IMG/VR virus record: IMGVR_UViG_3300047564_003845
Location: 1 to 60,446 of that record
DNA from: a virus
Reading direction: 5' to 3' (one strand)
Length of the DNA: 60,446 nt
This document shows positions 1 to 60,446 of the stretch, piece after piece. The position numbers and the translations under genes are program-made. Below the pieces are notes generated by a model that was given only the letters and a program-made list of their open reading frames with translations, was not told where the DNA came from and did no database searches. Position 1 is the first letter of the stretch, and each line of letters opens with the position of its first letter.

Positions 1-90
1 AGCAAGAAGTGCTGCTAGATCACTACTTGCAGGACTTGTAGTTTGACGAACGAATTCAATATATTTGTTTGTATCAATAACTTGAGTCAT
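1..90 (-). CDS. N-terminal fragment of a possible MazG-like nucleotide pyrophosphohydrolase
   Basis: Only the first 30 codons lie in the window; the gene runs off the left edge. The ATG follows the gp41 stop codon by a single base, so it is the next gene of the replication operon. The visible peptide starts MTQVIDTNKYIEFVRQTTSP and continues with SSDLAALLA. From memory, cyanophage pyrophosphohydrolase-like (MazG-type) proteins encoded near gp41 begin in a similar way, with a Y..FV..TTS.PS..L pattern. The catalytic helices are outside the window, so the name is an inference from position and N-terminus; any small hypothetical protein remains possible. Confidence 0.5.
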   Translation of the reverse strand, partial: MTQVIDTNKYIEFVRQTTSPASSDLAALLA

Positions 91-91
91 A

Positions 92-1468
92 TTAGAATTT
101 AAATCCTTCAAATGATTTTTTAGGTTTCTTTTCCTCATAATCATACTCTTCTTCCTTTCCAGAGTCAAGTATGTCTTGTTGGGCGGATTGTTCGCAGTCA
201 TAAAGACGCATTTTTGCCCTATCAATTCCAACCACAAACCTCTTGTGAATGGTTGGGTCATTATAACGATTCTTAAGTTGTTTTACGAGAATCTGTCCCA
301 GACCCTCCAACTCTTCAGTGCTAATAAGGGCAAACATAAGGTCAGCAGTAGCAGGAAGACCAAAGGACTCAGAAGTATCAGTAAGTTCAACATCAGAACT
401 ACCATAACCTGAGCGAGTGGTCTGAGTAGCGGAGACAATCGGGACATTAAACTCAACTGCGAGCCCCCTAAGTTCCTCAGCAATTGCCTTGACAAATGTA
501 TAAGAATTGATGTTGCTGTTTCCGCGATACCTAGAGGAAGCACAAATATTAAGGTAATCAATAAAAATAATATCAGGTCTAAATGACTTCTTAAGTGCAA
601 GTTCATTAAGAAGTGACTTAAAGTGTCCTGCATGTGCGGAAGCAGTAGGATATTCCTTAATTATAAGTGTTCCTTGGGTCTTCTTTGCAAGATTATTGAC
701 CTTATTCTCAAACATTTGTTTGGGAAGATCAACAATATCTTGAATAGGAACATTCAAGAGGTTTGCATCAATTCTTTCAGCAATGCGCTCTTCTGCCATT
801 TCCAACGTAATGTAGAGAACGTTCCTCCCTTGGAGCAAGACGGAGCTAGCAACATGGCACATGAATAGAGACTTGCCGACACCCGTACCAGCAAGAGCGA
901 TATTAAGAGTCTTATTAGGGAGACCGCCTTTGGTAATTTTGTTAAAGTATTCAAGATCAAATTCAATTTTATCCTCCTTTTTGTGATATGACTCATATCT
1001 TTGTTCGTAATCCTGTAAGTAATCGTGACCTATATGAGTATCAAAACTTACAGCAAGAGCATCAGAAAGAATAGAAGGAATACTATCTCTATTTTTCTTT
1101 TCATCTTTACCGTCAGCAATATGAATTGACTCCATAAGTGCAAGATAAATTGCACGATCACGACACCATTTTTCAGTACAATCAACCAACCAATTAAACT
1201 CAACTGGAACATCTTCAAGAGAAGAAATAAGATGAATGATATCTTTAAAAGAAGTATCATTAATATCCTGCCGCTTCTCTACCTCAATACAAAGGACTTC
1301 TTTGGTTGCTGGTTGATTATATTCCTGAACGAAAGAAAGTATTTCTTCAAATACAATCTTTTGATTTTGATCTTCAAAATATTCAGATTTGATAAATGGT
1401 ATTACTTTTCGGACATATTCTTCATTATGTAACAGGTTTCTAAGAATTAGAAACTCAACTTTCTCCAT
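92..1468 (-). CDS. 41: Replicative DNA helicase, DnaB-like (T4 gp41 homologue)
   Basis: This 458-residue protein is the hexameric 5'-3' helicase that unwinds the phage replication fork and works with primase. A Walker A motif (AGTGVGKS, residues 193-200) is followed by the RecA-fold core, with FIDY (Walker B) and SATQTTRSGYG segments typical of DnaB/gp41 proteins. The N-terminal 150 residues are helical, as expected for the ring-forming domain. Length is close to T4 gp41 (475 aa). The start overlaps the end of uvsX by 14 bp, and the next gene begins one base after the stop, so the three are co-transcribed. The C-terminus is acidic then lysine-rich, as in related helicases. Confidence 0.95.
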   Translation of the reverse strand: MEKVEFLILRNLLHNEEYVRKVIPFIKSEYFEDQNQKIVFEEILSFVQEYNQPATKEVLCIEVEKRQDINDTSFKDIIHLISSLEDVPVEFNWLVDCTEKWCRDRAIYLALMESIHIADGKDEKKNRDSIPSILSDALAVSFDTHIGHDYLQDYEQRYESYHKKEDKIEFDLEYFNKITKGGLPNKTLNIALAGTGVGKSLFMCHVASSVLLQGRNVLYITLEMAEERIAERIDANLLNVPIQDIVDLPKQMFENKVNNLAKKTQGTLIIKEYPTASAHAGHFKSLLNELALKKSFRPDIIFIDYLNICASSRYRGNSNINSYTFVKAIAEELRGLAVEFNVPIVSATQTTRSGYGSSDVELTDTSESFGLPATADLMFALISTEELEGLGQILVKQLKNRYNDPTIHKRFVVGIDRAKMRLYDCEQSAQQDILDSGKEEEYDYEEKKPKKSFEGFKF

Positions 1469-2462
1469 AACTAAATTCCTTTCGTGCGATTTCGTCCAAC
1501 TGTTGCATTACTTCTTCAGTGAAATATACTTCAGGTTCTTTCAGAATCTGTTTAGCATAAATCTTCTTACCATCAATCTCATAGCGTCCTGCTACATTCT
1601 TCCAAAGTCCTCCAATCTCTCCAAGTTCAAGAAGACCGTAGTAACGATCAAGACCACGCTCATCATAATAAAGACGAACCTCAACATCTTTATTCTCTTT
1701 ACTCAAACGCGATTTAGCAGTCTTAGCCTTGATAATATTTCCGACCACTTCCGTTCCATCCTTTTCTTTTTTCTTTGAGAGATAAATGATTGTAGAGGCT
1801 GCGTATTTGAGTCCAGAACCTCCTCCCATTTCTTTCGTTGGTACATAAGCTCCGATGACATCGTATGTATGATTTGTGACAATGAGTGGAACATTTGCTT
1901 GACCTAGTTTAAGTGTTAGCATTCGGAAAGCACCTTTGATAAGTTGCGATTTAGTCATATCACGAACTTGCTTATCATTCAGTGCATCAGTAATCTCTTT
2001 CTCTGTAGAAAGCATACCCAGAGAGTCTAACACAAACATGCAAGGACTACGTTCCCCTTCGGGTTTCTTCATATAAAGATCAACTGCTTTAAGAGCCTTA
2101 CTGCGGAATTCTTCTACGGTGACAACATTAACCACGACAAGGCGTGATGTGTCAATGCCGCGTGACTCCAGGAGAGACTTTGTAATGGCAGCCTCAGTAT
2201 CAAAATAGAGACAATAACCATCGGGATTATTATCAAGAAAATTCTTAACCACGGCGAGACTGAAGAAAGTCTTTCCAGTAGAAGACTCTCCAGCAATAGC
2301 AGTAATTTTATTCCCAGATACACCACCAAAGATGCTACCCGAAACCAGTGCATTAAAAATATACGAACCCGTGTCAACATAGATCTCCGTCTCATCAATA
2401 TCCGATGCTAACTTTGTATAGTCATCACCAATTTCTTTTACAATATCTTTAAGAAAATCCAT
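1455..2462 (-). CDS. uvsX: UvsX, RecA-like strand-exchange recombinase
   Basis: This 335-residue recombinase coats single-stranded DNA and drives strand exchange in recombination-dependent replication. The RecA core is clear: Walker A GESSTGKT at residues 58-65, Walker B-like CMFVLDSLGML, and VPLIVTNHTYD followed by the glycine-rich loop EMGGGSGLKYAAS. It is somewhat shorter than T4 UvsX (391 aa), as is usual for cyanophage versions. Its ATG overlaps the stop of the polymerase C-terminal fragment (TAATG), pointing to translational coupling. Partners in this window include UvsY, gp41 and gp46/gp47. Confidence 0.96.
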   Translation of the reverse strand: MDFLKDIVKEIGDDYTKLASDIDETEIYVDTGSYIFNALVSGSIFGGVSGNKITAIAGESSTGKTFFSLAVVKNFLDNNPDGYCLYFDTEAAITKSLLESRGIDTSRLVVVNVVTVEEFRSKALKAVDLYMKKPEGERSPCMFVLDSLGMLSTEKEITDALNDKQVRDMTKSQLIKGAFRMLTLKLGQANVPLIVTNHTYDVIGAYVPTKEMGGGSGLKYAASTIIYLSKKKEKDGTEVVGNIIKAKTAKSRLSKENKDVEVRLYYDERGLDRYYGLLELGEIGGLWKNVAGRYEIDGKKIYAKQILKEPEVYFTEEVMQQLDEIARKEFSYGES

Positions 2463-3820
2463 TAGGCAAAAAATGAATCAAGGTTTACTGTCTTTTCCAT
2501 ATTCCACCCAATAATATCAAGAATAACTTTGAGTGGTTCTAGAAATGCTTTCTCAAATTGTAATTCATAATCTATGTATTTGTCAAGATTCAGTTCCTTG
2601 GGAAACTCCTGAATAAATGAGATTACATTCTCATGAATCGTATTTGGTTTCTTGAGGTAAACAAACTTGATCTTTTCTCCGTTCTGAATCAAAGAATATT
2701 TTCCAGTCAGGTTATTTTCTTTGACATAATAATTAAAGAGAAGTGCTCCACGAACATGAATCGGAGTTCCCTTTACATAAATTTGAGAGTGTGATGTATA
2801 TTTCTGAACGTCAGACGCAGAACGTGGGAATGAGATTTCTTCAGGTGGTAATTTCTTAAATTTATTGCGGAAATCATCAATAAACTGAATCATATCATCT
2901 TCACTTCCACTCATCAGAATATTAAATGCTTCTTTCAGCATCTTACGACAAGGAGCAGGAGTAGAAGATTTGATTGCTTCAATACCCTTGATTTTCAGTT
3001 TGGGTGATTCATATCGAACACCTTCACTATCCCATACACTCAGAATGTATCGTTTCTTCGCAGTCCAAATACCACGTTCAGCAATACACTCACGCTTCAT
3101 AATCATCTTCTGATCGTAAGCGTTTACATAATTCGCCAATTCTTGATAAGAACTTTCAATATATTTTTCAAGTTCCACTTGACACACCTTATCAAGGAAC
3201 GAAACAATGTCTTGAGTAGTTTTCTCTCTTCCTTTGAATACAGTTTCAACCAAAGGACCCATATTGAGATAGATAGAATCAGTATCAGAAGCAATAACAT
3301 AATCTTCACCATCTGTTTTAAGAATTTTGTTTATGTAGGAGTTCATCTTATTCATAATCCACTGAATTGAAACCTTACCGGAAAGAGTAATCGCTTCAGC
3401 GTTTGCTAGTTTATAGTAACGGAAATACTGATTGCCAATAGCACCATAAGCAGAGTTAAGCTGAATCTTCCTCGCCATTTGGATGTTATTACATCGCGCA
3501 ATTTCCTTTTCCAACTCTTTTGTTTTAGTCTTCTCATACTGTTGTTCTGCAGCAAGCATCTTCTTCTTGAAGATCACACGTTCATTGTAGATCTTCTCCA
3601 TCAGTTCAGGAAGAAAACCATTTACTCTACGATAAAGTGCTCCGTTTGCAGTAATAGTCAAATTGACTTTTCGCAAAGGTTCTAAATCCAATTCTTGATT
3701 AAGAAGTTTATCAACATTCACTTGATTAGAAAGTTCTCTTACTTTCTTAAGTGCTTCCAATTCCTCTTTAATTTCTTGAGGAGACATTTGACGAACATCT
3801 TTCCACATATTATTATTCAT
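2462..3820 (-). CDS. 43: DNA polymerase gp43, C-terminal fragment of a split gene (palm motifs B and C, thumb)
   Basis: This 452-residue protein is the C-terminal half of a family B replicative DNA polymerase. Motif B (K118, N122, Y125 in KIQLNSAYGAIGN) and the catalytic motif C (SDTDS, D179 and D181) are present, followed by the thumb. Motif A and the exonuclease are on the separate upstream fragment at 4384-5655. The reading frame differs from that fragment, so the two are not joined by simple readthrough. The start codon overlaps the stop of the GIY-YIG gene and no Shine-Dalgarno sequence is visible, so translation probably depends on coupling. A second in-frame ATG at 3808-3806 leads into WKDVRQM, which looks like the ancestral junction. 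Confidence 0.93.
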   Translation of the reverse strand: MNNNMWKDVRQMSPQEIKEELEALKKVRELSNQVNVDKLLNQELDLEPLRKVNLTITANGALYRRVNGFLPELMEKIYNERVIFKKKMLAAEQQYEKTKTKELEKEIARCNNIQMARKIQLNSAYGAIGNQYFRYYKLANAEAITLSGKVSIQWIMNKMNSYINKILKTDGEDYVIASDTDSIYLNMGPLVETVFKGREKTTQDIVSFLDKVCQVELEKYIESSYQELANYVNAYDQKMIMKRECIAERGIWTAKKRYILSVWDSEGVRYESPKLKIKGIEAIKSSTPAPCRKMLKEAFNILMSGSEDDMIQFIDDFRNKFKKLPPEEISFPRSASDVQKYTSHSQIYVKGTPIHVRGALLFNYYVKENNLTGKYSLIQNGEKIKFVYLKKPNTIHENVISFIQEFPKELNLDKYIDYELQFEKAFLEPLKVILDIIGWNMEKTVNLDSFFA

Positions 3821-4356
3821 AGTATTTTAGTAATTTTTTTAATACCAAACTCTTTTAATCTTTGTTTAATCAATACTTCACTACAATTATAATGTTCGGC
3901 AATTTGCTTCCTTGTCTTATTCTCAATAATATACAATTTTCTCAAATCTTCACTTTCAATTTTATAAGTTCTATTTTGTCTCATAGTTTCTCTATACCTT
4001 TGACGGGTATTTTCACTCATAGGATATGATTTACCTTTTACTCTACCACCACTTTTTTTTGAAATATTATAAAGTGTTCCACCTTCACTTATCAATTTAT
4101 ACTTTTCAATAAGTTCTTCTTCTAAGACTAAACATTCTTTTTTTGTTCCCTCAAAAATCTTTTCAACAAATGGTTCTCTTCCCGACAAAAAAATAGATTT
4201 TATTTTACCATAGAAAGATGGATAATTTGCATCATATGGCATATAAGAACTTGGTTTTAAGTGAGCCCACATTCTATACCCCTGCCCCATACCAACATAA
4301 AAAACTTTATCATCATCTTTGTATTGATAAACATACATAGGATACTCTCTTTTCAT
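3817..4356 (-). CDS. GIY-YIG homing endonuclease inserted in the DNA polymerase gene
   Basis: This 179-residue protein begins with a GIY-YIG-type nuclease module: MYVYQYKDDDKVFYVGMG carries the paired strand motif (YVY...YVG), followed by an arginine in YRMWAH and a downstream LEEELIEKY segment. The C-terminal part (SYPMSENTRQRYRETMRQNR) resembles NUMOD3-like DNA-binding repeats, and the end (RKQIAEHYNCSEVLIKQRLKEF) looks like a helix-turn-helix. It sits between the two polymerase fragments. Only about 27 bp separates it from the upstream fragment, too little for a group I intron, so it is a free-standing endonuclease rather than an intron-encoded one. A late-promoter motif lies 19 nt upstream of its ATG. 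Confidence 0.88.
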   Translation of the reverse strand: MKREYPMYVYQYKDDDKVFYVGMGQGYRMWAHLKPSSYMPYDANYPSFYGKIKSIFLSGREPFVEKIFEGTKKECLVLEEELIEKYKLISEGGTLYNISKKSGGRVKGKSYPMSENTRQRYRETMRQNRTYKIESEDLRKLYIIENKTRKQIAEHYNCSEVLIKQRLKEFGIKKITKIL

Positions 4357-4375
4357 TTATAAACTATCTATATCC

Positions 4376-4383
4376 TATTTATA
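4376..4383 (-). promoter_or_regulatory. Late promoter, exact TATAAATA, before the GIY-YIG endonuclease
   Basis: Read on the minus strand this is exactly TATAAATA, the T4 late promoter element recognised by gp55. It lies 19 nt upstream of the endonuclease ATG. The same bases can pair as TATAAA with TTTATA just before the ATG (4358-4363), so a readthrough transcript could fold the start region while a late transcript would lack the 5' arm. The stem is only A/T pairs, so the folding part is speculative. Confidence 0.65.
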
Positions 4384-5655
4384 TTATAGCATACTTTCGA
4401 GTTCTGCAATCCTCTTATTTACATCATCCATACTCACAAGAGTTTCTGGGGATATTGAGTATTGCATAATAAGGTGGGGATAAAGGCTGTTCAAATCGAA
4501 ACTTACAACATAATCATACATACCAGAAATAGGTTCTTTTACATAAGCACCTTCATACTTTTCATCTTTCTTAGTCTTGTTCTTTGGGGGGATTACAATG
4601 TTCTTCTTCTTGAGATATGTGTAGATGATATTATCCCACATACGAACCTGATAAAACACATCAGCATAATTCACCTTTGCGTCATATGCCATCGTCAGAG
4701 CAAGTTCAATCAGTTTCATCTTGTCTTCCAGACGGTCAACAAGTTCTACGTCAATGATGTTATATTCAATGAACTTCTGCCATCCTTTGGTGTAGAAATC
4801 TTTGAATGTATCAAACTCAGAGTGATCCAGTTTTTTCTGTCCCAGTTCCACTTCAGCAATATAATCTAGACGATAAGATTCCTGAACTTTATAAGTAAAT
4901 TTCTTATAAAGATCCAAATAGTCAAGTTGAGTCAAACCACCTACATCAAATGTGGTGTGCTTGCGTCCATTGATGAATACTTCACCCTCAGTCACAAGTC
5001 CCCAGTTAGAGAACCGTTTCATCAGTTTCTCACCAAGAACACGATTCAGTCTCTTACAGATATAAGGAACGTCATACATCTGGATGTTCCATCCTGTAAT
5101 CACATCAGGAACATCCACCATCCAATAATTGATGAAGTGATTGAGAAGTTCATACTCAGAGGGGCAATGATGATAAGTCACATCCTTGCGGGTGTTATTG
5201 AATGGTTTAACTCCCCAAGTAATAATCTTCTTTGTTGTATAATCCTGAATAGAGATAGAAAGGATTTCTTCAGATGCAGATTCTACATCAGGGAATCCTG
5301 CTTCTGATGCAACCTCAATATCTAGAGTTACAAGTTTGATTTTACTGATATCAAACTTAATTTCATCGTCCGGATATTTTTCCGAAATGTATTGGTAGAT
5401 ATAACGGTCATTTCCGTAGATCTCAAATCCATCTACACTTTCATACTTATTATAAAATTCACGACAGTCACGAACTGTTCCCGGATTTACTGGTTCAACT
5501 GCTTCGCCACTTAATGTTCGATATTTAGAATCTTTTTTAGTTTTCACATAAAGAGTTGGGAAGAACTCATCTCTTGTTTCAAATCTTTTTCCATTTTCTA
5601 CCCCACGAACCAAAAACTGATTTCCAATCAATTGAACATTAGTATAAAATCTCAT
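4384..5655 (-). CDS. 43: DNA polymerase gp43, N-terminal fragment of a split gene (exonuclease domain and motif A)
   Basis: This 423-residue protein is the N-terminal half of the family B replicative polymerase. The 3'-5' proofreading exonuclease is intact: Exo I D112 and E114 (same numbering as T4), Exo II N190 and D195, Exo III Y298 and D302. Polymerase motif A follows as SFDLNSLYPHLIMQYS with the catalytic D387. The protein stops 36 residues after motif A, before the fingers, so it cannot polymerise without the C-terminal fragment at 2462-3820. Together the two parts total 875 aa, near T4 gp43 (898 aa). The start overlaps the preceding Sm-like gene by 4 bp (ATGA). Confidence 0.94.
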   Translation of the reverse strand: MRFYTNVQLIGNQFLVRGVENGKRFETRDEFFPTLYVKTKKDSKYRTLSGEAVEPVNPGTVRDCREFYNKYESVDGFEIYGNDRYIYQYISEKYPDDEIKFDISKIKLVTLDIEVASEAGFPDVESASEEILSISIQDYTTKKIITWGVKPFNNTRKDVTYHHCPSEYELLNHFINYWMVDVPDVITGWNIQMYDVPYICKRLNRVLGEKLMKRFSNWGLVTEGEVFINGRKHTTFDVGGLTQLDYLDLYKKFTYKVQESYRLDYIAEVELGQKKLDHSEFDTFKDFYTKGWQKFIEYNIIDVELVDRLEDKMKLIELALTMAYDAKVNYADVFYQVRMWDNIIYTYLKKKNIVIPPKNKTKKDEKYEGAYVKEPISGMYDYVVSFDLNSLYPHLIMQYSISPETLVSMDDVNKRIAELESML

Positions 5656-5909
5656 TCCTTAATCAAATCCTCATATTTTTCAAGAAGTGTTGGAGTTGGA
5701 TCAGAGAGTGTGAGAATCTTGTCCGAACTCATCATAAATGTATCTTGTTTAGTATAACCCATTAGGAAAGGTTCTAATGTTTTATCTTTAGTGACTGTGA
5801 ATGGTTTAACTAACTTACAGTCAGGTTCTCCAATATCAGCACTTACCTCTTCAATCTGGGTTATTAGAATTTGATTGTTCGTTAATAACAATACTTTGAT
5901 TAGTTTCAT
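5652..5909 (-). CDS. Small Sm-like-fold candidate protein, paralogue 2, upstream of gp43
   Basis: This 85-residue protein is conserved in outline with two other genes here (5851-6240 and 19888-20283). Shared features are an N-terminal hydrophobic strand with a polar turn (VLLLTNNQILITQIEEV), a central KPF or NPxxV strand, a later strand ending in SSDKILTLSDP, and a helical end with a tyrosine (LLEKYEDLIKE). A five-strand small barrel of the Sm type would fit, and cyanophage relatives are often described that way, but this is inferred from pattern. It overlaps the preceding gene by 59 bp and gp43 by 4 bp, so it is translated with the polymerase operon. Its function is not known to me. Confidence 0.75.
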   Translation of the reverse strand: MKLIKVLLLTNNQILITQIEEVSADIGEPDCKLVKPFTVTKDKTLEPFLMGYTKQDTFMMSSDKILTLSDPTPTLLEKYEDLIKE

Positions 5910-6240
5910 CTTCTTTAATACCTAATACTTGAGTTTCATACATTTGTTTAAGACTTTCAACAGGATCTAAAACTGTAACAATAGAATTTGGAGAAAGTTC
6001 AATTGTAGTTAGTTGTTCTTTTGCCAATGATAACATAGAAGGCCAACGACGAAGTGAGATGCTTACTTTATTTTCATTATCCCCATCATCCTCTTGATCT
6101 AAAATTTTGTAAGTTCCATTAACAAATACATTGCAGGGATTCTCTAAAACATAACAGACTAATTTATCCTGAAAATAACCCTCCTTTATTTCAGAAACAA
6201 TGTTTTCTCCAGATTGCAACAAAATAAGTTTAACAGACAT
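5851..6240 (-). CDS. Sm-like-fold candidate protein, paralogue 1, first gene of the polymerase operon
   Basis: This 129-residue protein starts MSVKLILLQSGENIVSEIKE, with a good GGAGG Shine-Dalgarno 11 nt before the ATG. The pattern is short strands, ENPCNVFV in the middle, a basic SLRRWPSM turn, and LSPNSIVTVLDPVESLKQMYE near the end, matching the family shared with 5652-5909 and 19888-20283. A Gln/Asn/Ser-rich tail overlaps the next gene. It is the first gene after a strong sigma70-like promoter (6262-6290), so it opens the gp43-uvsX-gp41 transcript. RNA or protein binding is plausible if the Sm-like fold holds, but nothing in the sequence proves it. Confidence 0.8.
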   Translation of the reverse strand: MSVKLILLQSGENIVSEIKEGYFQDKLVCYVLENPCNVFVNGTYKILDQEDDGDNENKVSISLRRWPSMLSLAKEQLTTIELSPNSIVTVLDPVESLKQMYETQVLGIKEDETNQSIVINEQSNSNNPD

Positions 6241-6261
6241 TTTTTTCTTGTACCTCCAAAT

Positions 6262-6290
6262 ATTCTAGCAACAAAAAAAGGAGGAGTCAA
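6262..6290 (-). promoter_or_regulatory. Sigma70-type promoter for the gp43 operon, embedded in a terminator
   Basis: On the minus strand there is TTGACT, a 17-nt spacer, then TAGAAT with an extended TG (TGCTAGAAT). This is close to the bacterial housekeeping consensus. The -35 lies at the base of the 3' arm of the terminator hairpin, and the spacer contains the T-tract. Transcription would begin about at the GGAGG of the first gene, giving a very short leader. Confidence 0.75.
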
Positions 6291-6314
6291 CCTGGATTGT
6301 GCCAGGTGCTCCTC
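6273..6314 (-). terminator. Intrinsic terminator after the Hsp20 and small-protein genes
   Basis: The minus strand folds as GAGGAG plus CCTGG pairing with CCAGG plus CTCCTC, separated by small internal loops, and is followed by seven T residues. It ends the transcript from the Hsp20 promoter and overlaps the promoter of the next operon. Confidence 0.85.
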
Positions 6315-6338
6315 TGCGCCGACGATATTCAATTCTAT

Positions 6339-6518
6339 TTATTCTCCACCATCTCCCCCACTTCCATCTCCACCATCTCCATTACCACCAGCACTTGAGC
6401 GACTTCTTACAGGAACTGCTTTTCTTTTTGGAATTTTTTTTGATTTTCCTCCAGAATAAACAGTGTGAGGAATTGCATTTTTATATGCAATTTCTTTGAA
6501 CTCTTCGAAAGATTTCAT
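6339..6518 (-). CDS. Small protein with capsid-targeting-like N-terminus and Gly/Asp-rich tail
   Basis: This 59-residue reading frame begins MKSFEEFKEIAYKNA. The first residues resemble the T4 capsid-targeting sequence MKTYQEFIAE and two other small proteins here (13584-13874 and 27235-27555). The middle is basic (KSKKIPKRKAVPVRSRS) and the end is a run of Gly, Asp and Ser. No clear L/I-x-E cleavage site is seen, so targeting is less certain than for the other two. TCTAAATA, a one-mismatch late element, lies only 9 nt before the ATG. It lies between hsp20 and a strong terminator. The composition suggests a disordered protein; function is inferred only from the N-terminus. Confidence 0.65.
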   Translation of the reverse strand: MKSFEEFKEIAYKNAIPHTVYSGGKSKKIPKRKAVPVRSRSSAGGNGDGGDGSGGDGGE

Positions 6519-6530
6519 TTTTATTTTTAT

Positions 6531-6965
6531 TTAGAGATAATCTTTACGAGTATGATGTTCTGGAACAATCTTACCAAGAACAATAGTTAACAATCCATCC
6601 TCGAAAGTGACATCCTTGATTGTTGTGTCATCGGATAATGTCCATGCTCTCTTAAAACTTCTTTGAGCCAATCCCTTATGGACGTAGCGGGTATCAGTTT
6701 CTCGGTCTTCCTTTTGTCCTTCAACAAAAAGTTTTCCATACTCTGTGTATACATAAACCTCCTCCTTCTTAAATCCGGCAAGTGCAAGTTCTAAGCGAGA
6801 TTCTACATTGCTTACTTGAACAAGATTGTATGGCGGATAATTAGAGGTAGTTTCATGAAGATTGAATAGGCGATCAAAATATTCGTCCATTCCAATACTG
6901 TTGCGAGTAATCTTATCCAACAAAGTAGAAAGATCCGCAGTAGTATATCGTGAAAGGTTAGTCAT
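6531..6965 (-). CDS. hsp20: Hsp20 family small heat-shock protein
   Basis: This 144-residue protein is a small heat-shock chaperone of the IbpA/alpha-crystallin type, which holds unfolding proteins in a refoldable state. The crystallin core spans roughly residues 45-135: ESRLELALAGFKKEEVYVYT, then KLFVEGQKE, a RSFKRAWTL strand and the closing DGLLTIVLGKIVPE with the conserved GLLTI signature. Small hsp20 genes are common in T4-like cyanophages. A good AGGAG precedes the ATG, and a TATAAT follows the upstream terminator, so it has its own promoter. The gene interrupts the usual T4 order between regA and gp43. Confidence 0.93.
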   Translation of the reverse strand: MTNLSRYTTADLSTLLDKITRNSIGMDEYFDRLFNLHETTSNYPPYNLVQVSNVESRLELALAGFKKEEVYVYTEYGKLFVEGQKEDRETDTRYVHKGLAQRSFKRAWTLSDDTTIKDVTFEDGLLTIVLGKIVPEHHTRKDYL

Positions 6966-7027
6966 TATGGTAGCTCCTTTTTAAAGCGAGTTTGTGTTTT
7001 GTGGACCCTCTCGGCATCCATAATATA

Positions 7028-7033
7028 ATTATA
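7028..7033 (-). promoter_or_regulatory. -10 element of a probable Hsp20 promoter
   Basis: TATAAT on the minus strand, about ten bases past the T-tract of the preceding terminator. No convincing -35 is visible, so this rests on the -10 and on its position in a 160-bp gap upstream of hsp20. Confidence 0.5.
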
Positions 7034-7042
7034 CAAGATAAG

Positions 7043-7077
7043 AAAAAAAGAGGTACGGAAAAAACCGAACCTCTTTT
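7043..7077 (-). terminator. Intrinsic terminator after regA
   Basis: The minus strand reads AAAGAGGT, a mismatch, CGG, a T-rich loop, CCG, a mismatch, ACCTCTTT and then a T-run. The arms have A/T runs on both sides, so it could work in both directions. It closes the clamp-loader/regA operon. Confidence 0.85.
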
Positions 7078-7126
7078 TAGGGTGTTCCGAACTTTTGTAG
7101 AGACCGCACGAAAGTCTCAAATATAT

Positions 7127-7564
7127 TTATTCGGTTTCTACACCCTTTCCCTTTTTACCAATATTATATTTTTGTTCCAGAATCCAATCGCCTTTATCTT
7201 TATAAGAAAGAACTTTGATCTGATTCAATGGTGCAATATCAGATACAGAATCTTCCTTTACAACTGTAATCAGTCCCCAGTCAGAAAGAAGACGTGCGAT
7301 ACGGTTGCGACGCTGAACGTCATTTACTGTAAGGTTTGCGTGTTTACCGTCGAGAGCAAATAGTTCCTTAAAATGAACGATGTAGTATCTTCCCTGCTTA
7401 TGCAGAATATGGCAAGATTGGTAGAGTTTTTTCTCTTTACGTGATGCGACTCCGATTCGGGTCAAAGTTTCACGAACTTTCAGAAAGTCATCAGGTTCAT
7501 TAAGAATTACCTCTACCATTTGGTCTTGAGACCAATTAACAGTAGGTTCTACCGTAGTAGTCAT
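7127..7564 (-). CDS. regA: RegA translational repressor
   Basis: This 145-residue protein is the phage translational repressor that binds start regions of early mRNAs, including its own and those of replication genes. Strong identity to T4 RegA is visible: DDFLKVRETLTRIGVA, LYQSCHILHKQGRYYIVHFKE, and RNRIARLLSDWGLITVV. The end, EQKYNIGKKG, also matches. It is longer than T4 RegA (122 aa) by a short N-terminal piece. It overlaps gp62 by 4 bp (ATGA), as in the T4 arrangement 45-44-62-regA, and a terminator follows immediately. Confidence 0.96.
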   Translation of the reverse strand: MTTTVEPTVNWSQDQMVEVILNEPDDFLKVRETLTRIGVASRKEKKLYQSCHILHKQGRYYIVHFKELFALDGKHANLTVNDVQRRNRIARLLSDWGLITVVKEDSVSDIAPLNQIKVLSYKDKGDWILEQKYNIGKKGKGVETE

Positions 7565-7929
7565 TTTGTTCCTCCAATATCAAGTCGTTTTTTAATGAAA
7601 GTAAGTTGTTCTTTTGTCAGGATTTTCAGTGCTTGAGATGCTTTTTCATTACTATAACCATAGTATTGTTTTACACATTCTAAGTCCGTGATCTTATCCT
7701 TGCGGAGCCAGGGAGAAAATCTCTTCCGTTTCCTTAGACTATTTAGATAAAACGAATATTGCATACCTTTGTCAAGATGATGATTCATATTCATTTCATT
7801 AGCAAAAAGAACAGAATCAATATGACCCGCTAAGCATTTATTGATAATAAATGGAGGATATTCTTTGATATTTTCCGACAGATCTTCTTTTGTAAAATTA
7901 ATTGAGTTCAACCAATCCTTCAATTCCAT
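7561..7929 (-). CDS. 62: Clamp loader small subunit gp62
   Basis: This 122-residue protein is the small subunit of the gp44/gp62 clamp loader, which opens and loads the gp45 ring. The start MELKDWLNSINFTKEDL and the segments EYPPFIINKCLAGHIDSVLFANEMN and KRKRFSPWLRK are recognisable from T4 gp62. I chose the ATG at 7929; the frame extends further upstream, but only within the methylase gene. It is shorter than T4 gp62 (187 aa), as in cyanophages. It overlaps the methylase stop by 32 bp and the regA start by 4 bp. The usual neighbour gp44 is separated from it by the methylase. Confidence 0.92.
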   Translation of the reverse strand: MELKDWLNSINFTKEDLSENIKEYPPFIINKCLAGHIDSVLFANEMNMNHHLDKGMQYSFYLNSLRKRKRFSPWLRKDKITDLECVKQYYGYSNEKASQALKILTKEQLTFIKKRLDIGGTK

Positions 7930-8752
7930 AATTAAAAAGTAGCAGTTCCTTTCTTTGTTTTTGCTCTCGCATATATTCACCAACAGAACGCATCGTATAA
8001 GTCAGGTCAAACTCAGCAGCATTCCATTTTTCACCTAAGAAGCGATCTTTAACAAGTTGATTCGTATTATAACTTACCAACATATCCATATTGTTGGAAT
8101 TGCAATCAGCAGCAAACTTATCGTGATCAAATCCTTTATGCATTGATCCCTTATTCCCATAGAGATTATCCTTAATATCATAAGGAGGATCGAGATACAT
8201 AAAAGCATCCTTGTTTCCATCCATCAGATAATCATAGGAGTAATTAGTTATACGCCAATGTTCTATAAGTTTAGAGTACTCGGGGAGTTTTTCAATTCCA
8301 CGAACAGAAAAATTAGAGTTACTTGCTTGTGCCGAAAAAGAAGAACTTTCAGTAAGACCACTAAAAGAACACTTATTTACAATATAAAATCTCACAGCAC
8401 GTTCGAAATCACCAGTGTTTGGATCATTTAAGATCTGCTTTGAGATATCAAAAAGACCCCTAGCAGATTCTGGGTTGGGGCAAACACTTTTGAAGTGAAG
8501 TAGATGTTCTTTCAGTTCTTCCCCAAACATCTGGAGTTGTTGCCAGAAGATTACAAGAGGAGGATAAAGATCATTGACCCAAATCTTTAGATCTGGATAT
8601 TTTTTTGTAATATGAATTGCAACAGATCCTCCACCAAGAAATGGTTCACGGAACTCATCATAGTTACGAAGATCTGGAAAGTAAGGATCCATCTTTACAC
8701 AAGCACGGGACTTACCGCCGGGATACCTTAGGGGTGTCTTAAGAGATTTCAT
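7898..8752 (-). CDS. dam: Dam-type (D12 class) N6-adenine DNA methyltransferase
   Basis: This 284-residue enzyme transfers a methyl group from S-adenosylmethionine to adenine N6. The SAM-binding start PLRYPGGKSRA and FLGGGSVA (about residues 7-17 and 38-45) and the catalytic DPPY (188-191) are present in the order of the D12/Dam family; length is typical. Methylation could protect phage DNA from host nucleases or match host Dam marks; the target site cannot be read from sequence, though GATC is usual for the family. It is inserted between gp44 and gp62, overlapping gp44 by 4 bp and gp62 by 32 bp, so it is expressed as part of the clamp-loader operon. Confidence 0.92.
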   Translation of the reverse strand: MKSLKTPLRYPGGKSRACVKMDPYFPDLRNYDEFREPFLGGGSVAIHITKKYPDLKIWVNDLYPPLVIFWQQLQMFGEELKEHLLHFKSVCPNPESARGLFDISKQILNDPNTGDFERAVRFYIVNKCSFSGLTESSSFSAQASNSNFSVRGIEKLPEYSKLIEHWRITNYSYDYLMDGNKDAFMYLDPPYDIKDNLYGNKGSMHKGFDHDKFAADCNSNNMDMLVSYNTNQLVKDRFLGEKWNAAEFDLTYTMRSVGEYMREQKQRKELLLFNYGIEGLVELN

Positions 8753-9693
8753 TTGAATTCACACTCACACATAATTTCAGTTAGTGCCGCTAGGAGGTTA
8801 ATTTCCTGATCAGCCACGAACGCACATTGGTATTGATACTTAGCAATAACAAGAACGGCAGCAGGGATAGATTGGGGTGAAAGGCAATCATAAGAGGCGT
8901 CATAAATCCTGCGAAGTAGATGAGAAGCATCGTTATCCAAGTTAGAGACCACCCACTTACGGACTTCTGGGAAGTTCTTCTCCTTGAGGTTCTTGACGAG
9001 TTCATTTACAGAGATGTCTGAGAAAGATGCAAGAATGCCCGAGTCGATTTTTCCTCCCGTAGCGTACCTCTGACACTCGTTAAGGACCCTACGAAAGTCT
9101 GGGAAGTGCTTTGATACAAGTTCAGCAAGGACTTTTTGATCGTACTCAATCTTTTCCTGATCCAGGATCGTTTGGAGACGTTGGAAGAAACTTCCTGCAA
9201 GTTGAACCCGTTGCTTCCCTTTGATGGTGAAGTCAATGACGGCACATCGGGAATGAAGAGGTTCAATGATCTTGTTCTTGTAATTGCAAGTGAAGATGAA
9301 TCGGCAGTTGCTATAAAATGCCTCAATATTTGCCCGTAGTAGGAGTTGTACATCTGAGGTTGTGTTGTCACTCTCATCCACAATGATGACTTTGTGCCTA
9401 CCATTTCCTTGAAGAGATACGGTCGAAGCAAAGTTCTTTGCTTGGTTCCTGACAGTATCCAAGAAACGCCCTTCGTCGGATCCGTTGATGACATAGTAAT
9501 CTGCTCCTAATTGTTCGCATAGTGCCTTGGCAATAGTTGTTTTCCCAATGCCCGGAGGACCAGACAATAGTAGATTGGGAATTTCACCTTTATTAATAAA
9601 GTCCAAAAAAGTTTTTTTAGTATCCTCTGGAAGAATACAATCCTCTACTTTTTTTGGTCTCCACTTTTCCACCCACAAAAAATTGTCACTCAT
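8749..9693 (-). CDS. 44: Clamp loader large subunit gp44 (AAA+ ATPase)
   Basis: This 314-residue AAA+ ATPase is the motor of the clamp loader. It begins MSDNFLWVEKWRPKKVED, the classic start for this family, with Walker A GPPGIGKT (45-52), Walker B IIVDESD, and the SRC motif in PLHSRCAVIDF. I chose the ATG at 9693, whose A is shared with the stop of the HNH gene (TGATG) and which has a GGAG Shine-Dalgarno inside that gene. An upstream-extended reading is a frame artefact. Length equals T4 gp44 (319 aa). The methylase follows with a 4 bp overlap. Confidence 0.96.
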   Translation of the reverse strand: MSDNFLWVEKWRPKKVEDCILPEDTKKTFLDFINKGEIPNLLLSGPPGIGKTTIAKALCEQLGADYYVINGSDEGRFLDTVRNQAKNFASTVSLQGNGRHKVIIVDESDNTTSDVQLLLRANIEAFYSNCRFIFTCNYKNKIIEPLHSRCAVIDFTIKGKQRVQLAGSFFQRLQTILDQEKIEYDQKVLAELVSKHFPDFRRVLNECQRYATGGKIDSGILASFSDISVNELVKNLKEKNFPEVRKWVVSNLDNDASHLLRRIYDASYDCLSPQSIPAAVLVIAKYQYQCAFVADQEINLLAALTEIMCECEFK

Positions 9694-10142
9694 CAATAAA
9701 CTCCATTTAATACATTCCAAATACTTTTTTGACTTTTTCCCATAATATCAGCAACTTGTCTTTGGGACAATCCCTGACTGGAAAGATTCATAATTTCTCC
9801 TTTCACGTCAGGTTCCATTTGAACTACTGCTTTTCTTGGATTTGATTTTCCAATTTGAGACCTTCTTGTGTTTTCTGAACGAGGCAACCATCTCAAGTTT
9901 TCAACTTTGTTGTTGGTTTTATTTTCATCAATATGGTCTATACACCAATCTATACCTTTTGGTCTTGGTTCCCCCCAACATTCTACCACAAGTTGATGAA
10001 GTCGTTTTTCACGAACTACAACATAACCATCTCTTTTATCAACTCTTCCAATAGGTTTTACATTTAGAATTTTACCACAAGCACTTACATAAATGTCTGG
10101 ATAAGTTTTTGATTGTTTGTAGGTAATTCCGTTGAGTTCCAT
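9693..10142 (-). CDS. HNH homing endonuclease with C-terminal helix-turn-helix
   Basis: This 149-residue protein has an HNH nuclease core with LHQLVVECW (H49) and CIDHIDENKTNNKVENLRW (residues 67-85), the pattern of phage homing endonucleases. An N-terminal strand module (GITYKQSKTYPDIYVSACG) resembles NUMOD4. The C-terminus (QGLSQRQVADIMGKSQKS) is a predicted helix-turn-helix for site recognition. It lies just upstream of gp44 with its stop overlapping the gp44 start. TATAAATA lies 21 nt upstream, the same arrangement as for the GIY-YIG gene. It is a free-standing mobile gene; whether it cleaves gp44 of related phages is not shown. Confidence 0.9.
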   Translation of the reverse strand: MELNGITYKQSKTYPDIYVSACGKILNVKPIGRVDKRDGYVVVREKRLHQLVVECWGEPRPKGIDWCIDHIDENKTNNKVENLRWLPRSENTRRSQIGKSNPRKAVVQMEPDVKGEIMNLSSQGLSQRQVADIMGKSQKSIWNVLNGVY

Positions 10143-10163
10143 TAGAAGAGTAATAACTATTAT

Positions 10164-10171
10164 TATTTATA
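10164..10171 (-). promoter_or_regulatory. Late promoter, exact TATAAATA, before the HNH endonuclease
   Basis: Exact TATAAATA on the minus strand, 21 nt upstream of the endonuclease ATG, within an otherwise early/middle replication region. The position parallels the element at 4376-4383. Confidence 0.65.
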
Positions 10172-10172
10172 A

Positions 10173-10197
10173 CCAAACGACATTTGATGTAGTTTGG
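10173..10197 (-). other. Stem-loop between the small helical gene and the HNH gene
   Basis: The minus strand reads CCAAAC, a mismatched base, ACAT, loop CAA, ATGT, a mismatched base, GTTTGG: about 10 base pairs with one mismatch. There is no T-tract, so it is not a standard terminator. It may protect the end of the upstream mRNA, or mark the border of the inserted endonuclease gene. Confidence 0.55.
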
Positions 10198-10202
10198 AAT
10201 AA

Positions 10203-10391
10203 TCACTCATCCACCAGTTTCTCCAATTTTAACTTATTTTGCAGAAGTTGAATGTTTGCTTCCAATTTTTCAATGTTCTTTTGAACCTCAGGATTACTTT
10301 GATTGAGTTCTTTGAGTGTAGATGCAAACTCAAGTTGAGATTTCAGTTGCCCTTGCAAAAATTTGATTTGTGCTTGTGTAAGTTCAGTCAT
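10203..10391 (-). CDS. Small helical (coiled-coil) protein of unknown function
   Basis: This 62-residue protein starts MTELTQAQIKFLQGQLKSQL and is almost entirely helical, with heptad-like leucines in IEKLEANIQLLQNKLKLEKL suggesting a coiled coil. I chose the ATG at 10391 rather than the longer upstream extension, because the upstream gene stops at 10384 and the extension would overlap it extensively. The 8 bp overlap with that gene points to one transcript. I do not recognise a family; an oligomerising small protein is all that can be said. Confidence 0.65.
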   Translation of the reverse strand: MTELTQAQIKFLQGQLKSQLEFASTLKELNQSNPEVQKNIEKLEANIQLLQNKLKLEKLVDE

Positions 10392-10638
10392 TTTCACTCC
10401 AATACTCTTCATAATCAATAAAATCTCTGGGTTCAGTATAAGGGTCTTCACAACCAGTATAGGCATACATTTTGTTATTCATCTTATACCAATCGTGGTT
10501 GAGACAATACCAAAAATCCATAATATACCAATCATAAAAACCCAAACTTTCTTTATCTTTAAGTGCCCAAATTAGGGTTCTATCTGGAAGGGTCATCCAG
10601 ATTTTCCATTTATCAAAGATTATTCGTGTGAGTTTCAT
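10384..10638 (-). CDS. Hypothetical protein rich in aromatic residues
   Basis: This 84-residue protein begins MKLTRIIFDKWKIWMTLPDR and contains many Trp, Tyr and Phe (GFYDWYIMDFWYCLNHDWY) and an acidic end. I chose the ATG at 10638, two bases after the stop of the preceding gene; the longer form would need a TTG start inside that gene. No motif or membrane segment is obvious. Its tight packing between 10641-11153 and 10203-10391 supports a real gene of the gp45-gp44 interval. Function unknown to me. Confidence 0.65.
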   Translation of the reverse strand: MKLTRIIFDKWKIWMTLPDRTLIWALKDKESLGFYDWYIMDFWYCLNHDWYKMNNKMYAYTGCEDPYTEPRDFIDYEEYWSEND

Positions 10639-10640
10639 AA

Positions 10641-11153
10641 TCAAATCCAATCAGGTTTTCGTTCTGGCATACGAAGATAATTAGATGCAACCCAAGGTTT
10701 GCTGCTAATGTACATCTTGTAAGCAGTAAAAGTATCAATAGTTGTGTCCAGTTTAAATTCATCTGGCATCGCACGGGCAAATGGAGTTACTTCAGTAATC
10801 TTACCTTTGGGGAAAAGATAGTAAGCATCTACAAGTGTCTTGTAGCACGAATGAACTTTATTATAACGCAAAGTGTACTCGTCACACAAGTTCAACCCGT
10901 GCTTAATCAACCAATAGGCATTGTGAATACTTTCTAAGGCCCATTTGGTGCAGGGATGATTGCGAAAAGCACCCTTTTCAGTTTTGTAAGGTGTCTCATC
11001 AGATTTATAAAGATAACCATACCCATGACCCCACTTTTCAGATGCTACAATAGACAGCATTTGACAGCACTCTAGTGGCATCTTGACAACGTGCTTATCG
11101 GGAAGGCAGATAGCACTTTCAGCAGGCCAAGGGGAAGTTACAAAGATGTTCAT
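10641..11153 (-). CDS. Conserved phage protein, MNIFV...DKHVVKM family
   Basis: This 170-residue protein begins MNIFVTSPWPAESAICLPDK and continues HVVKMPLECCQML. The spaced PDKHVVKM and NHPCTKWALESIHNAYWLIKH motifs recur in a family of phage proteins that I remember as hypothetical or, in some annotations, as related to pyrimidine-dimer glycosylases. The conserved His, Lys and Glu suggest an enzyme or nucleic-acid-binding protein, but I cannot assign a reaction. The C-terminus (YISSKPWVASNYLRMPERKPDW) is rich in aromatics and Pro. It overlaps gp45 by 4 bp and so is coupled to the sliding clamp. Confidence 0.85.
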   Translation of the reverse strand: MNIFVTSPWPAESAICLPDKHVVKMPLECCQMLSIVASEKWGHGYGYLYKSDETPYKTEKGAFRNHPCTKWALESIHNAYWLIKHGLNLCDEYTLRYNKVHSCYKTLVDAYYLFPKGKITEVTPFARAMPDEFKLDTTIDTFTAYKMYISSKPWVASNYLRMPERKPDWI

Positions 11154-11815
11154 CCGAAAGTAGAATCAGGTTCCAGAGCAATATAATAGCACAGGTCGTG
11201 GTTCTTGGATTGAAACCGTGACAAAAGTTTTTGTGACACAACCACCTCATAGGTCCCAGGAAGAATCTTGATGTTCTCTACTTTGAAGTTGAATGTAAAG
11301 ACGCTATCAGTCTCACCAACAACGATAGAGAAATCGTTGGAAGTGTCGTTCTTCTTGTCACGAACAACCAGTTTTACAACACCTGCTTCACCAACAGCAG
11401 AAATATCAGGAAGTTGATAAACCGCTGCTGCTTTCAGAAGTTTATCCATTTGCTCCGTAGAGAGTTCAAAACAAACATCTTCACTAGGAAGATTGATTTC
11501 TTTGTCTGGAGGAGTAACGATTACACTAGGGTCGGCAAAGAAATACTTAGACCGCATTTTACCTTCACGAATGACGACATAACCATCATTTCCAAAGTCC
11601 AGTTCAGGTGCTTTGTGAAGACCAAGACCATTCAGAAACTGGTTAAGGTCATAGATACCAAAGTCACGAGGGAACTCTTCAGTAATTGTTGCTTCCGCAA
11701 GAATGTTCTTCATCACACTGATTGTGCGAAGTTTGTTTCCTTCCTTAAAGAGAATAGATTGATTGATACCAGAGAAGTTTTTCAGGACCGAAAGAGTTTT
11801 ATCAGAAAGTTTCAT
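11150..11815 (-). CDS. 45: Sliding clamp gp45
   Basis: This 221-residue protein is the trimeric DNA polymerase processivity clamp. T4 gp45 also bridges replication and late transcription by contacting gp55-containing RNA polymerase, so it links this region to the late promoters. The start MKLSDKTLSVLKNFSGINQSI and internal LAEATITEEFPRDFGIYDLNQFL match gp45, and the length fits (T4: 228 aa). It is followed by the MNIFV-family gene with a 4 bp overlap and preceded, after 5 bp, by the DUF3310-like gene. Confidence 0.95.
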   Translation of the reverse strand: MKLSDKTLSVLKNFSGINQSILFKEGNKLRTISVMKNILAEATITEEFPRDFGIYDLNQFLNGLGLHKAPELDFGNDGYVVIREGKMRSKYFFADPSVIVTPPDKEINLPSEDVCFELSTEQMDKLLKAAAVYQLPDISAVGEAGVVKLVVRDKKNDTSNDFSIVVGETDSVFTFNFKVENIKILPGTYEVVVSQKLLSRFQSKNHDLCYYIALEPDSTFG

Positions 11816-11820
11816 AATAA

Positions 11821-12174
11821 TCAGCGAAATTCAGAGAGACCATTATCTTGACGAGAGTAGTGACCGTCAAAGTGAAGAAGGAGCATAGCATAGTGAATGA
11901 CTTTCAGCAAATCACGCTTATTGCGTCCATCCTTATCACCATAACGAGAACCATATTTTAAAATATTTGCCTGACAGAAACCAGGAGCAAGATCTTTTGC
12001 TGCCATCAGGTCAATAGTTTGAATGTCCCGATATTCTTGATTGTGACCGCAATAATGACTTCCATAAGTACTAGTCACATACTCCTGAATGTCTTTCAGG
12101 ATTTTATCTTCGTTATATTTCCAAAGATGATTTGTTGTTTCACTCATAGTAATAGTAAAAGTTGTTTCAGTCAT
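11821..12174 (-). CDS. DUF3310-like conserved protein
   Basis: This protein of about 117 residues contains YGSHYCGHNQEYRDIQTIDLM, then FCQANILKYGSRYG and RDLLKVIHYAMLL. The N-terminal IDLM-like and ILKY-RYG-(K)-DL-K spacing fits the DUF3310 family of phage proteins, sometimes annotated as nucleotide kinases with weak support. The start is uncertain: an ATG at 12189 lies inside the preceding terminator and is unlikely; 12174 (MTETTF) or 12147 (MSETTN) are better, and neither has a good Shine-Dalgarno. It opens the gp45-regA cluster. Function is not established. Confidence 0.8.
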   Translation of the reverse strand: MTETTFTITMSETTNHLWKYNEDKILKDIQEYVTSTYGSHYCGHNQEYRDIQTIDLMAAKDLAPGFCQANILKYGSRYGDKDGRNKRDLLKVIHYAMLLLHFDGHYSRQDNGLSEFR

Positions 12175-12175
12175 A

Positions 12176-12200
12176 AAAAGAGGAGGCACTTTTTACCTCC
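12176..12200 (-). terminator. Intrinsic terminator after the CobS-like gene
   Basis: The minus strand has GAGGAGG, a nine-base A/T-rich loop, CCTCCTC, then TTTTT. It lies 11 bases past the CobS-like stop codon and runs up to the ATG of the DUF3310-like gene. Confidence 0.85.
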
Positions 12201-12210
12201 TCATATTCTA

Positions 12211-13329
12211 TCAGTTTGCTTGCTGTTCGTCAACGTTCAGTTCAGTTTGAACTGGCATCTCGAAATCAGCATCCACCTTATCATAGAGTTCAAGGAATGC
12301 TTGCTTAGTCTCATCGTCAAAACGATTGACGCACACTTGGATTGCTTTTCCTTTATCTTGGAAGATGCTGTAAGCACGGATGATATGAACCAGACGACGG
12401 GTGCTAATGATTTCCTCAATACCACCATCATAGAAGGTCTTGCGGATAATATCACCCCAATCGACCAGACGCTTGCAGAAGTCACGGTCTTCCACACCCA
12501 GATCCAGAGCGATACCCTCAAGGATCTTCTGCTCCACGGAGGGAGCGGGATAGGACTGCTCGAAGGTCACGGGGAAACGCTCTAGGAATGCCTCATTGAG
12601 GACATTAGTGCCGATGAAACGACCATCATCAGAACCCTTACCCTTAGTGTTTGCGGTGGCGATGACGTTGAAACCAGGAGCGGGTTTCACGAACTTACCA
12701 ATCTTTTTCAGGAAGACACCTTTACCTTCCAGAACGGATTGCAGGCACAGGATTTTGTTAGAAGCAAGGTCAATCTCATCTAGCAGAAGAATTGCACCAC
12801 GCTCAAGTGCCTCAATCACAGGACCATTATGCCAGGCAGTTTCACCATTCACAAGACGGAAACCACCAATCAGATCGTCCTCATCAGTCTCAATAGTGAT
12901 GTTAACGCGGATCAGTTCACGCTTGAGTTGAGCGCAAGCTTGTTCCACAGAGAACGTTTTACCATTACCCGAAAGACCCGTAATGAACGTAGGATAGAAA
13001 AGACGGGACTGAATAATTTTTTTAACGTCGTTAAAATTACCAAACTTGACGAAGGTATCATCTTTATCAGGAATAAGGTTTTGATGAACTTCAGGAAGAA
13101 CAGCAACGCTATTAAAAGTACGCTCAATCTCTTCCACTTTCTTTTGAGTTACTTCCAGATTCCACTTACCGCGACCAATCTTAAAGTTTTCCAGTCGCTT
13201 GGTAACGGTGGGATAGGAAAGGTTTTTAGAAGCACAATAACCGCGAACATCAGCAGCGGTAAACTCTGCACCAAACGTGTTCTTGAGGTCACTGATGATC
13301 TGGTCGTCGGTCATTTGAATGCGGGACAT
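12211..13329 (-). CDS. cobS: CobS-like AAA+ ATPase (MoxR-type)
   Basis: This 372-residue AAA+ ATPase has Walker A GLSGNGKT (118-125), Walker B AILLLDEIDLAS, and a sensor segment NVIATANTKGKG, as in CobS and MoxR proteins. CobS is the ATPase of cobalt chelatase, and cyanophage versions are commonly called CobS. An N-terminal helix-turn-helix-like stretch (FTAADVRGYCASKNLSYPT) is extra. The partner expected for MoxR/CobS, a VWA-domain protein, is encoded two genes upstream (13898-16117). I therefore think a chaperone or remodelling pair is as likely as cobalamin synthesis. It has its own TATAAT after a terminator and is followed by another terminator. Confidence 0.88.
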   Translation of the reverse strand: MSRIQMTDDQIISDLKNTFGAEFTAADVRGYCASKNLSYPTVTKRLENFKIGRGKWNLEVTQKKVEEIERTFNSVAVLPEVHQNLIPDKDDTFVKFGNFNDVKKIIQSRLFYPTFITGLSGNGKTFSVEQACAQLKRELIRVNITIETDEDDLIGGFRLVNGETAWHNGPVIEALERGAILLLDEIDLASNKILCLQSVLEGKGVFLKKIGKFVKPAPGFNVIATANTKGKGSDDGRFIGTNVLNEAFLERFPVTFEQSYPAPSVEQKILEGIALDLGVEDRDFCKRLVDWGDIIRKTFYDGGIEEIISTRRLVHIIRAYSIFQDKGKAIQVCVNRFDDETKQAFLELYDKVDADFEMPVQTELNVDEQQAN

Positions 13330-13355
13330 AATGTGTGTTTTGTTTCAACTCAATC

Positions 13356-13361
13356 ATTATA
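13356..13361 (-). promoter_or_regulatory. -10 element of a probable promoter for the CobS-like gene
   Basis: TATAAT on the minus strand, four bases after the T-tract of the preceding terminator and 26 bases before the CobS-like ATG. No good -35 is visible, so it may need an activator or be weak. Confidence 0.5.
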
Positions 13362-13365
13362 GGGC

Positions 13366-13388
13366 AAAAAAAGGTCCGCTGGGACCCC
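13366..13388 (-). terminator. Intrinsic terminator before the CobS-like gene
   Basis: Minus-strand GGTCC, loop CAGC, GGACC and seven T residues. It ends the transcript of the two small genes and the metallopeptidase gene. Confidence 0.85.
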
Positions 13389-13394
13389 TGGTGG

Positions 13395-13580
13395 TCAGTT
13401 CACCAACTGGTTCCGAAGTGTCTCCAGATACTCCTTGCTGCCGATGTGACCTTTATAACCAGGATAGTATTTTTCAACAAGTGCAGGAATACCAATAGCA
13501 GTAGTTACGCTGCTACAAGCAACCCACACTTCTTTTGTGTCGTATTTAATAACGTGTTCGTAGGGAAATTTTGTTTTCAT
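13395..13580 (-). CDS. Small hypothetical protein
   Basis: This 61-residue protein begins MKTKFPYEHVIKYDTKEVWV and contains SSVTTAIGIPALVEKYYPGY in the middle. No known domain is recognised. It lies 3 bases after the stop of the 96-residue gene and just before an intrinsic terminator, which supports a real gene at the end of that transcript. The alternating polar and hydrophobic pattern near the start suggests a small strand-helix fold. Function unknown to me. Confidence 0.65.
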   Translation of the reverse strand: MKTKFPYEHVIKYDTKEVWVACSSVTTAIGIPALVEKYYPGYKGHIGSKEYLETLRNQLVN

Positions 13581-13583
13581 CGT

Positions 13584-13874
13584 TTATCGTCTCATTTGTT
13601 TTTCATAATTTCTGTGTGCTCTCTGGCGATGTGCTTCTGCCTCTGCAGGACTTTTACCAGATTTAGTTGCTGCAGCATGAGCTTCGTCCCCTGCCGCTTT
13701 CTTTTTAGCAGCGTGGTCGGCAAAATGCTGTGCGATTTTATTTTGTCTTTGAGTGTTAGTAATAACTTCGGCAGAACTTACTCTTTGCTTCACATTTCTT
13801 ACTTTAGTGCGACCACTAGAAACATTTTCATCAAGTTGATATAACTCGCACATAAACTCTTGAAAGGTTTTCAT
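13584..13874 (-). CDS. Small basic protein with capsid-targeting-like N-terminus (internal protein candidate)
   Basis: This 96-residue protein begins MKTFQEFMCELYQLDENVSS. The first ten residues match the T4 capsid-targeting sequence MKTYQEFIAE at seven positions, with M-C-E at the place of the L/I-x-E protease site. The rest is basic and Ala/Lys/Arg-rich (FADHAAKKKAAGDEAH; HRQRAHRNYEKQMRR), as in T4 internal proteins that are packed in the head and injected with DNA. A CATAAATA late element lies 20 nt upstream, giving late expression in an otherwise non-structural cluster. I infer a head-packaged internal protein; a plain DNA-binding protein would also fit the composition. Confidence 0.75.
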   Translation of the reverse strand: MKTFQEFMCELYQLDENVSSGRTKVRNVKQRVSSAEVITNTQRQNKIAQHFADHAAKKKAAGDEAHAAATKSGKSPAEAEAHRQRAHRNYEKQMRR

Positions 13875-13894
13875 ATCTACAGATACTTTTTAGG

Positions 13895-13902
13895 TATTTA
13901 TG
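13895..13902 (-). promoter_or_regulatory. Late promoter candidate CATAAATA before the internal-protein candidate
   Basis: CATAAATA on the minus strand (one mismatch to TATAAATA), 20 nt upstream of the ATG at 13874. It overlaps the stop region of the metallopeptidase gene. The same variant precedes gp8. Confidence 0.5.
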
Positions 13903-16117
13903 CGACGAGTGAAATGAACTCACCAAGAACTTTTTTATTTAGTTTTTTAGTTTTCAGAGACTTCACAAAAGCAGATTTGATTTGTGCTTTAGAAGCACAT
14001 TCAGCAACCTCAAAGTCAGCATCCTGAGAAAGTGCTGCTGCAGACATTCCAAAGTATGCATCATAACCAGAGTTGGTGATAATAAAACTCCTATTCTTCT
14101 TCCAGTCACTCTGGATTACATCATACTTCTTATCCTTCCAAGAATGATAAAGTTGAATGAAGCGATTTGCATCACGACTTTCAAGGACACGAATACCAAT
14201 CAGATTAACAGAAGGAAACTTGTCCTTCAGGTTCTTCAAAAGAGTATCAGTATATCCGTGATAATCGTATCCAAACTTGTAGTTCATACCAGTCTTCCTA
14301 TCACGCAGGAAAGAGTTATCAGGATTGATATGACGGGTTCCAAGGTAGGGCTCACTTTCCCAACCACGCTTCACTTCAACGTGACGGGGAAGCGGAGGTG
14401 CTTCACCATCAGTCAAAACAATACACTGAACCTTCTGAAGTTTGTTTTGAGATTGAAACTGAGGAATAATCTGATTAAGGCAAATCAGAGCCTCATTCAG
14501 AGGAGTTCCAGAAAGACACAAACGATTGGGATACGTATAAGGAGAGTGATAGGTGTTGTTAAAATACGCAGCAAGACGCCAAATGTTCTTCATTTGATTT
14601 TCCAGTTGCTTACCAGAAACTTTACTAGTAAGAAGGTTCATCAGAGAGAAACTTTCATCAATCGCAATCACACTTTCTTTCTTCTCATAATGAGAAGTTC
14701 TATCGGAAGAAATATACTTACCAGTTTCATAGTCATATTCATAACGACGCCATTCATTTGTGAAAGCATAAACCTCAAAAGGAATGGAAACCTTCTTACA
14801 GAACCAAATCAGGTTAAAGAGTTGCTTACAGGTATCCAGAAGGACATTCTGCATAGAACCACTCCAATCCAGAATGAAGATAAGTCCGTGATTCTTACCA
14901 TCAGGAAGAACAGTCACTTTCTTGAAAAGGTCTTCGCTAAACTTATAAGAATGAAGACGAGCAGTATCTAGAACACCTGTGCGAGCAGTAGAAGCACGGG
15001 AATAACTATCTGCTGCTTTACGGCACTCAAACTCCTTCACAAGATAGTTAACTTCTTTCTGAGCGGAGTTCTTGAACTTCTGAAACTCAAGGTCTACATT
15101 CTTATAAAGACTCCAAAGAGGTGCGTTATTTGCTTCATTCAAAGCATCCATATTCCTCTGCTGATGATTAAAGCAGTCATCAAGTTCTTTATGAACCTCA
15201 GAGTTCTTCGCAATAATCGTCTCAAGATTGACTTGAGGCAGTTCTACATACACATTATCTTCACCGTGCTGATTTACCAGACTGCGAAGTTTATCATCCA
15301 GAGATTCTGCAGTACGAACTTCAGGTTCTTCCTGAGTGTTAGAAGGTGAAGTAGTATTTTGTTGACTTTGAGCGGGTCCTTCATTATCGCTATTCTCCTC
15401 AGATTGAGTAGATTCTGATTCGTTAGATTGACCCTCTTGCTCGTCCTGAGGTTGCTCCATTTCAGCATCTTCACCATTAGGAGAAGTAGAAGCACTTTGA
15501 GTTTCGTGATTATCAAAGTCAGCAACTTTCTGCTGTTGTTGCTGTTCTTTCTTACAGTACTTATAAAGTTCCTCAGAAGCAATCAGAACATCTGCAAACG
15601 TTTCCGTTGCACCAATCAGGTCAACAATCTCCTTTTCTTCTGGAGTGAAATCCAGAGAAAGGAAGTTACCGACTTTATAGTAAAGATTTACTTTATCAGC
15701 AAGATTAAAGGTAGAGACATCTTCACCCTCAAGTTGAAAGAAATCCTCCTCATTCAGTTCCTTATATCCACCAAAGAAAGTCTTAGCAAGACCAGCATAC
15801 TTACGCTTCATCAGTTTCTCAACGCGAACGTCCTCTACGACATTCACAAACTGAGCGGGAACCTTTGCAGTCTCGGTCCAGTCCTCATCAGGCGTGAAGA
15901 GTGCGTGACCCACTTCGTGACCCACCAGAAGGTCGTAGACGGTCCCGCTAGCCTTCTCCCAGAGAGGCAGCGTCAGAACCCGCGTATGGACGTTAAAGCA
16001 GGCAGTCTCAACCTTTTTATGCTCCACCACAAGGTCTTCAGTCGCAAGAAGTTTCGCAAGTTGGGATTTGATTTCGTGGCGAACAGGCATCGGTTTTGTT
16101 TCGTATGGACCTATCAT
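13898..16117 (-). CDS. CobT-like protein: zinc metallopeptidase-like N-terminus plus VWA domain
   Basis: This 739-residue protein has two recognisable parts. Residues 60-115 carry a metallopeptidase-type motif, GHEVGHALF (H67, E68, H71) followed by VNVVEDVRVEKL, the arrangement of a gluzincin with a downstream Glu ligand. Residues 410-740 are a von Willebrand A domain with an intact MIDAS start (DWSGS, D417, S419, S421). Between them is an acidic, Gln/Ser-rich linker (about 190-270). VWA proteins of this kind pair with CobS/MoxR ATPases, and a CobS-like gene lies two genes downstream. Cobalt insertion is the annotation by analogy; protein remodelling or proteolysis are alternatives. The ATG at 16117 has no strong Shine-Dalgarno; MPVRHEI at 16090 is an alternative start. 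Confidence 0.85.
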   Translation of the reverse strand: MIGPYETKPMPVRHEIKSQLAKLLATEDLVVEHKKVETACFNVHTRVLTLPLWEKASGTVYDLLVGHEVGHALFTPDEDWTETAKVPAQFVNVVEDVRVEKLMKRKYAGLAKTFFGGYKELNEEDFFQLEGEDVSTFNLADKVNLYYKVGNFLSLDFTPEEKEIVDLIGATETFADVLIASEELYKYCKKEQQQQQKVADFDNHETQSASTSPNGEDAEMEQPQDEQEGQSNESESTQSEENSDNEGPAQSQQNTTSPSNTQEEPEVRTAESLDDKLRSLVNQHGEDNVYVELPQVNLETIIAKNSEVHKELDDCFNHQQRNMDALNEANNAPLWSLYKNVDLEFQKFKNSAQKEVNYLVKEFECRKAADSYSRASTARTGVLDTARLHSYKFSEDLFKKVTVLPDGKNHGLIFILDWSGSMQNVLLDTCKQLFNLIWFCKKVSIPFEVYAFTNEWRRYEYDYETGKYISSDRTSHYEKKESVIAIDESFSLMNLLTSKVSGKQLENQMKNIWRLAAYFNNTYHSPYTYPNRLCLSGTPLNEALICLNQIIPQFQSQNKLQKVQCIVLTDGEAPPLPRHVEVKRGWESEPYLGTRHINPDNSFLRDRKTGMNYKFGYDYHGYTDTLLKNLKDKFPSVNLIGIRVLESRDANRFIQLYHSWKDKKYDVIQSDWKKNRSFIITNSGYDAYFGMSAAALSQDADFEVAECASKAQIKSAFVKSLKTKKLNKKVLGEFISLVA

Positions 16118-16259
16118 AAAACGAAAGGTCGCCTTTTGGGCGACCCATATGACGCTTTTTGAACTGGGCTAGTCGTGCTTTTGCTTGCCTCAGTGCTTGC
16201 GGTTTAAGTTTTCGTTTTTGTTCTTTTTTAGAATGGTGCTTCCAGTTTGGGACTTGCAT
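16038..16259 (-). CDS. Doubtful small basic protein overlapping the CobT-like gene
   Basis: This 73-residue frame starts MQVPNWKHHSKKEQKRKLKP and is very basic for its first 40 residues. It fills the 156-bp gap after gp46 but runs 80 bp into the metallopeptidase gene and through a hairpin that looks like a terminator. If real, it may be a nucleic-acid-binding protein. The overlap, the hairpin and the change of composition after residue 45 make it uncertain. Confidence 0.35.
   Translation of the reverse strand: MQVPNWKHHSKKEQKRKLKPQALRQAKARLAQFKKRHMGRPKGDLSFYDRSIRNKTDACSPRNQIPTCETSCD
16115..16138 (-). terminator. Probable intrinsic terminator before the CobT-like gene
   Basis: Minus-strand GGTCGCC, loop CAAAA, GGCGACC, followed by TTTCGTTTT. 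The T-run is broken, so it is weaker than the others. A TATGAT directly follows and overlaps the ATG at 16117. Confidence 0.55.
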
Positions 16260-16273
16260 TGTTCTTGAGTGGT

Positions 16274-17986
16274 TCAGACCACCATACGCGAGAAACCTTT
16301 GACTTTCTCAAACTTTATGACGCTTTCAAATTTGTCCTCTAAACCAGTCTTATGAGAAATGACGAATATATTAGCATCCTTAATCACATAACGAATGATT
16401 TTGAGAAACTCTTCTGTACCAAATCCATCAAGTGAACTATCAAACACCTCGTCCATAATCAAGAGATTTGTATTTACTGAGTTTTTAAACCTTGCAACTT
16501 CTCTCCAAGTGAAAAGGAGTGCAAGGTCAATCCTCATTTTCTCACCCTCACTAAAAGATGCATAAGAGAAATCTTCGTGAATAGGTGATTGGACGGTTTC
16601 GTTAAACTCCTCATCAAGAGTAAAGTTAATGTAGAAATCCATCATCTGAAGATAACGGTTTACTTGCTGATTTATCAGCGGTAGATACTTCTTGATGATT
16701 TTAGTTTTTACTCCTCCGTCCTTAAGCAAACTATAAGTGAAATCGTAGTAGTTAACTGAGTCCTTTTTAGAGGCTAGTTCTTCGTATGTGGTTTGGAGAT
16801 TGTTTCTGAAATTTTCTAACTTCTCATGTTCAGTATTTCGGTTTTCAAGTTGAGTGGTAATAGTTTGAACTTCCGATTCAAGATCTCGGATTTGTCGTTG
16901 ACATCCATTGATCTTAATATTATTTTGAGAAATTTCATTTGTGAGTTTTGTAATCTCCTTAGAGAGAGCAAGGAATTGACGCTCTCGCTCTTCTTCTTCT
17001 TTAATTGCCTCCTCCAGTTCTTTATAACCAGATTGCAACTCTTTTGCTTTATTTTGAGCGTCTGTAATTCTATTTATTCTAAAGGTCTCGTCAATCTCTT
17101 GAGTACAAGTAGGACAAACCGTATTTTCAGTGAAAAACTTATGCTCTTTAGTAATCGTAGATACTTTCTGAGAGATCTTTCCTTTGAGATTTCCTAACTT
17201 ACGAAGTTTATCGGAAGCACCAGTCACATACTCCTGCTCTTTAGTAAACTCAAATACCTTTTCTTCGGTAACTGAATTTTCCGTCATATGAAGTTCAATT
17301 TCAGACATTAGATCAGAAATTTTCCGATTATTGTTATTGATATTATCTTTTCCGCGATTTTCAAGTTCTTCAATAAACTCTTTTTGCATCTTAACTTTAT
17401 CATTAAGAGATTCTTTCTTCAGTTCAAGAGTTTTGATTTCTTCCTTAACTGCACGAATCTTTTCTTTAATTACATTATTCATTGAAGAAAAGATCTTGAT
17501 ATCAAGCAAATCTTCAATCACCTCACGACGATGAGCTGCAGGAAGTTGCATAAAAGGAACAAAAGTACTGGAACCCAGAATCACAATCTGAGTAAAAGAC
17601 TTATAGTTCATTTTAAGAACATTTTGCTCCAACCATTTCTGCTGATCCAAAGCAGCAGAAGATTGATCTAAGAGAGAATCATCACGATAAATCTCAAAGA
17701 TATTAGGTTTAATACCCCGCACTACCTTCCAAGAAATATTTCCAATATCAAACTCAACTTCAACTCTACAATCTCTATCATTTGTAGAGTTGATAAGTTG
17801 CGGTTTATTAATTTTACGGAATGGTTTCCCAAACAAAGAAAAAGTCAATGTATCAAGAATTGTACTCTTTCCAGCACCATTTGATCCAATAATAAGATTC
17901 GTTGAATTTTTTGTAAAGTCAACTTCCGTAAATTGGTTTCCTGTAGAAAGAAAATTTTTCCAACGAATAGTTTTAAATAAAATCAT
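16274..17986 (-). CDS. 46: Recombination endonuclease subunit gp46 (Rad50/SbcC-like)
   Basis: This 570-residue SMC-type ATPase partners gp47 to resect DNA ends for recombination-dependent replication and host DNA breakdown. Walker A GSNGAGKS is at residues 34-41, the zinc-hook CPTC at 291-294 between two long coiled coils, the ABC signature FSEGEKMRIDLAL near the end, and Walker B NLLIMDEVFDSSLDG after it. Length matches T4 gp46 (560 aa). The start overlaps the DUF3110-like gene by 14 bp. It ends the gp55-gp47-gp46 operon. Confidence 0.96.
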   Translation of the reverse strand: MILFKTIRWKNFLSTGNQFTEVDFTKNSTNLIIGSNGAGKSTILDTLTFSLFGKPFRKINKPQLINSTNDRDCRVEVEFDIGNISWKVVRGIKPNIFEIYRDDSLLDQSSAALDQQKWLEQNVLKMNYKSFTQIVILGSSTFVPFMQLPAAHRREVIEDLLDIKIFSSMNNVIKEKIRAVKEEIKTLELKKESLNDKVKMQKEFIEELENRGKDNINNNNRKISDLMSEIELHMTENSVTEEKVFEFTKEQEYVTGASDKLRKLGNLKGKISQKVSTITKEHKFFTENTVCPTCTQEIDETFRINRITDAQNKAKELQSGYKELEEAIKEEEERERQFLALSKEITKLTNEISQNNIKINGCQRQIRDLESEVQTITTQLENRNTEHEKLENFRNNLQTTYEELASKKDSVNYYDFTYSLLKDGGVKTKIIKKYLPLINQQVNRYLQMMDFYINFTLDEEFNETVQSPIHEDFSYASFSEGEKMRIDLALLFTWREVARFKNSVNTNLLIMDEVFDSSLDGFGTEEFLKIIRYVIKDANIFVISHKTGLEDKFESVIKFEKVKGFSRMVV

Positions 17987-18248
17987 GAGTCACATTACTT
18001 GGAGGAATAACAATGTCATCTGGAGTAATTAATGTATATTGATATCCATGAAGTTCACAAGTTTTTATCATAACTTCATCTTCAATTTCAATTACGTGCA
18101 TTTCTGGATATCCATCTTCTTCTAACATCATAGCATATCGTGTTGCATCATCTTCTTCTTGAAAAAGATAAAGGATATGTTCTCCCTCATCATCCATTAC
18201 AGAATATGCACCTTCAGTTTCTCTGCCGTTAATTGTTAGAATAAACAT
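17973..18248 (-). CDS. DUF3110-like protein, cyanobacterial-type family
   Basis: This 91-residue protein, MFILTINGRETEGAYSVMDD and so on, shows the pattern of the DUF3110 family known from cyanobacteria: an N-terminal strand, N/G-x-E-G, and the signature LFQEEDDATRYAMMLEEDGYP. In cyanobacterial relatives this region reads like F-E-x-EDDATRYALLLEAQDFP. I name the family from that signature only. It is nested between gp47 and gp46, overlapping gp46 by 14 bp and sharing one base with gp47, so it would be made together with the resection nuclease. A small alpha/beta fold is likely; function is unknown. It is evidence for a cyanobacterial host. Confidence 0.85.
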   Translation of the reverse strand: MFILTINGRETEGAYSVMDDEGEHILYLFQEEDDATRYAMMLEEDGYPEMHVIEIEDEVMIKTCELHGYQYTLITPDDIVIPPSNVTHDFI

Positions 18249-19288
18249 TAAACTAATTCACATGCTTCTTGATAAACTTCTTGAAGTATTTTTTGAACTA
18301 CAGATTTATCAAGATTGACTTCTGCCTCCTCAATATATCTATTCAGAATTGAAAGTGTATCTTCTGATTCAAATGCTTCAAAATCTGCAGATTCTTGAAT
18401 CTCAAAATTTTCAACAATCTTAAGTTCAGCAATATTAGAGGAATAAAGTTTATCAATGAACTTCTCAAACTTTTTAGTATCTGTCTTTTTTCGGACAACA
18501 ACTTTTACGATTTTATTTTCATAATCTCGCGTATCAAAAGTTTGATAATTAGTATCCTCATAGTAAATGTTGTGGAACATTCTATAAGGATTATTGATTG
18601 GTTCGTGCTCTAGAGTTTCAGTATCAAAGATAGTAAACCCGCGAGTATCACCTACATCCGTCCAATAAATCTCATAAGGATTTCCTAAGTAGAAGACGGT
18701 TCCATTAGTCGATCTAGTGTGATAGTGACCTGAGTAGACACGCTTAAACTTCTCAAATAACTTGCTATCCAAACCATGTTCCATAACGATTTGTCGATTG
18801 ACTCTAAATCCATGAAGTTCAAGGTGTCCCATCGCGCAAGGGCAAGTTGTCTTTTGAATGAGTTTGAGAGTCTTTTCTTCATTTTCCTGATTAATCCAGG
18901 GTATAAAAAGTACTTTGAGTTTATCCAAAAAAATCTCAGTTGGTTCCGAATAAACTGTTACATTATCGTACTCACGAAGAAGTAAATCCACAGCATTTAC
19001 TTCGTTTGTATTCTTATAATAAGCAGTATGATTTCCTACAATAGTGTGAATTTTTACTCCCATTTCTTGGAGTCTATCATAGTAATGATTTTTAGCCCAT
19101 GAAAGTGCTGAAAAATCAATACCTTTACGACTATCAAATGTATCGCCCATATCAATGACTGTGGTAATCCCGTACTGTTCCAGCGTCGGGAAAAATACAT
19201 CATTGTAGAACTTCAGAAAATAATCGTGAAAAAGTTTTGAGTTTTTTCTTGCACCGAAATGCTGATCCGTGATAATAGCGACTTTCAT
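18248..19288 (-). CDS. 47: Recombination endonuclease subunit gp47 (Mre11/SbcD-like)
   Basis: This 346-residue nuclease is the catalytic partner of gp46. Metallophosphoesterase motifs appear in order: DQHFG (D8, H10), GDTFDSRKG (D49), GNHTAYY, and later GHLELHG and SGHYHTRS. Length matches T4 gp47 (339 aa). It follows the gp55 stop with no gap (TGAATG), as in the T4 order 55-47-46, and shares one base with the DUF3110-like gene. Confidence 0.96.
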   Translation of the reverse strand: MKVAIITDQHFGARKNSKLFHDYFLKFYNDVFFPTLEQYGITTVIDMGDTFDSRKGIDFSALSWAKNHYYDRLQEMGVKIHTIVGNHTAYYKNTNEVNAVDLLLREYDNVTVYSEPTEIFLDKLKVLFIPWINQENEEKTLKLIQKTTCPCAMGHLELHGFRVNRQIVMEHGLDSKLFEKFKRVYSGHYHTRSTNGTVFYLGNPYEIYWTDVGDTRGFTIFDTETLEHEPINNPYRMFHNIYYEDTNYQTFDTRDYENKIVKVVVRKKTDTKKFEKFIDKLYSSNIAELKIVENFEIQESADFEAFESEDTLSILNRYIEEAEVNLDKSVVQKILQEVYQEACELV

Positions 19289-19783
19289 TCAATAACGAAG
19301 TTTAGAATGCACTGCATCTTTAATGCTATTATAGTCGCTGTAGTTGGATCCGTCAATACTGTTGTCATCAAAAACCTCAGAATATCCTGAACGCTCAAGA
19401 ATTTTGTTTTTGATTTCTAACTGACGCTTCTCTCTTTGAATACGACGAAGGAAAGCGTAGTGAATGATTTGGGTGAAGTAAGCAAACGGGTTTTGTGACT
19501 TCTCAGGATTGAAGTTGTGAATATACTGAACGCAATTTTCAATCCCATCGGAAATCATGTCTTCCTTAAACATGTAATTTACAAAGTTGGGCTTAAAGGA
19601 GAGATGATTTGCGATCTTCAAGAAGCACTCACCAATGTAGCGGGGAATAGGGGGTTTTGGTTTGTCCTGAAGTTGTGCGATTTCAATATCCTCACGATAC
19701 TTAATTAGAGCAGCAAGAAACTCTTTGTTGTTTACATAATGCTCTGACCTCTTTCTTTTGGTCATGACTGCTGTGGTTATCAT
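19289..19783 (-). CDS. 55: Late transcription sigma factor gp55
   Basis: This 164-residue protein is the late sigma factor that directs host RNA polymerase to TATAAATA promoters. The segments KPPIPRYIGECFLKIANHLS, FKEDMISDGIENCVQYIHNF and NPFAYFTQIIHYAFLRRIQ are the core of gp55 and resemble sigma region 2. T4 gp55 is 185 aa. The ATG at 19783 or one six codons later (MTKRKRSEHY) could be used. It follows a sigma70-like promoter (19809-19837) directly. In T4, gp55 acts with the clamp gp45 and coactivator gp33; gp33 is not recognised in this window. Confidence 0.93.
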   Translation of the reverse strand: MITTAVMTKRKRSEHYVNNKEFLAALIKYREDIEIAQLQDKPKPPIPRYIGECFLKIANHLSFKPNFVNYMFKEDMISDGIENCVQYIHNFNPEKSQNPFAYFTQIIHYAFLRRIQREKRQLEIKNKILERSGYSEVFDDNSIDGSNYSDYNSIKDAVHSKLRY

Positions 19784-19808
19784 AAGTTTTTATCATTAAT
19801 ATGTAGGT

Positions 19809-19837
19809 ATTATAACACTCATAGAAATGCTTGACAA
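19809..19837 (-). promoter_or_regulatory. Sigma70-like promoter for gp55 and gp47-gp46
   Basis: TTGTCA, 17-nt spacer and TATAAT on the minus strand, with the -10 ending 25 bases before the gp55 ATG. This is a near-consensus bacterial promoter and is the left half of a divergent pair sharing its -35 region with the plus-strand promoter. Confidence 0.8.
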
Positions 19838-19859
19838 GACTCTTAAACCTCAGTACAAT
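19831..19859 (+). promoter_or_regulatory. Sigma70-like promoter on the plus strand, divergent, no gene in front
   Basis: TTGACA, 17-nt spacer and TACAAT on the plus strand. Its -35 overlaps the -35 of the opposite gp55 promoter by five bases (CTTGACAAG is a palindrome). Transcription would run rightward, antisense to the Sm-like gene and uvsW; only a ten-codon reading frame (ATG at 19882) is seen downstream. Confidence 0.6.
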
Positions 19860-19887
19860 AACCTTTGTCGGGGTTGAAAGGATGGGC

Positions 19888-20283
19888 TTAGCTATTTTTA
19901 TAGAGTTTCTCTAAGATTTCCTTAGCGTCATTGACATTAGCAATGTATCCCATTCTGCGAGTAATTTGGGAATGATTGCTTCCTTCTTTAGAGGATTGAC
20001 GTATATAGTTTTGATACATCATTATCATTTCAATGTCTGAAGATTCAGACATAGTTAAAATATCATTTAAATTTAAAATAAACATATCTTCAGTGGTTGT
20101 TTTTAACCAAGGTTCTATTTTATATCCAACTATTCCATTTCTTCCTTTAAGTTCGCATACAGTGATTGGATTAGAAACAATTAAAATTGTTCTATCTTCT
20201 TCTTCAGAAGCTGCTACTTTAGCAAAGATTTCTTCACCAGTCTTTAGTTTGAGTGTTGCATAAAAGTCTTCTTCAATTCCCAT
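19888..20283 (-). CDS. Sm-like-fold candidate protein, paralogue 3
   Basis: This 131-residue protein has FYATLKLKTGEEIFAKVAAS, then ILIVSNPITVCEL, a GYKIEPWL turn, MFILNLNDILTMSE and a helical C-terminus with Y and I (MIMMYQNYIRQ). The order of strands and the NP, PW and T-S/P positions match the two proteins upstream of gp43. A small-barrel (Sm-like) fold is my inference. It overlaps the uvsW stop region by 11 bp and precedes the gp55 promoter region. Unlike the other two it has a longer, basic C-terminal tail. Function unknown. Confidence 0.78.
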   Translation of the reverse strand: MGIEEDFYATLKLKTGEEIFAKVAASEEEDRTILIVSNPITVCELKGRNGIVGYKIEPWLKTTTEDMFILNLNDILTMSESSDIEMIMMYQNYIRQSSKEGSNHSQITRRMGYIANVNDAKEILEKLYKNS

Positions 20284-21745
20284 TTTTCTTAAGTTGTATA
20301 GTGATTATTTCATAGTTAAAGTTTTCTTCATTATAGATTTTAATTCTTTCTATGAGGTGATTAAGGGTATAGTTTTTCCTTGAGTTGTAAGTGCAATCAT
20401 CAGCAATATCATAAAGAACTGCTTTTGTTTTGTTTTTTCCCTTTCTTAAAACTCTTCCGATTGACTGAAGATTGCGAATCCTTGATTTGCTTGGGGAAGC
20501 AAAAATTACATTGTGTAGATTTTTAATATTAATACCTGTAGAGAAAGTTCCATAAGAAGCTACAATGACTGCATTGTTTTCTCTTTCAGTAATTTCTCTG
20601 ACTAATTCTCTTTCTTCAGTATCAACTCCACCATGAATGAAAAATACTTTACGATCATCTCGCTTATTGTTATTTATCTTTTCATAGAGTATTGATCCGT
20701 GTGCTTCTACTCTAGAAAACAGGACAAGAGTATTTCCTTTTAAATCAAGAGTAAGGTTGGTAATAAATTTATTTCTTTGATCGTGGGAAATGAGATATTG
20801 AATTTCATCCTCATACTTTTCAAATTTTTGTGGAGGATGCTTCAGAACAATACATTGAATATCTAATTGAGAGAGATGTCCTTGACGCATTAGTTCATCA
20901 GTCTTTGTGACTTTGTATGATGGACCAAACAATCCTTCTAGAACCCATTTATGAGTTTGAGTTCCGTCAAGAGTTCCTGTAAATCCAAACCGATACTTTG
21001 CATGATGAAGTTTCGTCATGATTTCAACAAGTGACTTGCTCTTGAATAGATGAGCTTCATCTCCTATAATTACATTATAATCTTCAAAGAATGAACGTTC
21101 TAATTTGTATACTGATTGCCAAGTGGTAATTGTAACGGGATACTCATTCGTCTTTTCTCTACCTGAATAAATTCTGTGACAGTATGACTCAGCATCCCAA
21201 CCATAATCCTGAAAATCCTTATACATCTGCTCTACAAGAGATGTCGTTGGAACAACTAAAAGAATTTTTTGCCCTTTATCTACATAATATCTCACGATTG
21301 AATAAATCATCAGAGATTTGCCTGAGGCAGTTGGTGATATCAGCAGTTTTCGGTTGTGTCTTAGAGCATCATATACTCCCTCAATTTGGTATTGTCTGGG
21401 AGAATGAGAACATATGGAGCTCATATAATCCTTGACACCTTCATATGAGATGGTTTCATTGATCTCATATGGTTGCCCGTAGAATTTATTTTCTCTAAAT
21501 TCGTAAGTATAATTATGCAGAGAAAGTTTATCGATGACTTTATCAAGTAGTCCGACGTAAATCTCTCCAGTATGAGTGCTTAAGAGTCTGATCTTTCCAT
21601 CCCAGTGTCTGCTTCTATACTGAGACATGAATTTTGCAGACTCAACCTCAAAGGTAAAATATGGTTGAAGTTCGTATAGAATGTGTGGTTCACATTGAAG
21701 TTTTACGAAGACTTCATTTTTCTTTTCAATAATTACGTCACTCAT
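20273..21745 (-). CDS. uvsW: UvsW, late recombination and repair helicase
   Basis: This 490-residue superfamily 2 helicase unwinds R-loops and branched DNA and switches replication from origins to recombination. Motif I SPTASGKS, motif II GDEAH, motif III FTGT and the C-terminal QSIGRVLRKGKN are present. The N-terminal 115 residues match the small UvsW substrate-binding domain. The frame opens at 21757, but I prefer the ATG at 21745 (MSDVII) because AATAAATA lies 20 nt upstream, the usual late-promoter distance in this genome. T4 uvsW is also a late gene. Confidence 0.93.
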   Translation of the reverse strand: MSDVIIEKKNEVFVKLQCEPHILYELQPYFTFEVESAKFMSQYRSRHWDGKIRLLSTHTGEIYVGLLDKVIDKLSLHNYTYEFRENKFYGQPYEINETISYEGVKDYMSSICSHSPRQYQIEGVYDALRHNRKLLISPTASGKSLMIYSIVRYYVDKGQKILLVVPTTSLVEQMYKDFQDYGWDAESYCHRIYSGREKTNEYPVTITTWQSVYKLERSFFEDYNVIIGDEAHLFKSKSLVEIMTKLHHAKYRFGFTGTLDGTQTHKWVLEGLFGPSYKVTKTDELMRQGHLSQLDIQCIVLKHPPQKFEKYEDEIQYLISHDQRNKFITNLTLDLKGNTLVLFSRVEAHGSILYEKINNNKRDDRKVFFIHGGVDTEERELVREITERENNAVIVASYGTFSTGINIKNLHNVIFASPSKSRIRNLQSIGRVLRKGKNKTKAVLYDIADDCTYNSRKNYTLNHLIERIKIYNEENFNYEIITIQLKKNGN

Positions 21746-21765
21746 AACATTCATCATGCTATGAG

Positions 21766-21773
21766 TATTTATT
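21766..21773 (-). promoter_or_regulatory. Late promoter candidate AATAAATA for uvsW
   Basis: AATAAATA on the minus strand, 20 nt upstream of the ATG at 21745. It overlaps the end of uvsY, and known late control of T4 uvsW agrees. Confidence 0.5.
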
Positions 21774-22210
21774 TACCCCAATCCAGAGTTAAATCGCATA
21801 AATTCAATAGAATTTTTGATTTGATAAGTTCTGTTTTGAATCATTTTGAGAATACTCTCAATATAAACAAGCATTGTATCATAATAATCAATTTTCAAAC
21901 ATACCGTAGAAAGTTTTTCATCCGCATCAAGATATTTTTGCATTGTATCTTTATCCCTAATTTTCTTTGGAAATGGATTTTCTACATATACATCTGGATC
22001 TGCTTTTCCCGAATAATATTCGTATCTTTCATGTCTTATATTTCTTTTTTGCTGCTCCGCCTTTTTTCTCAAAAGAAATATTGTATTATATAAATCAAAA
22101 TATTTTGCGTGGAGAATTGGAATATTTAAAGATTCCGTATGTAAATTGTCAATGTCAATGTTGGAATCTTTCTCCCACATCTCCTGAATTTTATCAAGAC
22201 TAATATCCAT
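21773..22210 (-). CDS. uvsY: UvsY, recombination mediator
   Basis: This 145-residue protein loads UvsX onto gp32-coated single-stranded DNA. The central ERYEYYSGKADPDVYVE matches the T4 motif ARLDYYSGRGDGDEF, followed by DKDTMQKYLDADEKLSTV and a helical C-terminus ending in KNSIEFMRFNSGLG. Length is close to T4 UvsY (137 aa). It overlaps the tube-fold gene by 11 bp upstream and is followed after a short gap by uvsW, the same neighbour as in T4. Confidence 0.93.
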   Translation of the reverse strand: MDISLDKIQEMWEKDSNIDIDNLHTESLNIPILHAKYFDLYNTIFLLRKKAEQQKRNIRHERYEYYSGKADPDVYVENPFPKKIRDKDTMQKYLDADEKLSTVCLKIDYYDTMLVYIESILKMIQNRTYQIKNSIEFMRFNSGLG

Positions 22211-22757
22211 ATAATGGGTTTCCGCTCAAATCTACTATATCATAGATAGTATACTTGAAACTAACCTCTGCAGTAAAGTACTGAATATCTGTATCTGTTG
22301 CATCAAAAGTTAGAGTTGATAAAGTATATGGAAATAAATCCTTAAAAATTATTTTAAAATTTGGAACTTGACTACTTGTAAGAACCTGTAAAGTTCCATC
22401 AGAGTAAATATTTTGTCTATCTTTTACATAATTACCTCTCGCCATTCCTTGTCTTTCTAGTTCACCAAATTGCTCCAACCTTTCTGGGAATCCAAGACCA
22501 CGTATCCAATTTTGAATTGCCATATAATTCTCAAGATTTTCATCAACAAGAAAACGTAAATTTAAATCTCCAAACTCAATAATGTCTCCTGGAGTTGGGA
22601 GCATTTTTGTGTATGAGGGTTGAGTAGCAACTCCAAGATTTAAATCTGGTATATTTGCCTGATTACAAAAAAAAGCAACCTTAGGTTCTCTTACCAAAGA
22701 GAATTTAAACCCTGTTGGAGATAGATAATTTCTATTCTCAATCTGTCCTCTAGTCAT
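22200..22757 (-). CDS. Virion protein with probable tail-tube-like fold
   Basis: This 185-residue protein begins MTRGQIENRNYLSPTGFKFS and has ANIPDLNLG, PGDIIEFGDLNLRFLVDENLENY and IQNWIRGLGFPE. The order hydrophobic strand, SAN/ANIP, PGD, F-L-x-F-V-D-E and N-Y-x-x-I-x-x-W-I parallels gp19 in this window (SAALPASNI, R-FDTWTVTV-NDE, AIRNAMEIWMQKI). So I infer the tube-type beta-barrel shared by tube, tube-cap and tube-initiator proteins of contractile tails. T4 gp48/gp54 are in the same superfamily; I cannot assign which, if either. It follows a terminator and a TCTAAATA element. Confidence 0.8.
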   Translation of the reverse strand: MTRGQIENRNYLSPTGFKFSLVREPKVAFFCNQANIPDLNLGVATQPSYTKMLPTPGDIIEFGDLNLRFLVDENLENYMAIQNWIRGLGFPERLEQFGELERQGMARGNYVKDRQNIYSDGTLQVLTSSQVPNFKIIFKDLFPYTLSTLTFDATDTDIQYFTAEVSFKYTIYDIVDLSGNPLYGY

Positions 22758-22768
22758 CTTTTTTTAAG

Positions 22769-22776
22769 TATTTAGA
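22769..22776 (-). promoter_or_regulatory. Weak late promoter candidate TCTAAATA
   Basis: TCTAAATA (one mismatch) on the minus strand between the gp23 terminator and the tube-fold gene, 11 nt before its ATG, which is shorter than usual. Confidence 0.35.
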
Positions 22777-22803
22777 TAAAAAAAGAGACCCTTTCGGGTC
22801 TCT
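22777..22803 (-). terminator. Strong intrinsic terminator after gp23
   Basis: Minus-strand AGAGACCC, GAAA tetraloop, GGGTCTCT and a run of T residues: eight pairs with a stable tetraloop. It ends the abundant capsid transcript. Confidence 0.95.
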
Positions 22804-22824
22804 GAGTAATTTATGTGAAATGAC

Positions 22825-24258
22825 TCACATGAGGTTCTTAACAGCAACTCTTCTGTAGTAGCGGTTGCTGTTGGTTGTGAGACGACCAAGACCCTGAGTG
22901 GTTCCTTCTGCGAATGGGTTAGCAACGAGACCATAACGGGTCTTGAAGCCAATCTTGGGCTGGAAGGAGTTCTCGCCAACGGCACGAACCATTTGGAGAG
23001 GAACATAAGGACAATAGAAGAGTCCAGCGTCATAAGGTGAAGAACCCTTATAACCAACAACGTAGTACTGGTTGCCACCTGTTGGAGCACCATTAGCTGC
23101 GGTGAGGTTTGCTGAATAAGGATCGATATATACGCGATACTTACCCATCAGAGTACCAGCAAAGGTGTTGCCAGTGTCGTCTACCTGGAGATTAGCGTTG
23201 AGTGCAGGGGTGTAGTCGAGAACACCAGCCATGGTCAGTGCTGAAGCAACGTCAGCAGAGCACATGATGATGTTGCCCTTTCCTCTACGAGTTCTTTGAG
23301 CGATAGCGTTAGCATCTCTCTCAATTTGGAACAGAAGACCCTTGAACTTTTCAACCGACCAACGACCATTGGAGTCAACGTCGAGGTCAAATACACCAGC
23401 GGTAGCAACGTTCTGGGAAGCACCCTTTTCAGCAACCATGTAAATGGTACGAATAACTTCGCGGTTGATCTCAGCAAGAATCTCAGTTGAGAGAATGTTT
23501 GCTAATTCCGCTTCAGCATTCAGACCGTGGATTGCTTTAAGGTCTTGAGCGAGCTCAAGTGAGTACTCGGCTTTCAGAGCGCGTGACTTTGCAGTAACCG
23601 TGACTTTCTCAATTGAGAATGCCATCTGGTTGAAAGCATTGCTTCCGGTACCATCAAGGTTCTCTGAATCGCCTGTTGGCATTCCGCTACCGACGTTATA
23701 GTCACCAGCAGCAACTGAAGCAGCGTTGAGGACAGATGGGTTATCGCCTCTCTGAGTGGTAGTACCAATACCAGTTGAGGTTTGTGCGAAACCAGCAGTA
23801 ACGTCAAACCCAGCATCCTGACCTGAGAATGAAGAATCTACTTCATTGTAGAAGGTCTCGGTGCCACTTTGATTGGTGTAGCGTGAGCGCATTGCGAAGA
23901 TGAGTCCAGTAGGACCACTCATTGGTTGAACGCCAGCCAGGTCATAAGCGACCAGGTTAGGCATTGAACGGCGAATGAGTGAAATTAGAACTGGATCAAA
24001 ACCTGCGGTAGGACCACCTGCAGCAGCACTACCACCAAATGCACCTGATGCACCAGCAGCGTTACCACTATTGGTTGGAGCTTCCATGAGCATATTCATG
24101 GAACCGTGCTCAAATGCACTTTGCTCTCTGAGGAATTTTTCTTGGTTTTCGAGCAGGACAGCGGTTACAGCTCTACGATGAGAATCTTTGATTGGATCAA
24201 GACCCTGATAGTCTAAGAGAGGTGCCCACTTTTCCTGCAGATGTTCTGAATGAAACAT
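22825..24258 (-). CDS. 23: Major capsid protein gp23
   Basis: This 477-residue protein forms the head shell. Typical gp23 segments include EKWAPLLDY near the start, PMSGPTGLIFAMRSRY, SRALKAEYSLELAQDLKAIHG, and YDAGLFYCPYVPLQM near the end. A prohead-protease site fits NMLME|APT, with cleavage after E59, matching L-x-E specificity of gp21. The mature protein would start at A60 and have about 418 residues. T4 gp23 is 521 aa with cleavage after residue 65. It follows gp22 and is followed by a strong terminator. Confidence 0.97.
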   Translation of the reverse strand: MFHSEHLQEKWAPLLDYQGLDPIKDSHRRAVTAVLLENQEKFLREQSAFEHGSMNMLMEAPTNSGNAAGASGAFGGSAAAGGPTAGFDPVLISLIRRSMPNLVAYDLAGVQPMSGPTGLIFAMRSRYTNQSGTETFYNEVDSSFSGQDAGFDVTAGFAQTSTGIGTTTQRGDNPSVLNAASVAAGDYNVGSGMPTGDSENLDGTGSNAFNQMAFSIEKVTVTAKSRALKAEYSLELAQDLKAIHGLNAEAELANILSTEILAEINREVIRTIYMVAEKGASQNVATAGVFDLDVDSNGRWSVEKFKGLLFQIERDANAIAQRTRRGKGNIIMCSADVASALTMAGVLDYTPALNANLQVDDTGNTFAGTLMGKYRVYIDPYSANLTAANGAPTGGNQYYVVGYKGSSPYDAGLFYCPYVPLQMVRAVGENSFQPKIGFKTRYGLVANPFAEGTTQGLGRLTTNSNRYYRRVAVKNLM

Positions 24259-24318
24259 TTGCGTTTACCTTTGTTTACTAAGTGTTTGTTTTTTGGGTTT
24301 GAATTATATTAAATTCAA

Positions 24319-25479
24319 TTATTTACTAAATGCTGAGAGACTCTTGAGATAAGCAGCCATTGATGGTGAGTGTGACTCATAATCAGAGCTTACTCCTTCT
24401 GAAAGAGTATCTGCTTTAGTTTTTGGAGAAACAACTCTTGAAGGGAAATATGATTCCTTCAAAGTCTCCAGTTTTTCACGATATTCTTCTTCACTTTCAA
24501 ACTCAACACTTTCGGCAAGTGAAGCGAGCTTGTCTTTCTGAGTGTCTGCAAGACCTTCAGTGACTTGTTCAAAGATTCCATCCGCAACCGCCTCTGCGAG
24601 ACGCTTGTTTAGGGAAACATTCTTTTCGATTTGCTCGTTGAGTTTTGTCTCCATTTCATCAAGTTTTTCTACCATGCTCTCAAGCACATCATATTTATCT
24701 TCAGGGATTGATACATAATGTTCTTCAAAAAGACCCTTCATTCCTTGGAGGAATGATTCGGTCATTTCGGTCTTAAGACCTTGTTCGATAACGAGTGAAT
24801 TTTCTTGCATCCACTCATCAGCAACATACTCAAGATAAGCGTCTACACGCTCAGAAAGTTGAGACTTAATTTCTGCAACTTCTTCAGCAAGAGCATTTGC
24901 ATATTGCTCTTCGATTGCTTCTTGAATTTGAGAAACTCTAGAATTAATAGCAGCTTCGAAGATAATACGTGCCTTCTCTTGGAACTCTTCTGAGAGTTCT
25001 TCACCTTCTAGAAGAGCATTAACATCTTCTTCGATGTCAAACTCTTCTTCCATTTTCTTCTTACCGCCCTCTTCTTCCTTTTCTTCTTCCTCTTTTTTCT
25101 TACCGCCCTCTTCTTCCTCTTCTTCTTCCTTAGCTTCTACGATTTCCTCTTCTTCGGTTTCTTCTTCGATGAGGTCCTCATCTTCGAGTTCTTCTTCCTC
25201 TTTCATTCCTTTCATTGCATCAGCAGCACCAGCACCCTTATTTACAACATCCTTAACTTGCTTAAGAGTTGATCCTGGTGTTTTGAGTTTTGCTGAATCA
25301 TCATCAGACTTATAATTTTCTGGCGTTGGGCCACCAAGATCTTCCCAACCTGCTGTTTGACCATCAGGAATATTGCCTGATAGTTTTGGCATCGCGTCTG
25401 CCGCTTTTGCATTTGCATTAACAGCGGTTCTGGATTGCTTTGTGCCTACTTCCATTTCTTGTAAATCTCCACGAGACAT
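24319..25479 (-). CDS. 22: Prohead scaffolding core protein gp22
   Basis: This 386-residue protein is the internal scaffold on which gp23 assembles; it is degraded by gp21. It is highly acidic (residues 93-150, with EEEEEEEGGKKK and EEEEKEEEGGKKK as a tandem near-repeat) and then helical and coiled-coil-rich. The position between gp21 and gp23 and the length class identify it; T4 gp22 (269 aa) has no such long acidic insert. An exact late promoter lies 38 nt before its start. The C-terminus (SPSMAAYLKSLSAFSK) is the end expected to contact the capsid protein. Confidence 0.88.
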   Translation of the reverse strand: MSRGDLQEMEVGTKQSRTAVNANAKAADAMPKLSGNIPDGQTAGWEDLGGPTPENYKSDDDSAKLKTPGSTLKQVKDVVNKGAGAADAMKGMKEEEELEDEDLIEEETEEEEIVEAKEEEEEEEGGKKKEEEEKEEEGGKKKMEEEFDIEEDVNALLEGEELSEEFQEKARIIFEAAINSRVSQIQEAIEEQYANALAEEVAEIKSQLSERVDAYLEYVADEWMQENSLVIEQGLKTEMTESFLQGMKGLFEEHYVSIPEDKYDVLESMVEKLDEMETKLNEQIEKNVSLNKRLAEAVADGIFEQVTEGLADTQKDKLASLAESVEFESEEEYREKLETLKESYFPSRVVSPKTKADTLSEGVSSDYESHSPSMAAYLKSLSAFSK

Positions 25480-25517
25480 TTGAACTCTCCGTTTAACCTT
25501 TAGTTATAAACTATATT

Positions 25518-25525
25518 TATTTATA
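25518..25525 (-). promoter_or_regulatory. Late promoter, exact TATAAATA, for gp22-gp23
   Basis: Exact TATAAATA on the minus strand, 38 nt upstream of the gp22 ATG, followed by a second AATAAATA 4 bases nearer. It would drive scaffold and capsid genes. Confidence 0.75.
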
Positions 25526-25535
25526 ATTTAATAAA

Positions 25536-26186
25536 TTACAATGAGTTTAAGAACTCGATGAAGAGAGATAATTTATACTCTTCTAAAATACCCTCATCAA
25601 CTAGAGTATTTATTCTACGTTTAGTGTTTTCCGCTACCCTTTCTCTTAGCATTCCACCATCCCATACCCATTCTTTGCCTTCCATAATTCCTTGAACGAA
25701 TGCATCGGGAGCAGAAGGATCGGCAACAATATCAGCAGCAGTTGCTAACATAAAGTCTTCGCCAACTTCAGTATATCCCTCTCTTGTTGGTCTCACCGAA
25801 CCAATACCGCGAGAAGAAACTCCCAGAGTCACTCCTTCTTTAAGAAGTGATTCTGCAATCTTACCCATTGGGGTAGAAAGAATTTGTGCCTTACCAATGA
25901 AGTTATTTCCCTCACGACGAAGTTCAACAATCTTATGAGAAACACGATCCAAATTTACAGTTGGCCCATCTGGATGCCCTAATTCACCAAGAGCACGACC
26001 TTTATTTACATACTGTTCTGTATAACGCCGTACTTCCCTTTCCATAACAGGCATACGGTACATTCTACCATTCCTGTTTACAACTTCAGTTTGTAGAAAA
26101 GGACCTTGAATATAAAGAGTTTTTTGACCGTTCTTTTCTTCGGTAATAACTTCTACTGATTCTATTTCTTCGGTGATAAGTTTCAT
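25536..26186 (-). CDS. 21: Prohead core protease gp21
   Basis: This 216-residue serine protease matures the head by cleaving at L/I-x-E. The catalytic His lies in GELGHPD (H71) and the Ser in GVSSRG (S124 or S125), the arrangement of the gp21 family; length equals T4 gp21 (212 aa). Substrates in this window would be gp22, gp23 and proteins with capsid-targeting-like N-termini. It is 4 bp from the preceding small gene. The N-terminal part (TEEIESVEVITEEKNGQKTLY) fits the family. Confidence 0.95.
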   Translation of the reverse strand: MKLITEEIESVEVITEEKNGQKTLYIQGPFLQTEVVNRNGRMYRMPVMEREVRRYTEQYVNKGRALGELGHPDGPTVNLDRVSHKIVELRREGNNFIGKAQILSTPMGKIAESLLKEGVTLGVSSRGIGSVRPTREGYTEVGEDFMLATAADIVADPSAPDAFVQGIMEGKEWVWDGGMLRERVAENTKRRINTLVDEGILEEYKLSLFIEFLNSL

Positions 26187-26190
26187 TTTC

Positions 26191-26457
26191 TTAGTTGGTA
26201 AATCCTACTTTTGATGCCTTAATTGCTGAAGATGTCCAAATAACATCTGTTGGGAGTTTTTCTAAAAACTCAACCGAGTTTCCTGGCATAGAAAAATAAA
26301 TTGTAGTTGCTGCTCCAACAATCGTTGAAACACCAACTGTAACAATACCAGAAGTTGTATTATGCAATCTGATGCAAGTGGCATTACTAATACTAGTTGC
26401 CGCACCCGCCGAAGAACCAGTTGCCTCTTCAGTTTCAAATACTTTTGTCCTTTGCAT
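26191..26457 (-). CDS. Small structural protein candidate, beta-rich
   Basis: This 88-residue protein, rich in Thr, Ser, Ala, Gly and Val (VSTIVGAATTIYFSMPGNSV), is 4 bp upstream of gp21 and has its own AATAAATA late element 21 nt upstream. No family is recognised. The composition resembles small virion decoration or adaptor proteins, and its place in the prohead cluster supports a head or virion role; this is inference. Confidence 0.7.
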   Translation of the reverse strand: MQRTKVFETEEATGSSAGAATSISNATCIRLHNTTSGIVTVGVSTIVGAATTIYFSMPGNSVEFLEKLPTDVIWTSSAIKASKVGFTN

Positions 26458-26478
26458 TTGTATATGATTATTATTAGT

Positions 26479-26486
26479 TATTTATT
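26479..26486 (-). promoter_or_regulatory. Late promoter candidate AATAAATA
   Basis: AATAAATA on the minus strand, 21 nt upstream of the ATG at 26457, in the 43-bp gap between two small virion genes; it would also serve gp21. Confidence 0.5.
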
Positions 26487-26500
26487 ATTTGAATTATCTC

Positions 26501-27232
26501 TCATAATTCATTTTTGATTAAAAGTATATCAAATGCCGCAGTAAATCTTCCATTATTAGATCTACTTGTAATTCGAATATCTACGTCACTCTTTTCTGGT
26601 ATCCTTTGAGGAAATGCAAATTTATAAAAATATTGTCCGCCAGAACCATCAACCTCAAATGTATGCCCAACTCTAAATACAGTTTCGTCAGTATATCTTA
26701 CGTACATAAATCCAGTCCCATCAGCACCAACTTGAGTAGATGCTGTTCCTTGATAAAGAAAAGCAGTGTATCCTGCAGGAACACTGTATATTGACATTAA
26801 AGTTTGACCAAGACCTGCAGTAATTCTAAGAACCTCAGTTCCATCTCTATTAAAACTAACATTTCCTATATTTTGTCCACCACTAGAAACATAACCACGA
26901 TAAACTCTTTTGAATGTTTTAGTTCCGGATACCGTTGCTGCGCTGGATAGAGTAAAAATTTCTGTTATTTCGTTCCAATTTTCATCTAACCCAATAATAG
27001 TAACTTGCTTACCATCATCGGATGCATTTGCTTGTCCTGCAACGAGAACTCCTGGAGTGTTAAATGCTGTCCATGGATATAGAGTATCTGGTTTATCCCA
27101 TACAGTTGCTGTAGTGTTATTTGACTGTAGAGGAGTAGCTCCAAACTTATGAATAGATGATGCACCACGAACTCTACCAAGAGCAACATTTAAATCAAAT
27201 TGTTCATCCCAAATATAGCTTTTAAACCCCAT
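26501..27232 (-). CDS. Virion structural protein candidate, between portal and protease genes
   Basis: This 243-residue protein begins MGFKSYIWDEQFDLNVALGR. It is beta-rich with many aromatic and Gly residues, for example DTLYPWTAFNTPGVLVAG and SIYSVPAGYTAFLYQGTA. I chose the ATG at 27232; a longer form would need a TTG start inside the preceding gene. The sequence resembles structural proteins that I know only as hypothetical. The closing RIPEKSDVDIRITSRSNNG suggests a virion surface or decoration protein. It overlaps nothing and lies two bases from the preceding gene. Function is inferred from position only. Confidence 0.78.
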   Translation of the reverse strand: MGFKSYIWDEQFDLNVALGRVRGASSIHKFGATPLQSNNTTATVWDKPDTLYPWTAFNTPGVLVAGQANASDDGKQVTIIGLDENWNEITEIFTLSSAATVSGTKTFKRVYRGYVSSGGQNIGNVSFNRDGTEVLRITAGLGQTLMSIYSVPAGYTAFLYQGTASTQVGADGTGFMYVRYTDETVFRVGHTFEVDGSGGQYFYKFAFPQRIPEKSDVDIRITSRSNNGRFTAAFDILLIKNEL

Positions 27233-27234
27233 AA

Positions 27235-27555
27235 TCAATCAATCCATTCCAATTTTGATGGATGATATCTCTGCGCGTTCTTTATGTTTAAATTCTTTTC
27301 TATCACCGGATAAATTTGATGAACGATTGCACCAGGATAATTGGATTGCAACTGTTCACCAAGTTCTCTAGTAGATGGAATTCCGTTTTTAGTAATTAAC
27401 TCTAAACGATATAAGTTCCCTTCCCAGATTATGTCCGCAACATATTCTTCACCAACTTGTTGTTGTGGTTCTGGTTGAGAATTAATATAAAGATTTCCTG
27501 TGAAATCACCAGCAATATTAACCGATTCTGAGATAAATTGCTTGAAAGATTTCAT
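27235..27555 (-). CDS. Small prohead protein in gp68 position, capsid-targeting-like N-terminus
   Basis: This 106-residue protein starts MKSFKQFISESVNIAGDFTG. The first ten residues resemble the T4 capsid-targeting sequence MKTYQEFIAE, and FISE|S is a good L/I-x-E cleavage site after E10. I chose the ATG at 27555 over the longer, basic upstream extension because the latter would run into the preceding gene. It lies where T4 has gp68 (order 20-67-68-21), but sequence identity to gp68 is not evident to me. A beta-rich middle (YVADIIWEGNLYRLEL) follows. I infer an internal head or core protein cleaved by gp21. Confidence 0.78.
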   Translation of the reverse strand: MKSFKQFISESVNIAGDFTGNLYINSQPEPQQQVGEEYVADIIWEGNLYRLELITKNGIPSTRELGEQLQSNYPGAIVHQIYPVIEKNLNIKNAQRYHPSKLEWID

Positions 27556-27556
27556 A

Positions 27557-27718
27557 TCATTCCTCTTCCTGTTCCTCTTGACCAAACATACTCATTGCCA
27601 CTGCAGGGCGAACTTCATCGATTTTTTCTGATGCCTTTGAGAATAAAAGATCTTTGATTTTATCGCTGATATTCGACGCAGACTCATCAGAAGCAATCAT
27701 ATCCAGTAAATCATCCAT
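27557..27718 (-). CDS. 67: Prohead core protein gp67-like
   Basis: This 53-residue protein, MDDLLDMIASDESASNISDK and so on, has a helical SASEKIDEVRP stretch and an acidic end (FGQEEQEEE). Its place between portal gp20 and the gp68-position gene equals T4 gp67 (Pip), an acidic core protein of 80 aa, and relatives in cyanophages are small like this one. It is short but tightly packed: the following ATG begins one base after its stop. An exact late promoter lies 28 nt upstream. Confidence 0.75.
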   Translation of the reverse strand: MDDLLDMIASDESASNISDKIKDLLFSKASEKIDEVRPAVAMSMFGQEEQEEE

Positions 27719-27746
27719 TTTTATAAACCAAATTAAGAGTCGTTTC

Positions 27747-27754
27747 TATTTATA
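27747..27754 (-). promoter_or_regulatory. Late promoter, exact TATAAATA, before gp67
   Basis: Exact TATAAATA on the minus strand, overlapping the gp20 stop and 28 nt upstream of the gp67-like ATG. Confidence 0.7.
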
Positions 27755-29438
27755 TTTCACCACCCTTAGGCATCTCAACTGCTTTTGCATTTACTTGAGT
27801 TGTTTTTGCTTGAGCGTTAAGATCCGGTTCCATTACTGGTTGTCCCAAATTCATTTGTGCCGTTTGATCTAAAGGCATACCAGTCATAGGATCTACTGGT
27901 GCATTTGGATCCGGAATAATACCATCTTCAATTTCTTTTTTAATTAATGCATCTTGCTCCAGGATTTCTACGTCAGTTTGGCGAAGAATTTTACGTCTTA
28001 CATAATCCTGAGAGAAATATTTTCCGACATATGGTTCTGCAATTTGAACCATACCTAGTCTTTCATTTAATAACTCAGCATCCTTAAGTTCTGCAAAATG
28101 ATTATCATATAGAAAATCATATTGAATATGTTCGTCCATCTGCTGCCAGTCCTCTGGCGTAATGATGTTCTTAAGAATCAATTGAGTTCTCAGCATATCA
28201 CTAAACATATATGAGAATCTTTTTCTCAGTCTAGAAACAAACTTACTAAACTTAACTTCGTCTCTGAGGATTTCTGATGAACGACCTAGATTAAATCCAC
28301 CTTCTCCATCCATTCTTGATGGTGGAACATTCAGTGAGCGATATAGTTTCTTTTTAAAATATTCAATATCTGTGATTTCTCCAAGGTTCTGTCCGCCGGG
28401 TAGTGTGGAAATCTCCGTTCCTCTGCCACCTTCACGGCGAGGAAGCCAGAAATCCTCAAGCATTGCCATAAACTTGCGATCATCACGAATTTCGCCAGTG
28501 TTTGCATCATAAACAAGTTTGTTACGATAACGCATCATAACATCACGAAGATATTGTTCCGCCTTCACTTTTGGTAGATTGCCTACGTCAATGTAAAAAA
28601 TACGACGTTCTGGCGCACGAGATAATCTGTAAATAACTAGTGAATCCTCAATCATACGAAGTTGATTGAGTGATTTAATTGCTTTGTGTAGATATGAAAG
28701 TGTTGACCCTTTATTTCTATCTACAAGACCTGAAGTACAATAAGTAATGGAATCCTTTGTCATGCGGATTCCTGAATTTGAACCTCCCATTGTTCCAGGA
28801 GCTGGAGTTCCTGTTGGATAGGTCATTTTTGGTTCATAAATGAAATATTCTTCAATTTCGGGGAACTCATAATCCATCGGATTATCTACATTTCTGTTTG
28901 AAATCCTATATTTGTCTCCTTCTTTCTTCTTTGCCTGACGAACATAACGCATTTTCATTGCGTCAATATATCTTAGTTCCTGAATACCAGCCTCGGGATT
29001 TTTTAGATCAATTACTTTGTGGTAATAAAGTCTTCCATCAACATACCAATTTCTATAAATTTCGTGAGATTTTTTATCAAAATCTAAAAGTTCTAAAATA
29101 TATTTAAATTCTTGTCTGATTTTCTTCTTAATTCCATCGCTGGCATTCAAGTTATCTAAATCAATTTGAACGGGACTATCATTAGTATCAGAAACAATTG
29201 CCTCATTAACAATATCCTCAATAGCACTATCGCACTCTGGGTGCAGTGCCATCTCACGATATCTTTTAATTAGGTCAAATTCTGTTCTATAGACGCCTTC
29301 AATATCTACATAAGATCCAAAAAAACCACTACTCAAATAGTGGTCAACCCCGTCCTCCTTATTGGGAGGAACGGGGGAAACAGCGCCAGGTGATTGTGGA
29401 TCGTTATCCTCAATTGAAAAACCAAACAATTTTGCCAT
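27750..29438 (-). CDS. 20: Portal vertex protein gp20
   Basis: This 562-residue protein forms the dodecameric DNA entry channel and joins head to neck. Recognisable portal segments are YRTEFDLIKRYREMALHPEC near the start, AIEDIVNEAIV, and RAPERRIFYIDVGNLPK with LNVPPSRMDGEGGFNLG later. Length fits T4 gp20 (524 aa). GATAAATA lies 26 nt upstream. gp20 is a standard marker gene for cyanomyoviruses; this sequence is suitable for placing the phage. Confidence 0.97.
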   Translation of the reverse strand: MAKLFGFSIEDNDPQSPGAVSPVPPNKEDGVDHYLSSGFFGSYVDIEGVYRTEFDLIKRYREMALHPECDSAIEDIVNEAIVSDTNDSPVQIDLDNLNASDGIKKKIRQEFKYILELLDFDKKSHEIYRNWYVDGRLYYHKVIDLKNPEAGIQELRYIDAMKMRYVRQAKKKEGDKYRISNRNVDNPMDYEFPEIEEYFIYEPKMTYPTGTPAPGTMGGSNSGIRMTKDSITYCTSGLVDRNKGSTLSYLHKAIKSLNQLRMIEDSLVIYRLSRAPERRIFYIDVGNLPKVKAEQYLRDVMMRYRNKLVYDANTGEIRDDRKFMAMLEDFWLPRREGGRGTEISTLPGGQNLGEITDIEYFKKKLYRSLNVPPSRMDGEGGFNLGRSSEILRDEVKFSKFVSRLRKRFSYMFSDMLRTQLILKNIITPEDWQQMDEHIQYDFLYDNHFAELKDAELLNERLGMVQIAEPYVGKYFSQDYVRRKILRQTDVEILEQDALIKKEIEDGIIPDPNAPVDPMTGMPLDQTAQMNLGQPVMEPDLNAQAKTTQVNAKAVEMPKGGEI

Positions 29439-29464
29439 TATTAAAGTCTAAACGTATTTTTATC

Positions 29465-29472
29465 TATTTATC
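29465..29472 (-). promoter_or_regulatory. Late promoter candidate GATAAATA for gp20
   Basis: GATAAATA (one mismatch) on the minus strand, 26 nt before the gp20 ATG and just after the gp19 stop. Confidence 0.5.
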
Positions 29473-29473
29473 T

Positions 29474-30064
29474 TTATTGCCAAGCCTCTTGTGCTCCCTG
29501 TGGAGTCCAGTACTGGACCTGGAATTCTACAGTGAATTCCTCAATGGTATCGGAGGTATCATATGAAAGATCAATCGCAGAAACATTTGTTGGGAAGATT
29601 GAATAGAACTTATACAAAGCAGCTGCTTGTAGTCCCCCGCCAGTTGCAGAATTAAATCCAGTAGCAGATGCAGATCTCTTCAGTTGCTTAACATATGCAT
29701 CAACCATATAGTCTGCTGGATTAGTATCTCCGCTTGCATCACCATACTGACCGATCTTTTGCATCCAAATTTCCATTGCATTTCTGATTGCAAAGTTTTC
29801 ATCATTAATAACAGTTACAGTCCAAGTATCAAATGTTCTGTCTCCAGCAACTTTCATAATACGTCCTCTAAAGGGAACGTCGATTGACGCTATATTTGAT
29901 GCTGGAAGAGCAGCTGATTTGCAGAGCATACTGAAGTTATCTTGTCCTTCAGTTCCACCAAAATCAACTCCATTTGGGAGAGTTGGAATAGCAACTTCGA
30001 ATAGATTAGGTCTCGCACCTCCACCAATAAGTGCCTTCTTGAAGTCTTGAATTGAGTGTGCCAT
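29474..30064 (-). CDS. 19: Tail tube protein gp19
   Basis: This 196-residue protein polymerises into the inner tail tube. Motifs include RPNLFEVAIP, SMLCKSAALPASNIASIDVP, FRGRIMKVAGDR and TWTVTVINDENFAIRNAMEIW, typical of gp19. T4 gp19 is 163 aa. A strong AGGAGGAT Shine-Dalgarno and a TATAAATT element (21 nt) precede it. It is followed by gp20 and preceded by the sheath gene, the T4 order. Confidence 0.95.
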   Translation of the reverse strand: MAHSIQDFKKALIGGGARPNLFEVAIPTLPNGVDFGGTEGQDNFSMLCKSAALPASNIASIDVPFRGRIMKVAGDRTFDTWTVTVINDENFAIRNAMEIWMQKIGQYGDASGDTNPADYMVDAYVKQLKRSASATGFNSATGGGLQAAALYKFYSIFPTNVSAIDLSYDTSDTIEEFTVEFQVQYWTPQGAQEAWQ

Positions 30065-30085
30065 TTTTTGGATCCTCCTATAGTT

Positions 30086-30093
30086 AATTTATA
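30086..30093 (-). promoter_or_regulatory. Late promoter candidate TATAAATT for gp19
   Basis: TATAAATT (one mismatch) on the minus strand, 21 nt before the gp19 ATG. Confidence 0.5.
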
Positions 30094-30097
30094 ATAA

Positions 30098-32296
30098 TCA
30101 AACAGTTCCAACAACTTCTTCAAACGCAACACCAGTTCTGGTTGCTACGAATGTTAGAGTTACATAGTTAATAGACTTCGCAGGCTTCAGATAAATGTCT
30201 GCTCGGAATTCGTTGTTATCAATAACATCTGGGGTGTTATTTGTTTCATCACAAACAACTAAGAATCCATAGAGACCTCTCTTTGCTTGAACATCGCGCA
30301 GATATGGTTCTACGATGTTGACAAAGTTCGCTCTAGTAATGGCATCGTTCAACTCGAAGAGTTGTGCCTGTGCTGATCTTTCAAGAGCTTGCTCTACGGT
30401 TAGGAACAGACGACGAACATTGATTCTGTCAAATGCAGATGCATATCCGAGAGCAGTCTTATCACCAAAGAGAAGAATTCCAATTCCAGGTTGATTAATG
30501 ATTGCATTAATTCTCTGTGGATAAAGTTGATCTCTCTGTGCTTTTGAGGGATTGTAAGCAAGTTTAATAGCATTATTAAGAATTCCTCTTTGCTGACCTG
30601 CTGGAGAGAACCATGGATATGCAAAGATAGAAGTTCTTACACATAGACCAGCAACATCTCCGTTACAGGGAATATAACGGAATTTGTTATTAAATCTGTC
30701 ATAAGTGTACTTGTATCCAGCATCAAAAATTGCATAAGAAGACGATGAAAGTGGAGAGAAGAACTCTAAAACATTATCCGTTTGATCATCGCTATTCGTA
30801 ACATCTACTACATCGGTGCGATGTGGAGAAATTACAGCAACACAGTCCTTTCTCTGATTTGCAAGAGAAATTAAATGGTTCGCTTTTGCTTGAGATTCAA
30901 ATTTGTTTCCTAAACCAGGACCCATGATTAAATAATCAACTTGAATTTCATCTCGGTTGGAGAATAGATTATATGAAGTAATTAAATCTCCCAAAGTAGC
31001 AGTCATTCCACCACTATTGGAATAATCTTTACCTCCACTGAGATTATAAGTTACGTTACCAAGTGCGCTGTAGGTTCTATCCTGAGCGTCTTTATTCCAA
31101 AGACCCTCTGAGTTAGTGTATTCCGTAAATGCAGTTGAGAATCCAGTAGCAGAGACTGGCTCATTTACATTTAGTTCATCCGAAGGATTATCGCCAACAT
31201 AAACATAATTTGAATACAGTGCCAAGTAATCTTTCCACCATATTTTCTGTGGAGAATTAATCGCAGAAATTGCATCAACCGCTTTTGATAAACCAATATG
31301 CTTTTCTAAAAGAGTTCCTTGTGTACCTGTTACTGTACCAGTATCATCAACAATTACTACGTGAATTTCATCACTTCTTCCATTTCTCTGCGCTGCATAT
31401 TGTGATGTACCTGGTTTAGGTGCAATAGAATTCCAATAAATTGCAGTATTGCTTAGAGTAAGAACTTGCTGATCGTACCAATCTCTAATTGGATTAGTTC
31501 CGGTATTAATTGATGCAGTATCAACTTCACTGCCGGCAGAATCTATTAAAGCAACTGTTATTGATCCACCTCCAGTTGCTGGGGTAAAAGATCTTAGTCT
31601 GGATTTCTGTGCGTAAGTTACTGGAGTTTCTACTCCGGCAGTGCTGACTACTGAGGTTATCTTTACATCAAGAGTGCTTGCCCCAATGCCAGTAACAATA
31701 CTTTTCAAATAACCACTGAATAATGAAGTAGTTCCTACTCCAGCAGAAACGACATTTGTTAAAGTTGTTGTAACTGCCATACCGACAGTTGCTTGAGCAG
31801 TTACTGCTGCTCCAACATTGAGGATCTGATCCGCTTTATCGTCAATTACACATACCTTTAAATTATTAGACCAAGAACCTGGATTTTTTGCTGCAAAAAT
31901 ATAATTTGCAATATCATCGGCATAATTTGCCTGATAGTCATCAAAATTTTTAATCTTTAATGAAGGTTCTCCTGCAGTAGAAACGCCAGCAGCGTTTCTA
32001 ATAGCATTTGCGTTTACTAGATTATCTCCGTTTACCCTTGAAACCTTAAGAACACCACCATAAGAAAGAAATGCTGATGCTGTCATCCAATACTCATATT
32101 GAGCATCTGTTGAAAGTGGTTTTCCAAAAACGTTGATAAGTTCTCTTTCTGTAGTGATATCAACCGCTTCGTCAACTGGACCAATTGCAAAAGGACCTGC
32201 AATAGCTCCAATGTTATCTAAAACATTATCAGCTCTTCCTACAGTTAAATCAACCTCTCTGATTAGTACACCAGGAGATAATTGAGGAGTCGCCAT
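30098..32296 (-). CDS. 18: Contractile tail sheath protein gp18
   Basis: This 732-residue protein forms the contractile sheath. It starts MATPQLSPGVLIREVDLTVG, the classic sheath start, and ends with AFEEVVGTV after a conserved VTLTFVATRTG segment. Central FSPLSSSSYAIFDAGYK and SPAGQQRGILNNAIKLAYNP are the sheath core. T4 gp18 is 659 aa; the extra length lies mainly in the variable beta domain (about residues 150-310) rich in Gly, Thr and Val. Its late element is AATAAATA, 34 nt upstream. Confidence 0.97.
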   Translation of the reverse strand: MATPQLSPGVLIREVDLTVGRADNVLDNIGAIAGPFAIGPVDEAVDITTERELINVFGKPLSTDAQYEYWMTASAFLSYGGVLKVSRVNGDNLVNANAIRNAAGVSTAGEPSLKIKNFDDYQANYADDIANYIFAAKNPGSWSNNLKVCVIDDKADQILNVGAAVTAQATVGMAVTTTLTNVVSAGVGTTSLFSGYLKSIVTGIGASTLDVKITSVVSTAGVETPVTYAQKSRLRSFTPATGGGSITVALIDSAGSEVDTASINTGTNPIRDWYDQQVLTLSNTAIYWNSIAPKPGTSQYAAQRNGRSDEIHVVIVDDTGTVTGTQGTLLEKHIGLSKAVDAISAINSPQKIWWKDYLALYSNYVYVGDNPSDELNVNEPVSATGFSTAFTEYTNSEGLWNKDAQDRTYSALGNVTYNLSGGKDYSNSGGMTATLGDLITSYNLFSNRDEIQVDYLIMGPGLGNKFESQAKANHLISLANQRKDCVAVISPHRTDVVDVTNSDDQTDNVLEFFSPLSSSSYAIFDAGYKYTYDRFNNKFRYIPCNGDVAGLCVRTSIFAYPWFSPAGQQRGILNNAIKLAYNPSKAQRDQLYPQRINAIINQPGIGILLFGDKTALGYASAFDRINVRRLFLTVEQALERSAQAQLFELNDAITRANFVNIVEPYLRDVQAKRGLYGFLVVCDETNNTPDVIDNNEFRADIYLKPAKSINYVTLTFVATRTGVAFEEVVGTV

Positions 32297-32330
32297 GTTT
32301 TTCTCCGTAAATCTCAGATTAACTAAAAAT

Positions 32331-32338
32331 TATTTATT
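32331..32338 (-). promoter_or_regulatory. Late promoter candidate AATAAATA for gp18
   Basis: AATAAATA on the minus strand, 34 nt before the gp18 ATG in the 78-bp gap after the small zinc-ribbon-like gene. Confidence 0.5.
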
Positions 32339-32374
32339 AAAACGTTACTTTACAGGGGGGAAATAAGACGTGAA

Positions 32375-32605
32375 CTACCAGTCAGGGTATTCCCACTTCG
32401 ATGGTAGTAATTGATTTTTCCTTAAATTAATAATTCTTTTAACAGAGCACTCTTTACATTCATAAGAATATGAAGATGCAACAGGACCTCTATCCTTCCT
32501 GGTTCTATAAAATCCATCTATCAAATTTTTTATTTCGCCACAAACTCTACACTTTCTATCTGTAAGTAATAAATGTCCTAATTTTATTTGCTTATCTAAA
32601 TCCAT
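32375..32605 (-). CDS. Small zinc-ribbon-like protein next to terminase
   Basis: This 76-residue protein begins MDLDKQIKLGHLLLTDRKCR and has two CxxC pairs (CRVCGEI and CKECSVKR) about 30 residues apart, as in a zinc-binding treble clef or ribbon. A basic end (INLRKNQLLPSKWEYPDW) follows. The start codon overlaps the gp17 stop (TAATG). Such modules occur in phage nucleases and in DNA-binding proteins; nuclease residues are not visible. A role in DNA handling during packaging would fit the neighbour but is inferred. Confidence 0.8.
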   Translation of the reverse strand: MDLDKQIKLGHLLLTDRKCRVCGEIKNLIDGFYRTRKDRGPVASSYSYECKECSVKRIINLRKNQLLPSKWEYPDW

Positions 32606-34254
32606 TAGTGAATATATTCCCACATATAAGCTCTATCTCCATATTCATCAACATACCATCTATCCCCATCATCATCGACAAAAGTTGTTTCATCAGTGCC
32701 ATCTGAAATAAACCCAAAGGGAGACATATCTTGTTCTATTTGATTTTTTTGTTCCTCATATAATCGTTTTCTAACATCTTGGTCGGTGAGTTCCTTAAAA
32801 TAATCCTGAGCCACTAACCAAGCATAAATCACCAAACACATTGCCAGGTCGTCATTACATCCTTCTTCTGCTTCAAATGAATTATGTTTTTGAATAAAAG
32901 TAGTAAGTTCACTAATAATATCATAATCATTTAATAATAACTTGCTCTCCTCAATCATTGTCTTTAGGTTAAGACATCCAACCTTTTTAACTGTTTTGGA
33001 CATTTTAACTCCAAGTTGAGTTTTCTTTCCAGAAAATCCCTGTCCTACAATTTGTCCCGCTCGTCCTCTCATAGAACACATCAAAAGATTATTATATTCT
33101 AGATCATATTGGAGAATACTTGCTACTTGATCTCCAACATCATTTACTTCGCATAAAATATATGCTGCATTATATGCAGTTGCTGCTTCATGTATTATAG
33201 TGGGAAAAAGCATTGGTTTAATTTCATTATTTCTATACTTTGCAACAACCTTGTGGGGAAACTGAGTAATATCAACAACGGCAAATGCTGAGTAATCGTT
33301 TCCAACGCCTCTAGCAACGTCTACAGTGATGAGGTAGTCGTGATTTTCTACTGGGTCTTCATATACATCTAAACCCGCGCTACTGGTCTTAGGGCTATCG
33401 TAGACAAGGGTTCTAAGTTTAGATGGTGCAATCAAAGTATCAACTGACCCTAAAAACTCACATTCAAACTCAACCTTAAACTGAGATTCTGAAGTGTTTG
33501 CAATCGTCTGTTTTTTCCACTCCTCATCTCTTCCGGGAACTTCACTCCAATGAACGTCGGTAAATACATATTCATTTTTACCTTTTTCGGCGTCGTGCCA
33601 CATTCGGTAGAAATGATTCATACCGTGTGGAGTAGAAACAATAATAACCTTAGTTTGTTTACCTGAAGTAATCGTAGGATAAACAGATGCAAAGAAAGAA
33701 TCTGCAATATGATTTGGAACGAACGCAAATTCGTCCAAGAATAGAATGTTAAAAGACATTCCTCGAACAGCAGATGCAGATGTTGATGCTGCTAAAATTT
33801 TAGAACCATTTTCAAGTTCAAGTGAACCTTTATTCCAAGAAATAATACCTTGCTGCATCCACTTGGGAAGATTCTCATATGCAGTTTGCAATCTATCTAA
33901 AAGTTCTCTAGCAGTTGCTGCCTTGTTCGCAAGAATACCAATATTTACATTATCGTTAAAAACTGCATAATGAAGTAAAAAAGATACCACAGTCGTAGAC
34001 TTACCTGTCTGACGAGGCATCTTACATATATTAAATCTGTGCTTGTGAAAGTTATTAATTAACTTTTCTTGGAAATGATAAGGCTTAAATGTCTGAAGAC
34101 CATGATCCAAGGTTACAATTTTTACATAATTTTTAGCAAAATAAACAGGATCATTTTGACACTTAACAAACTCAAGAATTTGTTCTTGAGTAAATTCTAT
34201 AGGAGTATTTGCTTTTTTTAGTAACGGATTACCAAGATATACATCATTTGACAT
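32605..34254 (-). CDS. 17: Terminase large subunit gp17
   Basis: This 549-residue motor pumps DNA into the prohead and cuts it. The ATPase has PRQTGKS (Walker A, about 80-86) and LFLDEFAFVP (Walker B, D174 E175); the nuclease half includes LITVDVARGVGNDYSAF. T4 gp17 is 610 aa, and this form lacks the longer N-terminal extension. It follows the modular protein by 15 bp and overlaps the zinc-ribbon-like gene. Confidence 0.97.
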   Translation of the reverse strand: MSNDVYLGNPLLKKANTPIEFTQEQILEFVKCQNDPVYFAKNYVKIVTLDHGLQTFKPYHFQEKLINNFHKHRFNICKMPRQTGKSTTVVSFLLHYAVFNDNVNIGILANKAATARELLDRLQTAYENLPKWMQQGIISWNKGSLELENGSKILAASTSASAVRGMSFNILFLDEFAFVPNHIADSFFASVYPTITSGKQTKVIIVSTPHGMNHFYRMWHDAEKGKNEYVFTDVHWSEVPGRDEEWKKQTIANTSESQFKVEFECEFLGSVDTLIAPSKLRTLVYDSPKTSSAGLDVYEDPVENHDYLITVDVARGVGNDYSAFAVVDITQFPHKVVAKYRNNEIKPMLFPTIIHEAATAYNAAYILCEVNDVGDQVASILQYDLEYNNLLMCSMRGRAGQIVGQGFSGKKTQLGVKMSKTVKKVGCLNLKTMIEESKLLLNDYDIISELTTFIQKHNSFEAEEGCNDDLAMCLVIYAWLVAQDYFKELTDQDVRKRLYEEQKNQIEQDMSPFGFISDGTDETTFVDDDGDRWYVDEYGDRAYMWEYIH

Positions 34255-34269
34255 AATAAAAACCTATTA

Positions 34270-35988
34270 TTAATTACAATTCCAACGACGAAGTGCTTTA
34301 TTAATTCTGCTATCTGGATCCCTTGCCGTTTCAGCAGATGTCAGTCTATTTTTCATACCCTTCATACGACGACAAAAAGACTTACGACGATCTGCTCTTT
34401 TTCCTGTTGGATTTTTTTCAGTTACTGCTGTTTGAAGTTTTGAACCCGGATTTTCTCTGCGATAAGCATTAACCGCTTTCTGACTTAATCCATCAGTTTT
34501 GTCTTGACGATTAACTTTTTGCCAATCCTCATCAACTTCCGTCTCTTCACCATACATTCCCATTGGTTTTACATAGTTTCTATTAGGTCCTGGTTTTGCC
34601 GCGCTGCCACCTTGAGGACCAAATGCTTGAATTAGAGGTTGACCTGGTTGTATTTCGGAAACGGAATGGTGAACTACATTGCATCCAGGGTAAACCTTTT
34701 CTAGTTCGACATTAATTTCCTTTCTGGTTGGAAGTTTTACCTGTGGGAAAAACATCTTAAGTGAATAATATTTTCCTCTCCAAGAAAGAGTAACACCAAT
34801 TACATTTCCAGTTTGAGCCTGCAATCTGGTTGCCTCTTCTACCTGAGATTTAAATCCTTTAATCGGTTCTGGTTTAATTAAATCCACAACTTCTGCAAAT
34901 GTATTTCCATCAGCATCTTCAATAGTTACGTTTTCGGGAACACAATTTGGAACTTTTCTATTTCCTTTTTTCTTCATTCCAATTTGCTTATATCCAGACC
35001 AACATGCCTCTTCCATTTCTCCACTAGCGACATAATCTGCTGCTGTGTCAAGATAATCTGCTGCCTTAGTGATTTTTGATTGAACCCAAGCTTCTATACT
35101 CCCCTCACCTTTTTCTACTTTTGCCTTAAGTCTTTCTGCAGCATTTATGAGAGTTTCGAGTTCTGAACGAACCATGGAATATTCGTGATCTTTGACTGAG
35201 ACTTTATCCCATGCCTTTCCTCCATAGGAGCATTCTGATCTAGTCTCCCTTTTATCACATAAGGGACAATATCTCTCTTCGTCTTGCGTTGTAGACTCTG
35301 ATTTTGTCCCCCAGTTTGCAGCACCAGATTTGCGGCACTTAACTAGTGCTCCAGATGCATATGCACTAGGCCAAACATCATAACGTGACTTTACCTTATG
35401 GTAACAGGCATCTTTTTTACCACTACCTTTACCTGGTTTGTCTTTTACTTCTTGTAAATCCATTTCTTCAGTTCTCACGTTAGTTGGCTTTGCTCCACCT
35501 GTTTTTTGTGGTTGATTTGGGTCTTGTATATTTTTTCTACGTCTTGCTGCTTCTTCTTCATTTTTGGAAAGTGATCTTTTCATTTTTGAGCTACCACATT
35601 TTGGTGTAGAAGTTTGTCCTGGTTGACGAGCACATGGCTTTCCTGCCCATTTGCCACCAAGTTGAACCCAACCTTTTTTACCGTCAGATGATTTAGATTT
35701 ATTGAACCAATCATGGAGACCTTCATCTCCGGATTTAGTTTCTTCTTTCACATCTTTAAACTTATTATGATGCTTTTTAGCATCATTTTCCATTTTTTTT
35801 AGTCTGGTATAGTAATCTGGTATCTCATCTAAATGCTGAAGAGCAATATCTCTAGCAAGATTGTGATCTTTAGTATGTTCATGTTCAATAGGTTCTCCCA
35901 TATCAAGTTGCTTTTGTATAAAAGAAACTTCAAGTCGATGCTTCTTTGCAATTTGCTCAACAGACTTATGGGACTTAATTTTAGACAT
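34270..35988 (-). CDS. Modular Cys/Lys-rich protein between gp16 and gp17, function unknown
   Basis: This 572-residue protein is a chain of short phage modules. Residues 1-70: IAKKHRLEVSFIQKQLDMG with EHEHTKD (DUF5661-like). Residues 90-145: KKGWVQLGGKWAGKPCARQP with later CGSSKMKRSLSK. Residues 193-230: ACYHKVKSRYDVWPSAYASG with VKCRKSGAANWG. Residues 240-255: CPLCDKRETRSEC, a zinc-knuckle-like pair. Then a helical part (270-325), CWSGYKQIGMKKKGNRKVPN at 329-348, a beta part (395-445), and a basic end, KSFCRRMKGMKNRLTSAETA with RWNCN at the C-terminus. Such modules recur in phage proteins I remember only as hypothetical. DNA-binding or head-packaged roles fit the basic charge but are inference. 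Confidence 0.85.
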   Translation of the reverse strand: MSKIKSHKSVEQIAKKHRLEVSFIQKQLDMGEPIEHEHTKDHNLARDIALQHLDEIPDYYTRLKKMENDAKKHHNKFKDVKEETKSGDEGLHDWFNKSKSSDGKKGWVQLGGKWAGKPCARQPGQTSTPKCGSSKMKRSLSKNEEEAARRRKNIQDPNQPQKTGGAKPTNVRTEEMDLQEVKDKPGKGSGKKDACYHKVKSRYDVWPSAYASGALVKCRKSGAANWGTKSESTTQDEERYCPLCDKRETRSECSYGGKAWDKVSVKDHEYSMVRSELETLINAAERLKAKVEKGEGSIEAWVQSKITKAADYLDTAADYVASGEMEEACWSGYKQIGMKKKGNRKVPNCVPENVTIEDADGNTFAEVVDLIKPEPIKGFKSQVEEATRLQAQTGNVIGVTLSWRGKYYSLKMFFPQVKLPTRKEINVELEKVYPGCNVVHHSVSEIQPGQPLIQAFGPQGGSAAKPGPNRNYVKPMGMYGEETEVDEDWQKVNRQDKTDGLSQKAVNAYRRENPGSKLQTAVTEKNPTGKRADRRKSFCRRMKGMKNRLTSAETARDPDSRINKALRRWNCN

Positions 35989-36006
35989 TAATATAAAAGG
36001 AACCTT

Positions 36007-36018
36007 TATTTATTTATT
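36007..36018 (-). promoter_or_regulatory. Late promoter candidates AATAAATA, overlapping copies
   Basis: Two overlapping AATAAATA copies on the minus strand at the end of gp16, 18 nt or more before the modular protein ATG; they could serve this gene and gp17. Confidence 0.45.
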
Positions 36019-36439
36019 GTTCTTGAGTTTGCTGTTTAAGTAATTTTGCTAGTTCTGCAGTAGACCCAACGAAAAGTGCATTATTAACTGTAGTCGGTCC
36101 TTTCTGAGTTTCTTCCTCAACATCCTTTTTGATCTTGTGAAGTGCCATTAGTTTTTCTGCAATTTCACTTGTATTTTTTATCAATTGTCCTGCTACTTCG
36201 TAAGCTCTTGGCATTTCACTTTCTTGTGCTAATTCAAGAATTCCATTAATTGCTTCTTGTCCCTTTTCAACCAATGAATATAAATTTCCTCTTGCATATT
36301 CATAGTCTTTTTTAATGTCATCTGCGGCAGCAGAATATTTTTCAATTTCTTCAGAAACTTTTTCTGCTTTAACAGGTACTATCTCACTTTCCACATTGAA
36401 AGTTTCGTTAAGCTTATCAAATTTTTTCGTCATTTTCAT
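36014..36439 (-). CDS. 16: Terminase small subunit gp16
   Basis: This 141-residue protein recognises concatemeric DNA and regulates gp17. A long helical pair (EIEKYSAAADDIKKDYEYAR, then EMPRAYEVAGQLIKNTSEIA) is followed by LMALHKIKKD and VNNALFVGSTAELAKLLKQ, matching T4 gp16 (ATVFMGSPTELM). T4 gp16 is 164 aa. The ATG at 36433 is an alternative start. It sits between gp15 and the modular protein. Confidence 0.88.
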   Translation of the reverse strand: MKMTKKFDKLNETFNVESEIVPVKAEKVSEEIEKYSAAADDIKKDYEYARGNLYSLVEKGQEAINGILELAQESEMPRAYEVAGQLIKNTSEIAEKLMALHKIKKDVEEETQKGPTTVNNALFVGSTAELAKLLKQQTQEQ

Positions 36440-36445
36440 AACTTA

Positions 36446-37447
36446 TCAGAGGAACTCTCCACTAAATCCAAAATCATCACCAACTTCTATTAATTCATTA
36501 TCTGCGGAAGTAATGGACTTAATTGGTGCTCCTGCTAAGTGAGAAGTTATTGTGGTTCCATCTTTACCTCTTTCTACAGTTAATGTATTTCCGGATTTAG
36601 ATACTACAAGTAACTCTTCTCCATCCAAATCAACATAACTATTGACCGAAATAGAACTTGCATCATTTACTGCGATAAGTTGATCCGATGTTGTTATATC
36701 ATTTGATATATTGGTAAGTATAATACCTGTGTAATTTTTGATAGCTCTTGGTTCTGCTGAGTAAACAACCTCTCGTGTCGGAGTAGTTGTAACATCCCCC
36801 GCAATAAAACCAACAGATGCCTTTTTGATAATATCCTTGGAAGCGGAAGAAACTGGACCAAACAGATAAGTCTTTGCAGTAAATCTTAAAGTGTATATTA
36901 AAACTCTTCTTGTAGTAAAATCACCTTCATAATCATCTTGCATAGTGATATTCTCTAATACAACTGGAATATCTCTTTTTTCTTGAATAGTATCAACCAA
37001 ATCGACAGTCAATGTATATGCCGGTTGAAAATATGGTAAAATTTGCTCTACAATTTGAAGAGCATCATCATTTAACTTAGTCATTATACTAAGTTCAAAT
37101 TGCATATTATAAGGAACTGGAAGATATGCTTTTCTTACATCAGTTCCATCAACTTCAGACTTTACTAAGAATGATTGAGTTGTAGTTGCTTTTCTTGATG
37201 CATCATATGTTAACCCAGTAAATTCAAATGACATTCTCGGCAATGTTATTTGAATTGGTTTACTTAAATTTGGAGATTGATTAAGTCTGGCAAGAAATTT
37301 TTGAGTTGGTCCATACGCAAGTGGTACTTTTATTACACTTACGACTTGATCGGAGTTATTTGTATGTTTGATGGATATATTGTTGAATAAAGATCCAAAT
37401 GATACAACGGTTTTTCTTAAAATTTCGTGATAAAAGTATTCAAACAT
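36446..37447 (-). CDS. 15: Tail sheath stabilising/completion protein gp15, with C-terminal extra module
   Basis: This 333-residue protein caps the tail and joins it to the head. It starts MFEYFYHEILRKTVVSFGSL like T4 gp15 and contains VEQILPYFQPAYTLTVDLV and EKRDIPVVLENITM. T4 gp15 is 272 aa. The extra 95 residues at the end (from about 238) carry SVNSYVDLDGEELLVVSKSG followed by NTLTVERGKDGT, a beta module also seen in the two giant proteins. An exact late promoter lies 23 nt upstream. Confidence 0.94.
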   Translation of the reverse strand: MFEYFYHEILRKTVVSFGSLFNNISIKHTNNSDQVVSVIKVPLAYGPTQKFLARLNQSPNLSKPIQITLPRMSFEFTGLTYDASRKATTTQSFLVKSEVDGTDVRKAYLPVPYNMQFELSIMTKLNDDALQIVEQILPYFQPAYTLTVDLVDTIQEKRDIPVVLENITMQDDYEGDFTTRRVLIYTLRFTAKTYLFGPVSSASKDIIKKASVGFIAGDVTTTPTREVVYSAEPRAIKNYTGIILTNISNDITTSDQLIAVNDASSISVNSYVDLDGEELLVVSKSGNTLTVERGKDGTTITSHLAGAPIKSITSADNELIEVGDDFGFSGEFL

Positions 37448-37470
37448 ACAATTAACTCATGTTTAATTAA

Positions 37471-37478
37471 TATTTATA
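37471..37478 (-). promoter_or_regulatory. Late promoter, exact TATAAATA, for gp15
   Basis: Exact TATAAATA on the minus strand, 23 nt upstream of the gp15 ATG, in the 33-bp gap after gp14. Confidence 0.7.
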
Positions 37479-37480
37479 TG

Positions 37481-38902
37481 CTATGGCATTCCAAATGGAT
37501 TAACTTCGCTAAAATCTATGATTTGGTCTGCCTCTTCTTCAATTTCATCATTTGCACCAAATCCATCCCTTGCGGCATATGTATCAATATTTCTCAAATA
37601 ATGAGAAGCACTAGATGCAGATCCTACTATATTTTCTCCTGGAATAAAACTTCCGGTGAGTTGAGAAACTTGAAGAACATTTGTAATAGAATTCCAAGAT
37701 TTAACTCTTGCAGTTACGCCACTTTGGGAACCAGTTACTAATTCGTTGAAAATAAAGTTTCCTGTAGAATTTAGTGCAGGATTTCCTATTGTTAGGGTAG
37801 GAGGTTCTGTGTATCCTAATCCAGCATTTGTGATATAAATTGCAGTAATAGATCCGGCAGCAGACACCACTGCAGTTGCTGCAGCAGAAACTGAAGAAAT
37901 TCCGGTAAAGGTAATTGATGGTGGAGATACATAACCAGATCCGGAATTTGTAATTGTTATAATGCCTACTATTCCATCGCCAAGTGTTGCAGTAGCTGTT
38001 GCACCACGACCTCCACCACCTATAAATCTGACGCCAGGTGTTACTGTATATCCATATCCAGCATTAGTGATTTTAACTTGTTGTACTGATTTTGCTTGTG
38101 GATTAACATTACTATTACATACTACAATACCACCGATCATCTCAGCAATTGCACTCGCTGTCTGACCTCCGGCGGGAGCAGAAGAAAATCCTACTGTAGG
38201 AGTGCTTGTGTATCCTCCACCCCTATTTGTAATCGTTACAAACCTTACTCCACCATTTACAATGGAAGAAATTGCAGTTGCGGTTACACCAAAACCAACC
38301 ATTGTGAGATTAATAATATTTCCATATGGATTAAATGATGTGGTAATTCCTGCCCCATCTTCATCACTGCTGCCCAAATCATCAATATCATCGATACCTG
38401 TATCAATCAGTTCGTCTTCATAGCGGAACAATTCGCATCTTAATTCGTAAGTATATAATCCTTGAAGTTGATAAAACGGTTTTTCATGCTCCACATATTT
38501 TATTTCAAATAATCGTTTACCCAAAGGAAAATAAATTAAATCACCTTCTTTTGGTCTTGAAGATAATTTAATATTTGGTTGATTTTTAATTAGGGGAGAT
38601 ATATAAGTTTTAAATCTTTCTCTAGAAATAGTTAAGGTTATTTCATTAAGAGCCTGTATCCCAAATTTCGATAAAATAGTAGGATTATCTGAGTAACCTT
38701 CATATGTGTTTACATATGCTTCTATTGGATATGCATTATTAAATTCAGATTCTATAACTTCTCTAATGACAGTTTTTTCTGTGATATATTGTCTAGGTAA
38801 ATAATGAACTTCAACACCATACATCCTCAACTGTTCGTTGATAAGATCTTGTATTAAACCCTGCTCTGTTTTTGATCCTTGAAGAAAAAAAGGATTAAGC
38901 AT
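37481..38902 (-). CDS. 14: Neck protein gp14 with inserted glycine-rich repeats
   Basis: This 473-residue neck protein is nearly twice the T4 length (256 aa). The start MLNPFFLQGSKTEQGLIQDL and the end FSEVNPFGMP match gp14, and residues 1-160 fit the core. Residues about 195-410 are an insertion of beta repeats of the form ITN-G-GYT--P-V-F, with three or four copies (ITNRGGGYTSTPTVGF, ITNAGYGYTVTPGVRF, ITNSGSGYVSPPSITF, ITNAGLGYTEPPTLTI). The same repeat occurs in gp8 and in both giant proteins. It follows gp13 by 4 bp. Confidence 0.93.
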   Translation of the reverse strand: MLNPFFLQGSKTEQGLIQDLINEQLRMYGVEVHYLPRQYITEKTVIREVIESEFNNAYPIEAYVNTYEGYSDNPTILSKFGIQALNEITLTISRERFKTYISPLIKNQPNIKLSSRPKEGDLIYFPLGKRLFEIKYVEHEKPFYQLQGLYTYELRCELFRYEDELIDTGIDDIDDLGSSDEDGAGITTSFNPYGNIINLTMVGFGVTATAISSIVNGGVRFVTITNRGGGYTSTPTVGFSSAPAGGQTASAIAEMIGGIVVCNSNVNPQAKSVQQVKITNAGYGYTVTPGVRFIGGGGRGATATATLGDGIVGIITITNSGSGYVSPPSITFTGISSVSAAATAVVSAAGSITAIYITNAGLGYTEPPTLTIGNPALNSTGNFIFNELVTGSQSGVTARVKSWNSITNVLQVSQLTGSFIPGENIVGSASSASHYLRNIDTYAARDGFGANDEIEEEADQIIDFSEVNPFGMP

Positions 38903-38906
38903 ATGA

Positions 38907-39761
38907 TTAACCTATCATATCTAGAGGTGGAAGTTCGTAGGTACTTGACATTTTTTCCATTAAAACGTCAATTTCTCTCTGAGCATCGTCATACATTTGC
39001 CTACCATTAAGTTCAACCCCACCAGGAAGTTTTACTCCAGTAAATTTCATCATATTCTGCCCCCACTGTTTTTTAATCAATGAGGTCAGATATGGTTTTA
39101 AGAAAGAATCATTCCAAACTCTAGAATAATCATTTGGATCTAAAGTTGAGTAGCAATCAATTACAAAAAATTGATCTTTAGTAACAGAACCCCAATCTAT
39201 ATCCAGATATAACCTATCTTGTCTTTTATTAAAACGTATTTGTTTATTGGTATTCAATAAAAAGTCCAAATCTTCTAGATATGTCTTAACCATAGCATAA
39301 CTAAGAAGTTCTGTAGTTCCCCAGTAGTAAATATCATTTAAAAATAATTGATATTTAACACTAAACATGTTGTGAGTAATAGTATTAGCACCATCAAAAG
39401 TAAAAATTTTATTTACCCCAATAATGTTTGGTGGAACTTGTAAGTAATTACTATTTTCGTAATATGTAAAAGTTGTAGCAGCGCCAACTATATCTGATGT
39501 CAATGATGTACTGGCAATTCCTACTGAACTTGCTGCATTTGAACCATAACCTGCTCTACCCCTGTCAATATCATTTTGAGTTACTCTATACTTATAAAAA
39601 GTTGGATATACTCCATCAAAATGTCTCTCTTGAAAGAACTGAACCGCATCATCTACCAGGTCTTCAATCTGTTCGTCTGCAACATTTATTTCTAAAACCG
39701 GAGCACCTAGTTTTCTCTTGCAGTAGTCAATTAATTCTTGACGGGTAGATGGTTGTGCCAT
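38907..39761 (-). CDS. 13: Neck protein gp13
   Basis: This 284-residue neck protein begins MAQPSTRQELIDYCKRKLGA and has QIEDLVDDAVQFFQERHFDG, the standard gp13 start, then NDIYYWGTTELLSYAMVKTY and IDCYSTLDPNDYSRVWNDSF. It ends with MSSTYELPPLDMIG. T4 gp13 is 309 aa. The start overlaps the stop of the small upstream gene (TAATG). Confidence 0.95.
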   Translation of the reverse strand: MAQPSTRQELIDYCKRKLGAPVLEINVADEQIEDLVDDAVQFFQERHFDGVYPTFYKYRVTQNDIDRGRAGYGSNAASSVGIASTSLTSDIVGAATTFTYYENSNYLQVPPNIIGVNKIFTFDGANTITHNMFSVKYQLFLNDIYYWGTTELLSYAMVKTYLEDLDFLLNTNKQIRFNKRQDRLYLDIDWGSVTKDQFFVIDCYSTLDPNDYSRVWNDSFLKPYLTSLIKKQWGQNMMKFTGVKLPGGVELNGRQMYDDAQREIDVLMEKMSSTYELPPLDMIG

Positions 39762-39931
39762 TAGATTCTAAGACTAGAAATTACTTCTTGTTGACTAAAG
39801 TATAATTTAATATATGACTTTGCAAGATCTCTCAAAGTTTCAATATCACTTATACTATCTATATCTCTGGAAAGTTTTTCATATTCAAACATTTTTGTCA
39901 TTGTTTCCAACGAAATTTTGTCAGGATCCAT
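39761..39931 (-). CDS. Small helical protein upstream of gp13
   Basis: This 56-residue protein, MDPDKISLETMTKMFEYEKL and so on, is helical and ends ISSLRI. It overlaps both neighbours: its start by 11 bp with the 74-residue gene and its stop with the gp13 ATG. From memory, similar short genes before gp13 occur in other cyanophages as hypothetical proteins. It is too short for most gene callers. A virion-assembly accessory role is inferred from position. Confidence 0.75.
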   Translation of the reverse strand: MDPDKISLETMTKMFEYEKLSRDIDSISDIETLRDLAKSYIKLYFSQQEVISSLRI

Positions 39932-40145
39932 TTGCCAAATTCCTCAATAAATTTTTAATTTCATTTAAGTCACTTTTAATTTCATTTACATTATTTTCAA
40001 GATCATTAATCCTTTTATTTTGATTATATAATCTTTTATAATTTTCTTTATATTCATTATAACCTTTCATATCAGTATTGATAATAGCATTATTACCAAT
40101 ATCTCTAGATAAATTATTTTTATCTTTTACTTTTATATAATCCAT
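39921..40145 (-). CDS. Small coiled-coil protein upstream of gp13
   Basis: This 74-residue protein begins MDYIKVKDKNNLSRDIGNNA and continues with INTDMKGYNEYKENYKRLY, then a heptad helix (INDLENNVNEIKSDLNEIKN) that should form a coiled coil. I chose the ATG at 40145, five bases after the stop of the preceding giant gene. Small coiled-coil genes in this place occur in cyanophage structural clusters. Function is unknown; a tail or baseplate assembly factor is an inference. Confidence 0.78.
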   Translation of the reverse strand: MDYIKVKDKNNLSRDIGNNAIINTDMKGYNEYKENYKRLYNQNKRINDLENNVNEIKSDLNEIKNLLRNLANGS

Positions 40146-40150
40146 AAAAA

Positions 40151-43100
40151 TCAAATCCTCGGTAATGCAGTTGCAATTGCTCTCAATTGAGAAACTAAAG
40201 GTGGAGAAGCCTGATTCGTTCCTGCCATAACAATTTTAATCGCAAAAGCAGTGAAATCTGGCAATCCATCAATAGTATAAGCATACTCTTTAAATTCACC
40301 ATCATTAGATTCCTTAACAAAGAAATCTGAAGATCCGTCACTTAATGACATATCTACAACGGTGTTTCCAACCCCATTTAATTTATAGTTTGAATAACCT
40401 GGGAATAATTCATAAGATTCTTCATCGAAGGTGGCATCTGGTCTATAGATTTTATATAAAACTCTAATATCATTAGTTTCATTCTTATTAGCAGAAAGAA
40501 TAACTTTAATAGAATTTGCTGGGATTGCTAAATTAATCGGCCTTGAGACATAAACTGCAGAGTGTGGATCATTTTCAGTTCCTCTTACCTTTTCATCATT
40601 TGCATATAATGAAACATCTTCTAAACCAACAGGGTTATTCAGTAAATTTGAAGTTAATATTAAAGATGGCGGTGGAACAAGATCAATTACAGGAGAAACT
40701 CTTTCATCATTAGATGTCATAATGACATCCATACTAAATGATCTTCTTTCTGGAGATTCTGTAATAAACTTTTGCTCATTAATATCAGAGCAAATAATTC
40801 TAGGCGACTGGAAATATAGTCTAGCATTTAATGGAAGATCTTGGTATCCTGCATCAACAAAGGATTTTTCATTTCCTCCAACACTTGTTCCAGTAAATGT
40901 TCTTATCCTGGAAGTCATATCAGAACCAGCTGGAATAATAGTATTGATTTTTGGAGCTAAAACTTCGTATTGAATGTTATTTGATAAAATAGTTCCAGCT
41001 CTTCCGGATTGGATAGTCTTCTTGAAGTATAGATTATTTGATCTATCTGAACCTATACCAATACCATCAAAATCAGTATCACTTGTATCAATTTTAATAT
41101 AATAACTATGGAAATCTATAGGATGATTATTTACATCAGATTCAGCAAAATTATGAACTTTATTAATTCTCCTTAAAGAAATTCCATTAAATTCATATTT
41201 AAATACCGGAGATCCAACCGCATAAGATTGAATTGGAGTTCCATCAATACCTCTTAGGTTTGATGAAGTAACTAAAGCATCTCCAGCAACGGACGTATAT
41301 CCAATGACTTCATTTCCAATAATTACATATCCTGGATTTGTTGCACTTACGGAAGAACCTTCAAAATTAGTAAATCCGATACCAGCACCAGATTGTAATG
41401 TGATTGTTGTATCGGTTTCTATTACCTGCTCAAGTAAAGTTGAATTAACTTCATCTGAAGTTGGTCTAAATTGTTCGATTTTAACGTAATTTTCTGTCGA
41501 ATGCATCCCATGATTCATATGAAGAACTTTCATATGAAGTCCATCATTATATTGATCTTCAAATATGGAAGATATTGTAACACCAATTCCTGTTTGAGTT
41601 GTAATACCGGAAGAATTAATATAATTAATTGTTGAAATACCAGAATTAAATGTTCCCTGAACTTCATCAATAATGAATGAGTTGCTTGATCCTATTGATG
41701 TAATAGTTGCTCTACCACCATACCCAAGATTTTGAATTCTTGGAATTTTTACACTATCCCCAATTCTGTATCCAAGTCCACCAGAAGTAATAGTAACAGT
41801 TGCTACTCCTACAGTGGTAATTCCAATTGTTGCTAATGCTCCTCTTCCATATCCGGTTTCAGTTTCAAGCGAAATGTTAGTGTAAGTTCCAATACTATAA
41901 CCAATTCCGACATTTGACACTATTGCCTGAGTAGCACTTGCACCAATTCCAATAAGTTTTCCTGTTGCCGAACCCTGAGACAGAGTAACTCCGGGAATTA
42001 CATTTGCGGTGTTATATCCAGTAGAACCCAATCCAACAATAATTGTCTTTGATAGTGGGATAAAACTGTTTACAGAAGTCACCGTAGATTTTTGATTTCC
42101 TACAGAGAGTTTTGGATTAAAGAATCTGACAAGACCTTCAGTGCCAAAGGAAGCACGATATAGGTTATATTTAAGATCTTCTAACTGAGAAGGAGTCCAA
42201 GTAGTAGCATTTTGGGATTTAAATAAACTTCCTAGTGTTGGTTGAGTAGATATTCTATTTTGCGTAGAAATATCTACTTCACCTAGACGGGAAATGAAAA
42301 CTCTATAATTTGGACTATTAGACAGTAAAACAATAGAATATTCTGAAGACTGGTCCTTTTCAAAATCTCCAAATCTAGTGACTTGTTTTTGTGGACCAGA
42401 AAGATATACTGGAGATGGGAATTCAAATCTAGTCGCAATGCTTCCATCTGCAGATACAGTCACCGCATCAGGATCTAAAGTAACCTCAGAGAATGGAATT
42501 ACTACATTACTTGGAACACCAGCAATCATTGGACGAAGTTGTAAAGTAACAGGAACACTTTCATCCTTAGTTTCAAAAAATACATCAACAGAAGTTACAA
42601 ATATTCCAGTTTCATCATCAACAAAGAATGATTGTGCTAGAGGATCAGTTCTGCAGAAATTAGGATTTGCAGTTTGACTAATTGGAAGTTGTTCTATACG
42701 TGTAATTCTAAAACTTCCATTTGTATCATTACCGGAACCATCTCTAAGTATTAATACTCTTTTATTCCTATCATTATCCTCAGTTCTACCATATTGTGGT
42801 GTTTTTTGGAATGGAATTTCTGTTATTCTTTCTCCTTTTGCATTGACAGTAAACATTCTATATCTACCTGCGGTAAATTTAGCACTCTTAGTTTCATCTT
42901 CAGAAGATTTCCATGGGAATGAGAGGGTATCAGATATTGGTGAAGGTATTCTGAGTGGATTTTTATATATTTGACCTGCAATATTTGGATCGTCATCAAT
43001 TTTTTGCCTAATAGAAATTCTAGCAGTTCCTGTTCCTGTTACAACAAGATCAACAGTATATCTACCGGAGCTTGGACTATTAATATCCCAATAGGCATCA

Positions 43101-46100
43101 ATATTTGATACAGTAGGAGTAGGTTCGGGAGTAGGTTCGGGAGTAGGTTCGGGAGTAGGTTCGGGAGTAGGTGTAGGAGTTGGTCCTGGAGTTGGTCCTG
43201 GAGTAGGTGTTGGTCTTGGACTTGGATTAGGTGTAGGTGTAGGAGTTGGGGGTGGAGGTGGAGTTGGTCTTATAATAATATTTCTTGTAGTAATAATATT
43301 TCTTTCAGTAACATCAAGTCTTCCTGAAGAGGTAAACTGTGTAGATGCACTACTATCAGTGTCAATTACATTAAAAGTGTTTTCTCCATTAGTCCATTTT
43401 GGATTTCCAACTACAGATGGATCTGGAATGAAGAGAGAACCTATTAATCTTCCCGAATTATCTGAAATTAGACGAACCTCAGTAATTTTTGCAACCGCAC
43501 CAGAAGATTTTCCTCTTAAAGTCATTCCAGGTGAGACTGATCCATAAAAATCTTCAGTGGTTAATTGTAAAGATCTTGTATCAACATTTAATACTGTTGA
43601 AGATTGTGAATATGCAGTCTCGAATAAAGTTTGATTATATGGATTTAATGTGTATGTTTCCTGGGGTAAGTTATGTGCTCCAGTTTTATGATTAGGTACA
43701 CATAACTTAAACTTAATAAAAGAACTAGTAAAATGAGGGTCACTCTCTACAGTTTCTCCAATTTGGAATGCTCCAGAAACCATTTTAATTTCAAGAAGCT
43801 TTGGTATAATGTAACTAGAAACATCCACATACTCAAAGAATGGGGTAAATTTGGTTCTTGGCTTTAATGCAGTAATATCAAATTCAATATTTCTACTTCT
43901 CAAATAATTGATTTGTTCGGTGTAATTTGATTCTGTAGTTTCCGTTGTTTCAATAATAGTTATTCCATCATTTGCGATAGATCCTCCACCAGAGTTTGAT
44001 CCGGATCCAGTACCATTACCTGCACCTATATTGGTATTAGGATTAATTCCAGTACCTTGATTTGGAGTATATTCTGCAGAAATAATTTGTTTTTTCTTTG
44101 TCCTAGAGGTCTCAATTCTTCTACGAAAATCTTTTGCTATATCTGGTGGAAAAACTTTATTTGCAATATCAAAGAAAGCATCAGCATTGCGAACTTTTTT
44201 GTTCCATTCCATATGAATGGTATTTCCATTCACGATTCCGGAACTTAATTTCCTATCAACCAAATCACGAGAAATTAGTTCTATTGATTTTCTATTGTAT
44301 TTACTTCCAATTCCAAGATGCTTATTACGCTTCCATGCTGTATAGATTGAACTACCCTTTCTATTAAGTTTAGAATGTCTTCCTAATAAAAGTGTATCTC
44401 CAAACACATCTTTGGCATTTGCAATCCAATCAAAAGCAGGAATTCCTTGATTATGACTTGGTGAATTGTTATAAACTGGTATATTATCAGAGTTATTTAA
44501 ACCAGTATTTGATCCGGGAATAGTAACTCCATTTGTATAAGTTTTATCTACTTTACTTTCTATGGTAACCAGTTTTTCTTCAATCCAATTTTCAAAACTG
44601 GGTCTAAGTGTAATAGATCCCTCCCAATAACCGACAATATAAGGGTTTACATTTTCAGTAGTTGATGCAAGATTCTGATATGAATATAATATTTCATTAT
44701 AATTTAGAGTGATTAAATCTCCGGTTTTTCTAACCTGAGTTGATCCTAAGTTAGTTGGATAACTTTGATCGGAATTTGAAGAATATTCATCAGTAAATCC
44801 ATTAATAGATTCTGTACCGAGTTGAAGATCTAATGATGTGGTATAATGTGGAGGTCTAAGAGTATTTGAACTAGTATCAATAGAACATCTAAATAGTGGA
44901 TTTTCTAAATCGTGATATACATGAGAGCTAAAATTATCAACAAAGAAACCACTCTTAAATCTATCTAATCCAGTTGCAGCATCTTTTATTAAATAACTTT
45001 CAGTTTTAGATTCCAACATTGATAAAGTAGTATATTTTTCTAGTCTATCAACCCTATCCTCTAGAAGTGATATATCACTCATTCTATATCTCTTATGCTG
45101 AGATATATCGACTTTTACATTTTCAACATTAAATAGATATGGTGGAATAGTTATTCTTGCGATATCTAAAGTATTTGTTGGTAGATTTGGAGCAACTGGA
45201 ATTTCATTTGGAGTTCCCTTGGCAACCTCAAAGTTTCCGCCCGGAGTTAAGTATAATAAATCAGTTCTAGGCAAGTAATATGAATATGATATTATAATAT
45301 TTTCATCTGGACATAATGTATATTTTGAATATTGACCTTCTCCATCAAAACGTCTTGCTGAAAATTCAAATGGTGAATACGAACTAGAAGTAAATTCGGA
45401 AACTCTAGGTCTTAAATCAATATAATCGGATGATCTGGAATTTCCATAATTTGGTATATCATATTTAAATCCATCTGCAGGATAGCTATTTACTGTTATT
45501 AACTCTCCAGTGTCTCCAGAATCAATAGTATAATTTTGAAATACTATTTTAAGTTTTCCTATTGGATTTTCAGTATTTTCTTTTCTAATTATTCTACCAT
45601 AATCATAGAATGATGGTCTTTGACCATCATCGAGATAAAAATTCTGAGTTATATCTTTAGATGATGTTAGAATTACACTAGTAATTGTGGCACTATTACT
45701 TGATTGTTCTCCAGTAATTCTTTCTTCCACAGTAAACTGACTATCGTTTAGATAGACATATTCTAAAGAATCGGATGCCGAACGATTTACAACTAATGCA
45801 ACTGCTCCACTACTTTCCCCAATTATTTGCTCACCTATTATAAAGTCTTGATTGTTGTTAAACGATCCTGTAAATCCAGTGAGTTGAATTTTTGGTAAAG
45901 TTGGATCTTGACTATTAGTAGATTCAAAAACAGCAATAACTCTTACTACATCTGGAACATTGAGGCAAATTTCTTGATCTTGAACTCGTAGACCATAAAC
46001 ATTACTATAAGTCAATCCATCATTTAAAGTTGTTGTTCCTATTCCAGATGAAGTTTTAATTGATTTATTTACAACTAAAGTTGATGCCTTGTTTAATTTT

Positions 46101-48436
46101 TTAATCTTATAACTTGGTTTTACATTTCTTACCGTAGTAATTACATTTGCAGTGCCACTTGCTTTTGTCAAACCATAGAAGGTTAATATTTTGCCAGTTG
46201 TGTCCAAATCATACTTATCAATTCTCATTGGTTCAATAATACCATCTGAGTATGTAATAATAAATCTATCCTCATCGAAGGATGCAAAATATAAATCTGG
46301 TTCGGTGATAGTTAACCTAATAAAATTGCCAGAAAAAGATATATTATTAAATGATCTTCTTTGTAAAATTTCTTGATTTTCTAAATTTACATTTGAAATA
46401 TTTTCAAATCTCAATTTAGTCATTAAAGATGAATTTGTAGAATCTGATAATCCAAATACCTTAATGATATTGTTGACTTCTACGGTAGATGATGGTAGAG
46501 AACCATTGCATATTCCAGATATCGTTGTAATTCCTGAAATATTGAAAGAAAGACCATCATTAGAAACACTTTCAACTTTATTGTATATAGTGTCTCCAGT
46601 TAATGTGGTGCTAGCATATGAAACTATATCTCCAACTTTAATTTGATTAGTAAAAACAACGTCAATTCCGGCAGATACGGTACTGATGCCAGAAGAAGAA
46701 CCTGTTATTTTAAACTTGGTTCCGAGGGGTGCAATTGGAGTCTTCTGTGATAATACAACATCCGCATTAAATGTTGAAATTCCAGTTGTGGAGTATATTG
46801 ATTTTATATCTGATATATTATAGTCGATTACTTCATTAATAAGTCTACCGTCATCAATTCCATTAATTGAAATTGGTTCATTCTCTAAAAATGAACCAGA
46901 AACATTATAAAGTGTTAAAATTCTTGAATTACTTATACTTGAAGACAAGTATCCAGAAGCTTTACTTTTTTTACCTCTAATTAAAGCTGGAGTTGATAAT
47001 GAAGAAATATTAGTAGTTAATCCAACTTTTGTATAAGTTTGAATATCAAATAATCTTACATTAAGTCTACTTGTGTCATTAACATAATCCGTTTCTGGAA
47101 CAAAATCATATACTCTAGCAACACCAATAGTATTTCCTGAAGCACTATGAGAAGATACGCCAATTCTAGAATCTTTTAATTCGACATATGATGTTGTTCC
47201 TAATCCAACAACCGGAGATCCATACCCTCTATTCAAAACCAATGAAGTTCCAGCATCATACCTAAGAACTTCATTTTCTATAGTTTTTGTGGTTCTTGGT
47301 TTTTCTACTATAACTTCTGATGAAGATATTTTTTCAATATCGTAACCATTTACATAAGCTTTTCCTGGTCCAATTTGATAGATCATCAAATCGTCGGATG
47401 GAGCAACACCTGTAGAAGTTAATTGATTTTTATAATATAATCCATCAGTTCTAGTTCTATCATTTAAAGTGTCCCTAACAAAAACTGTAAAGGGTCTTAC
47501 AAAATAATCTCCAGATTCATCGAATGTTCTTCTTGCTAACTCATCTCTGATTAAACTATATTGAGTTGATTCTTTTTTAAAAATTGGATTTCCGTTTTCA
47601 ATTCTGATAATTTCGATAAAATTATCAGGAGATTCCAATATACCTCTTTTTTCAAGGATTAGTTCAATTTTTAATCTATCTGCTCCTGGAGCAGTGTAGT
47701 TTGAAAATCCCTTTGCGTTATCAGAAAGTGATGGATCATCGTCTGAAGAGACTATACTCTCTAGTACATTAAAACCTATTTTATAAGATGGTGAAGAACT
47801 ATATTGATCTAATATTATTCTTTGCTCTTTTACCGACACGAAATGCCCGCGAGCAAAATAAACTCCATCAGAAACTATTGCTGATGACCCAAACGAATTT
47901 GAATTATTGCTTATAGTATTACAAATTCCTTCACCGGATTGAATAGTAAATCCCAATTCTCCGTAAGTCAGAGAAGATTGTAAAATTAAAGTCTCACCAT
48001 CAAAAAAAGTCTTATTTTCTAATTGAGGACCACCACACTCAAGATACTTTAAATATAAAGTAAAGTTATTTCTTTGAGAATCAACTGACCTTAACGTATA
48101 AACAACTTCGGCCAAAACTCCACTTGTTGATCCTTTTAGTTTTTTCCCTAAAAGTTTGTCAAAGTATAGAGATACTGGCGTTCCTATATAAGTACTTTCA
48201 ATTTCTACTGCAGATAAAGGACTATCAATTCTAACTTTTCCTGGAATTACAACAGATCCTTCTTGAAATAAATGCTTTCCCTGTTGCTCAATTTGATTTT
48301 GGAGAATTGATTGTAATGTAGTTAATTCTCTAGCCTGGATTGGATAACCCGGTTTGAAAAGAACCTTATGATAATTTTTTTCTGGATCAAAATCATCAAA
48401 ATATGGTGATACGTTGAGGTTAGTTTCCTGTGGCAT
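40151..48436 (-). CDS. Giant virion protein (2,761 aa), DUF4815-like N-terminus, Pro/Thr linker
   Basis: This 2,761-residue protein sits where T4 has gp9-gp12, so it is probably a baseplate-to-fibre protein. The start NVSPYFDDFDPEKNYHKVLF followed by KPGYPIQARELTTLQ is the DUF4815-type N-terminus of phage baseplate or fibre proteins. It then contains many beta modules. A Pro/Thr/Glu linker at about residues 1723-1774 (PTPEPTPEPT type) is encoded by tandem 12-bp repeats and separates two parts. The C-terminal part includes NVGIGYSIGTYTNISLETET repeats like gp14 and a GNEVIGYTSVAGDALVTSSN turn like gp15. It overlaps no neighbour and follows gp8 by 6 bp. Host-range function is inferred. Confidence 0.85.
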   Translation of the reverse strand: MPQETNLNVSPYFDDFDPEKNYHKVLFKPGYPIQARELTTLQSILQNQIEQQGKHLFQEGSVVIPGKVRIDSPLSAVEIESTYIGTPVSLYFDKLLGKKLKGSTSGVLAEVVYTLRSVDSQRNNFTLYLKYLECGGPQLENKTFFDGETLILQSSLTYGELGFTIQSGEGICNTISNNSNSFGSSAIVSDGVYFARGHFVSVKEQRIILDQYSSSPSYKIGFNVLESIVSSDDDPSLSDNAKGFSNYTAPGADRLKIELILEKRGILESPDNFIEIIRIENGNPIFKKESTQYSLIRDELARRTFDESGDYFVRPFTVFVRDTLNDRTRTDGLYYKNQLTSTGVAPSDDLMIYQIGPGKAYVNGYDIEKISSSEVIVEKPRTTKTIENEVLRYDAGTSLVLNRGYGSPVVGLGTTSYVELKDSRIGVSSHSASGNTIGVARVYDFVPETDYVNDTSRLNVRLFDIQTYTKVGLTTNISSLSTPALIRGKKSKASGYLSSSISNSRILTLYNVSGSFLENEPISINGIDDGRLINEVIDYNISDIKSIYSTTGISTFNADVVLSQKTPIAPLGTKFKITGSSSGISTVSAGIDVVFTNQIKVGDIVSYASTTLTGDTIYNKVESVSNDGLSFNISGITTISGICNGSLPSSTVEVNNIIKVFGLSDSTNSSLMTKLRFENISNVNLENQEILQRRSFNNISFSGNFIRLTITEPDLYFASFDEDRFIITYSDGIIEPMRIDKYDLDTTGKILTFYGLTKASGTANVITTVRNVKPSYKIKKLNKASTLVVNKSIKTSSGIGTTTLNDGLTYSNVYGLRVQDQEICLNVPDVVRVIAVFESTNSQDPTLPKIQLTGFTGSFNNNQDFIIGEQIIGESSGAVALVVNRSASDSLEYVYLNDSQFTVEERITGEQSSNSATITSVILTSSKDITQNFYLDDGQRPSFYDYGRIIRKENTENPIGKLKIVFQNYTIDSGDTGELITVNSYPADGFKYDIPNYGNSRSSDYIDLRPRVSEFTSSSYSPFEFSARRFDGEGQYSKYTLCPDENIIISYSYYLPRTDLLYLTPGGNFEVAKGTPNEIPVAPNLPTNTLDIARITIPPYLFNVENVKVDISQHKRYRMSDISLLEDRVDRLEKYTTLSMLESKTESYLIKDAATGLDRFKSGFFVDNFSSHVYHDLENPLFRCSIDTSSNTLRPPHYTTSLDLQLGTESINGFTDEYSSNSDQSYPTNLGSTQVRKTGDLITLNYNEILYSYQNLASTTENVNPYIVGYWEGSITLRPSFENWIEEKLVTIESKVDKTYTNGVTIPGSNTGLNNSDNIPVYNNSPSHNQGIPAFDWIANAKDVFGDTLLLGRHSKLNRKGSSIYTAWKRNKHLGIGSKYNRKSIELISRDLVDRKLSSGIVNGNTIHMEWNKKVRNADAFFDIANKVFPPDIAKDFRRRIETSRTKKKQIISAEYTPNQGTGINPNTNIGAGNGTGSGSNSGGGSIANDGITIIETTETTESNYTEQINYLRSRNIEFDITALKPRTKFTPFFEYVDVSSYIIPKLLEIKMVSGAFQIGETVESDPHFTSSFIKFKLCVPNHKTGAHNLPQETYTLNPYNQTLFETAYSQSSTVLNVDTRSLQLTTEDFYGSVSPGMTLRGKSSGAVAKITEVRLISDNSGRLIGSLFIPDPSVVGNPKWTNGENTFNVIDTDSSASTQFTSSGRLDVTERNIITTRNIIIRPTPPPPPTPTPTPNPSPRPTPTPGPTPGPTPTPTPEPTPEPTPEPTPEPTPTVSNIDAYWDINSPSSGRYTVDLVVTGTGTARISIRQKIDDDPNIAGQIYKNPLRIPSPISDTLSFPWKSSEDETKSAKFTAGRYRMFTVNAKGERITEIPFQKTPQYGRTEDNDRNKRVLILRDGSGNDTNGSFRITRIEQLPISQTANPNFCRTDPLAQSFFVDDETGIFVTSVDVFFETKDESVPVTLQLRPMIAGVPSNVVIPFSEVTLDPDAVTVSADGSIATRFEFPSPVYLSGPQKQVTRFGDFEKDQSSEYSIVLLSNSPNYRVFISRLGEVDISTQNRISTQPTLGSLFKSQNATTWTPSQLEDLKYNLYRASFGTEGLVRFFNPKLSVGNQKSTVTSVNSFIPLSKTIIVGLGSTGYNTANVIPGVTLSQGSATGKLIGIGASATQAIVSNVGIGYSIGTYTNISLETETGYGRGALATIGITTVGVATVTITSGGLGYRIGDSVKIPRIQNLGYGGRATITSIGSSNSFIIDEVQGTFNSGISTINYINSSGITTQTGIGVTISSIFEDQYNDGLHMKVLHMNHGMHSTENYVKIEQFRPTSDEVNSTLLEQVIETDTTITLQSGAGIGFTNFEGSSVSATNPGYVIIGNEVIGYTSVAGDALVTSSNLRGIDGTPIQSYAVGSPVFKYEFNGISLRRINKVHNFAESDVNNHPIDFHSYYIKIDTSDTDFDGIGIGSDRSNNLYFKKTIQSGRAGTILSNNIQYEVLAPKINTIIPAGSDMTSRIRTFTGTSVGGNEKSFVDAGYQDLPLNARLYFQSPRIICSDINEQKFITESPERRSFSMDVIMTSNDERVSPVIDLVPPPSLILTSNLLNNPVGLEDVSLYANDEKVRGTENDPHSAVYVSRPINLAIPANSIKVILSANKNETNDIRVLYKIYRPDATFDEESYELFPGYSNYKLNGVGNTVVDMSLSDGSSDFFVKESNDGEFKEYAYTIDGLPDFTAFAIKIVMAGTNQASPPLVSQLRAIATALPRI
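43116..43266 (-). repeat. Tandem repeat encoding the Pro/Thr linker
   Basis: Four exact copies of the 12-mer GGAGTAGGTTCG (plus strand, 43116-43163) are followed by degenerate copies up to about 43266. Minus-strand translation gives repeats of P-T-P-E and then P-T-P-G and P-T-P-T. It is a likely site of length variation. Confidence 0.9.
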
Positions 48437-48442
48437 AATTCT

Positions 48443-50014
48443 TTAAAATTGCAAAATGACTTTGATATCTTCTTTTTGATTTTGAGACCTGGTAATTGAG
48501 GGTCTATTGTCAACGTAAATAATATCTCCAGAATGTTTTTTTACTTCAGGATTTGATAATCCCTCTACAAACTCTTGTCCAAGATAGTATGTTTTATTAT
48601 TTATAGTTGTACTTGATGCAGGTAAAGATTCACTACCAAAAGATGTATCTATGGATAATGAATATTGATCTCCAACTATAGATAAACTTCCACCAGTTCC
48701 TGGTGAAGAAGTGAATGAAATATTCTGAAATCCATAAGTTGGATTCAAATTATCAGTACCATCAAAATTAAATCCATATAATGTTCTATCTTGCCAATAT
48801 TTCAAAACTCCAGTATTTGAATCATATGAAATAACCTTTCCAATTGCTGTTGTTCCAGTTGAAATTGTTTGAGTAATTAAACTATCTGGTATATATTCTG
48901 CATCTTGAAAATTTCCAGAAAGTTTTATTGCATGTACTGCACTAACTTTGTCCTCATTTAAAATTTCTTCCGACTCATATGCAAGGGGATTTTTTACAAT
49001 TCCAAATCTTGCTACTTGATTCCCTAGAATAAAATCTGGATTTTCCAAATCATTTTCAACTCGGGAATAAACTAAAACGTTGTAAGATCCAAGTTCTCTA
49101 TAGATATCATATCCGTGACCTCCCACAGGCGGAATAACAACTTCAAATAGTGGATAAGAAAATCCAACCTCAGTTGTTGATATGTCACTAGATTCAATAT
49201 CTACTGAAGCGTATGTATACCCAGATCCGCCATTAGATACTGTAATTGATTCAACTTGAAAATTATCATTAATAATGATGGTTGCTTCTGCTCCAGTTCC
49301 GTCTCCTTTAATTGGAACATTAGAATAAATCCCCGGAGAACCGAGGTTATCTCCTCTGCTTCTTATAATTATATTTTTAATTTGAGTACTTGTTTTTGCA
49401 TTTTCTTTAATAATTGATGTTGCAGAATCTTCTCCCCAATTTTTAGGTACGGGGATATAATTAATTCCATCAAATTTTATAATATCACTTGGGGAAATAG
49501 TGTACAAATATTTCCACAAATATCCATCTCCACTTGTCCCTGCAGATCTTGGCTCCAAATCTACAAAAGTTGGCTCATCTAATGAAGGTCTACCCTCAGG
49601 GTTTTCTGGATCTGCTCCATTATGAATGCAAATATAAACTTTATATTCACTATTAACTACATAATAGTTTGCGGAATATAAATTAGTTGCCTGAGAAGGC
49701 AATGATAAATTATCTCTAGAAATCTTATGACGATACATATCATAAGTGATACCAGACTGCCAAGAAATCTTTCTAACTACTTGCTTAACATCTTCTGGTT
49801 TAATTTTCTTTAAAGCAATAATAGTATCCCAATAATCATTTTCATCATCAAAACTATCCCTAGGAGAAGGTGGATTTTTATCCCATTCTGAATTATATTC
49901 TGTTGCATTTGGAAGTCCGATAAAAACATAATGTGAATTGGAAGAAGTTGTTGCTGATGAAACAAAATTCTTCGCATTCAATATTCGTAATTGATCAGTT
50001 ATAATTGCAGACAT
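48443..50014 (-). CDS. 8: Baseplate wedge protein gp8 with inserted repeat
   Basis: This 523-residue baseplate wedge protein is longer than T4 gp8 (334 aa). The N-terminal part has IALKKIKPEDVKQVVRKISW, then GITYDMYRHKIS and AGTSGDGYLWKYLYTISPSD, which match gp8 (GDGYVWEYLFEIPP). The C-terminus HSGDIIYVDNRPSITRSQNQ matches T4 gp8 (HSGEMIYMENRPPI). An inserted repeat (GTGAEATIIIND with NGGSGYTYASVDI, about residues 240-270) is of the kind seen in gp14. A CATAAATA element precedes it by 16 nt. Confidence 0.95.
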   Translation of the reverse strand: MSAIITDQLRILNAKNFVSSATTSSNSHYVFIGLPNATEYNSEWDKNPPSPRDSFDDENDYWDTIIALKKIKPEDVKQVVRKISWQSGITYDMYRHKISRDNLSLPSQATNLYSANYYVVNSEYKVYICIHNGADPENPEGRPSLDEPTFVDLEPRSAGTSGDGYLWKYLYTISPSDIIKFDGINYIPVPKNWGEDSATSIIKENAKTSTQIKNIIIRSRGDNLGSPGIYSNVPIKGDGTGAEATIIINDNFQVESITVSNGGSGYTYASVDIESSDISTTEVGFSYPLFEVVIPPVGGHGYDIYRELGSYNVLVYSRVENDLENPDFILGNQVARFGIVKNPLAYESEEILNEDKVSAVHAIKLSGNFQDAEYIPDSLITQTISTGTTAIGKVISYDSNTGVLKYWQDRTLYGFNFDGTDNLNPTYGFQNISFTSSPGTGGSLSIVGDQYSLSIDTSFGSESLPASSTTINNKTYYLGQEFVEGLSNPEVKKHSGDIIYVDNRPSITRSQNQKEDIKVILQF

Positions 50015-50030
50015 TTTGTGGTTTTTTATC

Positions 50031-50038
50031 TATTTATG
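50031..50038 (-). promoter_or_regulatory. Late promoter candidate CATAAATA for gp8
   Basis: CATAAATA on the minus strand, overlapping the stop of the upstream giant gene and 16 nt before the gp8 ATG. Confidence 0.5.
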
Positions 50039-53000
50039 TGGTAGAATACCCAATATATTTAAGTGAATTTGATCTAATAACAATCGGAGAGGAAGAAATC
50101 CCACTATATCCATTTACATTTGCAGTAAATGATTGCGGATTTTTTCTTGTTAAGTTTGATAATATTCCCCAAGAATAATTTCCAAAAAACTCACTGTATC
50201 CAGTTCCAGTCAATCCATTATAACTCCTAACACTTACAACAACCCTGGAGACATTTGTAATCCCAACACCGGGAACTGATGTCTGCGCTACAGAAACTTT
50301 AACAGCACTATAAATTCCGTCCAAGAAAGTAGAACCAACACCAACTATTGATCCAGAAGAATTTAATGAAGTAACTCCATTTCCTATATTTGAGTTGCTT
50401 ACAACAAAAAGATAATTTGTCTGTATTCCACTTATACCAGTAGTAGCAACTCCCACATTTATTGAAGTATTTCTGAGAGCAGATGATGTTGGAACAAATA
50501 GATCAAATACAATGCCTGTCGAAGCTACTCCAACAAGAGATGTTGTAGCAATACCGACTATTATTCCAAAGTCACCATTATATGTAACATTGTTAATGTC
50601 TTCATATGTTGCAAATGGTGGTTCTATCATTACTACTGGTGGATTTGATGTTGTATATCCAATTCCAGAATCTACAACAGTTATTGATGAAACTGTTCCA
50701 CCCACGGATATTGTAGAAGATACTAACGCTGTAGATCCAATACCAATTGTTACACCGGAACCCACTGGATTCTGTATAATCACTGAAGGATTCGTTGAAT
50801 ATCCAACCCCCCCATCAGAAATTACTATTGAAGTTATGGACCCAGCTGCAGAAACTATTGCAGTGGCAATAGCAACGGATGTTGATGTTTGTGATAATAT
50901 TCTTACGGATTTTTGTGGAATATTGTCTACATTATTTTGAATGTATTCTTTTCCACTGTCAAAGAAAGTTTTTACACTTTCAACAAAAATAGTTGTTGAA
51001 GATGTACTAACATTTTCTATAATATTAGTCGTTGGGAAAATTAGTGGTTCATATATGTTTCTATCTTTAGATACATATTTTCCATCAACAAATCTATCTT
51101 CAGTTTGTTTGCATAATGTAATTGGTCTGACTACAGTTGAATCTGACGAAATACCAACACCAAAATAAGAATTTGTTACAATTAAATCACTATTAGTAAT
51201 TTGCTCCGTTAATCTATCACTTTGATCTAGAATTAAATCTGTGGAATTTATATTAACTAAATCGCCAATTTCAACAGGTTCAAGGATATCTACATTTTGA
51301 GTATCAACACTTCCCGTTCCTTTATAGAATAGAATTCTTAATTTATCTCCTTCTTTTAGAGATTCACTGATTTCAATAACACTTCCACCATTAAAAATAT
51401 ATCCTTCTCCGGGAACTTGTAATATGTCATTTATAAACACTAATAATGTTGCCTGAACGTCTATACTTGAACCCTTCCTTGCTCTAATAGAAATTTGTTG
51501 TCCATTTAGTTTAATTGGGAATAATTTGCGATTTCCATCTATTAGATCATCAACAGAATCTAAAACCTGAAGATCTCCAACAGACCATCCATAGAATATA
51601 TCATTATAAATTTGATCCACTGTTAAATTAAATTCTTTGAATGGTAAAGAAGTGTTTGTAGGAATTCCAGTAGATCCTCCAATATTTACTGTTAAGATAT
51701 CTCCAATCTCATAACCAAATCCATAGTTTGAAATTTCAAAATTAATAACACTAGATCCTTGTCCCACAATAATGTTAACTTTTGCTCCAGTACCAATTCC
51801 GGAAGATGATGAATTATAAACTAATGGAATATTATAATAAGGTAAAGGAGAATCGAATATAACAATAGGTGGATTTGTTGACGTATATCCTATTCCGGGA
51901 TTTGTAATAGCAACACTTACAATATTACCATTATTTACTGTAGCGGTTCCTATTTTAGTAATATTAACTATTCCTGTGCTAGAAGTCGCCACACTAACAT
52001 TTACTGCAGTTTGAATTCCAGATCTATAACCAGATCCACTGTTTCCGATACTTATTGACTGAATAGTACCAGCCAAAGACACAATAGCAGTTCCACCTGC
52101 CGCTACAAGAGGTTGATAACCAAATCCCTCAGTAGAGGCTACAGAGAGTATGATTCCACCTCTAGGTAAATTAGTTTTATTAATATCAGAAGAATAATTT
52201 GTCAAAGTACTTGGTTCAAAGGTAATACTTGTAATACCAGAAAACTCTTTTAGTTCATATTGATTTTCTTCGATAGAACCTGTATTTTTATTTGGAAATT
52301 GGAAAACGTTATTAACCAAAACAATTGCATTTGAAGTAACAATCCCACTTATATTAGAACTGTTAGATGTCAGAGTAAATTCTGTAGTAAATCCAGTGAA
52401 ATTTGAAGATATACTATCAAAAATATAGTTATTTTTATAAGTTTCTTCTGAAGAATTTTCGACCCCAGATCTTATAAAAACTCTTCCATTAAACTTTGAA
52501 CTAGTTTCTAATTTATAATAATCTTCTTCATCTCCCCTATTATTTTCATTTAAAAATGGTACTTTTCCGAATGGAGGTTCTGAAAAGTGCAGTGTATTGT
52601 TAACAATATTGTATTGACCAGAAATTTTTGTAACGATATCGGATGAATTATGACTTTGGGGTGAAGTTCCTAGAAGCGGTCTTTGAACCAAAATCGAATT
52701 CGTACTTCCAAAACCAACAGATCTTATCTTCATAATTTCATCATTAATTTTAATAAAATCTCCGCCATAAAATTCGCTTGGATCTGATATGTCTATTACA
52801 TTTGTAGTTTTAGAAACTGATGTTGCTAATATTGAAGTAATAGATGTAGAAACAATAGGAGATTGAACTATATTGTCTATGGAAATTAAACATTTTGAAT
52901 TTTGTTTCTTTGAGGTAAAGGTATGAGACCCTATTCCAACTGAAGTTATATTCAGAACATTTGGCACTGTTTTGAGAGCTTCTGATGCTGAAGCAGAAAC

Positions 53001-56000
53001 TCTTACTTTTGAGTCATTCACCTTTACAATATAAAGAGTGTTGGGTAATCTATCAGTATTTCCTATTCCACTAATGGTAGTTGTAGCGATTCCAATAGCA
53101 TTTGCAGTCGATACATTTGAATTTGGGTAAGAATATTGAACTTCTTCACCTGTTACAAAATAATGATATGGAATTTGTATTGTATTATCTTCAACATTAA
53201 CAACTCCACTAGATATTCCACTAAAAGTTTTTTGGAAAATTGGATTTTTCTTATAAGTTAAATCAAACGATTTTCTTATATCAATATCTGTTCCAGTATA
53301 TTCGGATGTTGTGTATTGTACGGAAAAACCATTTCCAAAATCAAGTTCTGTTGGATATGTTTCATCCAATTCTGAAATTGAAAATTCACAAACTCTAACT
53401 TCAACATCAATGTTTGGAATTGGTGTAAATAATAATCTGCAATTCGACCCAGAAATATCTGAAGTAAATTCTCCTAAAGAATTGTTTGTTTGGACTACAC
53501 CAAATTCGGAAATTCCTGAAGTGGCGTCATTTCTGACAATTATAATTTCGCAAGTTTGATACTCATTATTTGTTAAATCTTCGATAGAAACTATGTAATA
53601 AGCTCCATTGGATGCAGAGTCGAAACTTGAAATTACGTTTGCTGAAGGAGTTACTGATGAAGATATTTGTTTAAATCTGGAGTTAATATATCCATTAGAA
53701 TATTGTTCTGTGGAAATTCCAGTAGAAGTAGTATTAGCTATAGAAACAACAAAGGCATTTACATTAATATTAGATCCATAACCAGATATTGGATTTATTT
53801 CAACATTTAAATCGCCCCCAACAATATTAAAATTAAAAGTAGATATTCCACTTGTTGAATACGAGTTGAGTGAATTTGTATTCAACATTCCATATTCGAG
53901 TGAACTTACATTTGTCCCATCATTCAAAAGAGTAAATTCATTTATTTCATAGTAATTTCCATCTGTAGAACCAATTTGAACCAAAACTTTAGATGATCTA
54001 TAGGTAGAAGAAATACTTACTATCGAAGTAGTATTTGCTGTACTGACATTAACATAATTTGAAGATATATTTACAATATTGCCAATATTTGTGCTTCCTA
54101 CTCCAGCAGCAACATTTGGAAAACCGATAGAAAATAGATTGACACTATAAATTTGCTCAGAAAAATTAATTGGGAAAAATCTTAGTTGACCAAATCCAGA
54201 ACTGATTGAAAAATCAAAAGTTCCCAATGAATATTCCGAATTAGTAAATCCATATTGATTTAAATAACCAAAATTATCATCGTGTAGGAGTGATATTAAT
54301 CCAACCTCAACCGGATCCAAATATACCTTATCTCTGATACTAAAGAAATACTTTTTATATCTGTTAGAAAGAAAAGGATCTTCGGAAATATCAAAAGAAT
54401 CCACAATACTAAACTTACTTGTCCTCGGACTACTACTAAAAGAATCTGACACATCATCAATAATTAATACTCTATTGCCAACAGATTCTATGTAATCCTG
54501 AAGTATTTTTGAGTTAAATGTTATCTCATTAGAACCTATTTCTGAATTAAAGGAAATATTATTCTCCCTTACTAAGTCAAAATCATAGTAACAATGAACG
54601 CTTGCAGCACTATGGATGTCTGATATTCCTGATATGTCACTGCTATTTTGATCCTTGGACATTCCAGAATATTTTGAATCCGAATCAACTATTAAATCAC
54701 TAAATTTTTTAAATCCAGAAGTGTGAGTTAATTTACTTACATTTTCATTCCATTTTTCATATTCAACTTTTGATTGAACAGAATATGAAAAATATTGATA
54801 ATAATCACTATCGTGTATTCTTTGAGTGTTATAATTTAAGAATCCAGTTTCTTTAGACCATCCTTTATTGACAACTGTAGATGAAGATACATTATAATTA
54901 AGATCAAATTCACTTATCTTTTTAATTTTTCCTATTGTATTTGAGGATGATCCTTTTACTATATTTCCCACATAAAAATCATCAACAGTTGAGACCTTAA
55001 TAATATCTCTATCAGTATCGTGGTTTTCAATTATTCCTGCAGAACCATTTGATGTAATAGTTTCATTTTTAAAGAATTGTTTTTTCTTAGTTTTAACCTC
55101 AAAGATTGGTAAATTATTTGTATTGATAATTTTACCTGAAGAATTTAACAAATCATAGGATCCTAAAATATCAGAATCGCTCAAATAATTATTCATACTA
55201 TAGGTTATAGTTCCATTAGAACCTCCAATATTTGGATCTCTACTTATAATTTCAAATGAACTATATTCATATTCTGAAGAATTATATCCCTTTAATGTGG
55301 ATCCTATACCAACGCTTACATTTTCAATAACTACACTATCCCCTACAGCAAATGGGAAGTCACTTATACTACTATAAGATTTTGCTAATCCAACAGTTAC
55401 CGTCTTATTGGAAGAATTATAAGAAATTGAACTTATTCCAACTCCATTACTGTTGTTTATTGGTATAATTAAAGGAATATAATTTCCAGTGATATTATTT
55501 GTATTTTTAAGAATAGTTACACTATGATTTTGAATATTATAATTCAGAACAACATCATTAATTATTTTTTTAGTATAAGTATCAAATAGAACTAAATCTG
55601 GTTTTACTGAATATTGTTTACCGACCGAAAGAACAGAAATACTTTCTATAGTAGAATATGATTCTATTTCAAACAAAGATGAGAACTTTGCGGTCGGTCT
55701 AATTGAAAAATCTGAAGAGTAGTCAAATCCAATGTCTAGTATTTCTATATTTTTTTGCTCTACTCTTCCTATCCCAAATCCTTCAGCGTATAATATTGCG
55801 CTAGAATTAGATATATCCGAAGAAGAAACAACTTTTGGTAAAGACTTTAAATTTGTGTTTGTAGAATAAATCGTAACATTACTTATTTGTCCAGTTGCGG
55901 AGGAAGAATTTGTAGAATATTTTATAGATGAAGATTCTGATGAATACGAAGATGTTTCTGGATTTTTTTCTAAATCAAATGTAAAGGTAGTGCTTCCAAC

Positions 56001-59000
56001 CCCAACAATTTTATGTCTTCCATTATATGAACTTTCAGTTATCTGAATTTTATTTGAGTTTGTTATTTCCGTATCAATAATCACTTCAAGATTTTCATTA
56101 GAATTAATTTTTGTATTAATTGGATTTAGTTTATAATATAAAATGTTCGGGGAATTGGTGGAATTTAGAGTTACCCTTGCCTGACTGTCAATTCCAACCA
56201 ATCCAGATCTAGTAACATCAAATTTTTTGGTTAATCCGGAACTTTCATACTTGTTAGTAAATGTTGAATCTGTATAAAAATCTAGACTAAATGCGGGATA
56301 ATCTTTTGAATTATTTGTAAATGATAATGATGAGTCCGATAAGTCAAAAATTACTTGAGAATTTTTGACTATATCAATTTGTGGATTAATTTTTGAAATA
56401 GTTCCGGATGAAGTTGACGTAAAGATAACGTAATTTGGTTCTGCCTTTATAGCATTATAAAAAGTATCGGATAACCTTATTTTATTCTGATCTATTACTA
56501 TTACAAAATAAATTTTATCATTTATCAACCCACCCACTGGAGATCCAGTGCAAGTGTGAATAACTTTCTGTCCTGTTTTAAAATTATGTTTATTGATTGT
56601 TATAATATTTTTTATTAGATCTACATTCGATGATACAAAAGTTTTTGGATCGACCAAAACTCTTCTATGTTTTTTATTATATGTAAATTTAATTGATGTA
56701 CTGACCCCAGATAAAACTGATACATTAACATAATCATTTCTAATTAATTCATGAGGTTCCTTTGTTTGTATTGTTGCCACATTTTTTGATAAATCGGCAA
56801 CAAAAATATTATTATAGTTAGTAGTAAAACTATGAGTGTTACCTGTTCCAACAGAAGTGAGGTATAAGATAGAAGACGAAATTGATCCAACACCAACAAA
56901 CGTTCCGGTTGATCCCAATCCAACTTTTATTGTAGATATGCCAATTAAATCGCTAGAGATTTTTGCAACATAAAGAATTGAATTTTCTCCAAGTTGGAAA
57001 TTGGAAATTCCATTTGTCGAAACAGAAACTCTTGTGCCACCATTTGAAGAATAAATTAAGGAATCGCCAGTATTTAAATTATGATTTGGTAAATATATTG
57101 TTCTTGTAGGAATATCCTTAGAAATCCATTTATTTACATATGAAATAACACCAGTTCCAGACAGTGCTGAACTATTAAAATTAATTCCTATAGCACTTGA
57201 TCCTATAGAAACTATTTTTTTCTTAGATACATTAAATGAAGTATTGGTAGAATCTACTAAATCAACATATCCACCACTAGTATACTCTTGAAGATCTTTA
57301 ATATCAGAAAAATATAAAAATGTAGTAGTGCCAGTTCCTATAGATACTGGATGTTTAAAATTATTTGTACTTAAGAATAAAGTTGAATTAATTCCAACTC
57401 CGGAAGTTGTCCCCAGTCCAACAGATAAAATAGGATCAAAGTATAATTGTCTGTTGTAATTAAAATCATATGAAGTTGTAATACCAAAATTAATTTCAAA
57501 CTTTCTTGGATTCTCCGTTATAGCAGTTCCTACAGAAATAGAAGAAACCCCAATGGTTCCATATTGATTTCTCAATATTCTTAATCTAGACTTTTGTGGA
57601 TCTATATTTAATATTTTAATCTGTTCATTTCCAAGAAAATATATGTCATTTTCTCTAATTTTTGATTCATCTAAGGATCCTGTGACATCTAAATAGGTAA
57701 CTATTCCGGTTACTGATGAGGACTCAATACCAGATCTTAAGGTTAATGTGTAATTTTTTACATCTATATTGCCAGTTATATTATAATCATATGTTGAGGT
57801 AATAACTACAAGATCATTAGTAAGTAAGTTGTGAGGTACAGATGAAAAACCAACATACTTATCATTATTTCGAACAAATTCAATATTAGAAATTGTAGTA
57901 GTAGCCACACTAATATTGTTAACATATTTTCCTTCTATTTCGGAAACAAAAGCTTTTGTTTTCTGATCTGACAGTGTAATACCTTGATTAACTCTGTAAG
58001 AATTTCCTCCCGTTACAATTCCAATAAAATCAACTTTACCCTCAGATACTGACTTTATTCTTGATACTTGGTTTTTAATTTTATTTGGATCAATAATTTG
58101 GTCGTATTGAGTATATTTGTCTAATATCCCATATGGTTTTGTATTTCTTAATAGGGATGATTCATTTAAATTGAATTTATTTAAATTTGAAGTGGATAAG
58201 AAATTAAATTCAATAGGAGAGGATTTATAAGTATTTCCTATTACATAAGGAAATTGTGGTTTTTTATAATTGAGAAATGGCTCACTATTTTGTGGAAGAC
58301 CTGTATCAATGGTACAGAAGTACGCATATACCCCATTTGGAAATTCTGGAGTAACACAAAATCTTCCATTATGTTCATCTAGATCTCCATTATTAGTAAA
58401 TGAATAATCCTCAACAAAAGAACCAAAAGGATAATTTGGTCGATTTACTGCGGCATTACCTATAAGTTCATAACCAGAAACCATTTGTTTGATTGAACCG
58501 CCGGTTATAGAAGTATAACCATAAGGTCCATAAATTGGATTTCCATCATATGCCCATCCAATTATTGGAGAATGGGTTAGTGAAATAGATTCTGATCCAT
58601 TGATTAACTCTAAATCGGGATTATAAACTACTTTTCCATTAAGACTTCTTTGCCCTAGAACAGAAGACCTTAATTTTCTAGGTGCATATAAATGAGTATA
58701 CTCTAAACCATTTTTATCATTTTTTCCTTCATAAAGGACTCCATCATCTGGAGGAATTTGATTATTTCTAAAAAGTCTTTCAAAAAGATTAAATCTCCAG
58801 GTTGCAATCTTAGTTTCAAATTTAGACTCAGATCCTGATGGAACTATATTAATTATTGTATTTTCTTTATATCCACCTCCACCATAAATAACTTTTATTT
58901 TTTTCAATACATTATTTTCTATAATAGGAGTAAGAACGGCACCAGACCCATTTCCTACAATATTAATTTTTGGAGTAGAATAATACTGAGTTCCACTATT

Positions 59001-60446
59001 AATTATTACAACTTCTACTATTTTTCCATTTTGTATTATTGGTTTTGCCTGAGCGTTTTTACCACTCAATAATGTTACATTTGGTTGTCTGTTATAATTA
59101 ATAATCTCAGATCCATACAAAAATCCCTTATTTTCCAAATGAACCGATGTAACTTTCCCTGTAAATATTGGCCTTAAATTTACTTGATTTGAATAAGTGG
59201 TTCCTATTCCAGTTTTTCCAATAACTGTTATTGTTATTGGTTCATAATTAAAAGAGTGAGTTCCTAGTCCAATTGATGTAAAATTAATGTAATTTCCTGT
59301 TTTATAGAAAAAGTCTTTTTCAGTATTTCCAAGACCAACGTTAGATAGTTTAAATTTATTCTCACTAACAAAACTTACATAATAAGAAGAACCTGAGGTA
59401 AGTCCACCTATATCCGTATCAGTTGAATTATAAGTTATTATCTCCCCTTCACGATAACCATGATTTTTTATAGTAATTGTTCCCGAAAAAGTATCAATTC
59501 CTACAGAAGATACTGTTCTTTTTTTAGTTTCATATCCAAATCCAGAATTGATTACTTGTACTGAACCTATTTGCTTTTTCTTTGCAACAGATTTAAATGA
59601 TTGTCTTCCTGTACCAATTCCTGTTAAATTGACAGTATTAATTCCTGCAGAAGAGTCTTCTAAATTTTTATATAATTTAATTGTAAGAGGATCAATTACT
59701 GAAGCATAATATTGAGAATTTGTACTTAACCCTGTTATTTTAGTTTGTCCTTGTGGATCATAAAGAACTACTTCATTATTTCTAAACTTGTGATAAGTAG
59801 TAAATCCTATTGTGTCGTTGGTAGTATTGATTCCAATATTTGCATTAAAAAATGCTGAATAATCTACAGATGTTAGATTTAAAGATACTTCAGCTCCCTT
59901 TCCATTTCCCCCAGAAATAATAGCAGTCGGAGTTTCTACATAATCGAATCCAGGATCAACAATATCAACCCTATCCAAAAATCCAACAATTGACACATAA
60001 CCGTTTGCTCCAGAACCATTATCATCTTCTATGCTCAGTACAGGTGGATTGATAATATCATATCCATTTCCACCTGCAGTTGGGAAAATTTCTTCTATTT
60101 CTCCATAATACAGAATATCTTTGGATTTATAGTTTAATAACTCAACTCCATTGACAAATACTCCTGTTGTTCCTGGAGAAGTTTCTATTTTAGAATTTTT
60201 TGGGGGAATTCCAGGTGTTGATATTTCTCTAAAAATATTTTGTGGTAGCAGCTTTTTAGTCTCAAGTTCTGTAGTTGTAAATGATTCTAATATAAACTTA
60301 TTATTTGTAACATCTCCGGTTACCTTAATAAAATTTTGAGTGTATATATTTTCTCTACTTCTAGCAATTTTAATAGTATTCCCATCTACAACATAAACAA
60401 AATAGATTCCTTTTTTGATATCTAATTTGTTATTTCCTTCTCCAGG
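50034..60446 (-). CDS. Giant virion protein at gp7 position (C-terminal 3,470 aa in window), YHYH-like and repeat modules
   Basis: The frame is open to the right edge, so the start lies outside; 3,470 residues are visible. No stop occurs between 59996 and 60446, so a GTG at 59996 is not the start. It precedes gp8, where T4 has gp7 (1,032 aa baseplate wedge), so it is probably an enlarged wedge or fibre protein. Near 58310-58580 is a YHYH-like domain: WAYDGNPIYGPYGYTS, then LDEHNGRF and YAYFCTID. Many beta repeats follow (SGSGY, GIGYT, VGIGSTT, GSGYRSGIQ), and INDEIMKIRSVGFGS resembles the gp15 extension. The C-terminus is SSPIVIRSNSLKYIGYSTT. It is very asparagine-, serine- and isoleucine-rich. 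Function is inferred from position. Confidence 0.85.
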   Translation of the reverse strand, partial: PGEGNNKLDIKKGIYFVYVVDGNTIKIARSRENIYTQNFIKVTGDVTNNKFILESFTTTELETKKLLPQNIFREISTPGIPPKNSKIETSPGTTGVFVNGVELLNYKSKDILYYGEIEEIFPTAGGNGYDIINPPVLSIEDDNGSGANGYVSIVGFLDRVDIVDPGFDYVETPTAIISGGNGKGAEVSLNLTSVDYSAFFNANIGINTTNDTIGFTTYHKFRNNEVVLYDPQGQTKITGLSTNSQYYASVIDPLTIKLYKNLEDSSAGINTVNLTGIGTGRQSFKSVAKKKQIGSVQVINSGFGYETKKRTVSSVGIDTFSGTITIKNHGYREGEIITYNSTDTDIGGLTSGSSYYVSFVSENKFKLSNVGLGNTEKDFFYKTGNYINFTSIGLGTHSFNYEPITITVIGKTGIGTTYSNQVNLRPIFTGKVTSVHLENKGFLYGSEIINYNRQPNVTLLSGKNAQAKPIIQNGKIVEVVIINSGTQYYSTPKINIVGNGSGAVLTPIIENNVLKKIKVIYGGGGYKENTIINIVPSGSESKFETKIATWRFNLFERLFRNNQIPPDDGVLYEGKNDKNGLEYTHLYAPRKLRSSVLGQRSLNGKVVYNPDLELINGSESISLTHSPIIGWAYDGNPIYGPYGYTSITGGSIKQMVSGYELIGNAAVNRPNYPFGSFVEDYSFTNNGDLDEHNGRFCVTPEFPNGVYAYFCTIDTGLPQNSEPFLNYKKPQFPYVIGNTYKSSPIEFNFLSTSNLNKFNLNESSLLRNTKPYGILDKYTQYDQIIDPNKIKNQVSRIKSVSEGKVDFIGIVTGGNSYRVNQGITLSDQKTKAFVSEIEGKYVNNISVATTTISNIEFVRNNDKYVGFSSVPHNLLTNDLVVITSTYDYNITGNIDVKNYTLTLRSGIESSSVTGIVTYLDVTGSLDESKIRENDIYFLGNEQIKILNIDPQKSRLRILRNQYGTIGVSSISVGTAITENPRKFEINFGITTSYDFNYNRQLYFDPILSVGLGTTSGVGINSTLFLSTNNFKHPVSIGTGTTTFLYFSDIKDLQEYTSGGYVDLVDSTNTSFNVSKKKIVSIGSSAIGINFNSSALSGTGVISYVNKWISKDIPTRTIYLPNHNLNTGDSLIYSSNGGTRVSVSTNGISNFQLGENSILYVAKISSDLIGISTIKVGLGSTGTFVGVGSISSSILYLTSVGTGNTHSFTTNYNNIFVADLSKNVATIQTKEPHELIRNDYVNVSVLSGVSTSIKFTYNKKHRRVLVDPKTFVSSNVDLIKNIITINKHNFKTGQKVIHTCTGSPVGGLINDKIYFVIVIDQNKIRLSDTFYNAIKAEPNYVIFTSTSSGTISKINPQIDIVKNSQVIFDLSDSSLSFTNNSKDYPAFSLDFYTDSTFTNKYESSGLTKKFDVTRSGLVGIDSQARVTLNSTNSPNILYYKLNPINTKINSNENLEVIIDTEITNSNKIQITESSYNGRHKIVGVGSTTFTFDLEKNPETSSYSSESSSIKYSTNSSSATGQISNVTIYSTNTNLKSLPKVVSSSDISNSSAILYAEGFGIGRVEQKNIEILDIGFDYSSDFSIRPTAKFSSLFEIESYSTIESISVLSVGKQYSVKPDLVLFDTYTKKIINDVVLNYNIQNHSVTILKNTNNITGNYIPLIIPINNSNGVGISSISYNSSNKTVTVGLAKSYSSISDFPFAVGDSVVIENVSVGIGSTLKGYNSSEYEYSSFEIISRDPNIGGSNGTITYSMNNYLSDSDILGSYDLLNSSGKIINTNNLPIFEVKTKKKQFFKNETITSNGSAGIIENHDTDRDIIKVSTVDDFYVGNIVKGSSSNTIGKIKKISEFDLNYNVSSSTVVNKGWSKETGFLNYNTQRIHDSDYYQYFSYSVQSKVEYEKWNENVSKLTHTSGFKKFSDLIVDSDSKYSGMSKDQNSSDISGISDIHSAASVHCYYDFDLVRENNISFNSEIGSNEITFNSKILQDYIESVGNRVLIIDDVSDSFSSSPRTSKFSIVDSFDISEDPFLSNRYKKYFFSIRDKVYLDPVEVGLISLLHDDNFGYLNQYGFTNSEYSLGTFDFSISSGFGQLRFFPINFSEQIYSVNLFSIGFPNVAAGVGSTNIGNIVNISSNYVNVSTANTTSIVSISSTYRSSKVLVQIGSTDGNYYEINEFTLLNDGTNVSSLEYGMLNTNSLNSYSTSGISTFNFNIVGGDLNVEINPISGYGSNINVNAFVVSIANTTSTGISTEQYSNGYINSRFKQISSSVTPSANVISSFDSASNGAYYIVSIEDLTNNEYQTCEIIIVRNDATSGISEFGVVQTNNSLGEFTSDISGSNCRLLFTPIPNIDVEVRVCEFSISELDETYPTELDFGNGFSVQYTTSEYTGTDIDIRKSFDLTYKKNPIFQKTFSGISSGVVNVEDNTIQIPYHYFVTGEEVQYSYPNSNVSTANAIGIATTTISGIGNTDRLPNTLYIVKVNDSKVRVSASASEALKTVPNVLNITSVGIGSHTFTSKKQNSKCLISIDNIVQSPIVSTSITSILATSVSKTTNVIDISDPSEFYGGDFIKINDEIMKIRSVGFGSTNSILVQRPLLGTSPQSHNSSDIVTKISGQYNIVNNTLHFSEPPFGKVPFLNENNRGDEEDYYKLETSSKFNGRVFIRSGVENSSEETYKNNYIFDSISSNFTGFTTEFTLTSNSSNISGIVTSNAIVLVNNVFQFPNKNTGSIEENQYELKEFSGITSITFEPSTLTNYSSDINKTNLPRGGIILSVASTEGFGYQPLVAAGGTAIVSLAGTIQSISIGNSGSGYRSGIQTAVNVSVATSSTGIVNITKIGTATVNNGNIVSVAITNPGIGYTSTNPPIVIFDSPLPYYNIPLVYNSSSSGIGTGAKVNIIVGQGSSVINFEISNYGFGYEIGDILTVNIGGSTGIPTNTSLPFKEFNLTVDQIYNDIFYGWSVGDLQVLDSVDDLIDGNRKLFPIKLNGQQISIRARKGSSIDVQATLLVFINDILQVPGEGYIFNGGSVIEISESLKEGDKLRILFYKGTGSVDTQNVDILEPVEIGDLVNINSTDLILDQSDRLTEQITNSDLIVTNSYFGVGISSDSTVVRPITLCKQTEDRFVDGKYVSKDRNIYEPLIFPTTNIIENVSTSSTTIFVESVKTFFDSGKEYIQNNVDNIPQKSVRILSQTSTSVAIATAIVSAAGSITSIVISDGGVGYSTNPSVIIQNPVGSGVTIGIGSTALVSSTISVGGTVSSITVVDSGIGYTTSNPPVVMIEPPFATYEDINNVTYNGDFGIIVGIATTSLVGVASTGIVFDLFVPTSSALRNTSINVGVATTGISGIQTNYLFVVSNSNIGNGVTSLNSSGSIVGVGSTFLDGIYSAVKVSVAQTSVPGVGITNVSRVVVSVRSYNGLTGTGYSEFFGNYSWGILSNLTRKNPQSFTANVNGYSGISSSPIVIRSNSLKYIGYSTT

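Follow-up and report, generated by a model that had tools for sequence, protein, structure and literature searches.

Capsid targeting sequences have been worked out in Escherichia phage T4 and its close relatives. The T4 internal proteins IPIII and IPII both begin MKTYQEFIAEA in the T4 genome, and in this sequence residues 4 and 7 serve targeting whereas residues 8 and 10 serve processing (PMC9026906). The T4 protease gp21 cleaves after L/I-x-E, and the propeptides of the internal proteins are 10-19 residues long (PMC9026906). Among T-even phages, the payload behind this constant tag is exchanged (PMC3012670). A T4-like tag is also seen at the start (MKTFKEFIKED) of T4 gp61.1 (NC_000866 18966-19130), a 54-residue protein annotated as hypothetical. 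In a full-text literature search that combined capsid targeting with cyanophage or Synechococcus, no account of a capsid targeting sequence in cyanophages came up, and where the sections consulted deal with the virion enzymes of these phages (SAM hydrolase, kinase, NMNAT), they name no loading mechanism.

The window analysed here is a viral DNA stretch of 60,446 nucleotides (IMG/VR record IMGVR_UViG_3300047564_003845) with a gene content of the cyanomyovirus type; its 12-16 kb region has matches in 463 phage records, nearly all cyanophages. This region encodes ORF96, a small protein that is probably packaged into the head by a T4-like tag, in the manner of a T4 internal head protein. Its parts are as follows.

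13584..13874, minus strand: ORF96, a tagged basic protein of 96 amino acids with an ATG start
13827..13874, minus strand: N-terminal tag, residues 1-16 (MKTFQEFMCELYQLDE), with a helix predicted at 4-15 (AlphaFold2)
13587..13826, minus strand: payload (core), residues 17-96, starting NVSSG, with homologues L005-L009 and L124-L131
Within the tag: prohead-protease cleavage possible behind E10 (MCE) and behind E16 (LDE, which fits L/I-x-E)
13895..13902, minus strand: late-promoter-like element CATAAATA

From end to end the protein reads MKTFQEFMCELYQLDENVSSGRTKVRN...HRNYEKQMRR, opening with MKTFQEFMCELYQLDENVSSG.... The first-pass annotation had aligned its start, MKTFQEFMCE, with the T4 sequence MKTYQEFIAE and had described the remainder as basic. 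Both statements hold: residues 1-10 are identical at 7/10 positions, and the computed pI is 10.0 (net charge +8) for the whole protein and 11.0 (net +11) for the part after E16. Homologues of the core are 68-78% identical, and this conservation makes ORF96 very probably a gene; its payload was not found in named phage records.

The key positions of the T4 sequence are retained as F4 (F for Y), F7 and E10, so that the targeting residues of a T4-type tag (an aromatic residue at 4 and F at 7) are present in the form MKTFQEF. Residue 8 is M instead of I or L, and the MCE site, which lies in the T4 register, therefore violates the L/I-x-E rule; within about the first 10-19 residues, it is LDE at 14-16 that fits. 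The mature start at L11 that had been proposed earlier is thus uncertain, favoured by the retained E10 but disfavoured by M8 and by a canonical L-x-E that ends at E16. The better prediction for the mature start is N17, since L-x-E ends exactly where homology between the payloads begins.

Starts of this kind also occur elsewhere in cyanophages. In 11 cyanophage and pelagiphage records, with the window included and T4 left out, MK[TS][FY]xxF stands at 19/2,554 ORF starts compared with 2/9,492 internal methionines (p=2e-11), and M[KR]x[FY]xxF[ILMV]xE at 14 ORF starts compared with no internal methionine (p=4e-10); the genomes are related and the tagged proteins partly homologous to one another, so these p values overstate independence. 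The window itself has three MK[TS][FY]xxF starts: ORF96, the gene at 27235-27555 (MKSFKQFISES) and that at 6339-6518 (MKSFEEFKEI), the last without an LxE site.

The same tag is re-used on many payloads. When IMG/VR was scanned for MKT[FY]QEF starts, at least 122 proteins of 45 amino acids or more were returned, which fall into at least 34 payload clusters. Among the matches listed, complete proteins have a median net charge of +21, and 79% have a net charge of at least +5 compared with 15% of 2,430 background ORFs, a comparison whose p value is inflated by homologues. An [LI]xE with its E at residues 8-22 is found in 74% of the unique tagged N-termini listed and in 19% of background ORFs, with peaks at E10 and E16 among the matches listed. 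Pfam supports S-AdoMet lyase, DUF5661 and DUF6321 payloads among these matches; a group of ADP-ribosyltransferase-like payloads has only weak PARP and ART matches. In that group, an HGT...GF...VYxST domain follows MKTFQEFI[AT]EA (L197:962-1504, L187, L214, L218, L239, L240, L246). Its PARP match (E=4e-4) is below the cut-off and its best PDB profile matches are to PARP14 (E=0.16); the domain resembles ADP-ribosyltransferases and may be an analogue of T4 Alt.

Three tagged genes with differing payloads occur in a row in L131:3124-5424 and in AG-345-F15 (37844-39579, L003:2001-3736), and the L131 gene at 4264-5424 begins MKTYQEFIIEA, nearly the T4 IPIII sequence. A similar FLxEA stretch is present in gp23 of several of these phages. 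One MKTYQEF protein, the methylase-helicase L178 (net charge -17), has 27 open codons upstream and was set aside as probably a chance match. Another N-terminus that recurs, M[DN]xQELRxLQEAYxxVY, is seen in L254-L332, L006, L008 and L131, often with LxE at residues 21-24 and sometimes fused to the ORF96 core. It is not claimed as a second targeting signal because the sampled proteins fall almost all in one linked cluster and have a median net charge of 0.

With only 96 amino acids and no family match, ORF96 might be suspected to be a small ORF, unrelated or not expressed at all, that resembles the T4 start by chance. This is extremely improbable in view of the 68-78% identical core homologues, a partly conserved late element, a conserved genomic slot and the strong statistics, and a chance origin of the tag was rejected on the homologues, the clusters and the contrast between starts and internal methionines.

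Virion proteomics of other cyanophages gives a view of where tagged proteins end up. In the case of S-CREM2, 52 proteins are listed as detected by mass spectrometry (MS) of virions (PMC10665884, Table 3), and the 219 CDS were translated from OR473000. All 6/6 CDS that match the relaxed pattern M.{1,2}[FYL]xxF.{1,2}E were detected (Fisher p=1.4e-4, for a pattern chosen post hoc), as were 3/3 that match a stricter T4-style pattern (p=0.013); 167/219 CDS were without detection. The relaxed-tag virion proteins include a SAM lyase, a kinase and a cytidylyltransferase. Tag-like starts are found on unexpected virion proteins, namely ORF6 (MKDFDSFLEE), ORF13 (MKDLHSFLTE), ORF14 ([M]KRFDAFLTEE, with a GTG start), ORF15 (MNFSEFNES), ORF136 (MQTFSMFFSE) and ORF154 (MKNFSSFLTE). 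A portal protein (MAKLFGFSIED) caught by the relaxed pattern was treated as a pattern artefact. The virion-detected S-CREM2 ORF12 (OR473000 7704-10313), a nuclease annotated as Cas9 and without a Pfam match, carries a tag-like LRFASFMAEA at residues 17-26, with CTG as the codon of L17; its start may be misannotated or its tag internal.

In four separate studies, a cytidylyltransferase/NMNAT is detected in the virions of S-SM1 (T4-GC190; PMC3037559), S-SCSM1 (PMC9602691), S-CREM2 (PMC10665884) and S-SZBM1 (PMC9146016). These proteins begin MKKFSAFLNEA, MKSFLQFLKEA, MKNFSSFLTEA and MRFRQFIIEA, respectively, the S-SZBM1 tag (gene at 80389-81477) being one residue shorter. A protein kinase is likewise reported from S-CRM01 virions, and the annotated kinase of that genome begins MISFDQFLSEK. 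In S-PM2 no ORF has a relaxed tag, so the tag system is not universal.

These data bear on the idea that the N-terminus serves for docking elsewhere than in the head, for instance onto another complex, and that the virion detections reflect co-purification. Co-purification of highly expressed proteins is raised for regulatory proteins in the S-CREM2 report (PMC10665884). The tagged phrog_1742 protein (MKTFKQFMSES in S-SCSM1, MKSFKSFLSES in S-SZBM1) lacks a virion-protein label in S-SCSM1, and no entry of its length was found in the S-SZBM1 virion table; it apparently escaped detection by MS. Detection of every relaxed-tag protein of S-CREM2, when most of its CDS escape detection, the recurrence of the tagged cytidylyltransferase in four studies and a tag plus [LI]xE that fits the T4 rule nevertheless make docking improbable.

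The AlphaFold2 model of ORF96 has a mean pLDDT of 77, with a disordered stretch at 16-33 followed by a helical hairpin (34-71 / 76-95), mostly above 85. Comparison of the model with PDB structures gave no useful match, a PDB sequence search was empty, and profile searches matched the payload to no known family; identity as an S-AdoMet lyase or member of another known family was rejected on this ground. A pattern-limited search for core relatives in bacterial and archaeal genomes gave none among 593 pattern matches. The N-termini that precede the core in other phages are MKTFSQLTEDI (L005), MDAQELRNLQEAY (L006, L008), MNSQELRALQEAY (L131, of weaker homology), MLNE (L007, L124), MESNLNE (L127, L128) and MEDNLRE (L129, L130), and in L009 the core lies between an N-terminal DUF5661 domain and a terminal DUF6321. 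The residues directly before the core N are LDE, LNE, LGE, IVE, IKE, LRE or IFE, and VDE in L005; a protease-type site thus marks the joint, since the core starts after [LI]xE in all listed proteins but L005.

Several homologues (L007, L009, L124, L125, L127-L130) have their genes in the structural block, downstream of gp16 in the gene order and ahead of gp17 where the contig goes on. This occurrence points to a general function in the head or with DNA. ORF96 might be a scaffold-core or DNA-packing protein that acts in head assembly or DNA condensation and has no effector role. Its predicted basic helical hairpin is consistent with such a role, as are a core common to proteins encoded between gp16 and the terminase and the presence of S-CREM2 ORF136 and ORF137, from the same slot, in virions. 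An optional slot with a highly exchangeable payload is unlike an essential part of a scaffold, and we regard this reading as a serious one that falls somewhat short of even chances.

The packaging reading is set in the following genomic context.

13898..16117, minus strand: VWA-type peptidase phrog_459, the upstream border of the cargo slot
13395..13580, minus strand: ORF61, 61 amino acids, downstream of the tagged gene, whose payload differs between phages
12211..13329, minus strand: cobS/MoxR-like ATPase phrog_249, the downstream border of the slot
25536..26186, minus strand: gp21-type prohead protease phrog_207 (E=7e-81), the predicted processing enzyme
27235..27555, minus strand: another tagged protein (phrog_1742, start MKSFKQFISES...), encoded between portal gp20 and protease gp21, the place of T4 gp67/gp68
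34270..35988, minus strand: DUF5661/DUF6321 protein of 572 amino acids, between gp16 and gp17

By eye, a stretch similar to the tag of phrog_1742 seems also to lie inside the 572-residue protein. The neighbours of ORF96 (the VWA peptidase phrog_459, cobS/MoxR phrog_249, DUF3310, gp45 and gp46) form a non-structural cluster, as first described. Elsewhere in the window, the DNA polymerase is split into two halves, N-terminal at 4384-5655 and C-terminal at 2462-3820, which are separated by a GIY-YIG-like endonuclease ORF (3817-4356). An HNH endonuclease ORF (9693-10142) lies beside the clamp-loader gene and is preceded by a TATAAATA element at 10164.

In the slot, where the tagged gene and ORF61 lie between the VWA peptidase and cobS, the payload changes while tag and position stay constant, and an S-AdoMet lyase is a frequent replacement. 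The gene order of L011 (peptidase, MKTFQEFMVECYSVDE..., ORF61-like, cobS) is that of the window, and a regular-expression screen of neighbours found 26/127 scanned tagged genes, among the matches listed, adjoining the peptidase and/or ORF61. The slot position holds only a 49-aa gene in S-SM2 and no annotated gene in S-SZBM1, so the slot is optional. Most slot payloads are S-AdoMet-lyase relatives: 6/10 slot-type proteins pass the PF23780 cut-off (L010, L157, L184, L228, L134, L160), with E values down to 7e-21, L011 is below the cut-off, and L161, L203 and L147 are without a match. L010 carries nearly the tag of ORF96 with ORF61 downstream as in the window, and is 48% identical over 190 aa to the S-CREM2 virion protein ORF6, itself a PF23780 match (2e-19). 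ORF96 has no match to the PF23780 Pfam profile; none was found in the window either, in a scan whose controls were also without a match, so that this absence is not proof.

The late element had been placed 20 nt upstream of the gene, and there are indeed 20 nt between CATAAATA on the minus strand and the ATG. The arrangement ATAAATA, some bases, then AAAGT precedes ORF96, its homologues L005, L006 and L008, and the slot gene of L011. More widely, NATAAATA lies within 90 nt upstream of 30/125 tagged genes among the matches listed, 28 of them at 18-32 nt, compared with 6-15% of ORFs in comparison genomes and 21% in the window itself. Several slot genes have no late element and start directly at the end of the peptidase gene.

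Under the packaging reading, ORF96 would be (i) made late, (ii) directed into the prohead core by residues 1-16, (iii) cut after [LI]-x-E by the gp21-type protease (25536-26186), best after LDE16 and possibly also after E10, and (iv) left in the head with the DNA as a basic helical payload of 80 residues (N17-R96). The mature payload would then enter the host on infection, a step modelled on the T4 precedent only. DNA association or the modulation of host or defence are the likeliest uses of such a payload.

The first-pass annotation had joined two claims, an internal protein of the head and a candidate anti-defence effector. Head targeting is well supported, by a tag that occurs on at least 34 payload clusters, is joined to a protease-type site and marks unexpected S-CREM2 virion proteins and the cytidylyltransferase of four cyanophages. 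The anti-defence half is circumstantial: related phages have tagged S-AdoMet lyases at this position, but the payload of ORF96 itself belongs to no known family. The S-AdoMet lyase family has known anti-restriction members. By analogy with its slot-mates, an anti-defence function of ORF96 is plausible. The specific proposal that the packaged payload, once injected, inhibits a host defence in the way that T4 IPI* blocks GmrSD gains from the PF23780 lyases that mostly hold this slot in related phages, from S-CREM2 ORF6 in virions and from payload exchange under a constant tag, as in T-even internal proteins (PMC3012670). The payload resembles no known inhibitor and its domain also lies inside structural-block proteins, and the proposal is on balance rather unlikely.

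Beyond this locus, we lean, with some reserve, towards a head-targeting code common to Kyanoviridae and the other T4-like phages, of the approximate form M[KR]x[FY]xxF..E and then an [LI]xE cut, together with payload-swapping slots; such a code would allow carried proteins to be predicted from sequence alone. The payloads swapped under it would be S-AdoMet lyases, kinases, cytidylyltransferases, ADP-ribosyltransferase-like proteins and the new ORF96 domain. As the same type of label stands on proteins detected in purified cyanophage particles, the tag may flag proteins delivered to the host. If it is a loading signal, the proteins that very abundant aquatic phages inject could be listed from genome sequence, and their cargo tested one by one, counter-defence included.

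Three described systems come closest to ORF96. It shares with T4 IPI, IPII and IPIII the N-terminal MKT[FY]QEF..E, a small basic payload that varies while the tag is kept, and a gp21-type protease in the same genome; it differs in an unrelated payload, in a best L/I-x-E at residue 16, not 10, and in a gene that lies in the cyanophage replication/cobS cluster. The virion protein ORF6 of S-CREM2 (annotated SAM hydrolase, PF23780 S-AdoMet lyase) has the same tag type, and two of its homologues, L010 and L011, have almost the tag of ORF96, with L011 lying in exactly the slot of ORF96, whereas ORF96 lacks a lyase domain and has another payload, a basic helical domain. Finally, several DUF5661/DUF6321 proteins of the gp16-gp17 slot (phrog_727, phrog_10346) contain the ORF96 core at about 53-70% identity, joined at an [LI]xE|N boundary, and the DUF6321 protein of this slot in S-CREM2, ORF137, is MS-detected in virions; in a Pfam search ORF96 has neither DUF5661 nor DUF6321, and consists of just the core preceded by a T4-like tag.
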